A stretch of 46,696 nucleotides of DNA from an uncultured Methanobrevibacter sp. Lineage in GTDB: Archaea; Methanobacteriota; Methanobacteria; Methanobacteriales; Methanobacteriaceae. Under the pieces are notes generated by a model that ran no database searches, was not told where the DNA came from, and saw only the letters and a program-made list of their open reading frames with translations. This document shows positions 1 to 46,696 of the stretch, in pieces (positions within the stretch are counted from its first letter, which is position 1; each line of letters opens with the position of its first letter). The stretch is from contig NZ_CAJOKH010000014.1 in NCBI RefSeq assembly GCF_905235195.1, forward strand, positions 1 through 46,696, given 5' to 3'. A program made the translations under genes and the position numbers.

Positions 1-298
1 GTATTTATAGATTTGCTCTGTGGGTGGTGTTTCTTTAGAAAGTCCTGCATATTTTTCTCAATTTTGTACTAGGATTTAACTCATTAACTACATCGGAAAC
101 GGTATAATTAAAATATATAGTTATTAATTGAATTTTAATTGAATTTACCATCATTTTGATGTTTTGTAATTTTTTTTTTACGGTTGCATGTGTCTTTAAT
201 TTTTTTTTAGAATTGTTAATTTTAAATATTTTGTCTAACAAATTAAATTTTGGGTCTTTTGAATCGTAATTTAAATTCGGTAACATTTTTATCATCAA
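1..298 (-). pseudogene. Transposase fragment, frameshifted and cut by the window edge
   Basis: A minus-strand frame opens at the ATG at 298 and stops at 35-37. The protein is Lys/Asn-rich and ends in a segment reading NELNPSTKLRKI, after which the frame changes. Removing one A from the five-A run just before this point (around 50-55 on the plus strand) lets the reading continue as KYAGLSKETPPTEQIYKY to the window edge. This pattern resembles the N-terminal part of insertion-sequence transposases common in Methanobrevibacter; that is recognition from memory, not a search. The rest of the element lies outside the window, and no terminal inverted repeat could be confirmed upstream of 298. Confidence 0.5.
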
Positions 299-760
299 AT
301 AAATATATGTTATCAGTTATATTTAAATATGCTGATTTAAATTTTTCTATTTTAAATTTGATGAATTTTATGGAAACATCGTTATAAAATAAATATAAAT
401 TAATTTGTATTTAGAAAAAATAAGGTTTTTTATGCAAGTTTCTCATACTAAAAAATCTAGCCCCCTATAGTTTTAATAAATTTTTAATACTTTTTTAATT
501 ATTATAACTTTATTTTAAAATAATTATTAGTTTTAATAAATTTTAATACTTTTTAACTATTTTTTTATAATTATCTTATTATTTTTTAGTCTTTTTTCTA
601 ATTTTTTTTCTGAATAATTAATGTTTTATTTCATTTAATTTTTATTTAAAATATTTATTTTTCTAAATAAAAAAATTTTTAAACATTTATTTTCAGTGAT
701 TTTAATTTGTATAAATTAAAGACAAAAGTTTTATATTATTTAAATTATTATATTATTAAT
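299..760. repeat. AT-rich intergenic region with a 60-bp direct repeat
   Basis: No gene is seen between the transposase relic and ehaA. A segment starting AGTTTTAATAAATTTT at 469 recurs at 529, giving two degenerate copies about 60 bp apart (469-500 and 529-559). The eha promoter should lie in this region, but the sequence is so AT-rich that no single TATA box stands out. The segment near 421-475, with a short C run, is the only part of mixed composition. Confidence 0.45.
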
Positions 761-1084
761 ATGATTTATTCAATTAGTGGAACATTGTTATTAATAAATT
801 ATTTAATTACAATATTTGTTTCTATTATTGTGGCTTTGTTTTTAAGATTGCCACTTCTTCCTGAAAAACCTAGACGGTTTTCCTGGACTAAAAGTGCTAT
901 ATTTCCCACTACTATTATAGCTATGGGTCTATTAGCATTCTGTTTTTCAATAAATTTTTATTATTTATATGATGGAAAATTACTTGCAATAATTATGGGA
1001 ATTATTGCTGCTATTTTTGTTAAATACTTCTTTAAGTATGTATTTCCAGATTCACCAAGTGTAAAAGGTGATATTGATGAATGA
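761..1084 (+). CDS. ehaA: Energy-converting hydrogenase A subunit A, EhaA
   Basis: Small integral membrane protein of the Eha membrane-bound [NiFe] hydrogenase. It is assigned by its place at the head of the conserved eha order and by its hydrophobic character. From the ATG at 761 it has 107 residues, with about three membrane segments and a central [13 protein letters not shown] stretch between the first two. The frame is open upstream to a TTG at 707, but that extension is Lys/Tyr/Asn-rich and unlikely to be coding. Neither start has a clear ribosome binding site, so the start is the weak point. The end overlaps ehaB. Confidence 0.75.
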
Positions 1085-1580
1085 AATTATAGGAGTTATA
1101 CTTGCAGCAATTATCTCATGGCTTAATTTCGTAATTGTTGATACTTATTTTTCACTTCCAGAAGAGCCTGGAGTGAAAGGAGCAGACCTTGTAGGTCGTT
1201 CCATTAAAGATAGAGGTGGAGACTTATCTGGAGGCTTCTTCCAGGGAAATATATTATGTTCTCCTGATGCATCAGCTGGAACTTTACTTAGTAGTATTGG
1301 GTTTTTAGTTTTAGGTATTAATGGAGGAATTCTTGCAGGATTTTTAGTTTATATTGGAAATAGATTATGTGCAGATCCAGGATATGCAGGTACATGTGGT
1401 GCTTTAACAATGACTGTAATATTATATATTTGTACTAAATTTTTTGGTTTTACTGCAGAAATGTTTATTGTAGGTATGGTAATTGCAATATTCACCATTC
1501 AAGGAATTTCTCATCCGTATAGTTCTAAACTATTAGGATCTATTGCGGCTAAATTTAACAGATCCGCTAAATTAGAATAA
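1077..1580 (+). CDS. ehaB: Energy-converting hydrogenase A subunit B, EhaB
   Basis: Integral membrane subunit of Eha, 167 residues. The chosen ATG at 1077 overlaps the ehaA stop and follows an AAAGGTGAT ribosome binding site at 1064-1072, so a GTG at 1068 can be discarded. It has a first hydrophobic helix, then a glycine-rich hydrophilic region (about residues 30-70, with [14 protein letters not shown]), then roughly four more membrane helices. Function follows from family and position. It probably belongs to the Eha-specific membrane part that is not shared with smaller Ech hydrogenases. Confidence 0.8.
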
Positions 1581-1629
1581 AAAATTAATTTAAATGATTA
1601 TTACATATTTTTTAATATGGGGCGATAAA

Positions 1630-1884
1630 ATGTATATGGAAATTTTGGGTATAATCACTATCCTTATGGCTTTAAGAGCAGTTGTAACTCAAAATAGAGC
1701 TGAAAGACTATTATATATAAATGTCATAGGTTTTTCAACTTCTGCTATAATTGCATTATATATTAATACACCATTTGCTCTTATTGTTGCAGCAGTATTC
1801 TTTGTAACATCTACAATTAGTGCTAATGCAATTGCATATACATTGAATAAATTAGATAATGAAATAGTCTTAGATGGAGAGTAA
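1630..1884 (+). CDS. ehaC: Energy-converting hydrogenase A subunit C, EhaC
   Basis: Small membrane subunit of 84 residues with about three hydrophobic segments, and a conserved-looking [20 protein letters not shown] stretch near the N-terminus. The ATG at 1630 is preferred because a GGGGCGAT binding site sits just upstream (1619-1626). A longer frame to 1594 would bring that site inside the gene. Size and hydrophobicity are like the MrpF/MrpG-type small subunits found in other energy-converting complexes, but the identification rests on gene order. Confidence 0.75.
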
Positions 1885-1886
1885 GT

Positions 1887-2165
1887 ATGGATTTTCTAGG
1901 ATTTTTTAACATTACTACAATATCAATTGCTTTGATGATAATTGGTTCTTTAGGTATGATACTTGTAAAGAAACCTTTAGATAAAGTTATTTTATTTAGT
2001 ATTGTAGATGCTGGTTTTTTACTTGCTGTTGTTTCATTTAAATATTTAGATGTTGCTTTTGCCATGGCTATTTTAGGCCCTATATCAACTATTATTTTCT
2101 TAATGTCAATTTTAAAAATTAATGAGATTAGAAAAAAGCAAAATGAAGGTGGTCCTAATGTTTAA
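1887..2165 (+). CDS. ehaD: Energy-converting hydrogenase A subunit D, EhaD
   Basis: Membrane subunit of 92 residues with three predicted helices and a basic C-terminal tail ([13 protein letters not shown]). The start lies 2 bases after the ehaC stop, with a GGAGAG binding site inside the end of ehaC. The last codons overlap ehaE, which implies tight translational coupling. A Lys-Lys-Pro-Leu-Asp loop follows the first helix. Assigned by position in the eha series and small-subunit topology. Confidence 0.75.
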
Positions 2166-2418
2166 TGTTTTCATATGGTTAATTGCAGGAATCATTCTAA
2201 CTATTATCGGTACCCTTGGAACTTGCTGGGGGCCTGGTGTTAAAGACCCTGTAGTTAGGACTTTAAATACTGAAGTTGCTTCTGTTGGAGTCTCATTGAT
2301 TTTATTATGTTATAACCATACATTGGCTCTTTTAACAATGATTGCTACATCAGTTATATGTACATTAATATTACTTAGAGCAATTTCACGTTTAGAAGAA
2401 ATGGGGGCTGATGTATAA
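2158..2418 (+). CDS. ehaE: Energy-converting hydrogenase A subunit E, EhaE
   Basis: Membrane subunit of 86 residues with three hydrophobic segments. The loop [20 protein letters not shown] after helix 1 is the most distinctive part. The ATG at 2158 overlaps the ehaD stop and is preceded by GAAGGTGG. An upstream GTG-type start at 2122 would lie wholly inside ehaD and is rejected. Function is taken from the Eha family. Confidence 0.75.
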
Positions 2419-2445
2419 TGTTAATTATATATGGAGGGGCTTCTT

Positions 2446-3039
2446 ATGAGAATTGGTGATTTATTCAATAAGTTTGCAACTCCAAAGAGAGTTCCAAGAT
2501 TATTTGCATTAATTCTGGGATTATTTTTAATAGTAGGATTTTTAGTGCCTATGGCATTAAATCCGGATCAAATATATCCAAGATTAGAACCTCAAGTTCA
2601 AATAGAAGCTAATGATCCGGCAGCTCCTTATGATCGTGGTGGAGAGGTACTTCATAGTCCAGGCATTACAGATTCACAATATCCTCAATATGAACCTAAA
2701 TTAGGTTGGATTACCTCTTATGTTTCGCCGCTTGCCCAGTTTGTAATGTCTATTTCACCATATTTTGGAACAAGTATATATTCCTCACCTGGTGGATTAA
2801 TTGATGAGATTTTATATTATACAAGAGGTTTTGATACGGTTTTAGAATCCTCAATATTGATGATGGCTTTCATCATTGCTTCATGGCTTTCTATTAATTA
2901 TACTATGAATAGGAAGAATGAGGTTGAAAATATTCAAAAAGATGTTAAAATTGCCATTTCTGAATCTGATAGAGTAGCTAATGAAATAAGTAAAAGTAAC
3001 CAGAAAGCTAAAAGAAAACAGATGAGGAGGGAAAGCTAA
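2446..3039 (+). CDS. ehaF: Energy-converting hydrogenase A subunit F, EhaF
   Basis: Subunit of 197 residues with a membrane helix near residues 18-38, a long Pro/Tyr-rich hydrophilic region in the middle, a second hydrophobic helix near 135-155, and a highly charged Lys/Arg/Glu tail. The start is the ATG at 2446 behind a strong GGAGGGG site at 2433-2439. The stop overlaps the ehaG start by one base (TAATG). The two-helix topology with a large middle loop differs from the all-helix neighbours, so the loop and tail probably sit on opposite faces of the membrane. Confidence 0.78.
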   Translation: MRIGDLFNKFATPKRVPRLFALILGLFLIVGFLVPMALNPDQIYPRLEPQVQIEANDPAAPYDRGGEVLHSPGITDSQYPQYEPKLGWITSYVSPLAQFVMSISPYFGTSIYSSPGGLIDEILYYTRGFDTVLESSILMMAFIIASWLSINYTMNRKNEVENIQKDVKIAISESDRVANEISKSNQKAKRKQMRRES

Positions 3040-3719
3040 TGCCTGTGGTTCCACCATATGTCCCTTTTGAATATATAAATATGTATTTACCTGTAATATA
3101 TACAGGACTTATAATAGGTTTCTTTTCTTTAATGGCAATTGCTATGGAAAAAAGAGATATTCATATTCTTATCTTAACTGATCTTGTAGGTTTTGCTATG
3201 ATACTTATTGTTGCAAGTGTAGGTACTGACCTTGCAGAATCATTCATACTTCCAGGTTTGGTTGTAGAACTTGCAGAAATACTTGCAATAAGTGAGATTT
3301 TAATCTCTCGTGAAATGAGAAAAATTCAATCAAAAGATATGAATAAATCATTATCTCCTATGGATATGACTTATGATATGGAAATTTTAACCACTGCTCC
3401 AAACTTTATAGCTTTAGTTTTATTGGCTTTCGGTGTATTTTTAACCGGATTTACTGGTGGAGCAGTTGCTGGTGGAGGTATACTATTATATATATTCTCC
3501 AGAAAGACAAGAGGATTACCTGTTGTTGAAATTGAAGGTATTAGTGGTATATCTGGACTTGGCTGGTGTATGTGGATTATTGGATTTTGTATATTCTTCC
3601 TTATGCCTCAGTATTGGTTATTATCATTATTCCTTGCAGCGGGAGGACTTATGTTAAAAGTTGCAACGAAAATGGGAATTATAGGTATTCTCATGAGGGA
3701 GGAATATGGTAAAAAATAA
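3039..3719 (+). CDS. ehaG: Energy-converting hydrogenase A subunit G, EhaG
   Basis: Polytopic membrane protein of 226 residues with about six helices. It begins MPVVPPYVPFEY and contains an acidic LAESFILPGLVVELAEILA helix and a glycine-rich LTGFTGGAVAGGGILLY helix. A GAGGAGGG binding site lies at the end of ehaF. An embedded frame at 3457-3657 is a shadow. It is the last gene before a 154-base gap, the first break in the otherwise tightly packed operon. Confidence 0.78.
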   Translation: MPVVPPYVPFEYINMYLPVIYTGLIIGFFSLMAIAMEKRDIHILILTDLVGFAMILIVASVGTDLAESFILPGLVVELAEILAISEILISREMRKIQSKDMNKSLSPMDMTYDMEILTTAPNFIALVLLAFGVFLTGFTGGAVAGGGILLYIFSRKTRGLPVVEIEGISGISGLGWCMWIIGFCIFFLMPQYWLLSLFLAAGGLMLKVATKMGIIGILMREEYGKK

Positions 3720-3752
3720 TTATATTACATTTATTTAATCATTTAAAATTAA

Positions 3753-3769
3753 AAAGGTTTTAAACCTTT
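3753..3769. promoter_or_regulatory. Perfect palindrome between ehaG and ehaH
   Basis: AAAGGTTT-T-AAACCTTT has perfect 8-base arms around a single T. It sits in the 154-base gap between ehaG and ehaH, just upstream of a TATA-like AAATATTATAT (3770-3780). It could be an operator for an internal promoter or a processing hairpin. The arms contain G and C in a region otherwise almost pure A/T, which makes chance less likely but not excluded. Confidence 0.4.
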
Positions 3770-3873
3770 AAATATTATATGAAAATTTAAAATTAAACTA
3801 ATAATTAATATATAAATAAAAAAATCAAAATTTAATATTAAAATCATTGCATAAAAAGATTTAGAGGAAAACT

Positions 3874-4537
3874 ATGGATATAACAAGTTTAGGTGGAGAT
3901 TTACTTGGCTTTTGGAGATATAGTATTATATATTAATCCATTTCATTTGTTCATGTTTGTAACTATGCTAGTATTCACATTCCTTATTGCAATAGGTCGA
4001 ACAGAAACTCAAGTTGAAGCAGAATTGGGTACATTGGATGATAAAACCAAAAAAGTCGATTTAAAGGAATTTAAAGCTAGAAGATTTTTATCTATTATAT
4101 GTGGTATAGCAACAGCAGGAGCAATGATTACAGGAGATTTATATAATTTAACCTTATTTATGTCTTTAATAGGGATCTTAAATATAGGTATTATATCATC
4201 TGTTAAACAGGTAGAAGTTCTAGATTCTGTTTTCCAATATGGTTTAATTGCTATGATGTGTTCACTTCCATTATTTGGTGGTGCTGCATTAATTCTTGGT
4301 GCATGTGGAACAGTTAGTTTACTTGCAATTCAATCTATTAAACCAACTGCAATGATGATATTTGGTGCAATTTTAATGTTTATTGGAGCATGTGGTGAAT
4401 CTGGTATAGCACCATTTTTTGCATCTAAGGCAGAAATGTTTAGAACACCAGGATCTCCTTTCTTATTAATTGTACACTTAAGTTCATTATTTATTATTAT
4501 AAGAGTAATTGAAGTATTACTTATCATTTGTACATAA
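3874..4537 (+). CDS. ehaH: Energy-converting hydrogenase A subunit H, EhaH, with an apparent frameshift
   Basis: Polytopic membrane subunit with about six helices. By family it is related to the proton-translocating antiporter-like part of complex I and group 4 hydrogenases. The best start signal is the ATG at 3874 behind AGAGGAAA (3863-3870), giving [13 protein letters not shown], but that frame stops at 3934. The main frame opens only at 3893 (GTG straight after an in-frame TAG, no binding site) and continues to 4537. Removing one T from the TTTT run at 3910-3913 joins the two as [20 protein letters not shown], which reads as one natural protein. This is a sequencing slip, a real mutation, or genuine use of the GTG. 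Confidence 0.7.
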
Positions 4538-4548
4538 AGGTGAAAAAA

Positions 4549-4764
4549 ATGAATAAATTAAAAATTGTAAGTATAATTTTACTTATTATCTCAACAATTG
4601 CTATATTATATGGATTAATATTTAATCCTGCAGACTGGATAGTTATTACAATAGCAATAATATTTATACCATTTTTCATCCTTTCATTTGGTTTGCTTTC
4701 AATGGCAAAACCTAAAAAAGACGAAAAGGAGGAAAGAATACAAGAACCATTTATTGGATATTAA
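4549..4764 (+). CDS. ehaI: Energy-converting hydrogenase A subunit I, EhaI
   Basis: Small membrane protein of 71 residues with two helices and a charged C-terminal tail (KPKKDEKEERIQEP). The ATG at 4549 follows AAAGGTGA at 4537-4542. The upstream ATG at 4528 would place the binding site inside the gene. Identified by position between ehaH and the NuoH-like ehaJ. Confidence 0.72.
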   Translation: MNKLKIVSIILLIISTIAILYGLIFNPADWIVITIAIIFIPFFILSFGLLSMAKPKKDEKEERIQEPFIGY

Positions 4765-4787
4765 ATCCAAATATTATTGGGATTTAA
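4761..4787. promoter_or_regulatory. Hairpin between ehaI and ehaJ
   Basis: TTAAATCC (4761-4768) and GGATTTAA (4780-4787) form an 8-bp stem around an 11-base loop, starting at the ehaI stop codon. It may be a processing or transcript-stability element within the operon. ehaJ downstream has no recognisable ribosome binding site, so the stem could also shape its translation. Confidence 0.35.
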
Positions 4788-4833
4788 TTATGAATTTACT
4801 AATTAAATCAATAAAATTTGTATTCGATTAAAT

Positions 4834-5697
4834 ATGTATAATTTAATGGCTGATATTCTAATAAATGTATGTTTAGCTTTTCTATTTGGAAGCTTACTTT
4901 TAGGTTTACATAGAAAAGTTATGGCTCGTGTTCAGTTAAGGCCAGGACCTCCTTTAATACAATATTTATTACATTCTTTAAAGTTCTTCTTTAAAGAATC
5001 TTCATGGCCTAAAACTATTTCAAAACCATTTTATATAGCAATAACAGTTATATTATGTGCTATATGGGTTACGGGTATAATTGTAGGTCCTGTACTTAAA
5101 GGATCATTGATGATAATCTTTGGTATTTATGCAGTTCATAAGATTGTAGAACATAATTCTGGTTCATCATCAGGTTCACCTTATGGTAAATTAAGTTGTG
5201 TAAGGGCAGTTTTCTCTGCATCTTCAGAGCTTTTATTATTTGCTTCAGTTGCATTACTTTATCTTATAACTCATACTATGGATATTGGAGCAATTATTAC
5301 ATATCAGCAGGTTCATGGACCTTTAATATATAAAGCTCCATTACTTGCATTAATGTTCTTTATGATTATTGTTACTAAGGCTCCATATTCACCATTTTCA
5401 ATAACTACAGGTAAGGATATTATTTCAGGGTTTGAAACAGAACATTTTGGATTCTTAAGAGGATATATTATGCTTTCAGAATCTATAATGTGGTATGTTT
5501 TATTATGGTTGTTCTTGACCATATTTTTTGGTCCAATATCATTACTTTGGATTTTTATTGGAATGATTATAATTACAATTATAACAGGTTTTATAAGTGC
5601 AATAACCCCTATGTTAAATCCGAATCATTCTGTAATGAGTCAATTATCTATTGCACTAATTTGTGCTATTGGCACTATAATTCCAATAATGATTTAA
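4834..5697 (+). CDS. ehaJ: Energy-converting hydrogenase A subunit J, EhaJ (NuoH/EchB-like)
   Basis: Membrane subunit of 287 residues with about eight helices, homologous by pattern to NuoH of complex I and EchB. The first cytoplasmic loop carries the family-type sequence [20 protein letters not shown], followed by FFKE. A second conserved area, [20 protein letters not shown], matches the acidic loop near the quinone-site equivalent in NuoH. This subunit anchors the hydrogenase module and takes part in coupling ion flow to ferredoxin reduction. The ATG at 4834 has no evident binding site; an ATG at 4846 is an alternative. Confidence 0.82.
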
Positions 5698-5731
5698 AGA
5701 AATTTAAAAATAATAGATTAGGAGAGATAAA

Positions 5732-5989
5732 ATGAGTGGGGAGAAAGACTTTTTAGTTCTTACATCACTAGTAGCTATTGGTATAATATTCATTAGCGCA
5801 CTTGTTATAATATTTCAAAGTAAAGTGACATTACCTTTATTAGTTATAGCTATAATTATTACCCCATTTATATTATATCAAAATAAAGAAAATAATGCTA
5901 AACTTTCAGAACAAATAGAAAAAATTGCATTTTTTGTAACATTTATAGTAATTTGTATATTGATGATAGTAGCTTATAAACCAATATAA
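5732..5989 (+). CDS. ehaK: Energy-converting hydrogenase A subunit K, EhaK
   Basis: Small membrane protein of 85 residues with three hydrophobic segments and a charged QNKENNAKLSEQIEK loop between the second and third. A strong AGGAGAG site (5719-5725) precedes the ATG. A longer overlapping frame at 5490-5735 is a shadow of ehaJ. Assigned by operon position. Confidence 0.72.
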   Translation: MSGEKDFLVLTSLVAIGIIFISALVIIFQSKVTLPLLVIAIIITPFILYQNKENNAKLSEQIEKIAFFVTFIVICILMIVAYKPI

Positions 5990-6008
5990 TTAATGAAATG
6001 TGAGTATT

Positions 6009-6332
6009 ATGATGGAAGAACTATATTTCTTAATATATCTAATAGTATTTATAGTTGGAGCTGCTTTAGGTCTTCTCTATAGCTATTCAATACATTTAGA
6101 ACCATTTGTTGTTAAAGAAAAAATCAACATACCTATCTTAGCTATGGCTATAATTGGTTGGATTTTAGCTTTAAACTTTAATTTATTAAATATTATACCA
6201 AGCTTTATTTTAATAAGTATTGGTGTGTTTTTAATAGGTTTTGTAATAGATATGAGGCCTGGTTATGGTAGAAGAGAAACTGTTATAGGATTTGTAGTAT
6301 CTTTATTTATATGGTTAATTACTCATATATAA
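6009..6332 (+). CDS. ehaL: Energy-converting hydrogenase A subunit L, EhaL
   Basis: Membrane protein of 107 residues with about four helices, and a basic/glycine loop DMRPGYGRRETVIGF before the last helix. Tandem ATGs at 6009 and 6012 follow ATGTGAG, which can act as the binding site. The GTG at 6000 is part of that site and is not favoured as start. Assigned by operon position. Confidence 0.72.
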   Translation: MMEELYFLIYLIVFIVGAALGLLYSYSIHLEPFVVKEKINIPILAMAIIGWILALNFNLLNIIPSFILISIGVFLIGFVIDMRPGYGRRETVIGFVVSLFIWLITHI

Positions 6333-6361
6333 TGTAATAAATTTATTATTTGGTGATTCAT

Positions 6362-6739
6362 ATGGATAATGAAGAAAAAATGAAACTTTATAAATTAAGG
6401 ATTTTAAGAAGTTTCAAATGGCAAAGAGATATAGTAATTCCCTTATCAAAAGAATTAGGAATATCTCAAGAAGAGTTTGAAGATATTCTTATGAAACATT
6501 TGGATATGTCATCTTTAAGTTCACTTCATTCTACTTATGAATCAACTATGCCTGAAATGATTATGAATAAACTTGATATTGATTTAAAATTATTTTGGTA
6601 TGTTGATATTTTAGAGTTAATGTCAAAAGAGGATGCTTCAGATTTAAAGGTTCAATTAAGCTTAAAAGTTTTGGATGGATATGATTATAATCAAGCAGTG
6701 GAAGATGGTAAAAAGTTAATACTGGAAAAGATTAGATAA
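6362..6739 (+). CDS. ehaM: Energy-converting hydrogenase A subunit M, EhaM
   Basis: Hydrophilic, helix-rich protein of 125 residues with no membrane segment, one of the few soluble non-Fe-S subunits of Eha. It starts at the ATG at 6362 behind TTGGTGAT (6350-6357). Charged helices, for example IPLSKELGISQEEFEDILMK, suggest a peripheral adaptor, but no catalytic motif is visible. It is followed by a 165-base AT-rich gap before the hydrogenase small subunit; no gene is seen in that gap. Confidence 0.75.
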   Translation: MDNEEKMKLYKLRILRSFKWQRDIVIPLSKELGISQEEFEDILMKHLDMSSLSSLHSTYESTMPEMIMNKLDIDLKLFWYVDILELMSKEDASDLKVQLSLKVLDGYDYNQAVEDGKKLILEKIR

Positions 6740-6904
6740 TTTAAATAATTAAAATATATTTGTATAATTAGATTATTTTATTAATAATATTTTCAAATCA
6801 ATGAAAAACTAAATATTAAATTATAAAACATTTTAAAATTAAAAATAGATAAATCAAGTTTATAATAGATTAAAGATAAATTAAAAGATTTTGAGGTAAT
6901 AATA

Positions 6905-7372
6905 ATGCTTAGTCGCTTAAAGGATATTGTAAGAAAAACTTCAATTAATGTGTGTATTATTAATTGTGGTGGATGCAATGGTTGTGATGTTGAGCTTGTT
7001 GCATGCTTGTCACCAAGATATGACCTTGAGCAATATGGTATATACTTACAAAATAATCCTCGTGATGCAGACATATTACTCTTAACAGGTGCTGTTACAG
7101 AGCAATGGGAAGATAAATTAAGAAGAATATATGCTAAAACTCCAGAACCAAAAGTTGTTTTAGCTGTTGGTAACTGTCCTCAATCAGGGGATGTTTTTGC
7201 TCAAGAGGGCGGAAGAGTCAATGCCCCAGCATCTAATTTCATTCCGGTTGATGCAGCAGTTAGCGGATGTCCTCCAAGGCCTAGTGAAATTATAAGTGCT
7301 GTACTAAAAGTAGCGCCTGGTGCTATGCTTGCTAAAAGTCAGGCAAATCGGGAAATAGAAGATTATGAGTAG
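6905..7372 (+). CDS. ehaN: Energy-converting hydrogenase A small subunit, EhaN
   Basis: [NiFe]-hydrogenase small subunit of 155 residues that carries the proximal [4Fe-4S] cluster and passes electrons from the Ni-Fe site. The four expected ligands are visible: Cys21 and Cys24 ([11 protein letters not shown]), Cys91 (GNCP) and Cys122 (GCPPRP). The short form without a twin-arginine signal is typical of group 4 membrane hydrogenases and NuoB. The binding site is the TTGAGGTAAT region at 6890-6899. It pairs with ehaO directly downstream. Confidence 0.9.
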
Positions 7373-7384
7373 AGGTGTTAAGAT

Positions 7385-8503
7385 ATGATAGTACCAATAG
7401 GCCCAGTACATCCTGGTTTAAAAGAACCATTAAGATTAAAATTAGAAACTCAGGGAGAAAAAGTCCTTAAAGCGGAAATTGATTATGGTTATGTTCACAG
7501 AGGTATAGAAAAAATTATGGAAGGTAAAACCTGGCAAAAATGTATTTATCTCTGTGAGAGAATTTGTGGTATTTGTTCATATGAGCACACCCAATCTTTT
7601 GCAGAAGTATTAGAACTTATGGCTGGTGAAGTGGTACCTCCTAGGGCTCAATTTTTAAGGGTTATTGTAAATGAATTAGATAGAATACAATCCCATTATC
7701 TTGCTAATTCAACCTACTTTAAAACATTAGACCATGAAATGTTATTTATGAAGGTATTGGAACTAAGAGAATATGCTATGGATTCACTTGAGTTAATTTC
7801 AGGTAATCGTGTAAATATGGGCTGGAATGTTGTAGGAGGAGTTAGAATGGATGCAGATGAAGGCCATTTTAAAAAAATCCTTGACAATTTAAAAGTTATC
7901 GAAGACAATCATCAAAGAATTGTTGACATGTTTTCAGAAGGACCTGTAATTGGACTTAGATCTAAAGGTGTAGGTCTAATGTCAAGAGATGAAGCATTAA
8001 AGGGTCGTGCTGTAGGGCCTATAGGTAGGGCATCTGGATTAAAACATGATTGTCGTGAGTTTCACCATACTTATAAAGATTATTTTGATTTTGAACCTAT
8101 TTGGAGAAAAGAAGGAGATAATTATGCTCGTACTATGAATAGATTTGATGAAATACCTCAATCTATTGATTTAATTAGACAAGCTATTGAAAATATGCCT
8201 AAAGGAGATATTAGAAAACCTATTGAAATTAAGACAGGTTACTATGATTGGAGAAATGAAGCTCCACGTGGAGAAGTAAGGTATATGTGTGAGACTAATG
8301 GTAATTTGATTAAAAATATATCTATTCGTACTCCAAGTATAAATAATATTGACTCCTGTGCAAAATATATGCTGCCTGGAGTTGCAACAATTGCTGATGC
8401 AATGTCAACTTATGCTTCATGTGATCCTTGTATTGCATGTGCAGAACGTGTTCAAATAACCGATAAAGCTGCTAAAACAGTTGAAGTAAAAGAAATGTAT
8501 TAA
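7385..8503 (+). CDS. ehaO: Energy-converting hydrogenase A large subunit, EhaO
   Basis: Catalytic large subunit of 372 residues. The Ni-Fe site ligands are present as an N-terminal RICGIC (Cys61, Cys64) and a C-terminal DPCIAC (Cys349, Cys352). The enzyme takes electrons from H2 and, driven by the ion gradient, reduces ferredoxin for the first step of CO2 reduction. A 20-residue tail follows the last cysteine; whether it is cleaved on maturation cannot be told here. GAGGTG at 7371-7376 provides the binding site, and spacing to ehaN is 12 bases. Confidence 0.92.
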
Positions 8504-8534
8504 TATAATGATTATTATTAAAAGATGATGGATT

Positions 8535-9590
8535 ATGAGTTCTATTATTTGGTATATGTATGAATTTGCAAGAAAAGCATGGATTACTAGATTTGCAGAT
8601 GCTAAATCACAGGAATCTATTATTGATAAACCTCCTCGATTTAGAGATTTTCCAAAAGTTATTCCGGAAAATTGTATAGCATGTGGATCATGTACTGCAA
8701 GTTGTCCATCTCCAACTGCAATTAAATTAGTTAGAGATAAAACTACTGAGGAAGCTGAAGGATTAACTTATCCTGTTATTAATGAAAGTGGTTGTATTAG
8801 ATGTGGGTTCTGTGCAGAAGTTTGTCCATCTGATCCAAAAACTTTAGAATGTGGTGAAAACCACTTTATTAAAGAAGAATTTAGTATTATACCATCTAAA
8901 AGACGTTATATTGTTGATGATTATTTATGTATTAAATGTAAGGCATGTATTAAAGCATGTCCTGTAAATGCAATCAAAGAAGAGAATAGTAAAATAGTAG
9001 TGGACCAACTTAAATGTATTACTTGTGGGGATTGTGTTGATGCCTGTAAGGTTAAAGGTGCAATGAAAGGAGTATTTGTTGATAATTTGGAAGATCAAAA
9101 GAAATTAATCAATTTAGTTGTATCTACTCTTGAAAAATATATTGAATCAAAGCAAGAAGACTTGGAGAAATTACAAAGAGAATCATTATTACAGTTAAAA
9201 ATCCCATTATCTGAAATATGGGATGATGCATTAAAAATTATTCCTGATGCAGAAATTGCACATGAGATTATAGAAAATGCAGTGGACAGATTAAAGGTTA
9301 GAATTGTTACATGGAATAGTGATATGTGTAAAAAATGTCAAATGTGTGTTCCAGAATGTCCAATTGGAGCTATAAGTTTTGATAATGAAAAAGACACTAT
9401 AGTAAGGGATAAAGATAAATGTTGTAGATGTAGTATTTGTTATCAAACTTGTCCATTCGGTGTTATAAAATACTTCCTTTCTAAATTTGTTTTAGATATA
9501 GATGATGATGGAGAGGAATATATGTATATAACAGTTAAACCATCTCAATTAGATTATGATTTTATAAAAGGTGAGCACAATGAAGGATGA
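8535..9590 (+). CDS. ehaP: Energy-converting hydrogenase A subunit P, 6[4Fe-4S] polyferredoxin
   Basis: Polyferredoxin of 351 residues with six CxxCxxCxxxC-type motifs, at about residues 47-57, 87-97, 132-142, 161-171, 265-275 and 297-306. A charged helical linker without cysteine (about 185-260) separates the first four clusters from the last two. The number matches the 6[4Fe-4S] polyferredoxin described for the Methanothermobacter eha operon. It likely carries electrons between EhaN and ferredoxin or EhaQ. The end overlaps the start of ehaQ. Confidence 0.88.
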   Translation: MSSIIWYMYEFARKAWITRFADAKSQESIIDKPPRFRDFPKVIPENCIACGSCTASCPSPTAIKLVRDKTTEEAEGLTYPVINESGCIRCGFCAEVCPSDPKTLECGENHFIKEEFSIIPSKRRYIVDDYLCIKCKACIKACPVNAIKEENSKIVVDQLKCITCGDCVDACKVKGAMKGVFVDNLEDQKKLINLVVSTLEKYIESKQEDLEKLQRESLLQLKIPLSEIWDDALKIIPDAEIAHEIIENAVDRLKVRIVTWNSDMCKKCQMCVPECPIGAISFDNEKDTIVRDKDKCCRCSICYQTCPFGVIKYFLSKFVLDIDDDGEEYMYITVKPSQLDYDFIKGEHNEG

Positions 9591-11166
9591 AGAATATGAG
9601 CGTTTTGGAAAATCCATTCGTGAAGTAGAAGTTCAATGGGATATTGATGATAATAAATGTGCTCATTGTATGGATAAACCTTGTATAAAATCATGCCCTA
9701 TTGATGCAATCTATTTGGATCCTAATGGTAATATTAGATTACATGAATCCTGCTTTGGATGTGTTTTATGTAGGAATGCATGTCCTTATGATGCAATTAT
9801 TATGGAAACAAAAATTGCAGAACCTATTAAGGAAAATATTCCAAATATTAATAAAGCTTTATGTCGTTCATGTGGGGCTTGTGTTTTAAATTGTAAAACA
9901 GGTGCTATTCATCTTAAATCAGTCGGTTCAGATACATTTAGTGAAATTGATGAAGATAAATGTATGAGATGTGGATATTGTTATAGAGTATGTCCAACTG
10001 ATGCTATAAAATATGGTGAAATATTACCTCGTACAGTTAAAGGGGGTAAAGCTATTGTTGTTAATCATAAAAAATGTATTGGTTGTATGACATGTACAAG
10101 AGTATGTCCATCTAAAGGTTCTATTTTAATTAGTGAAACATTAAAATTACCATATATTAATCCTGGTTACTGTGCAAGATGTGAAGAATGTATGCATGCT
10201 TGTCCATCAACAGCAATTAAATTTTCTTCACGTAAAAGAGCATATGCAGAGTATAGTAAAATTAGAACATCTGATACAATTAATGAAATTGTAGAAAAAG
10301 ATATTTCAATCTTATCTCATAATATTTCAAGAATTGATAGAATAGTATCTGATCTTGCAATACAATTTTCAAATGAATTAGATGAACAATGTGAAAGTGA
10401 AGTTCAACCTGATGATTTTCATGACTTTAAATGTTCACTTGAACTTAAATTTAATGCTTCAGATTTAATTAATAAAAAATTTGATGATATTACAGGATCA
10501 AATTATCATATTGCTGAAGTCAAAAATCTTATAGATTCATTCCCTCCAAAAAGAAGAATTTTTGTAGATGAATTTAGATGTATTGGTTGTGGTGAGTGTA
10601 TAAATGTATGTCCAGTTGAAGGAGCAATATATTTAGATTATCCTGCTCCTGTACATATTACTGATAAATGTGTTTACTGTGCAAAATGTGTTGAGGCATG
10701 TAGGTTTGATTATATTACTTTACTTGAAGAATCATTTGAATCTGAAGATGATAAGATATTTTATATCTCTAGTGAAATTCATGAACCAAGAAGTGGAAGA
10801 CTAGAAATATCTAATATGGCTTGTCAAGGATGTGGGGTATGTGTAAACAATTGTCCAACAGATGCACTTAAATTAAATGAAAACGATCATATTAATTTTA
10901 TTGAAGATGATTGTATTTATTGTAGGGAATGTGAATATTTATGTCCTGTAAATGCAATCAATATTATATTAAGCACTTCTGAAGATAATTCTAATGAAAA
11001 TACTCCTTTAGAAGAACAAAAAGATAATAATAAAAATAATTCTGCTGATATAGATAATGAAAATTCTAATATTAGTGAAAAAGATTTTAGTGAAGAAAAT
11101 GATTTTGAAAACATCTCACAAGATATTTCGTCTTTAGATAATCAAAATAATAAAGATGAGAATTAA
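9580..11166 (+). CDS. ehaQ: Energy-converting hydrogenase A subunit Q, 10[4Fe-4S] polyferredoxin
   Basis: Large polyferredoxin of 528 residues. Ten [4Fe-4S] motifs can be counted (from CAHCMDKPCIKSCP near residue 27 to CIYCRECEYLCP near 460), matching the 10-cluster polyferredoxin known in eha. The ATG at 9580 lies in the end of ehaP behind AAAGGTGAG. The region around residues 230-320 has few cysteines and is helical. The last roughly 55 residues form an Asn/Asp/Glu/Ser-rich low-complexity acidic tail, which may be lineage-specific. Confidence 0.88.
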   Translation: MKDEEYERFGKSIREVEVQWDIDDNKCAHCMDKPCIKSCPIDAIYLDPNGNIRLHESCFGCVLCRNACPYDAIIMETKIAEPIKENIPNINKALCRSCGACVLNCKTGAIHLKSVGSDTFSEIDEDKCMRCGYCYRVCPTDAIKYGEILPRTVKGGKAIVVNHKKCIGCMTCTRVCPSKGSILISETLKLPYINPGYCARCEECMHACPSTAIKFSSRKRAYAEYSKIRTSDTINEIVEKDISILSHNISRIDRIVSDLAIQFSNELDEQCESEVQPDDFHDFKCSLELKFNASDLINKKFDDITGSNYHIAEVKNLIDSFPPKRRIFVDEFRCIGCGECINVCPVEGAIYLDYPAPVHITDKCVYCAKCVEACRFDYITLLEESFESEDDKIFYISSEIHEPRSGRLEISNMACQGCGVCVNNCPTDALKLNENDHINFIEDDCIYCRECEYLCPVNAINIILSTSEDNSNENTPLEEQKDNNKNNSADIDNENSNISEKDFSEENDFENISQDISSLDNQNNKDEN

Positions 11167-11234
11167 TTTTTTTATTTATTTTTATAAAAAATATTTATTA
11201 TTCATTAAAAATTATATTGGCCAGGAGAGATAAT

Positions 11235-12320
11235 TTGACAAATAAAGTTTATATTACTGATTGTGAAGGTCCATTAGCCTTAAATGATAATGCTTTTGAA
11301 ATGTGTTCACATTTTATTAAAGATGGAGAAGAATTATATAAAATTTTAAGTAGTTTTGATGATTATTTGGTGGAAGTTGAAAAAAAGGAAGGTTATCATA
11401 TTGGTGGAACTTTAGCATTTATAACTCCATTTTTTAAAGCAGCAGGTATTAAAAATCAGGATTTAATTAATTATTCTAAAGAAAATATTAATGCTGTTTG
11501 CGGAATCGAAAATGTCTTTTTTCTAAGTAATAATTTCATAGATTCCTATATTGTAAGTACAAGTTATAGTCAATATATTCATGCTTTATGTGATAAATAT
11601 GATTTTTCCTTTGAAAATACATATAAAACAAATGTAGACTTAGATGAATATGAAATAACAGAAGATGAAAAGGAAAAAATTGAAGAATTTAGAGTAAAGA
11701 TTTTAGAATGTAAATCTATTATTGATTTTAGGGGCAATGAAGATTCAAAACAACTTAAAGAAGATTTCAATACCTTAAATGATATATTTTTTAATCAAAT
11801 AAAAAACTTGGATTCATATAAAATTATGAATAAAATTAAGCCTGTTGGTGGCGTGGAAAAAGAAAATTCAGTTAAAGATATTATATCAAAAAATCATGTT
11901 GATTTAAGTAATGTTATGTATGTTGGAGATAGCATTACTGATTTAGAACCTCTTAGTTATGTTAAATCAAATGGAGGTTTAGCTATTTCATTTAATGGAA
12001 ATAAATATGCAGTAGAAAATGCAGATATTGCAATAATTACAGAAGATGCAATTGCATTTGCAGTTATACTTGATTTATTTGCAAGACTTGGAAAATATTA
12101 TACTTTGGGATTTATAGATCAATATGAATATTTACCTGAAGGGATGTATGAAGGATTTAGAATTAGTCATAAATTCTTAGATTACTTTAAAGAACACTTT
12201 GATGGTAAACAGTACCCTATTATTGCTAAAATTACCGATGAGAATAGGGAAGAATTAATTAAAAAAAGTACTGAGATGAGGCATAAAGTCCGTGGTGATG
12301 ATGTAGCTTCTATAATGTAA
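11235..12320 (+). CDS. ehaR: Energy-converting hydrogenase A subunit R, EhaR (HAD-like)
   Basis: Protein of 361 residues with the HAD hydrolase fold. Motif I is ITDCEGPL near the N-terminus, with Asp as the presumed nucleophile but Glu where the second Asp is usual. Motif IV is MYVGDSITDLEPL in the second half. The likely start is TTG at 11235, because CAGGAGAGAT (11222-11231) is well spaced; the upstream TTG at 11217 lacks a site. It is encoded with the Eha subunits, but a phosphatase role in the complex is not established. The end overlaps the possible first ATG of ehaS. Confidence 0.78.
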   Translation: MTNKVYITDCEGPLALNDNAFEMCSHFIKDGEELYKILSSFDDYLVEVEKKEGYHIGGTLAFITPFFKAAGIKNQDLINYSKENINAVCGIENVFFLSNNFIDSYIVSTSYSQYIHALCDKYDFSFENTYKTNVDLDEYEITEDEKEKIEEFRVKILECKSIIDFRGNEDSKQLKEDFNTLNDIFFNQIKNLDSYKIMNKIKPVGGVEKENSVKDIISKNHVDLSNVMYVGDSITDLEPLSYVKSNGGLAISFNGNKYAVENADIAIITEDAIAFAVILDLFARLGKYYTLGFIDQYEYLPEGMYEGFRISHKFLDYFKEHFDGKQYPIIAKITDENREELIKKSTEMRHKVRGDDVASIM

Positions 12321-12334
12321 TGTTTTGTGATAAT

Positions 12335-13228
12335 ATGACAGATTATAGTTTAGTTGAAGATACTTTCTTTGAAAGTTTTAGAGGAAAATATATAAGAGCA
12401 TTAATTACAGCTGAAGATGAATTAACCGCAAAAGAGGCAGCTTATGATTCAACTTCAACTCCAAGTTCGGTTATTGGAAGAATTGAAGGGGGTGTGGAAG
12501 GTCCTCTTTCAAAAGATAAAACACCTGATGGCAGACCTGGTTATATTACTCACTACTGGTATAGTATTGATGATTTAAAAAAATATGAACTAGAATTATC
12601 TTATAGGATTCGCCAGGATATTTTAGTTAAACCATTTACATCAATGTTTTCATATACTGTTAATCCAGTAGGTTATATTCCTATGATGGAGCAGGTAGGT
12701 CACTGTGGTGATGGTTATGAATGGGAAGAAGAAATATATGGTCGTGAAATGATTCATGTTCCTATAGCAGTACCTGACTTTTTAATCGATAATAAATTAG
12801 GATATGGAAATGGGATTATGGGGGCTAATTTCTGGTATATGTGTAGTACTAAAGAGGCTGTTCTTGAAGCAGGTAGAAAAATAGTCAATGCTATTTTAGA
12901 AGTTCCAGGGGCATGTGCACCATTTGGTATATGTTCTGCTGCAAGTAAACCTGAAACTAATTTTCCTCAAATAGGTCCTTCAACTAATCATCCATATTGT
13001 CCATCACTTAAAAATCGTTTAGGTGATGAATCTAAGGTTCCTGATAAAGTAAATTATATTCCTGAAATTGTTATAGATGCAGTTGATGAAGAGTCAATGA
13101 GAAATGCAGTTAAAGCTGGAATAGATAGTATTTTAGATGTTGAAGGAATAGTAAAAATTTCTGCAGGTAACTTTGGTGGTAATTTAGGAGAAGATACCTT
13201 CTATTTACATGATATTTTAGGTATTTAA
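12335..13228 (+). CDS. ehaS: EhaS, formylmethanofuran:tetrahydromethanopterin formyltransferase-like protein
   Basis: Homologue of Ftr, about 297 residues. Family-type features include VEDTFFESF at the N-terminus, the KTPDGRPGYITHYWY segment (compare ETPDGRPG in Ftr), and a C-terminal GNFGGNLGEDTFYLHDIL. Ftr moves the formyl group from formylmethanofuran to tetrahydromethanopterin. This paralogue (often called FtrII) sits in the eha operon, and its own activity is unclear. The ATG at 12335 follows TTTTGTGAT. An ATG at 12320 that overlaps the ehaR stop would add five residues. Confidence 0.8.
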   Translation: MTDYSLVEDTFFESFRGKYIRALITAEDELTAKEAAYDSTSTPSSVIGRIEGGVEGPLSKDKTPDGRPGYITHYWYSIDDLKKYELELSYRIRQDILVKPFTSMFSYTVNPVGYIPMMEQVGHCGDGYEWEEEIYGREMIHVPIAVPDFLIDNKLGYGNGIMGANFWYMCSTKEAVLEAGRKIVNAILEVPGACAPFGICSAASKPETNFPQIGPSTNHPYCPSLKNRLGDESKVPDKVNYIPEIVIDAVDEESMRNAVKAGIDSILDVEGIVKISAGNFGGNLGEDTFYLHDILGI

Positions 13229-13242
13229 TACTTGGTGTTATT

Positions 13243-14226
13243 ATGGAAATTGCTGATGATATTCAATATGATGTTATTGGATTTGGTGCATTAAATCTTG
13301 ATAAGTTATATACTGTTGATTCAATTGCATGTCATGATGAAGAAAGTGCAATTTTAAAGGAAGAATATAGTCCTGGAGGTTCTGCAGCAAATACAATAAT
13401 TGGTCTTGCAAAATTAAACCTAACCACTTCATATATTGGTAAAATAGCAAATGATAAAGAAGGAGAAATTCTTGAATATAATCTTGTAAAACATAATGTA
13501 TACTTAAATAACTTAATATATGCTGATGAGGGAGTATCTGGTCAGGCATTAGGATTTGTTGACGAGAACGGTGAAAGAGCACTATATATTCAGACTGGTG
13601 TTAATGAAGACATAGATTTAGGTGAGATTAATTTAATAGAACTTTCAAGAGGTAAAATCTTACATTATACTTCACTATTCGCAAAAAGCTTTAAAACTCA
13701 AAAAGAATTAATTAAATTACTTCCAGATTCCTTAAAACTAAGTTTTGATCCCGGTCTTATATATGCAAAATTAGGTGTTGATGCACTAAAAGTTATACTG
13801 GATCGAACAGATATTTTACTTATTAATGAAAATGAACTCTTTGTATTATTTGAAGAGTATTATAGAAAAAGAGATAATATTGCCGAAGATGAAGATTTAA
13901 GCTTTAGAGATTTAGCCCTTAAAATACGGGATGATGGTATTGAAACAGTGGTTGTTAAAAGATCATCTAAAGGGGCATATGGTATTAATTCAGATGATGA
14001 TGAAGTAAAAGTTCCAATATTTGAAGTTGAACCTGTTGATACAACAGCTGCAGGTGATTCTTTTAATGCAGGATTTTTATATTCTTATGTTAATGGTTTT
14101 GGCTTGGAAAAATCAATTACTATAGGTAATTGGGTGGCTTCAAGGTCAGTTTCTGGTATTGGTACCTCCAATTTTCCAGATAAAAAAGAATTGGATATGT
14201 TTTTACAGGAATATTATGGAGATTGA
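13243..14226 (+). CDS. ehaT: EhaT, PfkB/ribokinase-family kinase
   Basis: PfkB-family protein of 327 residues. The first signature region is GGSAANTIIGLAKL (about 46-59) and the second is DTTAAGDSFNAGFLYSY near residue 270, including the catalytic Asp of the anion-hole AAGD motif. The fold phosphorylates sugars, nucleosides or similar alcohols with ATP; the substrate here is unknown. It closes the eha operon directly after ehaS (14-base gap), and about 190 AT-rich bases follow before the next gene. Confidence 0.8.
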   Translation: MEIADDIQYDVIGFGALNLDKLYTVDSIACHDEESAILKEEYSPGGSAANTIIGLAKLNLTTSYIGKIANDKEGEILEYNLVKHNVYLNNLIYADEGVSGQALGFVDENGERALYIQTGVNEDIDLGEINLIELSRGKILHYTSLFAKSFKTQKELIKLLPDSLKLSFDPGLIYAKLGVDALKVILDRTDILLINENELFVLFEEYYRKRDNIAEDEDLSFRDLALKIRDDGIETVVVKRSSKGAYGINSDDDEVKVPIFEVEPVDTTAAGDSFNAGFLYSYVNGFGLEKSITIGNWVASRSVSGIGTSNFPDKKELDMFLQEYYGD

Positions 14227-14359
14227 TAAATTACAATTGTTTAAAAAATTCTAAATACTGTTTATAAAGTTATTTTTTAAAACATTAATTAATTTATTTA
14301 ATTAAATTTGATAATTCTTCAAAAATACTTTATAACTTTTATTAAAAAAGCAAAATTAT

Positions 14360-14410
14360 GAAAAAATTTTATTATTAATAAAGTATATAATTTAACACAT
14401 ATAGGATGGT
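14360..14410 (+). promoter_or_regulatory. Possible promoter for the downstream polyferredoxin
   Basis: AAAGTATATAATTT (14380-14393) is a TATA-box-like sequence about 25-30 bases before the ATG at 14416, with AGGATGG (14403-14409) as binding site. This suggests that the polyferredoxin may be transcribed separately from eha with a very short leader. Confidence 0.35.
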
Positions 14411-14415
14411 AGCTT

Positions 14416-15264
14416 ATGGAAATTAAATTTCAAAAAAAGATGGACCTTTTAGAAAAAGAAGTCATTTTAAAATCTGTAGAATTAGATGATGATATTGAAG
14501 ATTTTAAAGTGGACATAGGAGATTTTCAATCTAAAGAAAGATTTATAGCAATATCTCCTCGTTGTGTACGGTGTAATCTTTGTGTTGAAGAATGTCCTGT
14601 CGGTGCTATAAGTGATTCAACATATTCTAAACGTGCAAGAATATTGGATAATTGTGTAAAATGTGAAATATGTGTGGAAACTTGTCCAATTTCATCAATT
14701 TACATTTTTGAATCTGAAGCCATTATAAATAATGAGGCGGAAGAAATTAAAGACCAAACAATAGATTATACATTTAATGAATTTAATATTCCTCACAGGG
14801 TTATAAGACTAAATAATATAGAAATGGATAGATCTAAATGTATAGGATGCCGTCATTGTGTTAAATTTTGTCCAACTAACGCAAATAAATTAAAATCAAA
14901 ATCATACATTGAAGATGTAGAATCTCAAAATTATGATACTCTTATTGAAGGGGAATTATATCCTATAATCAATAAAGATTTATGTCTTGGCTGTGGTTCT
15001 TGTGTAAATATATGTGCTCAGGATGTTTACATATTAGATCGATATTTAGGTCCTGTAATTCCAACGAAAAATCTTATAATAGATGAAGATACATGTGTGT
15101 CATGTTTTTTATGTGAAGAAAACTGTCCAACAAATGCTATTGTATTAAATTCAAATAATATTCCAGAGCTTGATGATGATAAATGTATTAGATGTAATGT
15201 CTGTACAATGAAATGTCCTGTTGGAGCATTAAACTTTGAGGATGTAGAGTTTAATTATGATTAG
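14416..15264 (+). CDS. Polyferredoxin with six [4Fe-4S] motifs
   Basis: Protein of 282 residues with six CxxCxxCxxxC motifs: CVRCNLCVEECP, CVKCEICVETCP, CIGCRHCVKFCP, CLGCGSCVNICA, CVSCFLCEENCP and CIRCNVCTMKCP. It starts with an acidic 45-residue segment free of cysteine. It lies directly downstream of eha, as in other Methanobacteriales, so it probably exchanges electrons with the hydrogenase or formylmethanofuran dehydrogenase. It has no membrane segment and no extra catalytic domain. Confidence 0.8.
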   Translation: MEIKFQKKMDLLEKEVILKSVELDDDIEDFKVDIGDFQSKERFIAISPRCVRCNLCVEECPVGAISDSTYSKRARILDNCVKCEICVETCPISSIYIFESEAIINNEAEEIKDQTIDYTFNEFNIPHRVIRLNNIEMDRSKCIGCRHCVKFCPTNANKLKSKSYIEDVESQNYDTLIEGELYPIINKDLCLGCGSCVNICAQDVYILDRYLGPVIPTKNLIIDEDTCVSCFLCEENCPTNAIVLNSNNIPELDDDKCIRCNVCTMKCPVGALNFEDVEFNYD

Positions 15265-15561
15265 CTTTTTATAATTTATCATATGCCATTAAAATTCCTT
15301 TATGAGTATATGGTTCAATTAATTTAAATTCCCATAAGTAATTAAATCAATTAAATAAGTTAAATTCATAACTTTATTATAAAATTCACATTAGATTGAA
15401 TTCATATTCAAATTTTAAATTAGAATTCAAATTTAAACTACAAATTAGAATTCATATTCATATTCAAATTTAAATTTGAAATCAAGTTAAAATTATATTA
15501 AATAAAATCAGATTCATAAATAAAATAAAAAGGGTTTATAGAATAAAATGAAGGGTTTATT
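15265..15561. repeat. AT-rich spacer with iterated GAATTCAAATTT units
   Basis: No gene is seen. Between about 15370 and 15490 the sequence repeats short related words (AGAATTCAAATTTAAA, GAATTCATATTCAAATTT, TTAGAATTCATATTC) in irregular spacing. The units are too irregular and AT-rich to be a CRISPR or a defined element. Expansion by slippage is the simplest reading. Confidence 0.4.
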
Positions 15562-16197
15562 ATGAAAGCAAAAGATATGATGGATAAAAATTTTTTAAGT
15601 GTTAAAGCATTTGATTCTATAGATGAAGTATCTAAAATTATGGAAGACCATAAAAGATTTACTTGTCCTGTTGTAGATGATAATAATAAGTTAATAGGAT
15701 GGGTAACAGCTTTAGATATTACAAAAGGTTTAAGAGAAAATAATGATAAAATTTCTGAAATAATGCATAATCCTGAGGAAACACATGCCTTATATGAAAA
15801 AGATTCTGTAAGAGAAGCAGTTCTTGAAGTAAGTGAAGATAGAGTTTTAGATGTTCCTGTATTTGATGATAATGAAATTTTAAAAGGTATTATACGTTCT
15901 TTTGATATTATTGATACATTTTCTGAATTATATGAAACAAAAGTTTATAAAATATATGAGGCTATGCAAGATCAATTAAAAGGTGTTACATGGGATGAGC
16001 TTATGAAAGCATCTGCAATTGTATCTACTCGTAATACTGGTATTAAAATTACTCCCAAAGAGTATGATGAAAACATTCATGAAGCAACATTTGGTAATGC
16101 TGTTTGGGCAACTGGTGGCCTTGAAAACTTCTTTGTAGGTTTAATATCTGTTGGTGAGTTAGTAATTGCTCGTAAAATTGGACAAAGACGTAAATAA
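15562..16197 (+). CDS. CBS-domain pair protein
   Basis: Protein of 211 residues with two tandem CBS domains: about residues 1-58 (KAKDMMDKNFLSVKAFDS, then GWVTALDITKGL) and 60-120 (ISEIMHNPEETHAL, then GIIRSFDIID). CBS pairs usually bind adenosine ligands and sense energy state. A C-terminal region of about 85 residues (GVTWDELMKASAIVSTRNTG) follows and is not a known catalytic domain to me. It lies just after the eha/polyferredoxin block, so energy sensing for this block is a fair but unproven idea. Confidence 0.75.
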   Translation: MKAKDMMDKNFLSVKAFDSIDEVSKIMEDHKRFTCPVVDDNNKLIGWVTALDITKGLRENNDKISEIMHNPEETHALYEKDSVREAVLEVSEDRVLDVPVFDDNEILKGIIRSFDIIDTFSELYETKVYKIYEAMQDQLKGVTWDELMKASAIVSTRNTGIKITPKEYDENIHEATFGNAVWATGGLENFFVGLISVGELVIARKIGQRRK

Positions 16198-16199
16198 TT

Positions 16200-16250
16200 A
16201 ATAAATCCTAGTTTTATAAACTTTTTTTTATTTTTATTTTTAATTTTTTA
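16200..16250 (+). terminator. T-rich terminator after the CBS gene
   Basis: A long T-rich tract (TTTTTTTATTTTTATTTTTAATTTTTT, about 16220-16249) follows the CBS stop within 25 bases. Archaeal transcription commonly ends at such tracts on the coding strand. No hairpin is needed or seen. Confidence 0.4.
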
Positions 16251-16400
16251 AACCTATTGTTAATGATTTATTATTTTTTATAAAAATTCAATTTGAAACT
16301 TAATTATATTAATGTAAAGATATAAATAAATAATCATATTATTTATGTTTAAATTTTTAATTTTATATTTAATTCTTATAAAAATTTTTTAAGGGATTTC

Positions 16401-17399
16401 ATGAGAACATATAATGAATTTGAAGGAAAAACTGTTTTAGTAACTGGTGGTGCAGGTTGTGTTGGTAGTAATTTATCTCGTAAACTTGCTGATTTAGGTG
16501 CCGATAAGGTAATTATTTTTGATAATATGTCATCTGCTTATCATTGGAATATTCCAGAAAAAGACAATATTGAATTTATTAAAGGAGATATTCTTAATGA
16601 TGAGGATTTAAAAAGAGTCTTTAAAGAAAGACCAGATTATGTTTATCATTTAGCAGCACATTTTGCAAATCAAAATAGTGTAGATCAACCAGAAACCGAT
16701 TTAATGGTTAATGGTTTAGGAATTCTTAAAACATTAGAACATGCTCAATTAACAGGTGTTGATCGATTTGTTTATTCATCTAGTGGTTGTGGAGTTTATG
16801 GTTTAGATTCTAAAATGCCATTTGAAGAACATGATATTTCTATTTCTTTACACACTCCTTACCAATTAACTAAATTACTCGGTGAATTATATACCAATTA
16901 CTTCCATAATTTATATGATATGCCTATTGTTAATGCAAGGTTCTTTAATGTTTTTGGTCCAGGTGAGGTTCCAGGTAAATATAGAAATGTTATTCCTAAC
17001 TTCTTCTATTGGGCTATTAATCATCAGGCATTACCTATTACTGGTGAAGGTACTGAAACAAGAGATTGGACTTTTGTTGGAGATATCTGTAATGGTCTTA
17101 TAGCTATGGGTATTGAAGAGGAAGCTATTGGTGAAGCTATTAACTTAGGTTCAGGTCAGGACCATCGTGTAATAGATATGGCAAACAGAGTTAATGAATT
17201 GTCAGATAATCCTGCAGGAATTGAGTTTAAACAGAGGCGTAATTGGGACGCTAAAACTAAACTTTTATCTTCAATTGAAAAAGCTAAAGATATTTTAGGA
17301 TATAAACCAACTGTTTCATTTGATGATGGGCTTGTTAAGGTTCATGATTGGTTTAGTGAAAATTGGGATAATATTCAAGAATCAGCTGAATTCGATTAG
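16401..17399 (+). CDS. NAD-dependent sugar-nucleotide epimerase/dehydratase
   Basis: Extended short-chain dehydrogenase of 332 residues. The NAD-binding motif TGGAGCVGS is at about 15-23, SSSG at 127-130 and the catalytic YxxxK at Tyr155/Lys159. The SNNDTE-like family pattern fits UDP-glucose 4-epimerase or related GalE/RfbB enzymes; the exact sugar cannot be told. It probably feeds pseudomurein or surface glycan synthesis, with a glycosyltransferase 0.7 kb downstream. TATAAATAAAT near 16320 may be its TATA box, and AAGGGATT (16391-16398) its binding site. Confidence 0.8.
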   Translation: MRTYNEFEGKTVLVTGGAGCVGSNLSRKLADLGADKVIIFDNMSSAYHWNIPEKDNIEFIKGDILNDEDLKRVFKERPDYVYHLAAHFANQNSVDQPETDLMVNGLGILKTLEHAQLTGVDRFVYSSSGCGVYGLDSKMPFEEHDISISLHTPYQLTKLLGELYTNYFHNLYDMPIVNARFFNVFGPGEVPGKYRNVIPNFFYWAINHQALPITGEGTETRDWTFVGDICNGLIAMGIEEEAIGEAINLGSGQDHRVIDMANRVNELSDNPAGIEFKQRRNWDAKTKLLSSIEKAKDILGYKPTVSFDDGLVKVHDWFSENWDNIQESAEFD

Positions 17400-17609
17400 A
17401 TTTTCAAGTTTTCCTTAATATTTTTTTTATTTATATTTATTATTTTATATAACTTAATTTAACTTAATTTAATTTATTTATTGATTTAATAGTCTGATTT
17501 AAATATTCATTCTATTCTTTTATTTAATTTTTTAAATTTATTATGCTCTAATATTAGTTTTACCTACTTTTTTTTAAATTTAAATAGTTTTATTACATTA
17601 GTTTAATTT

Positions 17610-18023
17610 TTATATATTTTTCTCAAATCCACAGTCACTACACTTTTTCTTTTGGTAAGTTATTATACCTCCACATTCTGGGCAAGTCCAATTTGTCTTA
17701 TCTGTTTCTATGATTTTTCCAATTCCCATGTACTGTATTCTTTTAGCACTTTCTAATGTAGAAAAATCATATCTTTTAATCGAATTTTTATCTTGTTTTT
17801 TTATTAGTTTACATGGGAATTCACTACATCTTCCACAGTATTTAAATTTCTTTTTATCATAACATCCTTTGATTTTACATTTAAGTGCACTTTTCTTTTT
17901 GCCCCTGTCACTGATTAGGCATCCGGAACAGGGATTATTTTCTTTTAGATAATCTTCACAGCTAATGCAATTTATACCGCAGGGGGCATATAATTCACTA
18001 TTAATCTTTTCAGGCATTTTCAT
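17610..18023 (-). CDS. Cysteine-rich DUF3795-type protein
   Basis: Minus-strand protein of 137 residues. It opens with the family-type LYAPCGINCISC and has a dense set of Cys pairs in the first 75 residues (CSGC, CKIKGC, CGRCSEFPC). A second zinc-ribbon-like unit follows near the C-terminus (CPECGG and CSDCGF), probably fused to the family core. Cys spacing suggests metal binding. Function is unknown. Its ATG at 18023 follows AGTGATAAT on the minus strand. It is the only minus-strand gene in the first 43 kb apart from the transposase relic. Confidence 0.7.
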   Translation of the reverse strand: MKMPEKINSELYAPCGINCISCEDYLKENNPCSGCLISDRGKKKSALKCKIKGCYDKKKFKYCGRCSEFPCKLIKKQDKNSIKRYDFSTLESAKRIQYMGIGKIIETDKTNWTCPECGGIITYQKKKCSDCGFEKNI

Positions 18024-18141
18024 ATTATCACTTGTATTATTTTATGTGAATTTTTATTTGTTTCTATAAATTGATTTGGGTATAATTTTAAATATTATTA
18101 TTTTATAAAACTTAAATAATAAACTATTTTTATTGATTATT

Positions 18142-19341
18142 ATGAAAATTTTAGTTGTTCAAGAGTCAGATTGGTTAAAAAGGAATCCTCATCAGCAACA
18201 TCATCTTATGGATAGGATGTCTATTAGAGGTCATGAGGTTAAGGTTATAGATTATCCTATTGATTGGCCTAAAGATGATAATGGGGGTTTTAAGTTTGAA
18301 AGAGAAGTTATAGATAATGTTTCTAAAATTGATGAGCGTGCAAATGTTCAGGTTATAAGGCCTTCATTTATTAAAAAACCTTTACTTAACTATCTTTCAT
18401 TGTATTGTTCTCATAAAAATGAAGTGAAATATCAAATTGAAAATTTTAAACCTGATGTAATTGTATCATTAGGACTACTTAATGCATATACCTCATCAAA
18501 ATTAGCTCAAAAATATGATATTCCTTTTGTATATTACTTGATTGATGTATTATATGCACTGATTCCTGAGAAAACCTTCCAATCCTTTGGCAAATATATT
18601 AATAAAAAGGCAATAAAAAATTCTACAAAAGTTATCACTATTAATCAAAAATTGTCAGAACTTGCAGTTCAACTTGGTGCTAAAAGAGAGGATACGATCC
18701 TTATAGATGCAGGTATTGATTTCAATTCCTATAATCCAAATCTCGACTCAAGTGCAATTAAATCTGAATATAATATTAAGGATGATGATATTGTACTTTT
18801 CTTTATGGGTTTTATATATGATTTTGCAGGTATAAAAGAACTTGCAATTAAGTTAGGTCAAGAAAAAGAGAAATATCCTAACTATAAACTTCTTGTTGTC
18901 GGAGATGGAGATGCATATGATGATTTGATTAAAATAAAACAGGATTACAACCTCCATGACCAGCTAATTTTAACAGGTCGTCAACCCTTTGATAAGATAC
19001 CTGAATTTTTATCTTCTGCTACATTCTGTCTTCTTCCAGCATATATTGACGAAGAGATTATGCAGGATATTGTGCCAATTAAGATATATGAATATTTGGC
19101 AATGGAAAAAGTGGTTATTGCTAGTGAACTTCCAGGAATTTCAACGGAATTTGGATATAATCATGGTGTTGAATATGTTCAAGGGGCAGATGAAGTTCTA
19201 GATAAAGCAGAGTCTATAATTCAAAGTGGTGAATATGATGTTCTTGCAAAAACCGCACGTGAATATGTAAAAGATAATGATTGGGAAGTTATTACCGATA
19301 AATTTGAAAAAGTCTTAAATGATTTAGTTAAAAATCATTAA
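18142..19341 (+). CDS. Glycosyltransferase, GT4 (GT-B) family
   Basis: Protein of about 399 residues with a GT-B two-domain layout. The N-terminal acceptor domain begins MKILVVQESDWLKRNPHQQ. The C-terminal domain has the donor-binding signs LFFMGFIYDFAGIKELA, LLVVGDGD and PIKIYEYLAMEKVVIASELP, where the usual E-x7-E area reads as IKIYEYLAMEK. It likely adds a sugar from a nucleotide donor to a surface glycan or lipid. The ATG at 18142 is chosen over TTG at 18133, although the binding site is weak. Confidence 0.8.
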   Translation: MKILVVQESDWLKRNPHQQHHLMDRMSIRGHEVKVIDYPIDWPKDDNGGFKFEREVIDNVSKIDERANVQVIRPSFIKKPLLNYLSLYCSHKNEVKYQIENFKPDVIVSLGLLNAYTSSKLAQKYDIPFVYYLIDVLYALIPEKTFQSFGKYINKKAIKNSTKVITINQKLSELAVQLGAKREDTILIDAGIDFNSYNPNLDSSAIKSEYNIKDDDIVLFFMGFIYDFAGIKELAIKLGQEKEKYPNYKLLVVGDGDAYDDLIKIKQDYNLHDQLILTGRQPFDKIPEFLSSATFCLLPAYIDEEIMQDIVPIKIYEYLAMEKVVIASELPGISTEFGYNHGVEYVQGADEVLDKAESIIQSGEYDVLAKTAREYVKDNDWEVITDKFEKVLNDLVKNH

Positions 19342-19494
19342 TTTTTTATAAATTCTTATTTGATAATCAAATATATAAATGAGGAATTACTAAAATTATA
19401 ATATTAATAAATTATGCCTAATTTATTATTTTTTTTTAAAAATTTTAATTTTTTTAAATAAACTTAACAAAATGTAATTAAGGTGAATTTATTC

Positions 19495-21159
19495 TTGAAA
19501 AATTATTTATATATTATAATCATTAGTTGTGTATTATTGTTTTCATTATCGGCTATCACAGCAGCTGACAGTGAAGATTCAATTTTAACTGAGTCAGTTG
19601 TTTATGAGAATGATAATGTTCAAAGTGAAGATGATGAGGTATTTAGTCCAGATTCTTCAATAGAGCAATCAAATGATGATAATAATAAGAATATTGGCAA
19701 AAACTATATAAAAACCAATAATGCAGATCAAAATCAATCTGCTTTAAATAATTTGAAAGTAAATAGTTCCAATAAAGATTATGAGAATTTAGGTAGTTCT
19801 GTAAAAGATGATAAGAATTTAAGTAGTTCTATAAATGATGATAAGAATTTAGCTAGTTCTAAGAAAAATAATAATAATTTAACAATTTCTAATAAAGTTA
19901 AGAAGAATGCATTAGTTGTTTCAAATTCTAAAATTATTTCATCATCTAAGGCTAATAAATTTTTAAACTCTAATAAAGCTCCTACCTTTTCTTATAGGAC
20001 TCTTTATAATTTAATAAAATCTGCAGATAGTAAAAAAGTTTTTAAATTAACTCAAAATTGTGTATATAATCCAAAAACAGATTCTGGTTTTAAAACAGGT
20101 GTACGTATCACAAAAAGTATTGTTATTGATGGTGGTGGCCATTATATTGATGGTAGAGGTCTTGTTAAATGTATTAGAATTAGACCAAATCTAAATGTAA
20201 CAATAAAGAATTTTAAAATATATTCTGGTTATGCTAAAAGTAGGGGTGCTGGAATCTTTTTAGGTGAAAAATCTAAACTTGTTTTAAGAAATTGTGTATT
20301 ACGTAATAATAAGGTTTATAATGCTAATGGTGCGGCAATATATTCAAATAAGGGTTCTGCTCTTGAAATTCATTCTTCATTTTTTAAAAATAATACATGT
20401 ATACGTGTTAGTAATTTAGCTTGGAAGAAGTTTAAAAGAGGTATGGGCAGTGCTATTAAAACTACTATAGGTTGTAGTGTAAAAATATATAATTCTAATT
20501 TCACACAAAATAAGGCATATATGAGTACAATACTTGTTGTAAGTTATTCTGAAGGTAAAAGAAAAACAAGTAATTTGCATATTTATAAATGTATTTTTGA
20601 AAACAATACATCCTATTATTCTGGAGTAATATATGATGATGAGTTAGGTAGAGCAACTATTTTGAACTCTGTATTTAGAAAAAATTATAGTCTAAAAGAT
20701 TCGGGAATTGTAAGTTTAGATGCCTCATTATCCAGTTGGGTAAAATATTGTGTATTTCAGAATAATAAAGGTTATAATGGTGGAGCTATTACTGTAAGAG
20801 TTTTTGATAATAAATACAGATCTAATGTTAATATTGTTAATTGTCAATTTATTAAGAATATTGCAAAAACAGATGGTGGAGCAATTTGTGCGGTTTATGG
20901 AAAGGTACATATTAGAAACAGTTATTTCAAATCTAACTATGGAAAAAGATATGGTGGAGCAATTTATACAAGACAAGGTACTTTAAATGTATCTAAATCT
21001 AAATTTGTTGGTAATAAGGCAAAAATTGGAGGTGTAGCTTACCTGCAAAATAAAAAAGCTGCTTTTTCAAGATCTGTTTTCTCTAAAAACAAAGCAACTG
21101 TTAGATGTAAAAATGTCTATTCTTCAAAAAGAGTTAAATATTATAAATGTAAGTTTTAA
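19495..21159 (+). CDS. Adhesin-like secreted beta-helix protein
   Basis: Surface protein of about 554 residues. The N-terminus is a signal peptide (KNYLYIIIISCVLLFSLSAI, then TAADSED). Residues about 30-170 are Asn/Asp/Ser/Lys-rich and contain three to four imperfect 11-residue repeats of the form DDKNLSSSIN. From about 180 to the end there is a right-handed parallel beta-helix pattern with repeated GGAI turns (GGAITVRV, GGAICAVYG, GGAIYTRQG). Such proteins are typical of Methanobrevibacter. No C-terminal membrane anchor or pseudomurein-binding repeat is visible. TTG at 19495 follows AAGGTGAA, so it is preferred to GTG at 19483. Confidence 0.8.
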   Translation: MKNYLYIIIISCVLLFSLSAITAADSEDSILTESVVYENDNVQSEDDEVFSPDSSIEQSNDDNNKNIGKNYIKTNNADQNQSALNNLKVNSSNKDYENLGSSVKDDKNLSSSINDDKNLASSKKNNNNLTISNKVKKNALVVSNSKIISSSKANKFLNSNKAPTFSYRTLYNLIKSADSKKVFKLTQNCVYNPKTDSGFKTGVRITKSIVIDGGGHYIDGRGLVKCIRIRPNLNVTIKNFKIYSGYAKSRGAGIFLGEKSKLVLRNCVLRNNKVYNANGAAIYSNKGSALEIHSSFFKNNTCIRVSNLAWKKFKRGMGSAIKTTIGCSVKIYNSNFTQNKAYMSTILVVSYSEGKRKTSNLHIYKCIFENNTSYYSGVIYDDELGRATILNSVFRKNYSLKDSGIVSLDASLSSWVKYCVFQNNKGYNGGAITVRVFDNKYRSNVNIVNCQFIKNIAKTDGGAICAVYGKVHIRNSYFKSNYGKRYGGAIYTRQGTLNVSKSKFVGNKAKIGGVAYLQNKKAAFSRSVFSKNKATVRCKNVYSSKRVKYYKCKF

Positions 21160-21480
21160 ATTTATTTAATAAATTAAGTCTTATATTATGGAATAATTGT
21201 TTTTATATTTATTTTTTCATACCTCTCATTAATTTTTTTTTATCTATATTTTTAATACTAATTTAATTAAACATCTATTTTTTTAATTCAATATACTTTT
21301 TTATCTATTTTTTTAATACAAATTTAATCCTTTATCTTTTTAACTTTAAAAATTCTTTTAAAATAATTCATATCTATTTAACTATTTTTCACAGTTTTCT
21401 ACATATTTTTCTTAAATAAAAAAATATATTATTTATCTAAAATATATTATTATTATTAATAAAATTTATGGGGATATTTA
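21160..21480. repeat. AT-rich spacer with three degenerate 30-bp repeats
   Basis: No gene is seen. Three related units of the form ATCTATTTTTTTAATACAAA begin near 21242, 21273 and 21303, about 30 bp apart, in the tail after the adhesin gene. The T runs may end the adhesin transcript. The end of the region (GGGGATATTT before 21481) supplies the binding site of the glutaredoxin gene. Confidence 0.35.
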
Positions 21481-21759
21481 ATGAATTTAACACATATGAA
21501 TGGAGAAAATAAAGGTTCAATATTACTATTTGCATTAAGTACTTGCGGATGGTGTAAGAAAGTTAAAGACTTACTTGATGAATTAAATGTTGAATATGAT
21601 TATATTTATGCTGACTTAACTCAAGATGAAGAGAGGCAGGAATTACTTGTAGAATTAAAAAAGTACAATAATAAAACATCATTTCCAACACTTGTAATAA
21701 ATAAAGATAAAACTATAATTGGTTATAGTCCTGATGAAATTAAAGAATTATTGTCTTAA
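21481..21759 (+). CDS. Glutaredoxin-like thiol oxidoreductase
   Basis: Protein of 92 residues with a thioredoxin-fold active site TCGWCKK (Cys22, Cys25) and the cis-Pro region KTSFPTLVINKDKTIIGY typical of glutaredoxins. Archaea of this group generally lack glutathione, so it probably works with another thiol or with the reductase encoded 18 bases downstream. The ATG at 21481 follows GGGGATATTT. It is likely co-transcribed with the next gene. Confidence 0.82.
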   Translation: MNLTHMNGENKGSILLFALSTCGWCKKVKDLLDELNVEYDYIYADLTQDEERQELLVELKKYNNKTSFPTLVINKDKTIIGYSPDEIKELLS

Positions 21760-21777
21760 TTTTTTTTTAGGGGTGTT

Positions 21778-22254
21778 ATGATGGGAAAAATATATGATGA
21801 TTTTAAGAATGAGGCTGAAAGTAGAGGATATTTTGTTAATCCAGATGTTGAATTTGTTGAATTTTTGCTTGAAAACATAAAAACAAATATGGAAAGATAT
21901 GGCTATGGATCTTGTCCATGTAGATTGTCAAGTGGTATAAAACAGGAAGATTTGGATTTGATTTGTCCTTGTGATTATAGGGATATGGATTTAAATGATT
22001 ATGGTGCATGTTACTGTGCTTTATATGTTAATAAGGATATAGCTGAAGGTAAACAAGAACTTAAATCCATACCAGATAGAAGATTTGATGAGATAAATAA
22101 GGAAGAAAATAAATCTAAAGACTTAAGTTTTACAGATTTAAAATATCCAATTTACAGATGTAAGGTTTGTGGATATTTATGTGCAAGAGATAATCCTCCA
22201 GAGATTTGTCCTATTTGTAAAGTAGAAAAAGATAAGTTTGAAAGATTGTTTTAA
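21778..22254 (+). CDS. Ferredoxin:thioredoxin reductase catalytic subunit fused to rubredoxin
   Basis: Two-domain protein of 158 residues. The first domain has the FTR catalytic pattern Cys46-Pro-Cys48, Cys63-Pro-Cys65 and Cys78-Tyr-Cys80, holding a [4Fe-4S] cluster beside a redox disulfide; the last motif has Tyr where plants have His. The C-terminal 35 residues form a rubredoxin-like Fe(Cys)4 unit (YRCKVCGYLC and CPICK). The fusion suggests a one-electron relay into the FTR cluster and on to a disulfide partner, plausibly the glutaredoxin just upstream. The binding site is GGGGTG. Confidence 0.85.
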   Translation: MMGKIYDDFKNEAESRGYFVNPDVEFVEFLLENIKTNMERYGYGSCPCRLSSGIKQEDLDLICPCDYRDMDLNDYGACYCALYVNKDIAEGKQELKSIPDRRFDEINKEENKSKDLSFTDLKYPIYRCKVCGYLCARDNPPEICPICKVEKDKFERLF

Positions 22255-22409
22255 TAATCAGATTATTATCTTAAATATATAAATATAATCATTTCTTTAT
22301 AATTTTAACTAAAAAAGAAATTATATAAATTCCTTTTTTTTACTTGAGAATATACTTAAATATTTTTTGTATAAGCAGAGTATTCTAAAAACACTTCTTT
22401 TAACAAAAC

Positions 22410-22589
22410 CTTTATAAATGATACAAACTATAATTAAATTATCGTTGTAAATTTACTATTTTTACTATGATTTTAATATTAACTTAATTATTTTATAGAA
22501 TATTAATGAGTTTATAGTTCAACGATAAACTTTTTTGGGATATATTCCCTGGATGTGGCGTAAAGCTGAACAAAAAAAGGTGTTTATTT
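22410..22589 (+). promoter_or_regulatory. Promoter and structured leader of rpl15e
   Basis: CTTTATAAAT (22409-22418) is a good TATA box, placing the transcript start near 22438-22442. The predicted leader of about 150 bases begins with TTATCGTTG (22439-22447), perfectly complementary to CAACGATAA (22520-22528). The same CA is shared with an alternative stem, GTTCA (22517-22521) with TGAAC (22567-22571), which encloses the hairpin GGGA-TATAT-TCCC (22537-22549). The gene's ribosome binding site AAAAGGTG (22575-22582) follows at once. This arrangement fits a cis-acting control element, not yet shown to work. Confidence 0.5.
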
Positions 22590-23144
22590 ATGATGTACAA
22601 ATATATAAGAAATGCTTGGAAAAAACCAGATGAATCTTATGTCAGAGAACTCATGTGGCAAAGAGCTCCTAAATGGAGGAGACAACCAGTTATAACTAGA
22701 ATTGATAGGCCTACTAGGTTAGATCGTGCACGATCTTTAGGTTATAAAGCTAAAAAAGGATATGTTGTAGTAAGAACTAGAGTAAGACGTGGTTCTAGAA
22801 GAAAATCTCGTTTCACTTCAGGTCGTAAACCATCTAAAATGGGAGTAAATAAAATTACTGCTGCTAAATCTATCCAAAGAATTGCTGAAGAACGTGTTTC
22901 TAAAAAATACCCTAATATGGAAGTATTAAACTCTTACTGGGTATGGGCTGATGGTAAATTCAAATACTATGAAGTTATTTTAGTAGACCCACAAAGTCCT
23001 TCTATTAAAAACGATCCTAAAATCAACTGGATTTGTAGTGGAAAACACAAAGACAGAGCTGGTAGAGGTTTAACTAGTGCTGGTAAAAAAGGTCGTGGAC
23101 TCAGATTTAGAGGAAAAGGATCTGAACAAGCAAGAAGAAGATAA
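22590..23144 (+). CDS. rpl15e: Large ribosomal subunit protein L15e
   Basis: Highly basic protein of 184 residues (183 from the second ATG at 22593) that matches archaeal/eukaryotic L15e throughout: [40 protein letters not shown], and a C-terminal Gly/Arg/Lys-rich tail ending [11 protein letters not shown]. It binds 23S rRNA in the large subunit. It starts the superoperon-like block of RNA-processing genes. The codon choices (more C-ending) look typical of a highly expressed gene. Confidence 0.95.
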
Positions 23145-23344
23145 TTCTTCTTTTATTTTCTTTTATTTTAAAAATTCAGAATCTTCAATTCTAAATGTGA
23201 TATTTATGTTTAGAAATTTATTTAAATTTCTTTCATAAATTTTATTTTTTATATATAATACTATTTTTATTAATTCAATTATTTTTCATTTATATTAATT
23301 TAAAATTTTACTAATTAATTAATTTTTTAAGGCTTAGGATTTAT

Positions 23345-23797
23345 ATGATTCACAATATTAAATATCGTCTATTTGTCTATGAGAATGAAGATGAAGAAAA
23401 ACTTATAGAAGGATTAAACTTTATTTTTCCTGATGAGATACCTGAAAGAGAAGAGGCTGAAGGAATATTTGGTGAAGCAGATGAGATTATTATATATTCA
23501 GGTATTGTAAGTAAAAAAAGACATACTAAAGAATTCTTAAATAATTTATTTGAAAATTTAACTAGAGATGATATTGATAAATTATATGATGAGTTAGATA
23601 AAAAAACAGATGATCAGTGTAATTTATTTTTAAGATTATCTAAAGAAGCAATTTTAGATGAAAAATGGCAAATAGTTGATGGTGGAGACAGTATTCATTT
23701 AAAAATAAAAATTGCAGCTTTTCCTGCTAAAAAAGAAATTGCCCTTGAAAATATGAAGGAATTTATTGAGAATAAATCTAATAATAATGGATATTGA
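23345..23797 (+). CDS. Exosome-associated RNA-binding protein (COG1325-type)
   Basis: Acidic protein of 150 residues with a ferredoxin-like RNA-binding family pattern: it begins MIHNIKYRLFVYENEDEEKL and contains GIVSKKRHTKEFLNNLFENL and FLRLSKEAILDEKW. Members are encoded beside L15e and RNase P genes in many archaea and are predicted exosome partners; the biochemical role is not settled. The ATG at 23345 follows AAGGCTTAGG. A 123-base AT-rich gap precedes rnp3. Confidence 0.75.
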   Translation: MIHNIKYRLFVYENEDEEKLIEGLNFIFPDEIPEREEAEGIFGEADEIIIYSGIVSKKRHTKEFLNNLFENLTRDDIDKLYDELDKKTDDQCNLFLRLSKEAILDEKWQIVDGGDSIHLKIKIAAFPAKKEIALENMKEFIENKSNNNGY

Positions 23798-23920
23798 ATA
23801 TATTAATAATATAATACAATATATATTAATATAAAATATAATGATATATGAATTTAATTTAAATTTTGAAATTTAAATTTTATTATTTTATTAAATTTTA
23901 AATTATTTTAGGCTATTTAC

Positions 23921-24658
23921 ATGATATATTATGATTTAAATCTTAAAGGTTCCACTTATCAAAATGATTATAATTTAATCAAACAGGCAAATCAGTTAGG
24001 ATGGAATTATCTTAATTTATTATATAGTCCTGATGATTATTTCAATGCCCTTGACTATAAGGATAAACTTGTTGAAGATTCATATGATATATCCCAAAAC
24101 ACTACTGAAATTGGTATGGGAATATATATTTATGATTCTAATCCTAATGAAATTAGAAAAATAACTAATAAGTTTAGAAATAAAGCTGATTTTATAAGTG
24201 TTTTCGGTGGAAAAAATGAGATTAATAGGGTAGTTTTAGAAAATCGTCATATTGATGTATTATCAAGACCTTATTATAGAAGAAATGACTGTGGAATAAA
24301 TCATGTTCTATCAAAAGAAGCTCTAAAAAATCAAGTTGCTATTGAATTATCATTTAGAGATGTTTTAACTAATTTTTTATCTTATAGATCAAAAGTTCTA
24401 TCTCACTTTAGGGATATTATACAACTTCAAAGAAAATTCAAATTCCCACTTATTATTAGTACTTCAAGTGAAGATGTTTTTGATATACGTTCTCCAAGAG
24501 ATATTGCTTCCTTTTTTAGACAATTAGGATTAAGTGATGATGAATTAGAAAATGTTTTTTACACTACACCTAAAAGTATAGTCGATTTTAATGAACATAG
24601 GAGGGAGTATATTTTCGAAGGTGTTAAGATTGTTAAAAAAGAGGATAAGGTGGATTAA
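23921..24658 (+). CDS. rnp3: Ribonuclease P protein component 3 (Rpp30 homologue)
   Basis: Protein of 245 residues of the Rpp30/PHP-like fold: MIYYDLNLKG start, a middle YIYDSNPNEIRKITNKFRNK, and the family region VLSHFRDIIQLQRKFKFPLI with SPRDIASFFRQLGLSDDE near the end. It works with RNase P RNA and the Rnp2 protein in tRNA 5' maturation. The stop abuts the next ATG with no gap, consistent with production of the Rnp2-Rnp3 pair from one message. Confidence 0.88.
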   Translation: MIYYDLNLKGSTYQNDYNLIKQANQLGWNYLNLLYSPDDYFNALDYKDKLVEDSYDISQNTTEIGMGIYIYDSNPNEIRKITNKFRNKADFISVFGGKNEINRVVLENRHIDVLSRPYYRRNDCGINHVLSKEALKNQVAIELSFRDVLTNFLSYRSKVLSHFRDIIQLQRKFKFPLIISTSSEDVFDIRSPRDIASFFRQLGLSDDELENVFYTTPKSIVDFNEHRREYIFEGVKIVKKEDKVD

Positions 24659-25018
24659 ATGAAGATGAAGGTTTTACCACCAACACTTAGAAAAAATAAT
24701 AGATATCTTACATTGGATATTAGAACAAAAGAGCCTTTTTCTAAAGATGATTTGGTTTTAGTTGTATGGGATGCATGTATTAGATTATATGGTGAAATGG
24801 AAACCAGTAATTTTAATCTTTGGATTATGAGAACTTATGTATTAGATGATAGAAATGATTGTTTACATATGAAAGCTATTTTAAGGTGTCAAAGATCATA
24901 TGAAGATAAGGTAAGAAGTGCTCTTTGTTGTATAACTAAATTTAATGGTAAAGAAATTGCAATTAGTACTATTGGTTTATCTGGAACTATTTCTTCTTCT
25001 ATTGAAAAGTTTATTTAA
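24659..25018 (+). CDS. rnp2: Ribonuclease P protein component 2 (Pop5 homologue)
   Basis: Protein of 119 residues, the usual size of archaeal Pop5: LPPTLRKNNRYLTLDI at the N-terminus, then LWDACIRLYGE-like VVWDACIRLYGEMETSNFN, then RCQRSYEDKVRSALCCIT. It stabilises the catalytic RNA of RNase P together with Rnp3. The start directly follows the rnp3 stop; AAGGTGGATTAA provides the binding site. Confidence 0.9.
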   Translation: MKMKVLPPTLRKNNRYLTLDIRTKEPFSKDDLVLVVWDACIRLYGEMETSNFNLWIMRTYVLDDRNDCLHMKAILRCQRSYEDKVRSALCCITKFNGKEIAISTIGLSGTISSSIEKFI

Positions 25019-25268
25019 TAATACACTATATTCATTAATTATTTCTCAATTTTTTCTTTAAAATATAACAATCTTTATATACTAAAAAAATCTTATAAAT
25101 TATATAACACATGTTATATTATTTTTTCTGAACTTATGATTTTTATCAAAATATTTATATATATAAAAATAACAATTGTTATATGATATAATATAACAGG
25201 TGTAATATTTTTTAAATCAAAATTTGAAATTGTATTATTATAAAATTAGATTATTTAGGTGATTATTA
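25019..25268 (+). promoter_or_regulatory. metY promoter with three ATAACA-N2-TGTTAT palindromes
   Basis: Three copies of one palindrome occur: 25104-25117 (ATAACA-CA-TGTTAT, arms extend to ATATAACA/TGTTATAT), 25169-25182 (ATAACA-AT-TGTTAT) and 25193-25206 (ATAACA-GG-TGTAAT, one arm imperfect). The second and third are 24 bp apart and lie just downstream of a TATA-like ATTTATATATATAAAA (25153-25167), so they would cover the transcript start. This looks like a repressor operator set for metY. The regulator is unknown. Confidence 0.6.
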
Positions 25269-26566
25269 ATGACAAAGAATAAAGAATATAAATTAGCAAC
25301 TTTAGGTGTAAGAGCAGGTCAAAATCCGGACCCTACAACTGGGGCTCAAGCAGTTCCGATATATCAAACTACATCATATGTATTTAATGATTCAGACGAA
25401 GCAGCAAGACGTTTTGCACTTCAAGAATTTGGACAAATATATTCAAGATTAACAAATCCAACAAGTGATGTATTTGAAGCTAGGATTGCAGCTATTGAAG
25501 GGGGTAATTCTGGAATTTCAACAGCTTCTGGACTTGCAGCAATAACATATGGAATTTTAAATATAACTGAACCTGGAGATAATATTGTATCTGCAGATAA
25601 CCTTTATGGAGGAACTTATCAGTTATTTAATTATACCTTTAAAGACTTGGCAAGAGAAGTTAAATTTGTTGATTCACAGGATTTACAGGCTTTTGAAGAT
25701 GCAATTGATGATAAAACTAGAGCAATTTATGTGGAATCCATTGGAAACCCAAAATTAGATGTGCCTGATTTTGAAGCTATGTCTGAAATTGCACACCGTC
25801 ATGATATTCCATTGATTGTAGATAATACTGTGGGAGTAGGATTAGTTAGACCATTAGAACATGGTGCAGATGTTATTACTGCATCAGCAACTAAATATGT
25901 TGGAGGACATGGAACTGCAGTTGGAGGATATATTGTAGATTCAGGTAAATTTAATTGGGGTAATGGTAAATTTAATAATTTTACAAAGCAGATCCTAGTT
26001 ATCATGGTTTAGTATTTTGGGATGCATTTGGCGATGTACCTGAACTTGGAAATATTGCATTTACTGTAAGAATAAGGGCAAGGCTACTTAGGGATTTAGG
26101 TGCAACACAAGCACCAGTTCACAGTTTCATCTTCTTACAAGGGCTTGAAAGTTTAGATGTTCGTGTAAAAAGACATTCTGAAAATGCTCTTAAAGTTGCA
26201 AAATTCTTAGAAGAACATCCTAAAGTCAAATGGGTTAGTTATCCAGGTTTAAAGTCCCATCCAACATATGAAATTAATAAAAAATATTTAAAAGATCATT
26301 TTGCAGGTATTATTGGTTTTGGTGTTGAAGGTGGAGAAGATGCAGGTAGAAAAGTCATTGAAAAATTAGAATTATTCTCTATTCTTGCAAATATTGGAGA
26401 TGCAAAAAGTTTAGCAATCCACCCTGCAAGTACTACTCATCAACAATTAACTCCTGATGAACAGGCTGCAACTGGTGTAACCCCTGACTTTATTAGACTT
26501 TCAATAGGTCTTGAAGATGCAGATGATTTAATTGATGACTTAAACCAAGCTTTAAATAGTATATAA
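25269..26566 (+). pseudogene. metY: O-acetylhomoserine sulfhydrylase (MetY), frameshifted
   Basis: PLP enzyme of the Cys/Met-metabolism family that makes homocysteine from O-acetylhomoserine and sulfide. The first frame (25269-26012) has the cofactor lysine in [10 protein letters not shown] but ends early after [13 protein letters not shown]. Coding continues in another frame from GCA at 25988 ([20 protein letters not shown]) to the stop at 26564-26566, including [15 protein letters not shown]. One base is missing in the short A run at 25985-25987. With it restored the protein has about 432 residues, the normal length, and no other damage is seen. It is therefore a very recent mutation or a sequence error. 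Confidence 0.85.
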
Positions 26567-26612
26567 TATTAATATAATATAATAAATATAAATAATATTG
26601 GAGAGTAATAAT

Positions 26613-27821
26613 ATGTATTTAGATAATTCAGCAACTACTCAAGTAAATGAAGAAGTTTTAAAAGAAATGGAACCTTTCTTTAGGGAAGAATTTGGTAATC
26701 CGTCTACCCTTTACGGCTTAGGTCGTTCCTCCAAAAATGCTTTAAATCAAGCTAGAGAAAAGGTAGCACATGCAATTAATGCAGATGCTGGTGAAATTAT
26801 TTTTACAAGTGGTGGATCTGAATCAGATAATTTGGCAATTAAAGGTATTGCATTTAAACTACGTAATAAGGGTAAGCATATTATTACTTCTAATATTGAA
26901 CATCCTGCAGTTAAAAATACATTACACTTTTTAGAAAAACTTGACTATGAAGTAAGTTATTTACCTGTAGATGAAAATGGTATAATTAAAATTGAAGATT
27001 TAAAAGAATCAATTAAAGATGAGACAATTTTAATTACTATTATGCACGGTAATAACGAAATAGGTACTATTCAACCTATAGAAGAGATTGGAAAAATTGC
27101 ACGTGAAAATAATATTATTTTCCACACTGATGCTGTTCAAACTTTTGGTAAAATTGATGTGGATGTTGAAAAATTAAATGTAGATTTATTATCCTTATCT
27201 TCACATAAAATTAATGGGCCTAAAGGGGTTGGTGCATTATATATTAAAAAAGGAATTAGGTTAGAACCTCTTATTCATGGTGGAGGTCAGGAAAATGGTA
27301 TACGCTCTGGTACTGAAAATGTTGCAGGAATAGTAGGATTTGCTAAAGCATGTGAAATTGTAAGTCAAAACTTAGATTCCAATTCTAAAAAATTATCTGC
27401 AATTAGAGATGAATTAATTGAAAAAATATTAAGTACAATTCCTGAATCTTATCTAAATGGCGATCGGGAAAAAAGATTGCCGAATCTAGTAAACTTTAGA
27501 TTTAATGCAATTGAAGGGGAATCATTAATTTTACTTTTAGATGCAAAAGATTATCAGACTTCCACTGGTTCTGCATGTTCTTCTAATACCTTAGAAGCTT
27601 CTCCAGTATTAACTGCTCTTGGACTTGATCCTGTGGATGTTCATGGGTCTTTAAGAATTTCACTTTCTCCGGAAACTGATGACTTTAATGTTGATGATTT
27701 TGTTAGTGTAGTTTCAGATGCAGTATCTAGATTAAGGGAAATGTCACCTCTTTGGAATCAGGATACTGATTATAAAGCTGTAATGTGTAATGGAAAAAGA
27801 AATAGATGTAGGAGATGTTAA
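26613..27821 (+). CDS. Cysteine desulfurase (NifS/IscS family)
   Basis: PLP enzyme of about 402 residues that takes sulfur from cysteine for Fe-S cluster assembly. It begins MYLDNSATTQVNEEV. It has the cofactor-lysine region SSHKINGPKGVGALYI, the RSGTENVAGIVGFAKA motif and the catalytic cysteine in STGSACSSNTLEASPVL. The ATG at 26613 follows TTGGAGAGTAAT. The C-terminus has an unusual Cys/Arg tail, VMCNGKRNRCRRC, and the stop abuts the IscU start by one base. It is encoded with its scaffold partner and downstream of metY. Confidence 0.92.
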   Translation: MYLDNSATTQVNEEVLKEMEPFFREEFGNPSTLYGLGRSSKNALNQAREKVAHAINADAGEIIFTSGGSESDNLAIKGIAFKLRNKGKHIITSNIEHPAVKNTLHFLEKLDYEVSYLPVDENGIIKIEDLKESIKDETILITIMHGNNEIGTIQPIEEIGKIARENNIIFHTDAVQTFGKIDVDVEKLNVDLLSLSSHKINGPKGVGALYIKKGIRLEPLIHGGGQENGIRSGTENVAGIVGFAKACEIVSQNLDSNSKKLSAIRDELIEKILSTIPESYLNGDREKRLPNLVNFRFNAIEGESLILLLDAKDYQTSTGSACSSNTLEASPVLTALGLDPVDVHGSLRISLSPETDDFNVDDFVSVVSDAVSRLREMSPLWNQDTDYKAVMCNGKRNRCRRC

Positions 27822-27822
27822 A

Positions 27823-28194
27823 ATGGATTATTCAGAAAAAGTTATGGATCATTTTGCAAACCCACGTAACTGCAGAAAAATTGAAGATGCAGATGGAGTA
27901 GGTACAGTAGGTAATCCTACTTGTGGGGATTTAATGACAATTTATATTAAAGTTGATGATGATAAAATTACTGATATTAGTTTTCAGACATTTGGATGCG
28001 GAGCAGCAATTGCTACTAGCAGTATGATTACTGAAATAGCAGTTGGTAAAACAATTGAAGAAGCTTTAAATATTACTCGTAATGATGTTGCAGATGAATT
28101 AGATGGACTTCCTCCAATCAAAATGCACTGTTCTAATCTTGCAGCTGATGGACTTAAAGCAGCTATAGAAGATTATCAAAAAAAGAATCAATAA
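27823..28194 (+). CDS. iscU: Fe-S cluster scaffold protein IscU/NifU-N
   Basis: Scaffold protein of 123 residues. The three conserved cluster ligands are Cys34 (TCGD, with Asp36), Cys59 (FGCGAA) and Cys103 (MHCSN, with His102). It receives sulfur from the desulfurase encoded just upstream and builds Fe-S clusters. The ATG at 27823 follows GTAGGAGATG. An upstream in-frame ATG at 27790 lies inside the desulfurase gene and is rejected. It is the last gene of the metY-desulfurase-iscU block. Confidence 0.92.
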   Translation: MDYSEKVMDHFANPRNCRKIEDADGVGTVGNPTCGDLMTIYIKVDDDKITDISFQTFGCGAAIATSSMITEIAVGKTIEEALNITRNDVADELDGLPPIKMHCSNLAADGLKAAIEDYQKKNQ

Positions 28195-28642
28195 TTTTTA
28201 TATTTTTTTAATTTTATCTTATATGTTTTTTTTTAAATATAACAACTACTATTATATTTAAAAAACTTATTTTTTTATTCTTTTTATGATTTTATTACTA
28301 TTTTTTAAATTTAATTGTATTATTTAGAAAAAATTTCATTTATTATTAATTTTAAGTATTCAATTTATTTATGATTTTTATATTAAGTTTAAAATATTAT
28401 TATCAATTTAATTATTTTTATTTTATAAATTTATTTACATAAAATATAAAAAAATAGTTAAGTTTATAAAATTAAACTAATAAATTATTAATCGGACATT
28501 AGGGTAATAAACTATTTAGTCAAATCATGGAGATTTGATTTTTATTTTTTCATGCAAAATAAATTTTATAGTTAATTATTTTTTAAAAAATATTTTTATA
28601 AAATATTTAATTTTTATATAAAATTAAAGTGAGGTAATTAAT
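28195..28642 (+). ncRNA. Intergenic region with a candidate small RNA and the psmA promoter
   Basis: No protein gene is seen. AGTTTATAAAATT (28461-28473) is TATA-like and would start a transcript near 28490. The sequence that follows ends in a stem TCAAATC (28520-28526) / GATTTGA (28532-28538) with loop ATGGA, then a T-rich run (28539-28550), so a short RNA of about 60 bases could be made. A second TATA-like element, TTTTTATAAAATA (28591-28603), better fits psmA, whose binding site GTGAGGTAAT starts at 28629. Confidence 0.4.
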
Positions 28643-29431
28643 ATGCAACCTTTGCAAAATGCTGGTTATGATAGGGCAATTACAGTATTTAGCCCAGATG
28701 GAAGACTTTTTCAAGTTGAATATGCAAGAGAAGCTGTAAAAAGAGGAACTACTTCTTTAGGAGTTAAATCTAAAGATGGTATTGTTTTAGTAGTGGATAA
28801 AAGATCTACAAGTAGGTTAGTAGAACCTAAATCTATAGAAAAGATTTTCCAAATTGATGATCATATTGGGGCTGCTTCATCAGGTTTAGTAGCTGATGCA
28901 AGAGCTTTAGTTGATAGGGCTAGAGTTGAGTCTCAAGTTAATAAAATTACTTATTCCGAACCAATTCGAGTTGAATCATTAGTTAAAAATATTTGTGATA
29001 TGAAACAGATGTACACCCAAAATGGTGGTGTAAGGCCTTTTGGTTCTGCACTTATTATTGGTGGAATAAATAAAGGTGAAGCAAAATTATTTGAAACTGA
29101 TCCTAGTGGAGCATTAATTGAATATAAAGCTACTGCAATTGGTGCTGGTAGAACTGAAGCTATGGAAGTATTTGAAGAAAAATATGATAGTGATTTATCA
29201 TTAGATGCTGCTATTGATTTAGCTTTAGATGCAGTATATGAAGCAACTGAAGGTAAGACTTCAAAAGACAGTGTTGAAATTGCTGTAATAGAAAAATCAA
29301 CTGGTAAATATAAAAAACTTACTGATGAAGAAGTAACAAATTTTGTTGAATCTCTTTTAAAACGTAATAAAGATAAAGGCGATGGGGAAGAAGACAAAGC
29401 TAATGAAGAATCTGAATCTGATGATGATTAA
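28643..29431 (+). CDS. psmA: Proteasome subunit alpha
   Basis: Alpha-ring subunit of the archaeal 20S proteasome, 262 residues. The gate-forming N-terminus with [22 protein letters not shown] is the family signature. The core continues through [17 protein letters not shown]. The C-terminus has an acidic tail ([18 protein letters not shown]) longer than in many relatives. Alpha subunits are not proteolytic; they form the gated entry and bind the PAN ATPase. psmA-sdo1-rrp4-rrp41-rrp42 form one probable operon. Confidence 0.95.
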
Positions 29432-29458
29432 TAATATTATTTAAATTGGAGTCTTAAA

Positions 29459-30160
29459 ATGGTAAATGTTGATGAGGCAATTATTGCTAAATTAGAGTCA
29501 TATGGAGAACATTTTGAAATATTGGTTGATCCAGATTTAGCTGCAGAGTTTAGAAATCCTGATGGTCAGGATGTGGCTATTGAAGATATTTTAGCTATTG
29601 AGGAAATATTTAAAGATTCTAAAAAAGGAGATAAAGCTTCAGATGAAGCTATGGAGAAAGTTTTTGAAACAACTGATCCATTAGATTGTGCAAAACAAAT
29701 TCTTGAAAAAGGTAATATACAACTTACTGCAGAACAGAAAAGACAAATGCAGGCAGATAAACGTAAATTAATTATTAATAAGATTGCAAGAGAATCAATT
29801 AATCCTCAAACAGGATTTCCACATCCTCCTCTTAGAATTGAAAATGCAATGGATGAAGCAAAAGTTAAAGTTGACCCTTTTATCTCTGTAGACCAACAAG
29901 TTCAAACTACTCTTAAAGCAATTAGGCCACTTATTCCAATTAAATTTGAAAAAGTTAAAATGGCTGTAAGATTACCTGGAACTATTGCGGGTCAAGCTTA
30001 TTCTGCAATTAGGCCTTTTGGTGAAATTTTACAGGAAGAATGGCAACAAGATGGTTCTTGGATTGGAATTGTTGAACTTCCAGGTGGTCTTCAAGACCAA
30101 TTTTCAGGTAAAATGGCTGAAATATCTAATGGTGATGGTGAAACTAAATTAATTAAATAA
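29459..30160 (+). CDS. Ribosome maturation protein SDO1 (SBDS homologue)
   Basis: Protein of 233 residues of the Shwachman-Bodian-Diamond family. N-terminal domain: [20 protein letters not shown] and [12 protein letters not shown]. Middle helical domain: [20 protein letters not shown] and [20 protein letters not shown]-terminal ferredoxin-like domain: [14 protein letters not shown]. It takes part in large-subunit maturation. It lies 27 bases after psmA, and TTGGAGTC is the binding site. Confidence 0.93.
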
Positions 30161-30223
30161 TTAGTAATAGTAAATTAGTCAGTCATTGGCAATTATTTTT
30201 ATTTAATTATACGGTGTTTATAG

Positions 30224-31306
30224 ATGATTTATGTAGAAAATAAAGATTTGGTTATTCCTGGGGAAGTCCTTGCTGAAGATGACTTCTATTCAGGAAGGGG
30301 AACCTTTAAAGAAGATGGTAAAATCTGTTCTTCTTTAATGGGTTTAGTCTCCTTAAGGAATAAGAAAATAAGTGTTATTCCTTTAAAAAGTAAATATGTT
30401 CCAAAGAAAGGGGATGTAGTAATTGGTAAAATTAATGATGTTAGGTTTTCAATGTGGGGAGTTGACATTAACTCACCTTATGAAGGTATACTACCATCTT
30501 CTGAAGTTTTTGGCCGTGACAAAAAAAGTTTAAATAAGGTTTTTGGTGTAGGTGATGTTTTATTTTTAAGAGTCGTTGATGTTGATGAAGTTAAAAAAGC
30601 AAAACTTGGACTTAAAGGTCGTGGAATGGGTAAGTTTAAAGGAGGAATTATTGTTGAAATTGCTCCAACTAAAGTGCCACGTTTGATTGGTAAAAAAGGT
30701 TCCATGATTAATATGATTAAAGAGAAAACAGGTTGTAAAATTGTTGTTGGTCAAAATGGTCTTGTATGGGTTAGGGGAGATTCTGACATGGAAAAAATTA
30801 CAAGAGATATTATCCATGTTATTGAAGAACAAGCTCATACCTCTGGTTTAACTGATAGAATTCGTGATAAATTATATCTTGATATTGATGGTGAAATTCC
30901 TGAAGATTTGGATTACAAAGATGAAGAATATGTAGAAAGTCCTAATTTTGATTTTGAAGATGTTGAAAAATCTGAAAAATTAGAAGAAGAAAATACCAAG
31001 GATTCATTACCAAAAGAAGGTTTTAGAAGAAGTAAACGTTCTAATAATAAACGTTTTAATCATAATAAAAAATTCCATAAAAAATCTCGTTCTAATAAGT
31101 ATGAATTAGAAAAACCTCAACTTCAAAATTTTAAAGAAGAATTAGAACAAGAGGAGTTAGAAGCTAAAAAGAATGAAGATAAAAGAAATAATGATTTTAT
31201 AAGTAATTTAGAAAATATTGACCAAGAGAAGAAAACACATCAAAAACATTTAGAAATTGGTAAAAAGAAAACAGGCTTTTCTATTTTAAAAGATGATGAC
31301 ATATAA
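30224..31306 (+). CDS. rrp4: Exosome RNA-binding cap protein Rrp4, with long C-terminal extension
   Basis: Cap subunit of the archaeal exosome. Domains: N-terminal domain (about 1-60), S1 domain (about 62-132, with [20 protein letters not shown]) and KH domain (about 145-205, with the loop [20 protein letters not shown]). Rrp4 recruits RNA to the Rrp41/Rrp42 ring. After about residue 225 there is an extra region of about 135 residues that is highly charged, first Arg/Lys/Asn/His-rich ([20 protein letters not shown]) and then Glu/Lys helical. This makes the protein longer than the family's usual roughly 230-310 residues. Confidence 0.9.
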
Positions 31307-31344
31307 ATGCAAATTATTTTTATAAAAAGATATTTTTTGACTAG

Positions 31345-32052
31345 GTGATTTTTATTAGTGAAGAAAGGAAGATAAGGGCTGATGGAAGGGCATATAATGA
31401 ACTCCGTCCTATTAAAATTGAAGCGGGAGTATTAGAGAGAGCTGATGGATCTGCTTATGTTGAAGTAGGTGGAAATAAAATTTTAGCTTGTGTGTATGGG
31501 CCTAAAGAATCTTATATGAGAAGATTTTTACGTCCAGATACTGGTGTAATTAAAGTAAGATATAATATGGCACCATTTTCAGTTGACACAAGGAAAAGAC
31601 CAGGTCCAGATAGAAGGTCAAATGAAATTTCAAAAATTACTGCAGATGCACTTTGTCCAGCATTAATGTTAGAAGGATTCCCAAGATCTATGGTTGAGGT
31701 ATCTATTGAAGTTATAGCAGCAGAAGGAGGAACTCGTTGTGCAGGTGTAACTGCAGCTGCTGTAGCACTTGCAGATGCTGGTATACCTATGAAAGATATA
31801 CCTGCAGGTTGTGCTGCTGGTAAAATGGATGATGAAGTAGTACTTGATTTATCTGAAATTGAAGATAAAAATGGTCAAGCAGATGTACCACTTGTTATAA
31901 TGCCTAGAACTGGTGAAATTACTCTATTACAAGCTGATGGTAATTTAACTGATGAAGAATTTGAAGAAGCTATTGAGTTAGCTATAGAAGGATGTATGCA
32001 AGTTAGTGAAGTACAAAAAGAAGCTCTTAAAACTTGTTATAGTCAAGAATAG
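31345..32052 (+). CDS. rrp41: Exosome catalytic subunit Rrp41
   Basis: RNase PH-fold catalytic subunit, about 235 residues: [40 protein letters not shown], the substrate/phosphate region [15 protein letters not shown], and the C-terminal [12 protein letters not shown]. It degrades or tails RNA with phosphate. The start is unclear: AGGTGAT (31343-31349) is the only binding site, and the codon at the usual distance is ATT (31354), not ATG. GTG at 31345 lies inside the site. The mature protein therefore starts at or near [12 protein letters not shown]. Confidence 0.9.
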
Positions 32053-32061
32053 AGGGATATT

Positions 32062-32856
32062 ATGGACGTAACACCAGAAATTACAAGGGATAATATTAGA
32101 AATCTTGTTAATAATAATCAAAGAGCAGATGGAAGAGCTCTTGATGAATATAGGGAAATTAATATTGAAACTGGAGTAATTCCAAAAGCTGAAGGTTCAG
32201 CTTTATGTAAACTTGGAGGAACTAAAGTAATTGTTGGAATTAAGCCTTCGGTAGGTGAACCATTCCCTGATACACCTGATGTTGGTGTATTGATGACTAA
32301 CTGTGAATTACTTCCAATGGCGGATCCTAGTTTTGAACCAGGTCCACCTTCCCTTGAATCAATTGAACTTGCACGTGTTGTAGACCGTGGAATTCGTGAA
32401 AGTGAAATGGTTAATTTAAATGAATTATGTATTGAAGAGGGTAAACATGTATGGATACTTTTTATAGATCTTCATGTAATAGATAATTGTGGTAATCTTT
32501 TTGATTGTGCAAGTTTAGCTGTCAATGCTGCTTTAAAATCATGTAAATTACCAAAAGCATCAGTTGTTGATGATGAAATTGTTTATGATGAAGAGGAAAC
32601 TTTTGATGTACCTTTAAATCATAATGTTGCTTTATCAACATTTGTTAAAATTGGAGATGAAATGGTTCTTGACCCTTCACTTGATGAAGAGAGAGTTTTA
32701 TCTGCAAGATTGTCTGTTGGTATTACAGAAGAAGGTAGTATTTGTTCAATGCAAAAAGGTGGTGATGAACCTATCACTAAAGATGATTTGTTTGCTGCTG
32801 TAAAAACTGCATTGAATAAAAATGATGAAATTTTAGCTAATTTAAACTTTGAATAA
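32062..32856 (+). CDS. rrp42: Exosome non-catalytic subunit Rrp42
   Basis: RNase PH-fold partner of Rrp41, 264 residues: NNQRADGRALDEYREINIET, CELLPMADPSFEPGPPSLES, ELARVVDRGIRESEM, and LFIDLHVIDNCGNLFDCASL. Three Rrp41-Rrp42 dimers form the exosome ring; Rrp42 itself lacks catalytic residues. The ATG at 32062 follows AGAGGGATATT, nine bases after the rrp41 stop. About 520 AT-rich bases follow. Confidence 0.95.
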   Translation: MDVTPEITRDNIRNLVNNNQRADGRALDEYREINIETGVIPKAEGSALCKLGGTKVIVGIKPSVGEPFPDTPDVGVLMTNCELLPMADPSFEPGPPSLESIELARVVDRGIRESEMVNLNELCIEEGKHVWILFIDLHVIDNCGNLFDCASLAVNAALKSCKLPKASVVDDEIVYDEEETFDVPLNHNVALSTFVKIGDEMVLDPSLDEERVLSARLSVGITEEGSICSMQKGGDEPITKDDLFAAVKTALNKNDEILANLNFE

Positions 32857-33379
32857 AAGTTCAAACAATTATATAATTTTTTTATTTTATCATTTTTTTT
32901 ATATTCAATTATATTTTAAATTTTAATTTTAATTTTAATCAATATCCACTATTTTAAGATTATATAGAATTTTTTTTAATTTAATCTTTTAAGAGTATAA
33001 TAATTTTTTTTAATTTAATCTTTCATAAATAAATTAATATTATTGGATTTTTTCATTTAAAAATTTTTGAAAATTTAATTTAGCTAAACTTAATATTATT
33101 TTAAATTTGGCTTTTTTTATTAAAAATATTTAAAAAAACATTAAGTTTAAATACTGTTAAATCTAATATTATCATATTAGATAATTTTATGTTTAATTTA
33201 CTTATTCATTAAATTTTTTTACATTTAATTACAATTATTCTTTTATTATTTAAAAGAAGTATTTTTTCTATTAAGATTAATTAATTATTTATATGATTAT
33301 ATTGATTATTTTAATAGTTTTAGTTAGTCCATATACGGATTAATGAATTTTAATATAATAATTATTGGAGATAAATATA
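32857..33379. repeat. AT-rich spacer with a 34-bp tandem repeat and a leader hairpin before rpl37Ae
   Basis: No gene is seen. An exact 22-base word (AA, eight T, AATTTAATCTTT) occurs at 32968-32989 and 33002-33023, 34 bp apart, with similar bases before each copy (AAGATTATA, AAGAGTATA). Further on, ATTTATATGAT (33286-33296) may be the TATA box of rpl37Ae. The following leader contains a 7-bp stem, TTAGTCC (33324-33330) with GGATTAA (33337-33343, one G-U pair), about 35 bases before the gene. Confidence 0.45.
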
Positions 33380-33643
33380 ATGGCTAGAACTAAAAAAGTA
33401 GGTATCACTGGAAGATTCGGTGCAAGATACGGAAGAAAAGCTAAAAGATCAGTTAAAATCATTGAAGAAAACAAAAATAAAAAACACATTTGTCCACAAT
33501 GTGACAGACCTGGAGTTAAAAGAATTGCTGCAGGTATTTGGAAATGTAAAAAATGTGGTAATGTATTTACTGGTGGAGCTTACATTCCTGAAACTCCTAT
33601 GGCGAAAACTGCTAAACGTAATGTTAGATATGGGGGAAACTAA
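33380..33643 (+). CDS. rpl37ae: Large ribosomal subunit protein L37Ae (eL43)
   Basis: Zinc-ribbon ribosomal protein of 87 residues: [20 protein letters not shown] at the start, zinc ligands CPQC and CKKC, and ending RNVRYGGN. The ATG at 33380 follows TTGGAGATAAAT; the upstream in-frame ATG at 33365 is not supported. It is followed at once by rpoP, with TTG starting right after the stop. Confidence 0.95.
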
Positions 33644-33775
33644 TTGTATAAATGTCCTAATTGTGGTAATGTAATGGACCACAAAAGTTATGAAGAAAAC
33701 AAATGTCCTAAATGCAGATACAGAATTTTATTTAAACAAACTCCTGCTGTAAAAAGGACAGTTAAAGCTAGATAA
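33644..33775 (+). CDS. rpoP: DNA-directed RNA polymerase subunit P (Rpb12 homologue)
   Basis: Very small protein of 43 residues that begins with a TTG codon immediately after the rpl37Ae stop: [20 protein letters not shown], then CPKCRYRIL, ending in a basic [13 protein letters not shown] tail. Two Cys pairs (CPNC and CPKC) form the zinc site. GGGGGAAAC in the end of rpl37Ae is the binding site. The gene is easy to miss because of its size and start codon. Order L37Ae-RpoP-Brix matches other archaea. Confidence 0.93.
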
Positions 33776-33882
33776 TATTTAAATATTATCTTCTATTTTT
33801 TTTTAAATTATTTAATTTATTGATAAATAATTTTTAAGCGTTTAATTGGTGATTTAAATAATATTTAATCTTAGTGATTATT

Positions 33883-34398
33883 ATGCTTATTTCAACATCA
33901 CGTAAACCTTCTCAAAATACTCGTAAATTTTGTAAAAATCTTATGCATGCAACAGGTTGCGAGTATGTTAATAGAGGAAAAAGCAGTATACGTGATGTTC
34001 TTTTAAAATCTGCAGTTTTAGGAAATGATTCAACTGCATTTGTATATGAAATAAAAGGTAATCCTAGTAAAATCACCTTTTACTCAAGAGCAAAAGAAGT
34101 ATTATCAATACTTGTTACTGTAAAAACTCAAAATACTCGTCTTCATATTAATCCAGAAAATCTTAAAGTGAAATGTGAAGTTCCAGAATTATCTATGATT
34201 GCTGATTTATTAGATGCTACTTTAGAGGATAATCCAAAGGAAAATTATCTATATATTCATAAGTATACTCAACTTGATGAAGAAGAATATATTGAAAAGG
34301 ATTATGTTGATTATAAAATTGCTATTATAGATTTTTACAATAAACATGGTCAGAAGATAGAGTTACAAATAGCAGTTAGGAAAATTTTAGACATTTAA
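33883..34398 (+). CDS. Brix-domain rRNA-processing protein
   Basis: Protein of about 171 residues of the archaeal Imp4/Brix family: MLISTSRKPSQNTRKFCKNL, then GCEYVNRGKSSIRDVLLKSA, with the typical alternating strands to the end. By family it helps ribosome assembly through rRNA binding. The ATG at 33883 follows AGTGATTATT. Confidence 0.85.
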   Translation: MLISTSRKPSQNTRKFCKNLMHATGCEYVNRGKSSIRDVLLKSAVLGNDSTAFVYEIKGNPSKITFYSRAKEVLSILVTVKTQNTRLHINPENLKVKCEVPELSMIADLLDATLEDNPKENYLYIHKYTQLDEEEYIEKDYVDYKIAIIDFYNKHGQKIELQIAVRKILDI

Positions 34399-34479
34399 TT
34401 GATTAATTTCCTTTTTTTTAAACAAAAATATATAATATAATAGTTAATTTATTATTATTTCAAATTTTAATTAAGGCAT

Positions 34480-34601
34480 TAATTATTTAAAGCTTTAATT
34501 TATATTAATTTACAGTTATTTCAAATATTATTAAGTTATTTAATTATTTAAAGGCTTAATTTATATTAATTTACAGTTAATTCAAATATTAATTAAATTA
34601 T
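34480..34601. repeat. 61-bp tandem duplication between the Brix and pcc1 genes
   Basis: Two adjacent copies, 34480-34540 and 34541-34601, each begin TAATTATTTAAAG and contain TTAATTTATATTAATTTACA. They differ at a few positions. A partial third copy (TTTCAAATTTTAATTAAGG, 34459-34477) precedes them. The region holds no gene. Slippage or unequal exchange is the likely origin. Confidence 0.6.
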
Positions 34602-34670
34602 ATTTCAATATATTACATGTTAAACAATTTTTTTAAGGATTCTAATTTTTAAAAATATTTAGTTGATTTT

Positions 34671-34940
34671 ATGGAAAATGAGAGTAAAATTCTTGATTAT
34701 GTAGAACATAATATTAAAATACATTTTGACAGTATTAATCAGGCTAAAATAATATATGATTCTGTTTTACTCGAATTTGAAACGTCCCCTGATTACAGAT
34801 CGCATATGGATTTAGATTTAGATGGAGATAATATTATTATTAATATAAAAGCAAATGATGCTACAAGTTATAGAGCTTCTATAAATTCTGCTATTAAATG
34901 GATTAAATTAGCTTTAGAAGTGAATAATTTAGTTGAATAA
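34671..34940 (+). CDS. pcc1: KEOPS complex subunit Pcc1
   Basis: Protein of 89 residues with the Pcc1 alpha/beta pattern: two strands around KIHFDSINQAKIIYDSVLLE, the DLDGDNIIINIKANDATSYR region, and the C-terminal helix ASINSAIKWIKLALEV. Pcc1 is the dimerisation subunit of KEOPS, which makes the t6A modification in tRNA. Position between the Brix and prefoldin genes agrees with other Methanobacteriales. Confidence 0.85.
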   Translation: MENESKILDYVEHNIKIHFDSINQAKIIYDSVLLEFETSPDYRSHMDLDLDGDNIIINIKANDATSYRASINSAIKWIKLALEVNNLVE

Positions 34941-35122
34941 TCTCATTTCTTTTCTAAATTCCTCAAAAAATATTTAAATATAATTAAATTTAAGAAGTAG
35001 TTTTAAAAATTTAAAAAAATTTAATATTTTAAAATGTTAAAGTTAAATTTATAATAGATTAATAGTAAATATTAAAATATAATGTTAATATAATCATAAA
35101 AATTTATAATTAAGGTGATATT

Positions 35123-35473
35123 ATGGATATTCCACAAAATGTTCAAGAACAATTAAATCAATTTCAAAATTTACAACAACAAGCTCAGGCTGTAGCGGTA
35201 CAAAAACAAAATCTTGATATTCAAATTAATGAAACTGAAAGAGCTATAGCTGAACTTGAAAAAACAGATTCTGACAGTGAAGTTTTTAAATCTGCTGGTA
35301 ACTTACTTATTAAAGTTAATCGTGATGACATCTATGAAGAAACTAAAGAAAATTTAGAAACTCTTCAGTTAAGACAAAAAACAATGGAACGTCAAGAAGA
35401 AAGAGTTATGAAAAAACTTGAAGAAATGCAAACCAGTATTGAAAGTGCTATGAAAGGTTTAGGAATGAATTAA
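35123..35473 (+). CDS. pfdB: Prefoldin subunit beta
   Basis: Coiled-coil chaperone subunit of 116 residues: N-terminal helix MDIPQNVQEQLNQFQNLQQQ, beta hairpin region SEVFKSAGNLLIKVNRDDIY, and C-terminal helix rich in Glu/Lys/Gln ending KGLGMN. Prefoldin (alpha2 beta4) passes unfolded proteins to the thermosome. It starts after TAAGGTGATATT. Confidence 0.93.
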   Translation: MDIPQNVQEQLNQFQNLQQQAQAVAVQKQNLDIQINETERAIAELEKTDSDSEVFKSAGNLLIKVNRDDIYEETKENLETLQLRQKTMERQEERVMKKLEEMQTSIESAMKGLGMN

Positions 35474-35527
35474 TAATTTTTCAAGCTTTTTTTAATTTTT
35501 TTTTAAATAAATATTTTTAGTGACTTT

Positions 35528-35812
35528 ATGAGTAAACTTAAAGAATTATCTCAAGATGATTTAGATAATATAACTAATTTTTTATCTAATATTGTAGAGC
35601 GTAAATTATCAAATTATGTTACTAGTAAAGAAGTTATTAATCAAAATATTATAACTGATATTAGTTATGAGAATGGTCAACTTGATGTTGATTTGGATAT
35701 TGATATTGATGTTGATGCACTTTCAAATCTTTCACAGGATGATGTTCAAAGAATTATTGATGAAGTTTATGAAGAATTAGATGTTTGTATTGATGAAAAT
35801 TACAGACAATAA
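35528..35812 (+). CDS. DUF3194 protein
   Basis: Acidic protein of 94 residues: ELSQDDLDNITNFLSNIVER, a run of alternating Asp in DVDLDIDIDVDALSNLSQDD, and a C-terminal helix. It matches the DUF3194 family, which is commonly encoded right after prefoldin beta in methanogens. No catalytic residues are evident. TTTAGTGACTTT is the weak binding-site region. It is the last gene of the superoperon. Confidence 0.75.
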   Translation: MSKLKELSQDDLDNITNFLSNIVERKLSNYVTSKEVINQNIITDISYENGQLDVDLDIDIDVDALSNLSQDDVQRIIDEVYEELDVCIDENYRQ

Positions 35813-35813
35813 T

Positions 35814-35865
35814 ATTTTTCTTCTTTTTCAATTATTTTTTATATTTTTTTTAAGTTTCATATATA
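35814..35865 (+). terminator. T-rich terminator at the end of the superoperon
   Basis: Several T runs (TTTTTCTTCTTTTTC, then TTATTTTTTATATTTTTTTTAAG) follow the DUF3194 stop within 50 bases. This fits archaeal termination at the end of the long gene cluster. Confidence 0.45.
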
Positions 35866-35996
35866 AATCTTTATTTTGCCTCTAATTATTTGAATTTTTT
35901 TTTATTTGTTAATTTTTTTAATAATGCAATTTATATTTTCAAAAAAATCTTTTTTTTCTTTTTAATTTACTTTTCATAAATAGTGTAATAGATGGA

Positions 35997-36323
35997 ATAA
36001 TTCTCATTTACTTTGGTTCTTTTGAAATTATCTTTTGGGAAAAAATCAGAAATAATATGAATTTAACTCATGAAGCAGTATCTTCATATTTAGAAATTCT
36101 ATTTGAAGATTTGCTTGATATGGAAAAGGGTAAGAAAAATATTAATTTATCCATTTTAAATAAATTATGTTCATTTTTTAGATGCAGTGAAAGTTATTTG
36201 CTTTGAGAAGTATGAATTTGATCTAGCAACATTTGCACTTAGAAGTAGCAGTATAGAAGCTAATGACTTAGGGGCATTGCTGGTATGAATAGAATATATC
36301 TAAATAACAAAATGGATGATTAG
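35997..36323 (+). pseudogene. Decayed XRE-type HTH regulator
   Basis: A relic readable in three frames. From 36033 to 36203: FWEKIRNNMNLTHEAVSSYL, then EILFEDLLDMEKGKKNINLS and ILNKLCSFFRCSESYLL, which is the helix-turn-helix pattern of XRE antitoxins. A TGA at 36204-36206 ends that frame. A shifted frame gives EFDLATFALRSSSIEANDLG (about 36213-36273), and a second shift near 36282 gives GMNRIYLNNKMDD up to a TAG at 36321. At least two frameshifts are needed. The tail overlaps the start of the next relic, as expected of an antitoxin/toxin-like pair. Confidence 0.55.
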
Positions 36324-36498
36324 TTTGAAAACCGACAAACAGTTAAATACCGAAGCCATTCAATTAAGGCAAATATGGGGCTTAAATTCTAATGCTGCTA
36401 TTGACATTATTCCAGTAGTCTTATCAAAACTTCCTAACCTAACATTATTATACAATAGGTTGAAAAAACATATATTTAATTCATGTTTAAAATTTTAA
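36316..36498 (+). pseudogene. Truncated ImmA/IrrE-like protein
   Basis: A frame of 60 codons beginning at ATG 36316 (or TTG 36325) reads LKTDKQLNTEAIQLRQIWGL, then NSNAAIDIIPVVLSKLPNLT and LLYNRLKK, and then loses similarity and stops. It resembles the N-terminal lead of ImmA/IrrE metallopeptidases paired with XRE regulators. The zinc motif HExxH is absent because the rest is lost. Recognition is from pattern memory. Confidence 0.45.
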
Positions 36499-36830
36499 CT
36501 ACATTACAAGGATTTAACTTAAAAACAGCTATACGATAATATTTGGAAAGTGAAAAATTCAAACCCCTAAATAAATTTTCTATTTATAAAGTTTCTTTGA
36601 TTTTTTAATATTTGTTTAATGATTTTTATTTGTTCTAAAAATACGTATATTTATTTATTTTACTAAAAAACTACTAATATGTTTCATAATTTTATTTTAA
36701 TATAAATTTTATTATTTTTATTGAGTTTTAAAATTTTTTATATATTTTTTTGATTTTCATTTTATCAAATTTTTCTGATTTTTATTAAAAATTTTTTTAA
36801 TTTTATCAACTTAACTTTAATTTATTTCAA
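36499..36830. other. AT-rich gap after the relic
   Basis: Nothing coding is visible. The first 80 bases still have mixed composition (for example CAAGGATTTAACTTAAAAACAG) and may be further toxin debris. The rest is long A/T runs. Confidence 0.3.
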
Positions 36831-36833
36831 GTA

Positions 36834-36955
36834 ACATTTATATATGATGAATTGAATATTATTAGTTAGGGTCCAACCTTAGTTTTTATAATTATTGTTA
36901 AAGGGCAAATAATTAAGGGTTTTATTTCCCCTTTATAACAGTAGTTTTTTCTCTA
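36834..36955 (+). ncRNA. Candidate structured RNA upstream of the HisA-like gene
   Basis: ACATTTATATATGATG (36834-36849) is a good TATA-like element, predicting a start near 36866. The transcript would open with the hairpin TAGGGT (36867-36872) - CCA - ACCTTA (36876-36881, one G-U pair). It then has GTTA-AAGGG (36897-36905) complementary to CCCTT...TAAC (36930-36939). A second AAGGG (36915-36919) competes for the same CCCTT, and a T run (36945-36950) follows. This looks like an independent small RNA or an attenuator-like leader, with about 160 bases to the next gene. Confidence 0.45.
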
Positions 36956-37113
36956 ATTTTTTTCTAATTTTTATTTGAATTTTTTTTTAAGTTTCAATAT
37001 TTGTTTCTGTTTTTAAATGTAATAATAATCTTGTTTAGATTTTTTATTTTTTATAAGAAAAATATTAATAAAGGTTAATTAATATATTTAATTATAATTT
37101 ATTAGGCGATTAG

Positions 37114-37797
37114 ATGTTAAAGATAATTCCAGTTTTAGATTTAATGAATAATCAGGCAGTAAGTGGAAAAAGTGGTAATCGATCAACTTATACTCCTTTA
37201 AATACTATTTATGCTTCTAATTCAGATCCTGTACAAATTGCAAATGGTCTTAAAATCAATGGTGCCGATGAGATATATATTGCAGATTTGGATCTTATTG
37301 AAAAACAGGGACATAATTTACATACCATTAAAGATATTAATAGGATTTTACCTGTAATCTTAGACAGTGGTATAAAGGATTTTGATTCTTTTAAGTTTTA
37401 TCTTGAATTTGCATATAAACTAATTATTCCAACAGAAACAATTGAATCAATTAGCCAGATAGAAAAGATTTTCAATACATTTCCAAAAGATCGGATTGTA
37501 ATAAGTGTTGATATAAAAGATGGAAAACTTTACTCAAAGAATCTCGATATGGGTCTTGATGAGTTTAGGGACGTTTTAAGAGAGTTAAATCCAAATGAAA
37601 TTATACTGTTAAACATATCGGATGTAGGTACTGATAAGGGATATGATAAGAGTTTTTTAAATATTTTCTATGAATTTAAGGATAAAATTATTATTGCTGG
37701 TGGAATTAAAAGTGAAGATTTAGCTTATTTAGAATCAATTGGAATAAATAAAGCATTAGTTGGTACATCATTACATAATGGTTCAATAAATTTATAA
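37114..37797 (+). CDS. HisA/HisF-family (beta/alpha)8 protein
   Basis: TIM-barrel protein of 227 residues related to HisA but not typical HisA: MLKIIPVLDLMNNQAVSGKS at strand 1, ADEIYIADLDLIEKQGHN, then VISVDIKDGKLYSKN, and the phosphate-binding ends IIIAGGIKSEDL and ALVGTSLHNGS. The catalytic Asp equivalents (PVLDL and SVDIKDG) are present. Archaeal members of this branch are uncharacterised, so the substrate is not assigned. The start follows TTAGGCGATTAG. Confidence 0.72.
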   Translation: MLKIIPVLDLMNNQAVSGKSGNRSTYTPLNTIYASNSDPVQIANGLKINGADEIYIADLDLIEKQGHNLHTIKDINRILPVILDSGIKDFDSFKFYLEFAYKLIIPTETIESISQIEKIFNTFPKDRIVISVDIKDGKLYSKNLDMGLDEFRDVLRELNPNEIILLNISDVGTDKGYDKSFLNIFYEFKDKIIIAGGIKSEDLAYLESIGINKALVGTSLHNGSINL

Positions 37798-37928
37798 GGT
37801 TTTTCCAATTTTACAGTATTTTTTTTGAAAAATTTTATATACTTAATTTTTAATATATAATTACAATTGAATATAATAACTTTAATATTCGACTTATAAT
37901 TTTATTAATAAATTTAATATGGGATTTT

Positions 37929-38111
37929 ATGGCAGTTGGAGGATCATTAATATTTTCACATATTTTACCGGTAATTTTTGGATTCTTTGGAATTATCTTT
38001 TTAATTTCAGGAGTTATGGATAATAATAGATATAAATCTATTTTAGGTGCTTTTCTATTTATTTTTGCAGCTGTTACTCCATTTATTTTCTTACGTCCAT
38101 TTGTTTTATAA
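37929..38111 (+). CDS. Small membrane protein
   Basis: Protein of 60 residues with two hydrophobic helices (about 8-27 and 36-55) separated by a short polar MDNNRYKS turn. I do not recognise a family. The start follows ATATGGGATTTT. It lies between the HisA-like gene and a PfkB-like kinase on the same strand with gaps of 131 and about 65 bases, so co-transcription is possible. Confidence 0.55.
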   Translation: MAVGGSLIFSHILPVIFGFFGIIFLISGVMDNNRYKSILGAFLFIFAAVTPFIFLRPFVL

Positions 38112-38175
38112 ATTTTTTATAAGCTTATGGTATTAAACTATTTTTTTTAATTTTTAATATTAGGTAATGTTGTTT

Positions 38176-39072
38176 ATGTTGAATTTTCTAATTATAGGAC
38201 CTATTACAAAAGATATTAATAGTTTTCAAGCTAAAGTTTCTATATCAATTGGTGGTCCTGTATATTATGAATCTTTTGTATTTGAAAACTTGAACCTAAA
38301 TTACACTGTACTAACTACACTTAAAAAAGAAGATGAATATCTTTTAGATGAATTTCCAGATAAAGAAAAGATCATTAAAGTATTTAAAGAAAATACTTTA
38401 GAGTTTGAAAATATTTATCTAAATGATTCTACAAGAACACAAAAATCTAATTTTGCTAATATTCCTATAACAGTTGAAGATTTTGAAAATTCAAATATTA
38501 ATGTTGAGGATTATGATGGAATTTTATTTAACCCATTAGTATTCACTGATTTGGATTTGGATTTGTTAAGGTACTTGTCCAAATTCAATATTCCAATACT
38601 ATTATCACTTCAAGGAAGTTTAAGATACTCTTCATTAAATGGTAGTGTTGAATATAAAGTTCCTTTAAATTTAGGCGATATTTTAAAATATATTGATTTC
38701 CTATTTTTAGATGAATTTGAATTTAAGTTCATATATCCTTCAGCAGAGATTAATAACATTTCTTCAATTTTTAATGTTTTTGATATTTGTGAGGTTATAA
38801 TTACAAGAAATCATAAAGGTTCAATTGTTTATGATAATAATAAAAACATTTATTATGATATTAAACCGTATGTGGTCAAAAGAATATTATCTCCAACAGG
38901 TGCTGGTGATACATATATGGCTGCATATTCTGCTAAACGTTTAAATAATGGAAATATAGAAGATAGTGGTAAATTTGCATCAGTCATATCCAGCTTAAAA
39001 ATAGAATCTATTGGTCCATTTAATAACTCTTTAAATGATGTTTTAGATATTATAAATGAGGATATTCTCTAG
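38176..39072 (+). CDS. PfkB-family carbohydrate kinase-like protein
   Basis: Protein of about 298 residues. The C-terminal PfkB signature is present as SPTGAGDTYMAAYSAKR, with the catalytic Asp in GAGD. The N-terminal part (FLIIGPITKDINSFQAKVSI, then GGPVYYES) lacks the usual GG-N pattern, so the substrate differs from common sugar kinases. The ATG at 38176 follows TAGGTAATG (38161-38169); another ATG at 38167 lies inside that site. Substrate unknown. Confidence 0.75.
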   Translation: MLNFLIIGPITKDINSFQAKVSISIGGPVYYESFVFENLNLNYTVLTTLKKEDEYLLDEFPDKEKIIKVFKENTLEFENIYLNDSTRTQKSNFANIPITVEDFENSNINVEDYDGILFNPLVFTDLDLDLLRYLSKFNIPILLSLQGSLRYSSLNGSVEYKVPLNLGDILKYIDFLFLDEFEFKFIYPSAEINNISSIFNVFDICEVIITRNHKGSIVYDNNKNIYYDIKPYVVKRILSPTGAGDTYMAAYSAKRLNNGNIEDSGKFASVISSLKIESIGPFNNSLNDVLDIINEDIL

Positions 39073-39397
39073 AAAGTTTATTATTTTATAAAACTCTTTA
39101 TAATACATTTTTTAGTATTAATGTACAAGTGATACAAAAATTTATATTAAAATTTTAGAATCTTTTATTTTTATTTCTTTATTCATTTAAAAGTAGAAAA
39201 TATTAAAACTTTATAAATACTTTATTTTTCAAGCTAAATTATTTTTCAATTATTTTATTTTAAAAAAATATTAATAAATCATTTTTAATGCGTAAATTTA
39301 AATGTTAGAACCTAAATTAATATAAATCATGTCTTTTTTAACATATGAAAATCTATTCATACAAATCCTTTTAAATTAAATTATTAAATATTATACC
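39073..39397. promoter_or_regulatory. AT-rich gap with a possible leaderless promoter for the efflux gene
   Basis: No gene is seen in 325 bases. CTTTTAAATTAAA (39368-39380) is TATA-like and lies about 25 bases before the ATG at 39398, which has no ribosome binding site. This spacing fits a leaderless message. Confidence 0.35.
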
Positions 39398-40270
39398 ATG
39401 GTAAAAGAATGTACAACAGAAAAATCCCAAAATTATCATAAACAAGCAAGTAGTAATATTTCAATTACACTACTTTTAAGCTTTCTATTTAATATTTTAG
39501 TAATATTTGGAGGATTATACACAAATAGTATAGCTATTGTTTCAGATGCAATTCATGATATGGCTGATACCTTTTGTCTTTTGATTTCATGGATACTTGA
39601 AAAAGCTTCTCTAAAGGGAAAAAATGATAAGTATACTTATGGTTATCAAAGATTATCCATATTGAGTGCAATCATTACTTCAGTATTTGTTATAGGAGCA
39701 TCCTTACTTGTTGTATATGAATCTTTAACAAGAATATTTTCAGTTGTTAGTCCTGATCCTGAAGGAATGTTTTTCTTTGCAATATTAGGTATAATTTTTA
39801 AAGGTATATCCGTTTATAAAGTTTATAATGGTCAAACCTATAATGAAAAAGCTATTAGTTTCCATTTATTAGGAGATGTTTTTAGATGGCTTGCTATATT
39901 GATTTTAAGCATAATTTTAATGTTTTACAATATACCTATTTTAGATCCATTAATATCATTAGTAATTGCAATTTGGTTAATATATGCTTTAGGTAAAACA
40001 TTAATAGAATCATTTAGGATTTTACTTCAAAAGGTCCCTGATGAATATGACCTTAGGAAGTTAAAAGAAGATATTTTAAAAATTGATAATGTTAGTGAAA
40101 TATTAGATATTCACCTTTGGAGTTTAGACGGTATTGATTTAATATTAACCTGTAAACTTAAGGTTAATTCAAATAAAAAAGAGGACATTACTAAAATTAG
40201 AGATGATTTATCAAAATTATCACTAGATTATGATATAAGTGAAGAGACAGTTGAATTTATTTTTGACTAA
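39398..40270 (+). CDS. Cation diffusion facilitator (CDF) family transporter
   Basis: Metal efflux protein of 290 residues with six membrane helices and a C-terminal cytoplasmic domain. The helix 2 site reads SDAIHDMADTF and the helix 5 site reads HLLGDVFRW (HxxxD), the family's metal-binding positions. Zn, Mn or Fe are possible substrates. The C-terminal part (VSEILDIHLWSLDGIDLILT) is the ferredoxin-like dimerisation domain. The stop lies within or next to a tandem repeat tract. Confidence 0.85.
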   Translation: MVKECTTEKSQNYHKQASSNISITLLLSFLFNILVIFGGLYTNSIAIVSDAIHDMADTFCLLISWILEKASLKGKNDKYTYGYQRLSILSAIITSVFVIGASLLVVYESLTRIFSVVSPDPEGMFFFAILGIIFKGISVYKVYNGQTYNEKAISFHLLGDVFRWLAILILSIILMFYNIPILDPLISLVIAIWLIYALGKTLIESFRILLQKVPDEYDLRKLKEDILKIDNVSEILDIHLWSLDGIDLILTCKLKVNSNKKEDITKIRDDLSKLSLDYDISEETVEFIFD

Positions 40271-40272
40271 AA

Positions 40273-40372
40273 TTAAGTTTTATTAGATGGGACTAATCTT
40301 AAGTTTTATTAGATTTATTAATTTAAGTTATATTAGATTTGACTAATCTTAAATTCTATTAAATATTTTAAT
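40273..40372. repeat. Four degenerate 24-26 bp tandem repeats after the CDF gene
   Basis: Units start at 40273, 40299, 40323 and 40349, each beginning TTAAGTTTTATTAGAT or a variant. Units 1 and 3 end in GGGACTAATC or TTTGACTAATC, so each holds an ATTAG...CTAAT dyad. The last codons and stop of the CDF gene (TTTTGACTAA) match the unit end, so the repeat seems to have grown from the gene's end. Function unknown; it could help form 3' ends or bind protein. Confidence 0.55.
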
Positions 40373-40503
40373 ATAATAGAACATTTTTTTTAAGTAGGCT
40401 TAAATAATAGGAATGATATAAAATTAATTAAGTAATAATCAGATTTATTATAAATTATTTTTAGTTAAAACTTGAATTAATTATTTATTAGTGTTGTGAT
40501 AAT

Positions 40504-40905
40504 ATGGAATCAAAAGTTAAAGCTAATTTAATGATTTTTTTAACTATAGCTATTTTAGCTTTGTCTGTAGCATCAGTTTGCGAATCTATGACTGGTTCAG
40601 TAATGGATCCGTATTTGACTAAATTTGTTCCTCATAAAACGGATAAATTAGGTGTTATAGCTGATGGTAATTTTTCACCTGAACAAATTAAAACTGTTGA
40701 GATAAATGTTATAAGTCCTCCTGTAAATGATACCAATATTACAAAAAATAATACTACTACAACTAAAGTTTATGAGAATGTTAATGAAGATATTGTAAAT
40801 AACACTACAGATGATGGTTATGATGGTTATGATGGTTATGATGGTTATGATGGTCATGATAATTATGATTATGGCTATGTAACTACTAGCTATTATAATA
40901 ATTAA
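40504..40905 (+). CDS. Secreted or anchored protein with GYD repeat
   Basis: Protein of 133 residues with an N-terminal signal or anchor helix (about residues 10-27), a Thr/Asn-rich spacer with several N-x-T sites (NDTNITKNNTTTTK), and a tail of GYD units followed by YDYGYVTTSYYNN. The tail is encoded by about five tandem 9-base units (GATGGTTAT, 40813-40857, the last one GATGGTCAT), a site prone to length change. No family recognised. The ATG at 40504 follows TTGTGATAAT. Confidence 0.65.
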   Translation: MESKVKANLMIFLTIAILALSVASVCESMTGSVMDPYLTKFVPHKTDKLGVIADGNFSPEQIKTVEINVISPPVNDTNITKNNTTTTKVYENVNEDIVNNTTDDGYDGYDGYDGYDGHDNYDYGYVTTSYYNN

Positions 40906-41055
40906 TATATTTTTATACAATTTTTTTATTTCATTTTATTATTTTAGATATTATTTAATTAGATTTGGTTTTATTAGATTTTTTATCTTTAGTTGTATTA
41001 TTTTTTCATTGATTTATTTTATATTTTTTTTTGAATTTATTTATTAGGAGATACT

Positions 41056-41460
41056 ATGTTTAAAACTATAGTAAGTCCATTAGTTGGAGATACAGATGCT
41101 TTAGGCCATATAAATAATAATGTTTTAGGCTTATGGTTTGAACTTGCAAGGAATGATATTTTTAAAATTTTTAATCCTAATCTAGAGGTCATTTTAAATA
41201 ATTGGCCTCTGATTATTTTAAAAACTGAATATGAATATGTCAATCAAATGTTTTATGGTAAGGATGTTGAAATTAGAACTTATGTTTTAAAAATAGGTAA
41301 CAGTTCATTTACTACATATCATGAAGCTTGGCAAAACGGAAAATTATGTGGTAAAGGTAGGGTTCTTATGGTTCATTTTGATTATAATAATCAGAAATCT
41401 GTTACTATTCCAGATAATATTAGATTGGAATTAGAAAAACATCTTGTAGATCTTGATTGA
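41056..41460 (+). CDS. Hot-dog fold acyl-CoA thioesterase
   Basis: Protein of 134 residues of the 4-hydroxybenzoyl-CoA thioesterase/YbgC type. The catalytic-loop motif is GDTDALGHINNNVLGLWFE, with the conserved Asp and the GH-x-NN pattern. The rest alternates strands as in a single hot-dog domain (FYGKDVEIRTYVLKIGNSSF). The physiological acyl-CoA is unknown. TTAGGAGATACT is the binding site. Confidence 0.8.
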   Translation: MFKTIVSPLVGDTDALGHINNNVLGLWFELARNDIFKIFNPNLEVILNNWPLIILKTEYEYVNQMFYGKDVEIRTYVLKIGNSSFTTYHEAWQNGKLCGKGRVLMVHFDYNNQKSVTIPDNIRLELEKHLVDLD

Positions 41461-41808
41461 TTTTTTATAATCTTTTTTAACTTTTTTTTAAGTTTTTTTT
41501 ATTTTTGTATATTTTTATTTTTTGGAAACATTTATATATTACAAAAACAATCTTAATATATCGGAACATGGTTTCCGACTTCCGACTATAATAAATTTAA
41601 ATTTTTTACAAATTCTTTAAAAAAATAATTCTAGATTTTATATGGATTGAAATATAAGAATTTAATTTAAAATCTCTTCCTTTATATAGATTTTTAATCA
41701 TTAAAACCCTTTTAAAAAATTTATTAGATACAATTAAAAATAAGACTAAAATTTATTATAGTCGGAAAAAAATTATAATAAAATTTATAAATAATTGAGA
41801 AAGATATT
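41461..41808 (+). promoter_or_regulatory. amt promoter with NrpR-type operator
   Basis: TTTATATATT (41531-41540) is TATA-like. About 25 bases downstream, at the expected transcript start, is GGAA-CATGGT-TTCC (41563-41576), an exact GGAA-N6-TTCC match to the NrpR nitrogen-repressor site, with outer bases TC/GA extending the symmetry. A half-site-like TTCCGAC follows at once, and another GTCGGAA occurs at 41760-41766 near the gene. Repression under nitrogen excess is expected. The leader of over 200 bases is unusually long. Confidence 0.75.
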
Positions 41809-43017
41809 ATGGTAGTTTTAAGTTCAGGTGATACTGCATGGGTACTAGGTGCTACAGTATTAGTTCTTTTAATGTGTATTCCAGGTATTGCATTTTATTA
41901 CAGTGGTTTAGTAAAAAGTAAAAATGTATTAAATACATTATATTTATCATTTATAGCATTTGCAATTGGAAGTTTAATATGGGTAACTTACGGATACTCA
42001 TTTGTTTTTGGAGAAACAATAGGGGGAATAATTGGTTCTCCTACACATTTCCTATTAACGGGAATTGGTGTAAATAGTTTATATGGTACAATTCCAAAAT
42101 ATTTATTTATTATTTTCCAATTAACCTTTTGTGGTTTAACTGGGGCACTTATTTCAGGTGCGGTTGTTGGCAGAATGAAAACTTCTGCATGGGCTGTCTT
42201 TTTAATATTATGGACTACTTTAGTTTATATCCCTATTGCTCACTGGGTATGGGGTGGAGGATGGTTAATGGGTATGGGAGCCCTTGATTTTGCAGGAGGT
42301 GCAGTTGTTCACATGAACTCTGGTATATCTGCACTTGCACTTGTTTTAGTTTTAGGTTCTCGTAAGGATACATCACTACGTCCTCATCATTTAGGATATT
42401 CAGTACTCGGTGCAGGTTTTTTATGGTTTGGATGGTTAGGTTTCAATGGAGGATCTGCTCTTGCAGCTAATGGTCTTGCAGCATCAGCAATTCTTGTAAC
42501 TAATATTGCAGCGGTAAGTTCATTGATTACATGGGTAATAATAGATAGAATAAAAGAAGGAAAACCTACTGTATTAGGTGCTATATCTGGTGGTGTAGCA
42601 GGTTTAGTTGCTATTACTCCTGCTGCAGGTTTTGTTGATACTTTAGGGGCGATTGTCATAGGAATTATCACTGCCTTTGTATCCTACTTTGCAATTTATT
42701 ATCTTAAACCTAAACTTGGATATGATGATGCATTAGATGTATTTGGAATACATGGTTTATCTGGACTTTGGGGTGCAATTGCAACGGGTATATTTGCAAC
42801 ACCTGTAATTAACGGTGCAGCAGGAATATTATATGGTAATCCAAATCAATTAACAATACAAATTATAGTATCTATTGCAACAATGGCTTATGCATTTATA
42901 GTAAGTTATATAATTGCAAGAGTGATTAAAGCTACAATGGGTATGAGGGTTGATGAAAAAACTGAAATCAAAGGTTTGGATACTCAACTTCATGAAGAAT
43001 CAGGTTATAGAATTTAA
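41809..43017 (+). CDS. amt: Ammonium transporter (Amt family)
   Basis: Membrane channel of 402 residues with about eleven helices. The family features are visible: [40 protein letters not shown] with [16 protein letters not shown], and [16 protein letters not shown], with the pore histidines in VHMNSG and IHGLSG. It moves ammonium or ammonia and is shut by GlnK when nitrogen is plentiful. The downstream glnK lies 70 bases away in the same operon. Confidence 0.95.
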
Positions 43018-43087
43018 TACCTTTAAAAACAGATATTTTATTATTTAAATTTAAAAATTTTTTAGAAAAATTTTATGAGGAATAAAA

Positions 43088-43426
43088 ATGAAAAGAGTTA
43101 TAACTATTATTAGATCTGAAAAATATGAGGATGTTAAAAAAAGCTTAGAATCTACAGGATGTAAAGGTATGACTATAACAGAAGTTAAGGGCAGAGGGAG
43201 TCAATTAGGTGTAAAAGAATCATATAGGGGTTCTAGTTATTGTATTGATCTTATTCCAAAAACACGTGTAGAATTAGTTGTATCAGATAGTCAAGTTGAA
43301 AGTGTTATTGAAGCCATTTGTGAAGGTGGAAGAACTGGTGAAATTGGTGATGGTAAAATATTTGTATCTTCTGTTGAAGAAGTAGTTAGAATCAGAACTG
43401 GTGAAAGAGGAGAAGATGCAATATAA
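43088..43426 (+). CDS. glnK: Nitrogen regulatory PII protein GlnK
   Basis: PII protein of 112 residues. It has the T-loop with Tyr51 (KESYRGSSYCIDLIPKTRVE), and the C-terminal signature TGEIGDGKIFVSSVEEVVRI with RTGERGEDAI at the end. It senses ATP/ADP and 2-oxoglutarate and plugs the Amt pore. Archaeal GlnK proteins are generally not uridylylated despite the Tyr. The binding site is ATGAGGAATAA. It is convergent with aroD. Confidence 0.95.
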   Translation: MKRVITIIRSEKYEDVKKSLESTGCKGMTITEVKGRGSQLGVKESYRGSSYCIDLIPKTRVELVVSDSQVESVIEAICEGGRTGEIGDGKIFVSSVEEVVRIRTGERGEDAI

Positions 43427-43431
43427 TTAGA

Positions 43432-43500
43432 TTTTTTTTTAAAATTCCTCATTATTTTTTTATTATTATTTTAATTTTTTCTAATTCTTTTTTTTAGTTA
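43432..43500 (+). terminator. T-rich terminator after glnK
   Basis: A run of nine to ten T bases just after the glnK stop is followed by TTATTTTTTTATTATTATTTT and a second long T run near 43487. This fits the end of the amt-glnK message before the convergent aroD gene. Confidence 0.45.
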
Positions 43501-43552
43501 CTTAGGAAACTGTCTTTAAATATACAATTCCAATTTATATAAAACAAGTATT

Positions 43553-44242
43553 TTATTTATCTAAATTTAAATCAGTTTCGATTAAATTCATGTTTAATAA
43601 CATTTTCATAGTTTCAATATCTAATTGTCCAGGTGCTGTTACATCCCTTCCAACAGCAAAAGTTATTGGTGAGTTAAATTTTGATGCCATAATACGAGTG
43701 TATGATCCAAGTTCTCCCATAGAAATAGCAATTGTTTCATCACATCTTGATAATACTGCAAGTACAACAAGTGTGTCTTCTAATTTTTCAGGGGTTACTG
43801 CAACTTTTGCAATATCTCCAAGTGATTTTTCTTTATTTACAATATATATTAAATCACTAAGTTCTGGTGTTTTTTCAAAGTCATGATATGATATAATGGT
43901 TTTAACACCAGTTGATTTAATTTTTTCAATGTATTCATCATGTGTTTGAAGTTCAATGTCAACATATTCAACATATGGTGCACATGCAAGTAAAAGATTC
44001 ACACGATCTTCTTCACTACCTTCAAATGAACCTCCTTCTTCTTTGATTCTACATGTAGCAATGATTGGGAAATCAAGTTTTTTTACAATTTCAACTATGG
44101 TTTCCTTATTAGGATTTTCCATGGCATCAATTCTAAACTCTAAAATATCTGCACCCTTACGAATACAGTCTTTTGCTATTTCAATAACAGAATCCTTATC
44201 TTTTTGAGCAATAGGTATTGCTATTTTAGTTTGTGAATACAT
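43553..44242 (-). CDS. aroD: 3-dehydroquinate dehydratase, type I
   Basis: Shikimate-pathway enzyme of 229 residues on the minus strand. The family residues are seen as ILEFRIDAM (Glu35, Arg37), SYHDFEKTP with catalytic His120, and AKVAVTP with the Schiff-base Lys146. The C-terminal ITFAVGRDVTAPGQLDI matches the substrate-binding Arg and Gln loop. It converts 3-dehydroquinate to 3-dehydroshikimate for aromatic amino acids. It is a stand-alone gene between the amt-glnK and 44570 units. Confidence 0.93.
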   Translation of the reverse strand: MYSQTKIAIPIAQKDKDSVIEIAKDCIRKGADILEFRIDAMENPNKETIVEIVKKLDFPIIATCRIKEEGGSFEGSEEDRVNLLLACAPYVEYVDIELQTHDEYIEKIKSTGVKTIISYHDFEKTPELSDLIYIVNKEKSLGDIAKVAVTPEKLEDTLVVLAVLSRCDETIAISMGELGSYTRIMASKFNSPITFAVGRDVTAPGQLDIETMKMLLNMNLIETDLNLDK

Positions 44243-44569
44243 TTTAAATCAATAATTTTTTCATTTAACTTAGTAGTTTTACTATATTTAACTATATTAT
44301 TAATATTATTAATTTTATTAATTATATAATTTTTTATATAATGTCTAATCCTATGTTTTCTAGATAATATTTTGGCCTTTTATGTGTATTTTTTATTTTT
44401 AAATTCAAATAAGAAAATAATTTATATTAATAATTATCTAATTAATATTAATTAGTATTAATTTTTATAATTCTATATTAATTTTAATAAATATTGCTAA
44501 TTTTATTTATGTAAATTTTCTTTATTTATTTAAAATTATTAATTTAATAGGGCTTAGAAGGTGTCTTAA
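44243..44569. other. AT-rich divergent intergenic region
   Basis: No gene is seen. It must contain promoters for aroD (leftward) and for the gene at 44570 (rightward). Short ATTATTAAT words are iterated around 44290-44335 and 44430-44470. No operator-like palindrome stands out. Confidence 0.35.
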
Positions 44570-45295
44570 GTGAAACTTACAGTATTTGGTGCAGATATAT
44601 CTTCTAATGATGTTTCCTGCAGTCAATCTTTGATAAATAATATTAAAAAAGATATTCCAAATCTTAAAAAAATAGGTGCATATAAAGCCGCATTAACTAA
44701 TGTTACAGGAGATGATTTAGTTATAGCTGCTTATGTTGAAGATGATTTACTTGAAGATGTTAACAGAGCAATTATTCAAATTATGAAGGATAATGCTGAA
44801 AGTTTAGGTGATCTTAAAGGTATTTCTGAGGATAAAGAAAATGCAGGTGAGGGTGTATCTTATGCTCTTGCAGATGTGAATTCGGATGTTTTTTATGATA
44901 GTGTAATTCTACATTTTGATACTTATGGTGGAGAACCATTTGTTGAAGATGTTGCAAATGCGGCTCTTTCTGCAGCTCGTTCAATGGAGGGGGTTTTTGA
45001 TATATGCCGGCCGGTTACAGGTAGAATTCGTGAAATACCTGGTGTTGGTTATGTATCTAATGAAACTGATGATCCAGTAATTTGTGTTACTATCAATAAG
45101 CTTGAAAATGTTAGTAATATTGCATTTGCTATGATTGGTGCAGCACTTGCAAGTAAAAATACTTATCTTGTTAAAAGCCATACTCCATGTAATGTTATTC
45201 CAGGTAGTGTAATAGTTTCTGCAAGTGCATTTATGAATGGAAATGTATTGGATCTTGCTGTACCTTTTGAAAATAAAACAAGAATTTTAAGATAA
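44570..45295 (+). CDS. Conserved-looking protein of unknown function
   Basis: Soluble protein of 241 residues; I do not recognise the family with confidence. It starts with GTG at 44570 after GAAGGTGTC. Visible features: MKLTVFGADISSNDVSCSQS at the N-terminus, a middle VILHFDTYGGEPFVEDVANA, ICRPVTGRIREIPGVGYVSN, and KSHTPCNVIPGSVIVSASAF near the C-terminus. The internal symmetry of alternating helices and strands, with His, Cys and Asp at motif-like places, suggests an enzyme. It stands alone between aroD and htpX. Confidence 0.6.
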   Translation: MKLTVFGADISSNDVSCSQSLINNIKKDIPNLKKIGAYKAALTNVTGDDLVIAAYVEDDLLEDVNRAIIQIMKDNAESLGDLKGISEDKENAGEGVSYALADVNSDVFYDSVILHFDTYGGEPFVEDVANAALSAARSMEGVFDICRPVTGRIREIPGVGYVSNETDDPVICVTINKLENVSNIAFAMIGAALASKNTYLVKSHTPCNVIPGSVIVSASAFMNGNVLDLAVPFENKTRILR

Positions 45296-45470
45296 TTTTA
45301 GTATAAGAATTAGTAAAATATTAAGTAGGTAGTTAAAGTTAAATTATCAAAATATAATTATTTAATAAATTTTAATATAATTATATATATTATATATTAA
45401 AAATTATTATTATATTGTATATATTAAAAACTATTATTATATAATTAAAAACTAAAAAAGAGATGATTTT

Positions 45471-46442
45471 ATGAAAGGAACATGGAAACTACATTTAAGA
45501 ATGTGGTTTGCTTCAATTGTCATGTTTGTATTATTGTATGCTATTTGTACATTAATAGGTTCTTTTTTTGGTCTACATGCACGACCTAGTTTTTATCTTA
45601 TTATAACTCTAGGTATTACGTTGATTCAATTTTTAGCTGGTCCAAAATTAGTGGAAATGACTATGCATGTTAGACCAGTTTCTCGAGAAGAAGCTCCTGA
45701 ACTTCATCAAATGGTTGAGGAATTAGCACAAAAAGCTGAAATTCCAACTCCTACTATTGGTATTTCTCATACTTCAGTTCCAAATGCATTTGCATATGGT
45801 AGAACTAGAAGAGATGGTCATATTGCCGTGACTCAAGGAATTTTAGGTTTATTAAATCATGATGAACTTAAAGCAGTATTGGGCCATGAAATGTCTCATA
45901 TTAAACATCGTGATTGTGCAATACAAACAATCATTGGTGTTATTCCAGTTGTTTGTTATTATATTGCAGTAGCAACAATATTTTCAAGAAATGATGAAAA
46001 TGGTAATGCAGGGATAATTATTGGTATGATTGGTTTATTATTCTACTTCATTGGTCAATTGTTAGTATTATTTGTCTCAAGAATTAGAGAATATTATGCT
46101 GATGAGGGTAGTATAGAACTTGGATGTAAACCTGAACACTTGGCATCTGCTTTATATAAACTTGTTTACGGTGCAGCTGCTGCACCGGAATCTGAAATTA
46201 AAGATATTCAAGGGTCTAAGGCATTTTTCTTAAATGATGTTTCAAATGCTGGAAGGGATATTTCAGAATTATCTCAGCTTGATTTAAATGAGGATGGGGT
46301 TATTGCAGCTGAAGAATTAAGAATCTTATCAAATTCTAATGTTAAAATTTCTTCAACAAATAAAATCATGGAACTTCTTTCCACTCATCCAGATATGTTA
46401 AACAGAGTTAAAAGATTAGCTGAAATTCAAGAAAACAATTAA
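45471..46442 (+). CDS. htpX: Zinc metalloprotease HtpX (M48 family)
   Basis: Membrane protease of 323 residues. Two N-terminal helices are followed by the zinc site HEMSH (His139, Glu140, His143), two more helices (about 152-172 and 181-203), and the third ligand region REYYADEGS (Glu207). HtpX degrades misfolded membrane proteins. An insertion near residues 265-285 reads LSQLDLNEDGVIAAEELRIL, a good EF-hand-type calcium loop (Asp271, Asn273, Asp275, Glu282) not part of the classical bacterial enzyme. The binding site is GAGATGATTTT. Confidence 0.88.
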   Translation: MKGTWKLHLRMWFASIVMFVLLYAICTLIGSFFGLHARPSFYLIITLGITLIQFLAGPKLVEMTMHVRPVSREEAPELHQMVEELAQKAEIPTPTIGISHTSVPNAFAYGRTRRDGHIAVTQGILGLLNHDELKAVLGHEMSHIKHRDCAIQTIIGVIPVVCYYIAVATIFSRNDENGNAGIIIGMIGLLFYFIGQLLVLFVSRIREYYADEGSIELGCKPEHLASALYKLVYGAAAAPESEIKDIQGSKAFFLNDVSNAGRDISELSQLDLNEDGVIAAEELRILSNSNVKISSTNKIMELLSTHPDMLNRVKRLAEIQENN

Positions 46443-46579
46443 ATAGCTTTATGCTATTTAATACTCTTTTTTTATTTATTGAAAATATTAAAACTTTTAT
46501 TAAATTTCATTAAATTTATCGTATTATTAATTTTTTTTTCAAATTCTTAATTATTATTTAAGTAAAATAATGAAAATCA

Positions 46580-46696
46580 AATTGTATTTTTACAAACAAT
46601 TTAGGGGTCTGAAATCTTCTGAATAAAATTCGGGCTGAAATCTCTTATTTTTTATATTTATCATATTCATTTATAATTGTTTGTAAAAATACAATT
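46580..46696. repeat. Perfect 22-bp inverted repeat at the window end (MITE or IS end)
   Basis: The 22 bases at 46580-46601 (beginning AATTGTATTTTTAC) are the exact reverse complement of 46675-46696 (ending GTAAAAATACAATT), separated by 73 bases. The repeat may extend past the window edge. Inside, CTGAAATCT occurs twice (46609-46617, 46635-46643) with GGGG and CGGG motifs, unlike the surrounding A/T-only DNA. Candidates are a small non-autonomous transposable element, the end of an insertion sequence, or a long hairpin RNA after htpX. Confidence 0.6.

Follow-up and report, generated by a model that had tools for sequence, protein, structure and literature searches.

An operator upstream of metY marks a probable sulfur regulon and a candidate XRE-type repressor in Methanobacteriaceae

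The stretch of DNA analyzed here (the window; 46,696 nucleotides) comes from a 1.89-Mb archaeal draft genome, in which it forms contig C14; the nearest named relatives, as judged by metY, are rumen Methanobrevibacter. The regulated gene is metY itself (25269-26566, + strand), encoding O-acetylhomoserine sulfhydrylase, which we assigned to its family through a 92%-identical orthologue (L017; TIGR01326). A one-base frame break near 25979-25988 splits metY in the window; the orthologue is intact at 432 aa, and the break could stem from misassembly of the draft genome or from recent mutation. Directly 3′ of metY lie open reading frames that we read as nifS-like and iscU-like genes (26613-28194, + strand). 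This gene order is also kept in relatives, and the two genes are possibly co-transcribed with metY. Elsewhere in the window, at 21778-22254, a rubredoxin-like domain is fused to the catalytic chain of a ferredoxin:thioredoxin reductase; a glutaredoxin-like open reading frame (21481-21759) lies next to it.

Three operators, none assigned to a strand, lie inside the 250-bp gap 5′ of the metY start at 25269. Operator A (25104-25117, ATAACACATGTTAT) is an exact palindrome, operator B (25169-25182, ATAACAATTGTTAT) is exact and equal to the family consensus, and operator C (25193-25206, ATAACAGGTGTAAT) carries one mismatch; measured from start to start, A and B are 65 bp apart and B and C 24 bp apart. 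The initial annotation had counted three copies of ATAACA-N2-TGTTAT in this region. Two of them, at 25104 and 25169, do match ATAACANNTGTTAT exactly, and the third, at 25193, has a mismatch that went unmentioned. Its placement of two copies 24 bp apart over the predicted transcript start held, since operators B and C flank a start predicted near 25184. The main promoter reads as a TTTATA box at 25154-25159 (+ strand), 15 bp before operator B, a spacing that recurs across the family. An alignment of 37 metY promoters further located a TATA-like TTTATA at 25074-25079 (+ strand), belonging to an upstream, partly decayed promoter module. An apparent fourth copy at 25065, with two mismatches, was not counted as an operator because it overlaps the conserved TATA box of this upstream module. 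Among 20,000 simulated 250-bp regions, generated by a first-order Markov model with the composition of the window or of intergenic DNA, none contained three or more sites when one mismatch was allowed, and a single region contained two. A chance origin of the three metY operators is excluded.

Conservation of the metY promoters follows the same elements. In the 37-promoter alignment, operator columns averaged 1.67 bits versus 1.03 bits elsewhere (p ~1e-9), with conservation peaking at the TATA box and operators B and C. Operator B is among the best conserved columns, and the position of operator C is kept in relatives, there mostly as ATAACACGTGATAT. Relatives carry two TATA-operator modules in tandem; in the window the downstream module is whole and the upstream one is reduced to its second operator, with which operator A aligns. 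Sites precede metY in all four genomes of the window genus that we examined, and every named Methanobrevibacter metY locus examined that had adequate upstream DNA has at least one site (at most one mismatch), most having two to four. Across the Methanobacteriaceae loci examined, an operator was found before metY in up to six copies per locus, and footprinting of metY promoters in relatives, as proposed with the initial annotation, thus finds the motif conserved. Outgroup metY genes from bacteria, Methanospirillum and Methanolobus had no operator upstream. A metY paralogue in the same genome as the window (L020; G000:C55:17087-17791; 63% identical) is without an operator and serves as a natural negative control.

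When the whole 1.89-Mb genome was scanned, five exact sites were found, and none for a reversed palindromic control of identical composition. Two of the five precede metY. A third precedes cysK, where a one-mismatch copy accompanies it at a distance of 66 bp; a fourth is found 39 bp ahead of a gene for a class-II glutamine amidotransferase, itself followed by a gshA-like gene (GATase-gshA operon); and the fifth is intergenic elsewhere. Together with a one-mismatch site 45 bp upstream of a nifB-like gene, the target set of this genome comprises metY, cysK-cysE-regulator, GATase-gshA, the nifB-like gene and a GMC-type gene. Two- and three-mismatch forms were near the chance level, with 139 found versus 111 expected in one scan and 490 found versus 591 for the control in another. 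Because two-mismatch forms were no commoner than the control, we treated sites as informative only up to one mismatch and left the two- and three-mismatch sites unused.

The enrichment extends over the family. In 51 family genomes, a count that joins two scans with one genome common to both, we found 149 exact copies versus 10 of a composition-matched palindromic control, a 15-fold excess. Exact sites were nearly absent from coding sequence, the few "inside" cases being upstream-extended or doubtful open reading frames, and 114 of 155 distinct exact sites had a recurrent gene no more than 450 bp downstream, a figure that is partly circular since the target classes were drawn from the sites themselves. 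The most frequent targets were metY (25 sites), marH/marD (15), GATase-gshA (13), thiF/moeB-like genes (13), cysK (12, some divergent from cysE) and a GMC/FAD oxidoreductase gene (6). Others included thiI, cysS, nifX-like, larE, nifS, mmp16/comF and ssuA/B/C-type transporter genes, as well as a DsrE-like gene, a TcyP-like transporter, the pyridoxal phosphate (PLP) genes pdxS and pyridoxamine kinase, hcgB and a few more; the nifX-, DsrE-, TcyP- and hcgB-like names, and that of feoB, come from sequence reading only. MMP16 is the coenzyme M synthase of Methanosarcina acetivorans (PMC12068725). The target list ties sulfur status to PLP supply, to this enzyme and to a gene resembling glutamate-cysteine ligase; hcgB, feoB, hsdS and mtaA, also among the targets, are not clearly sulfur genes.

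Could such palindromes be a by-product of AT-rich intergenic DNA, or a mobile or structural repeat, rather than operators? A+T makes up 87% of the metY intergenic region, degenerate forms of the motif occur near chance level, and some sites in two genomes (G128 and G130) accompany a repeated small open reading frame. Against this stand the 15-fold excess of exact copies over a control of the same composition, the invariance of two inner positions described below and the functional coherence of the targets, which holds over about ten genera, so that we consider this explanation very improbable. The 14-mers are very probably operators of a sulfur regulon found throughout Methanobacteriaceae. The random intergenic spread that would have spoken against a regulatory role was thus not seen, exact sites instead recurring before sulfur genes, and the suggestion of a regulator of sulfur or methionine metabolism was right as far as sequence can tell, with a regulon that extends well past metY. 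In the open-access literature, outside which most subscription journals lie, we found no earlier description and nothing relevant on the 14-mer, on the family COG2522 or on a methanogen sulfur regulon; the finding is likely new.

Several individual sites deserve mention. In G128 and G130 (L315, L316, L323), exact sites also precede the repeated small open reading frame, of 84-131 aa, and at L323 three exact copies are spaced 23 bp apart. In two genomes of the window genus (L027, L047), an integrase gene and an hsdS-like gene have a site between them; this locus is perhaps phase-variable and probably unrelated. Two species (L032, L035) have an exact site upstream of a gene that we read as hcgB, of [Fe]-hydrogenase cofactor synthesis. 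A search pattern built on spaced pairs of sites matched just 9 of 139 genomes and was dropped as too narrow.

Refinement across the family gave the consensus ATAACAATTGTTAT. Within 115 site contexts pre-selected for at most one mismatch, C4 and G9 were invariant despite the mismatch allowed, the outer AT pairs were nearly constant, and positions 5 and 8 were A or T. The typical site was 13-23 bp 3′ of a TATA box, over the predicted transcript start. Of 218 non-redundant promoter contexts, 89 had a TTTATA 13-24 bp ahead of the operator, compared with 1-19 cases in equal windows elsewhere. Archaeal TATA boxes are centred near -27. The operator therefore falls in the interval from the TATA box to about +8, in which a protein bound to it would block the polymerase, and repression is favoured because of this position. 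We infer that the regulator probably represses. An activator, or a protein that both activates and represses, would be consistent with the further operators found 65-120 bp more upstream in several promoters and with the cysK operator pair of the window's own genome, some 340 bp 5′ of the start codon. The commonest placement, however, puts the operator after the TATA box and ahead of the start site, as is typical of archaeal repressors, and many targets have one site only, in that same interval; an activating or dual role is unlikely.

As candidate for this repressor we propose a previously undescribed XRE-type helix-turn-helix protein of ~125 aa. In the window's own genome its gene lies at C3:7051-7428, in the order operators-cysK-cysE-regulator-cysS, and most lineages have it next to cysK-cysE or close to cysS, metY or gshA. 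In Methanosphaera, for instance, it is found apart from cysK and beside gshA instead. At 35 of 38 regulator loci a site lies at most 4.5 kb upstream, the distance within the cysK-cysE cluster being 2-3 kb; in some genera (G128, G009, G103) sites near the regulator are weak or absent. The regulator gene was found in 77 of 78 good genomes, the exception (G133) being itself without the exact motif, and G004 has neither regulator nor motif. With the regulator near universal in the family, its co-occurrence with the motif is read from three motif-free genomes (G133, G004 and G138). Two other genomes (G137, G005) have no exact 14-mer, yet carry one-mismatch sites before their cysK clusters. In G138 (L424, 1425-1796), an in-frame TAG interrupts the regulator gene and exact operators are missing from the genome; here the operator-regulator system may have been lost naturally.

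Alignment of 40 regulator sequences revealed an invariant recognition helix, ITQPAxSQY, and five invariant cysteines (C5, C89, C92, C115 and C118), arranged as C5 and two CxxC pairs. Matches to PF01381 (HTH_3) scored 23.5 and 25.4 bits, marginally above the cut-off of 23, and the protein returned no NCBIfam name and no sequence relative in the PDB. Its structural model had a mean pLDDT of 83.7, and the best Foldseek matches were helix-turn-helix proteins such as DdrO, none with an E-value below 0.86. Linkage and co-occurrence make it likely that this protein binds the operators, and there is about an even chance that its cysteines sense sulfur status.

Another protein might bind the operators of what would still be a real regulon: a wHTH-CBS protein, possibly a SAM or nucleotide sensor, a MarR-like DUF7839 protein or a LysR-type protein. 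All three are conserved in every genome tested; the wHTH-CBS protein and a single LysR-type protein each occur in eight of eight genomes, and in G136 there are operator-bearing genes 1.1 kb from the former (L337). None of the three genes, however, carries an operator in its promoter, and no linkage of any of them with cysK, metY or gshA was found across lineages; the LysR-type gene adjoins a hexulose-isomerase-like gene. We regard these proteins as doubtful candidates and the cysK-linked protein as the preferred one. The CRP/FNR, Rrf2 and LysR families were also checked in eight genomes, with matches that were weak or had neither an operator nor a sulfur-gene linkage. Matches to HTH_Crp_2 were other wHTH proteins, none with the motif in its promoter, the sole Rrf2 match above the cut-off was the wHTH-CBS protein, likewise without the motif in its promoter, and the one LysR protein per genome had no motif nearby and unrelated neighbours. 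An ArsR protein (L054/L268) was set aside, as it sits with a P-type ATPase and the nearby one-mismatch site lies within or downstream of coding sequence.

Sulfide supply can limit methanogens, and to our knowledge little is known of how they sense sulfur. The best explanation as a whole, to which we give a probability of roughly 0.68, is a sulfur-starvation regulon under the cysK-linked XRE-type repressor, common to nearly all Methanobacteriaceae (the window genus, Methanobrevibacter, Methanosphaera and others). The protein, encoded in the operator-led cysK-cysE-regulator(-cysS) cluster, would bind ATAACAATTGTTAT as a dimer just 3′ of the TATA box and, when sulfur is sufficient, would keep RNA polymerase from assembling or escaping at metY, cysK-cysE and the other sulfur genes. 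Shortage would be sensed through the five invariant cysteines, perhaps by an Fe-S cluster, a metal, or thiol or persulfide chemistry, and release of the regulator would induce methionine and cysteine synthesis together with organosulfur import and salvage. An operator and its targets, together with a candidate regulator, can now be tested in gut methanogens.

The nearest known box that we found in any organism is the PrfA box of Listeria monocytogenes, the 14-bp palindrome tTAACanntGTtAa (PMC5359189). It differs from ATAACANNTGTTAT at the outermost pair only and has an identical core; nearly all sites here carry A/T rather than T/A at that pair, which sets them apart from a PrfA-type box. Both systems are tied to thiol status, PrfA being glutathione-dependent, whereas PrfA is a CRP/FNR-type activator of bacterial virulence genes and our candidate is an XRE-type protein. 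No PrfA-like protein was identified, a search for CRP-type helix-turn-helix proteins in eight genomes yielding none linked to the motif, and the resemblance is probably convergent. The regulon as such resembles those of CymR, CysB and CmbR, in which one regulator governs cysteine and methionine synthesis, cystine or sulfonate uptake and organosulfur use. Those regulons are bacterial and their regulators belong to the Rrf2 and LysR families, with different operators, while this one is archaeal. Among archaea, NrpR, MsvR and SurR likewise have palindromic sites near TATA boxes, and SurR is also sulfur-related. Their consensus sequences (GGAA-N6-TTCC for NrpR, TTCG-type for MsvR and GTT-N3-AAC for SurR) do not match the operator profile, so the earlier statement that the motif fits no known archaeal operator stands as far as it can be checked.

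One class of targets is nitrogenase-like. The 500-555-aa NifD-like target (PF00148) matched PDB entry 9FMG with an E-value of 4e-70 versus 2e-27 for true nitrogenases, and the NifH-like target with 2e-123 versus 8e-83. This entry is the Rhodospirillum rubrum methylthio-alkane reductase (MAR), MarDK2H2 (PMC12552129). MarDK/MarH, not nitrogenase, is thus by far the best solved relative of the operator-controlled proteins, which differ from the R. rubrum system in being archaeal, tied to SsuABC-type transporters and putative by sequence. The H, D and K genes are adjacent, with operators before them and before neighbouring SsuABC-type operons (L308, L335, L341). A search with a query hand-joined from two natural MarD-like sequences, adequate for presence or absence only, found MarD-like genes in 28 of 139 family genomes and none in the window's own genome. 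The regulon suggests sulfur salvage, not nitrogen fixation, as the role of nitrogenase-like HDK operons in Methanobacteriaceae. The product of MAR is methanethiol, a possible substrate for a MetY-type enzyme, which could couple it to O-acetylhomoserine; common control of metY and mar would make sense for this reason. It is perhaps an evenly balanced proposition that the master regulator of sulfur status in almost all Methanobacteriaceae, the dominant rumen and gut methanogens included, is a previously undescribed family of small archaeal XRE-type repressors whose sensor is cysteine-liganded, and that in sulfur shortage it switches on the marHDK-like reductase (where present), SsuABC-type import and MetY so that methanethiol sulfur can be drawn from organic compounds. 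Archaeal marHDK-like operons beside SsuABC-type transporter genes, each led by an operator, were seen at five loci (L308, L335, L341, L327 and L347).
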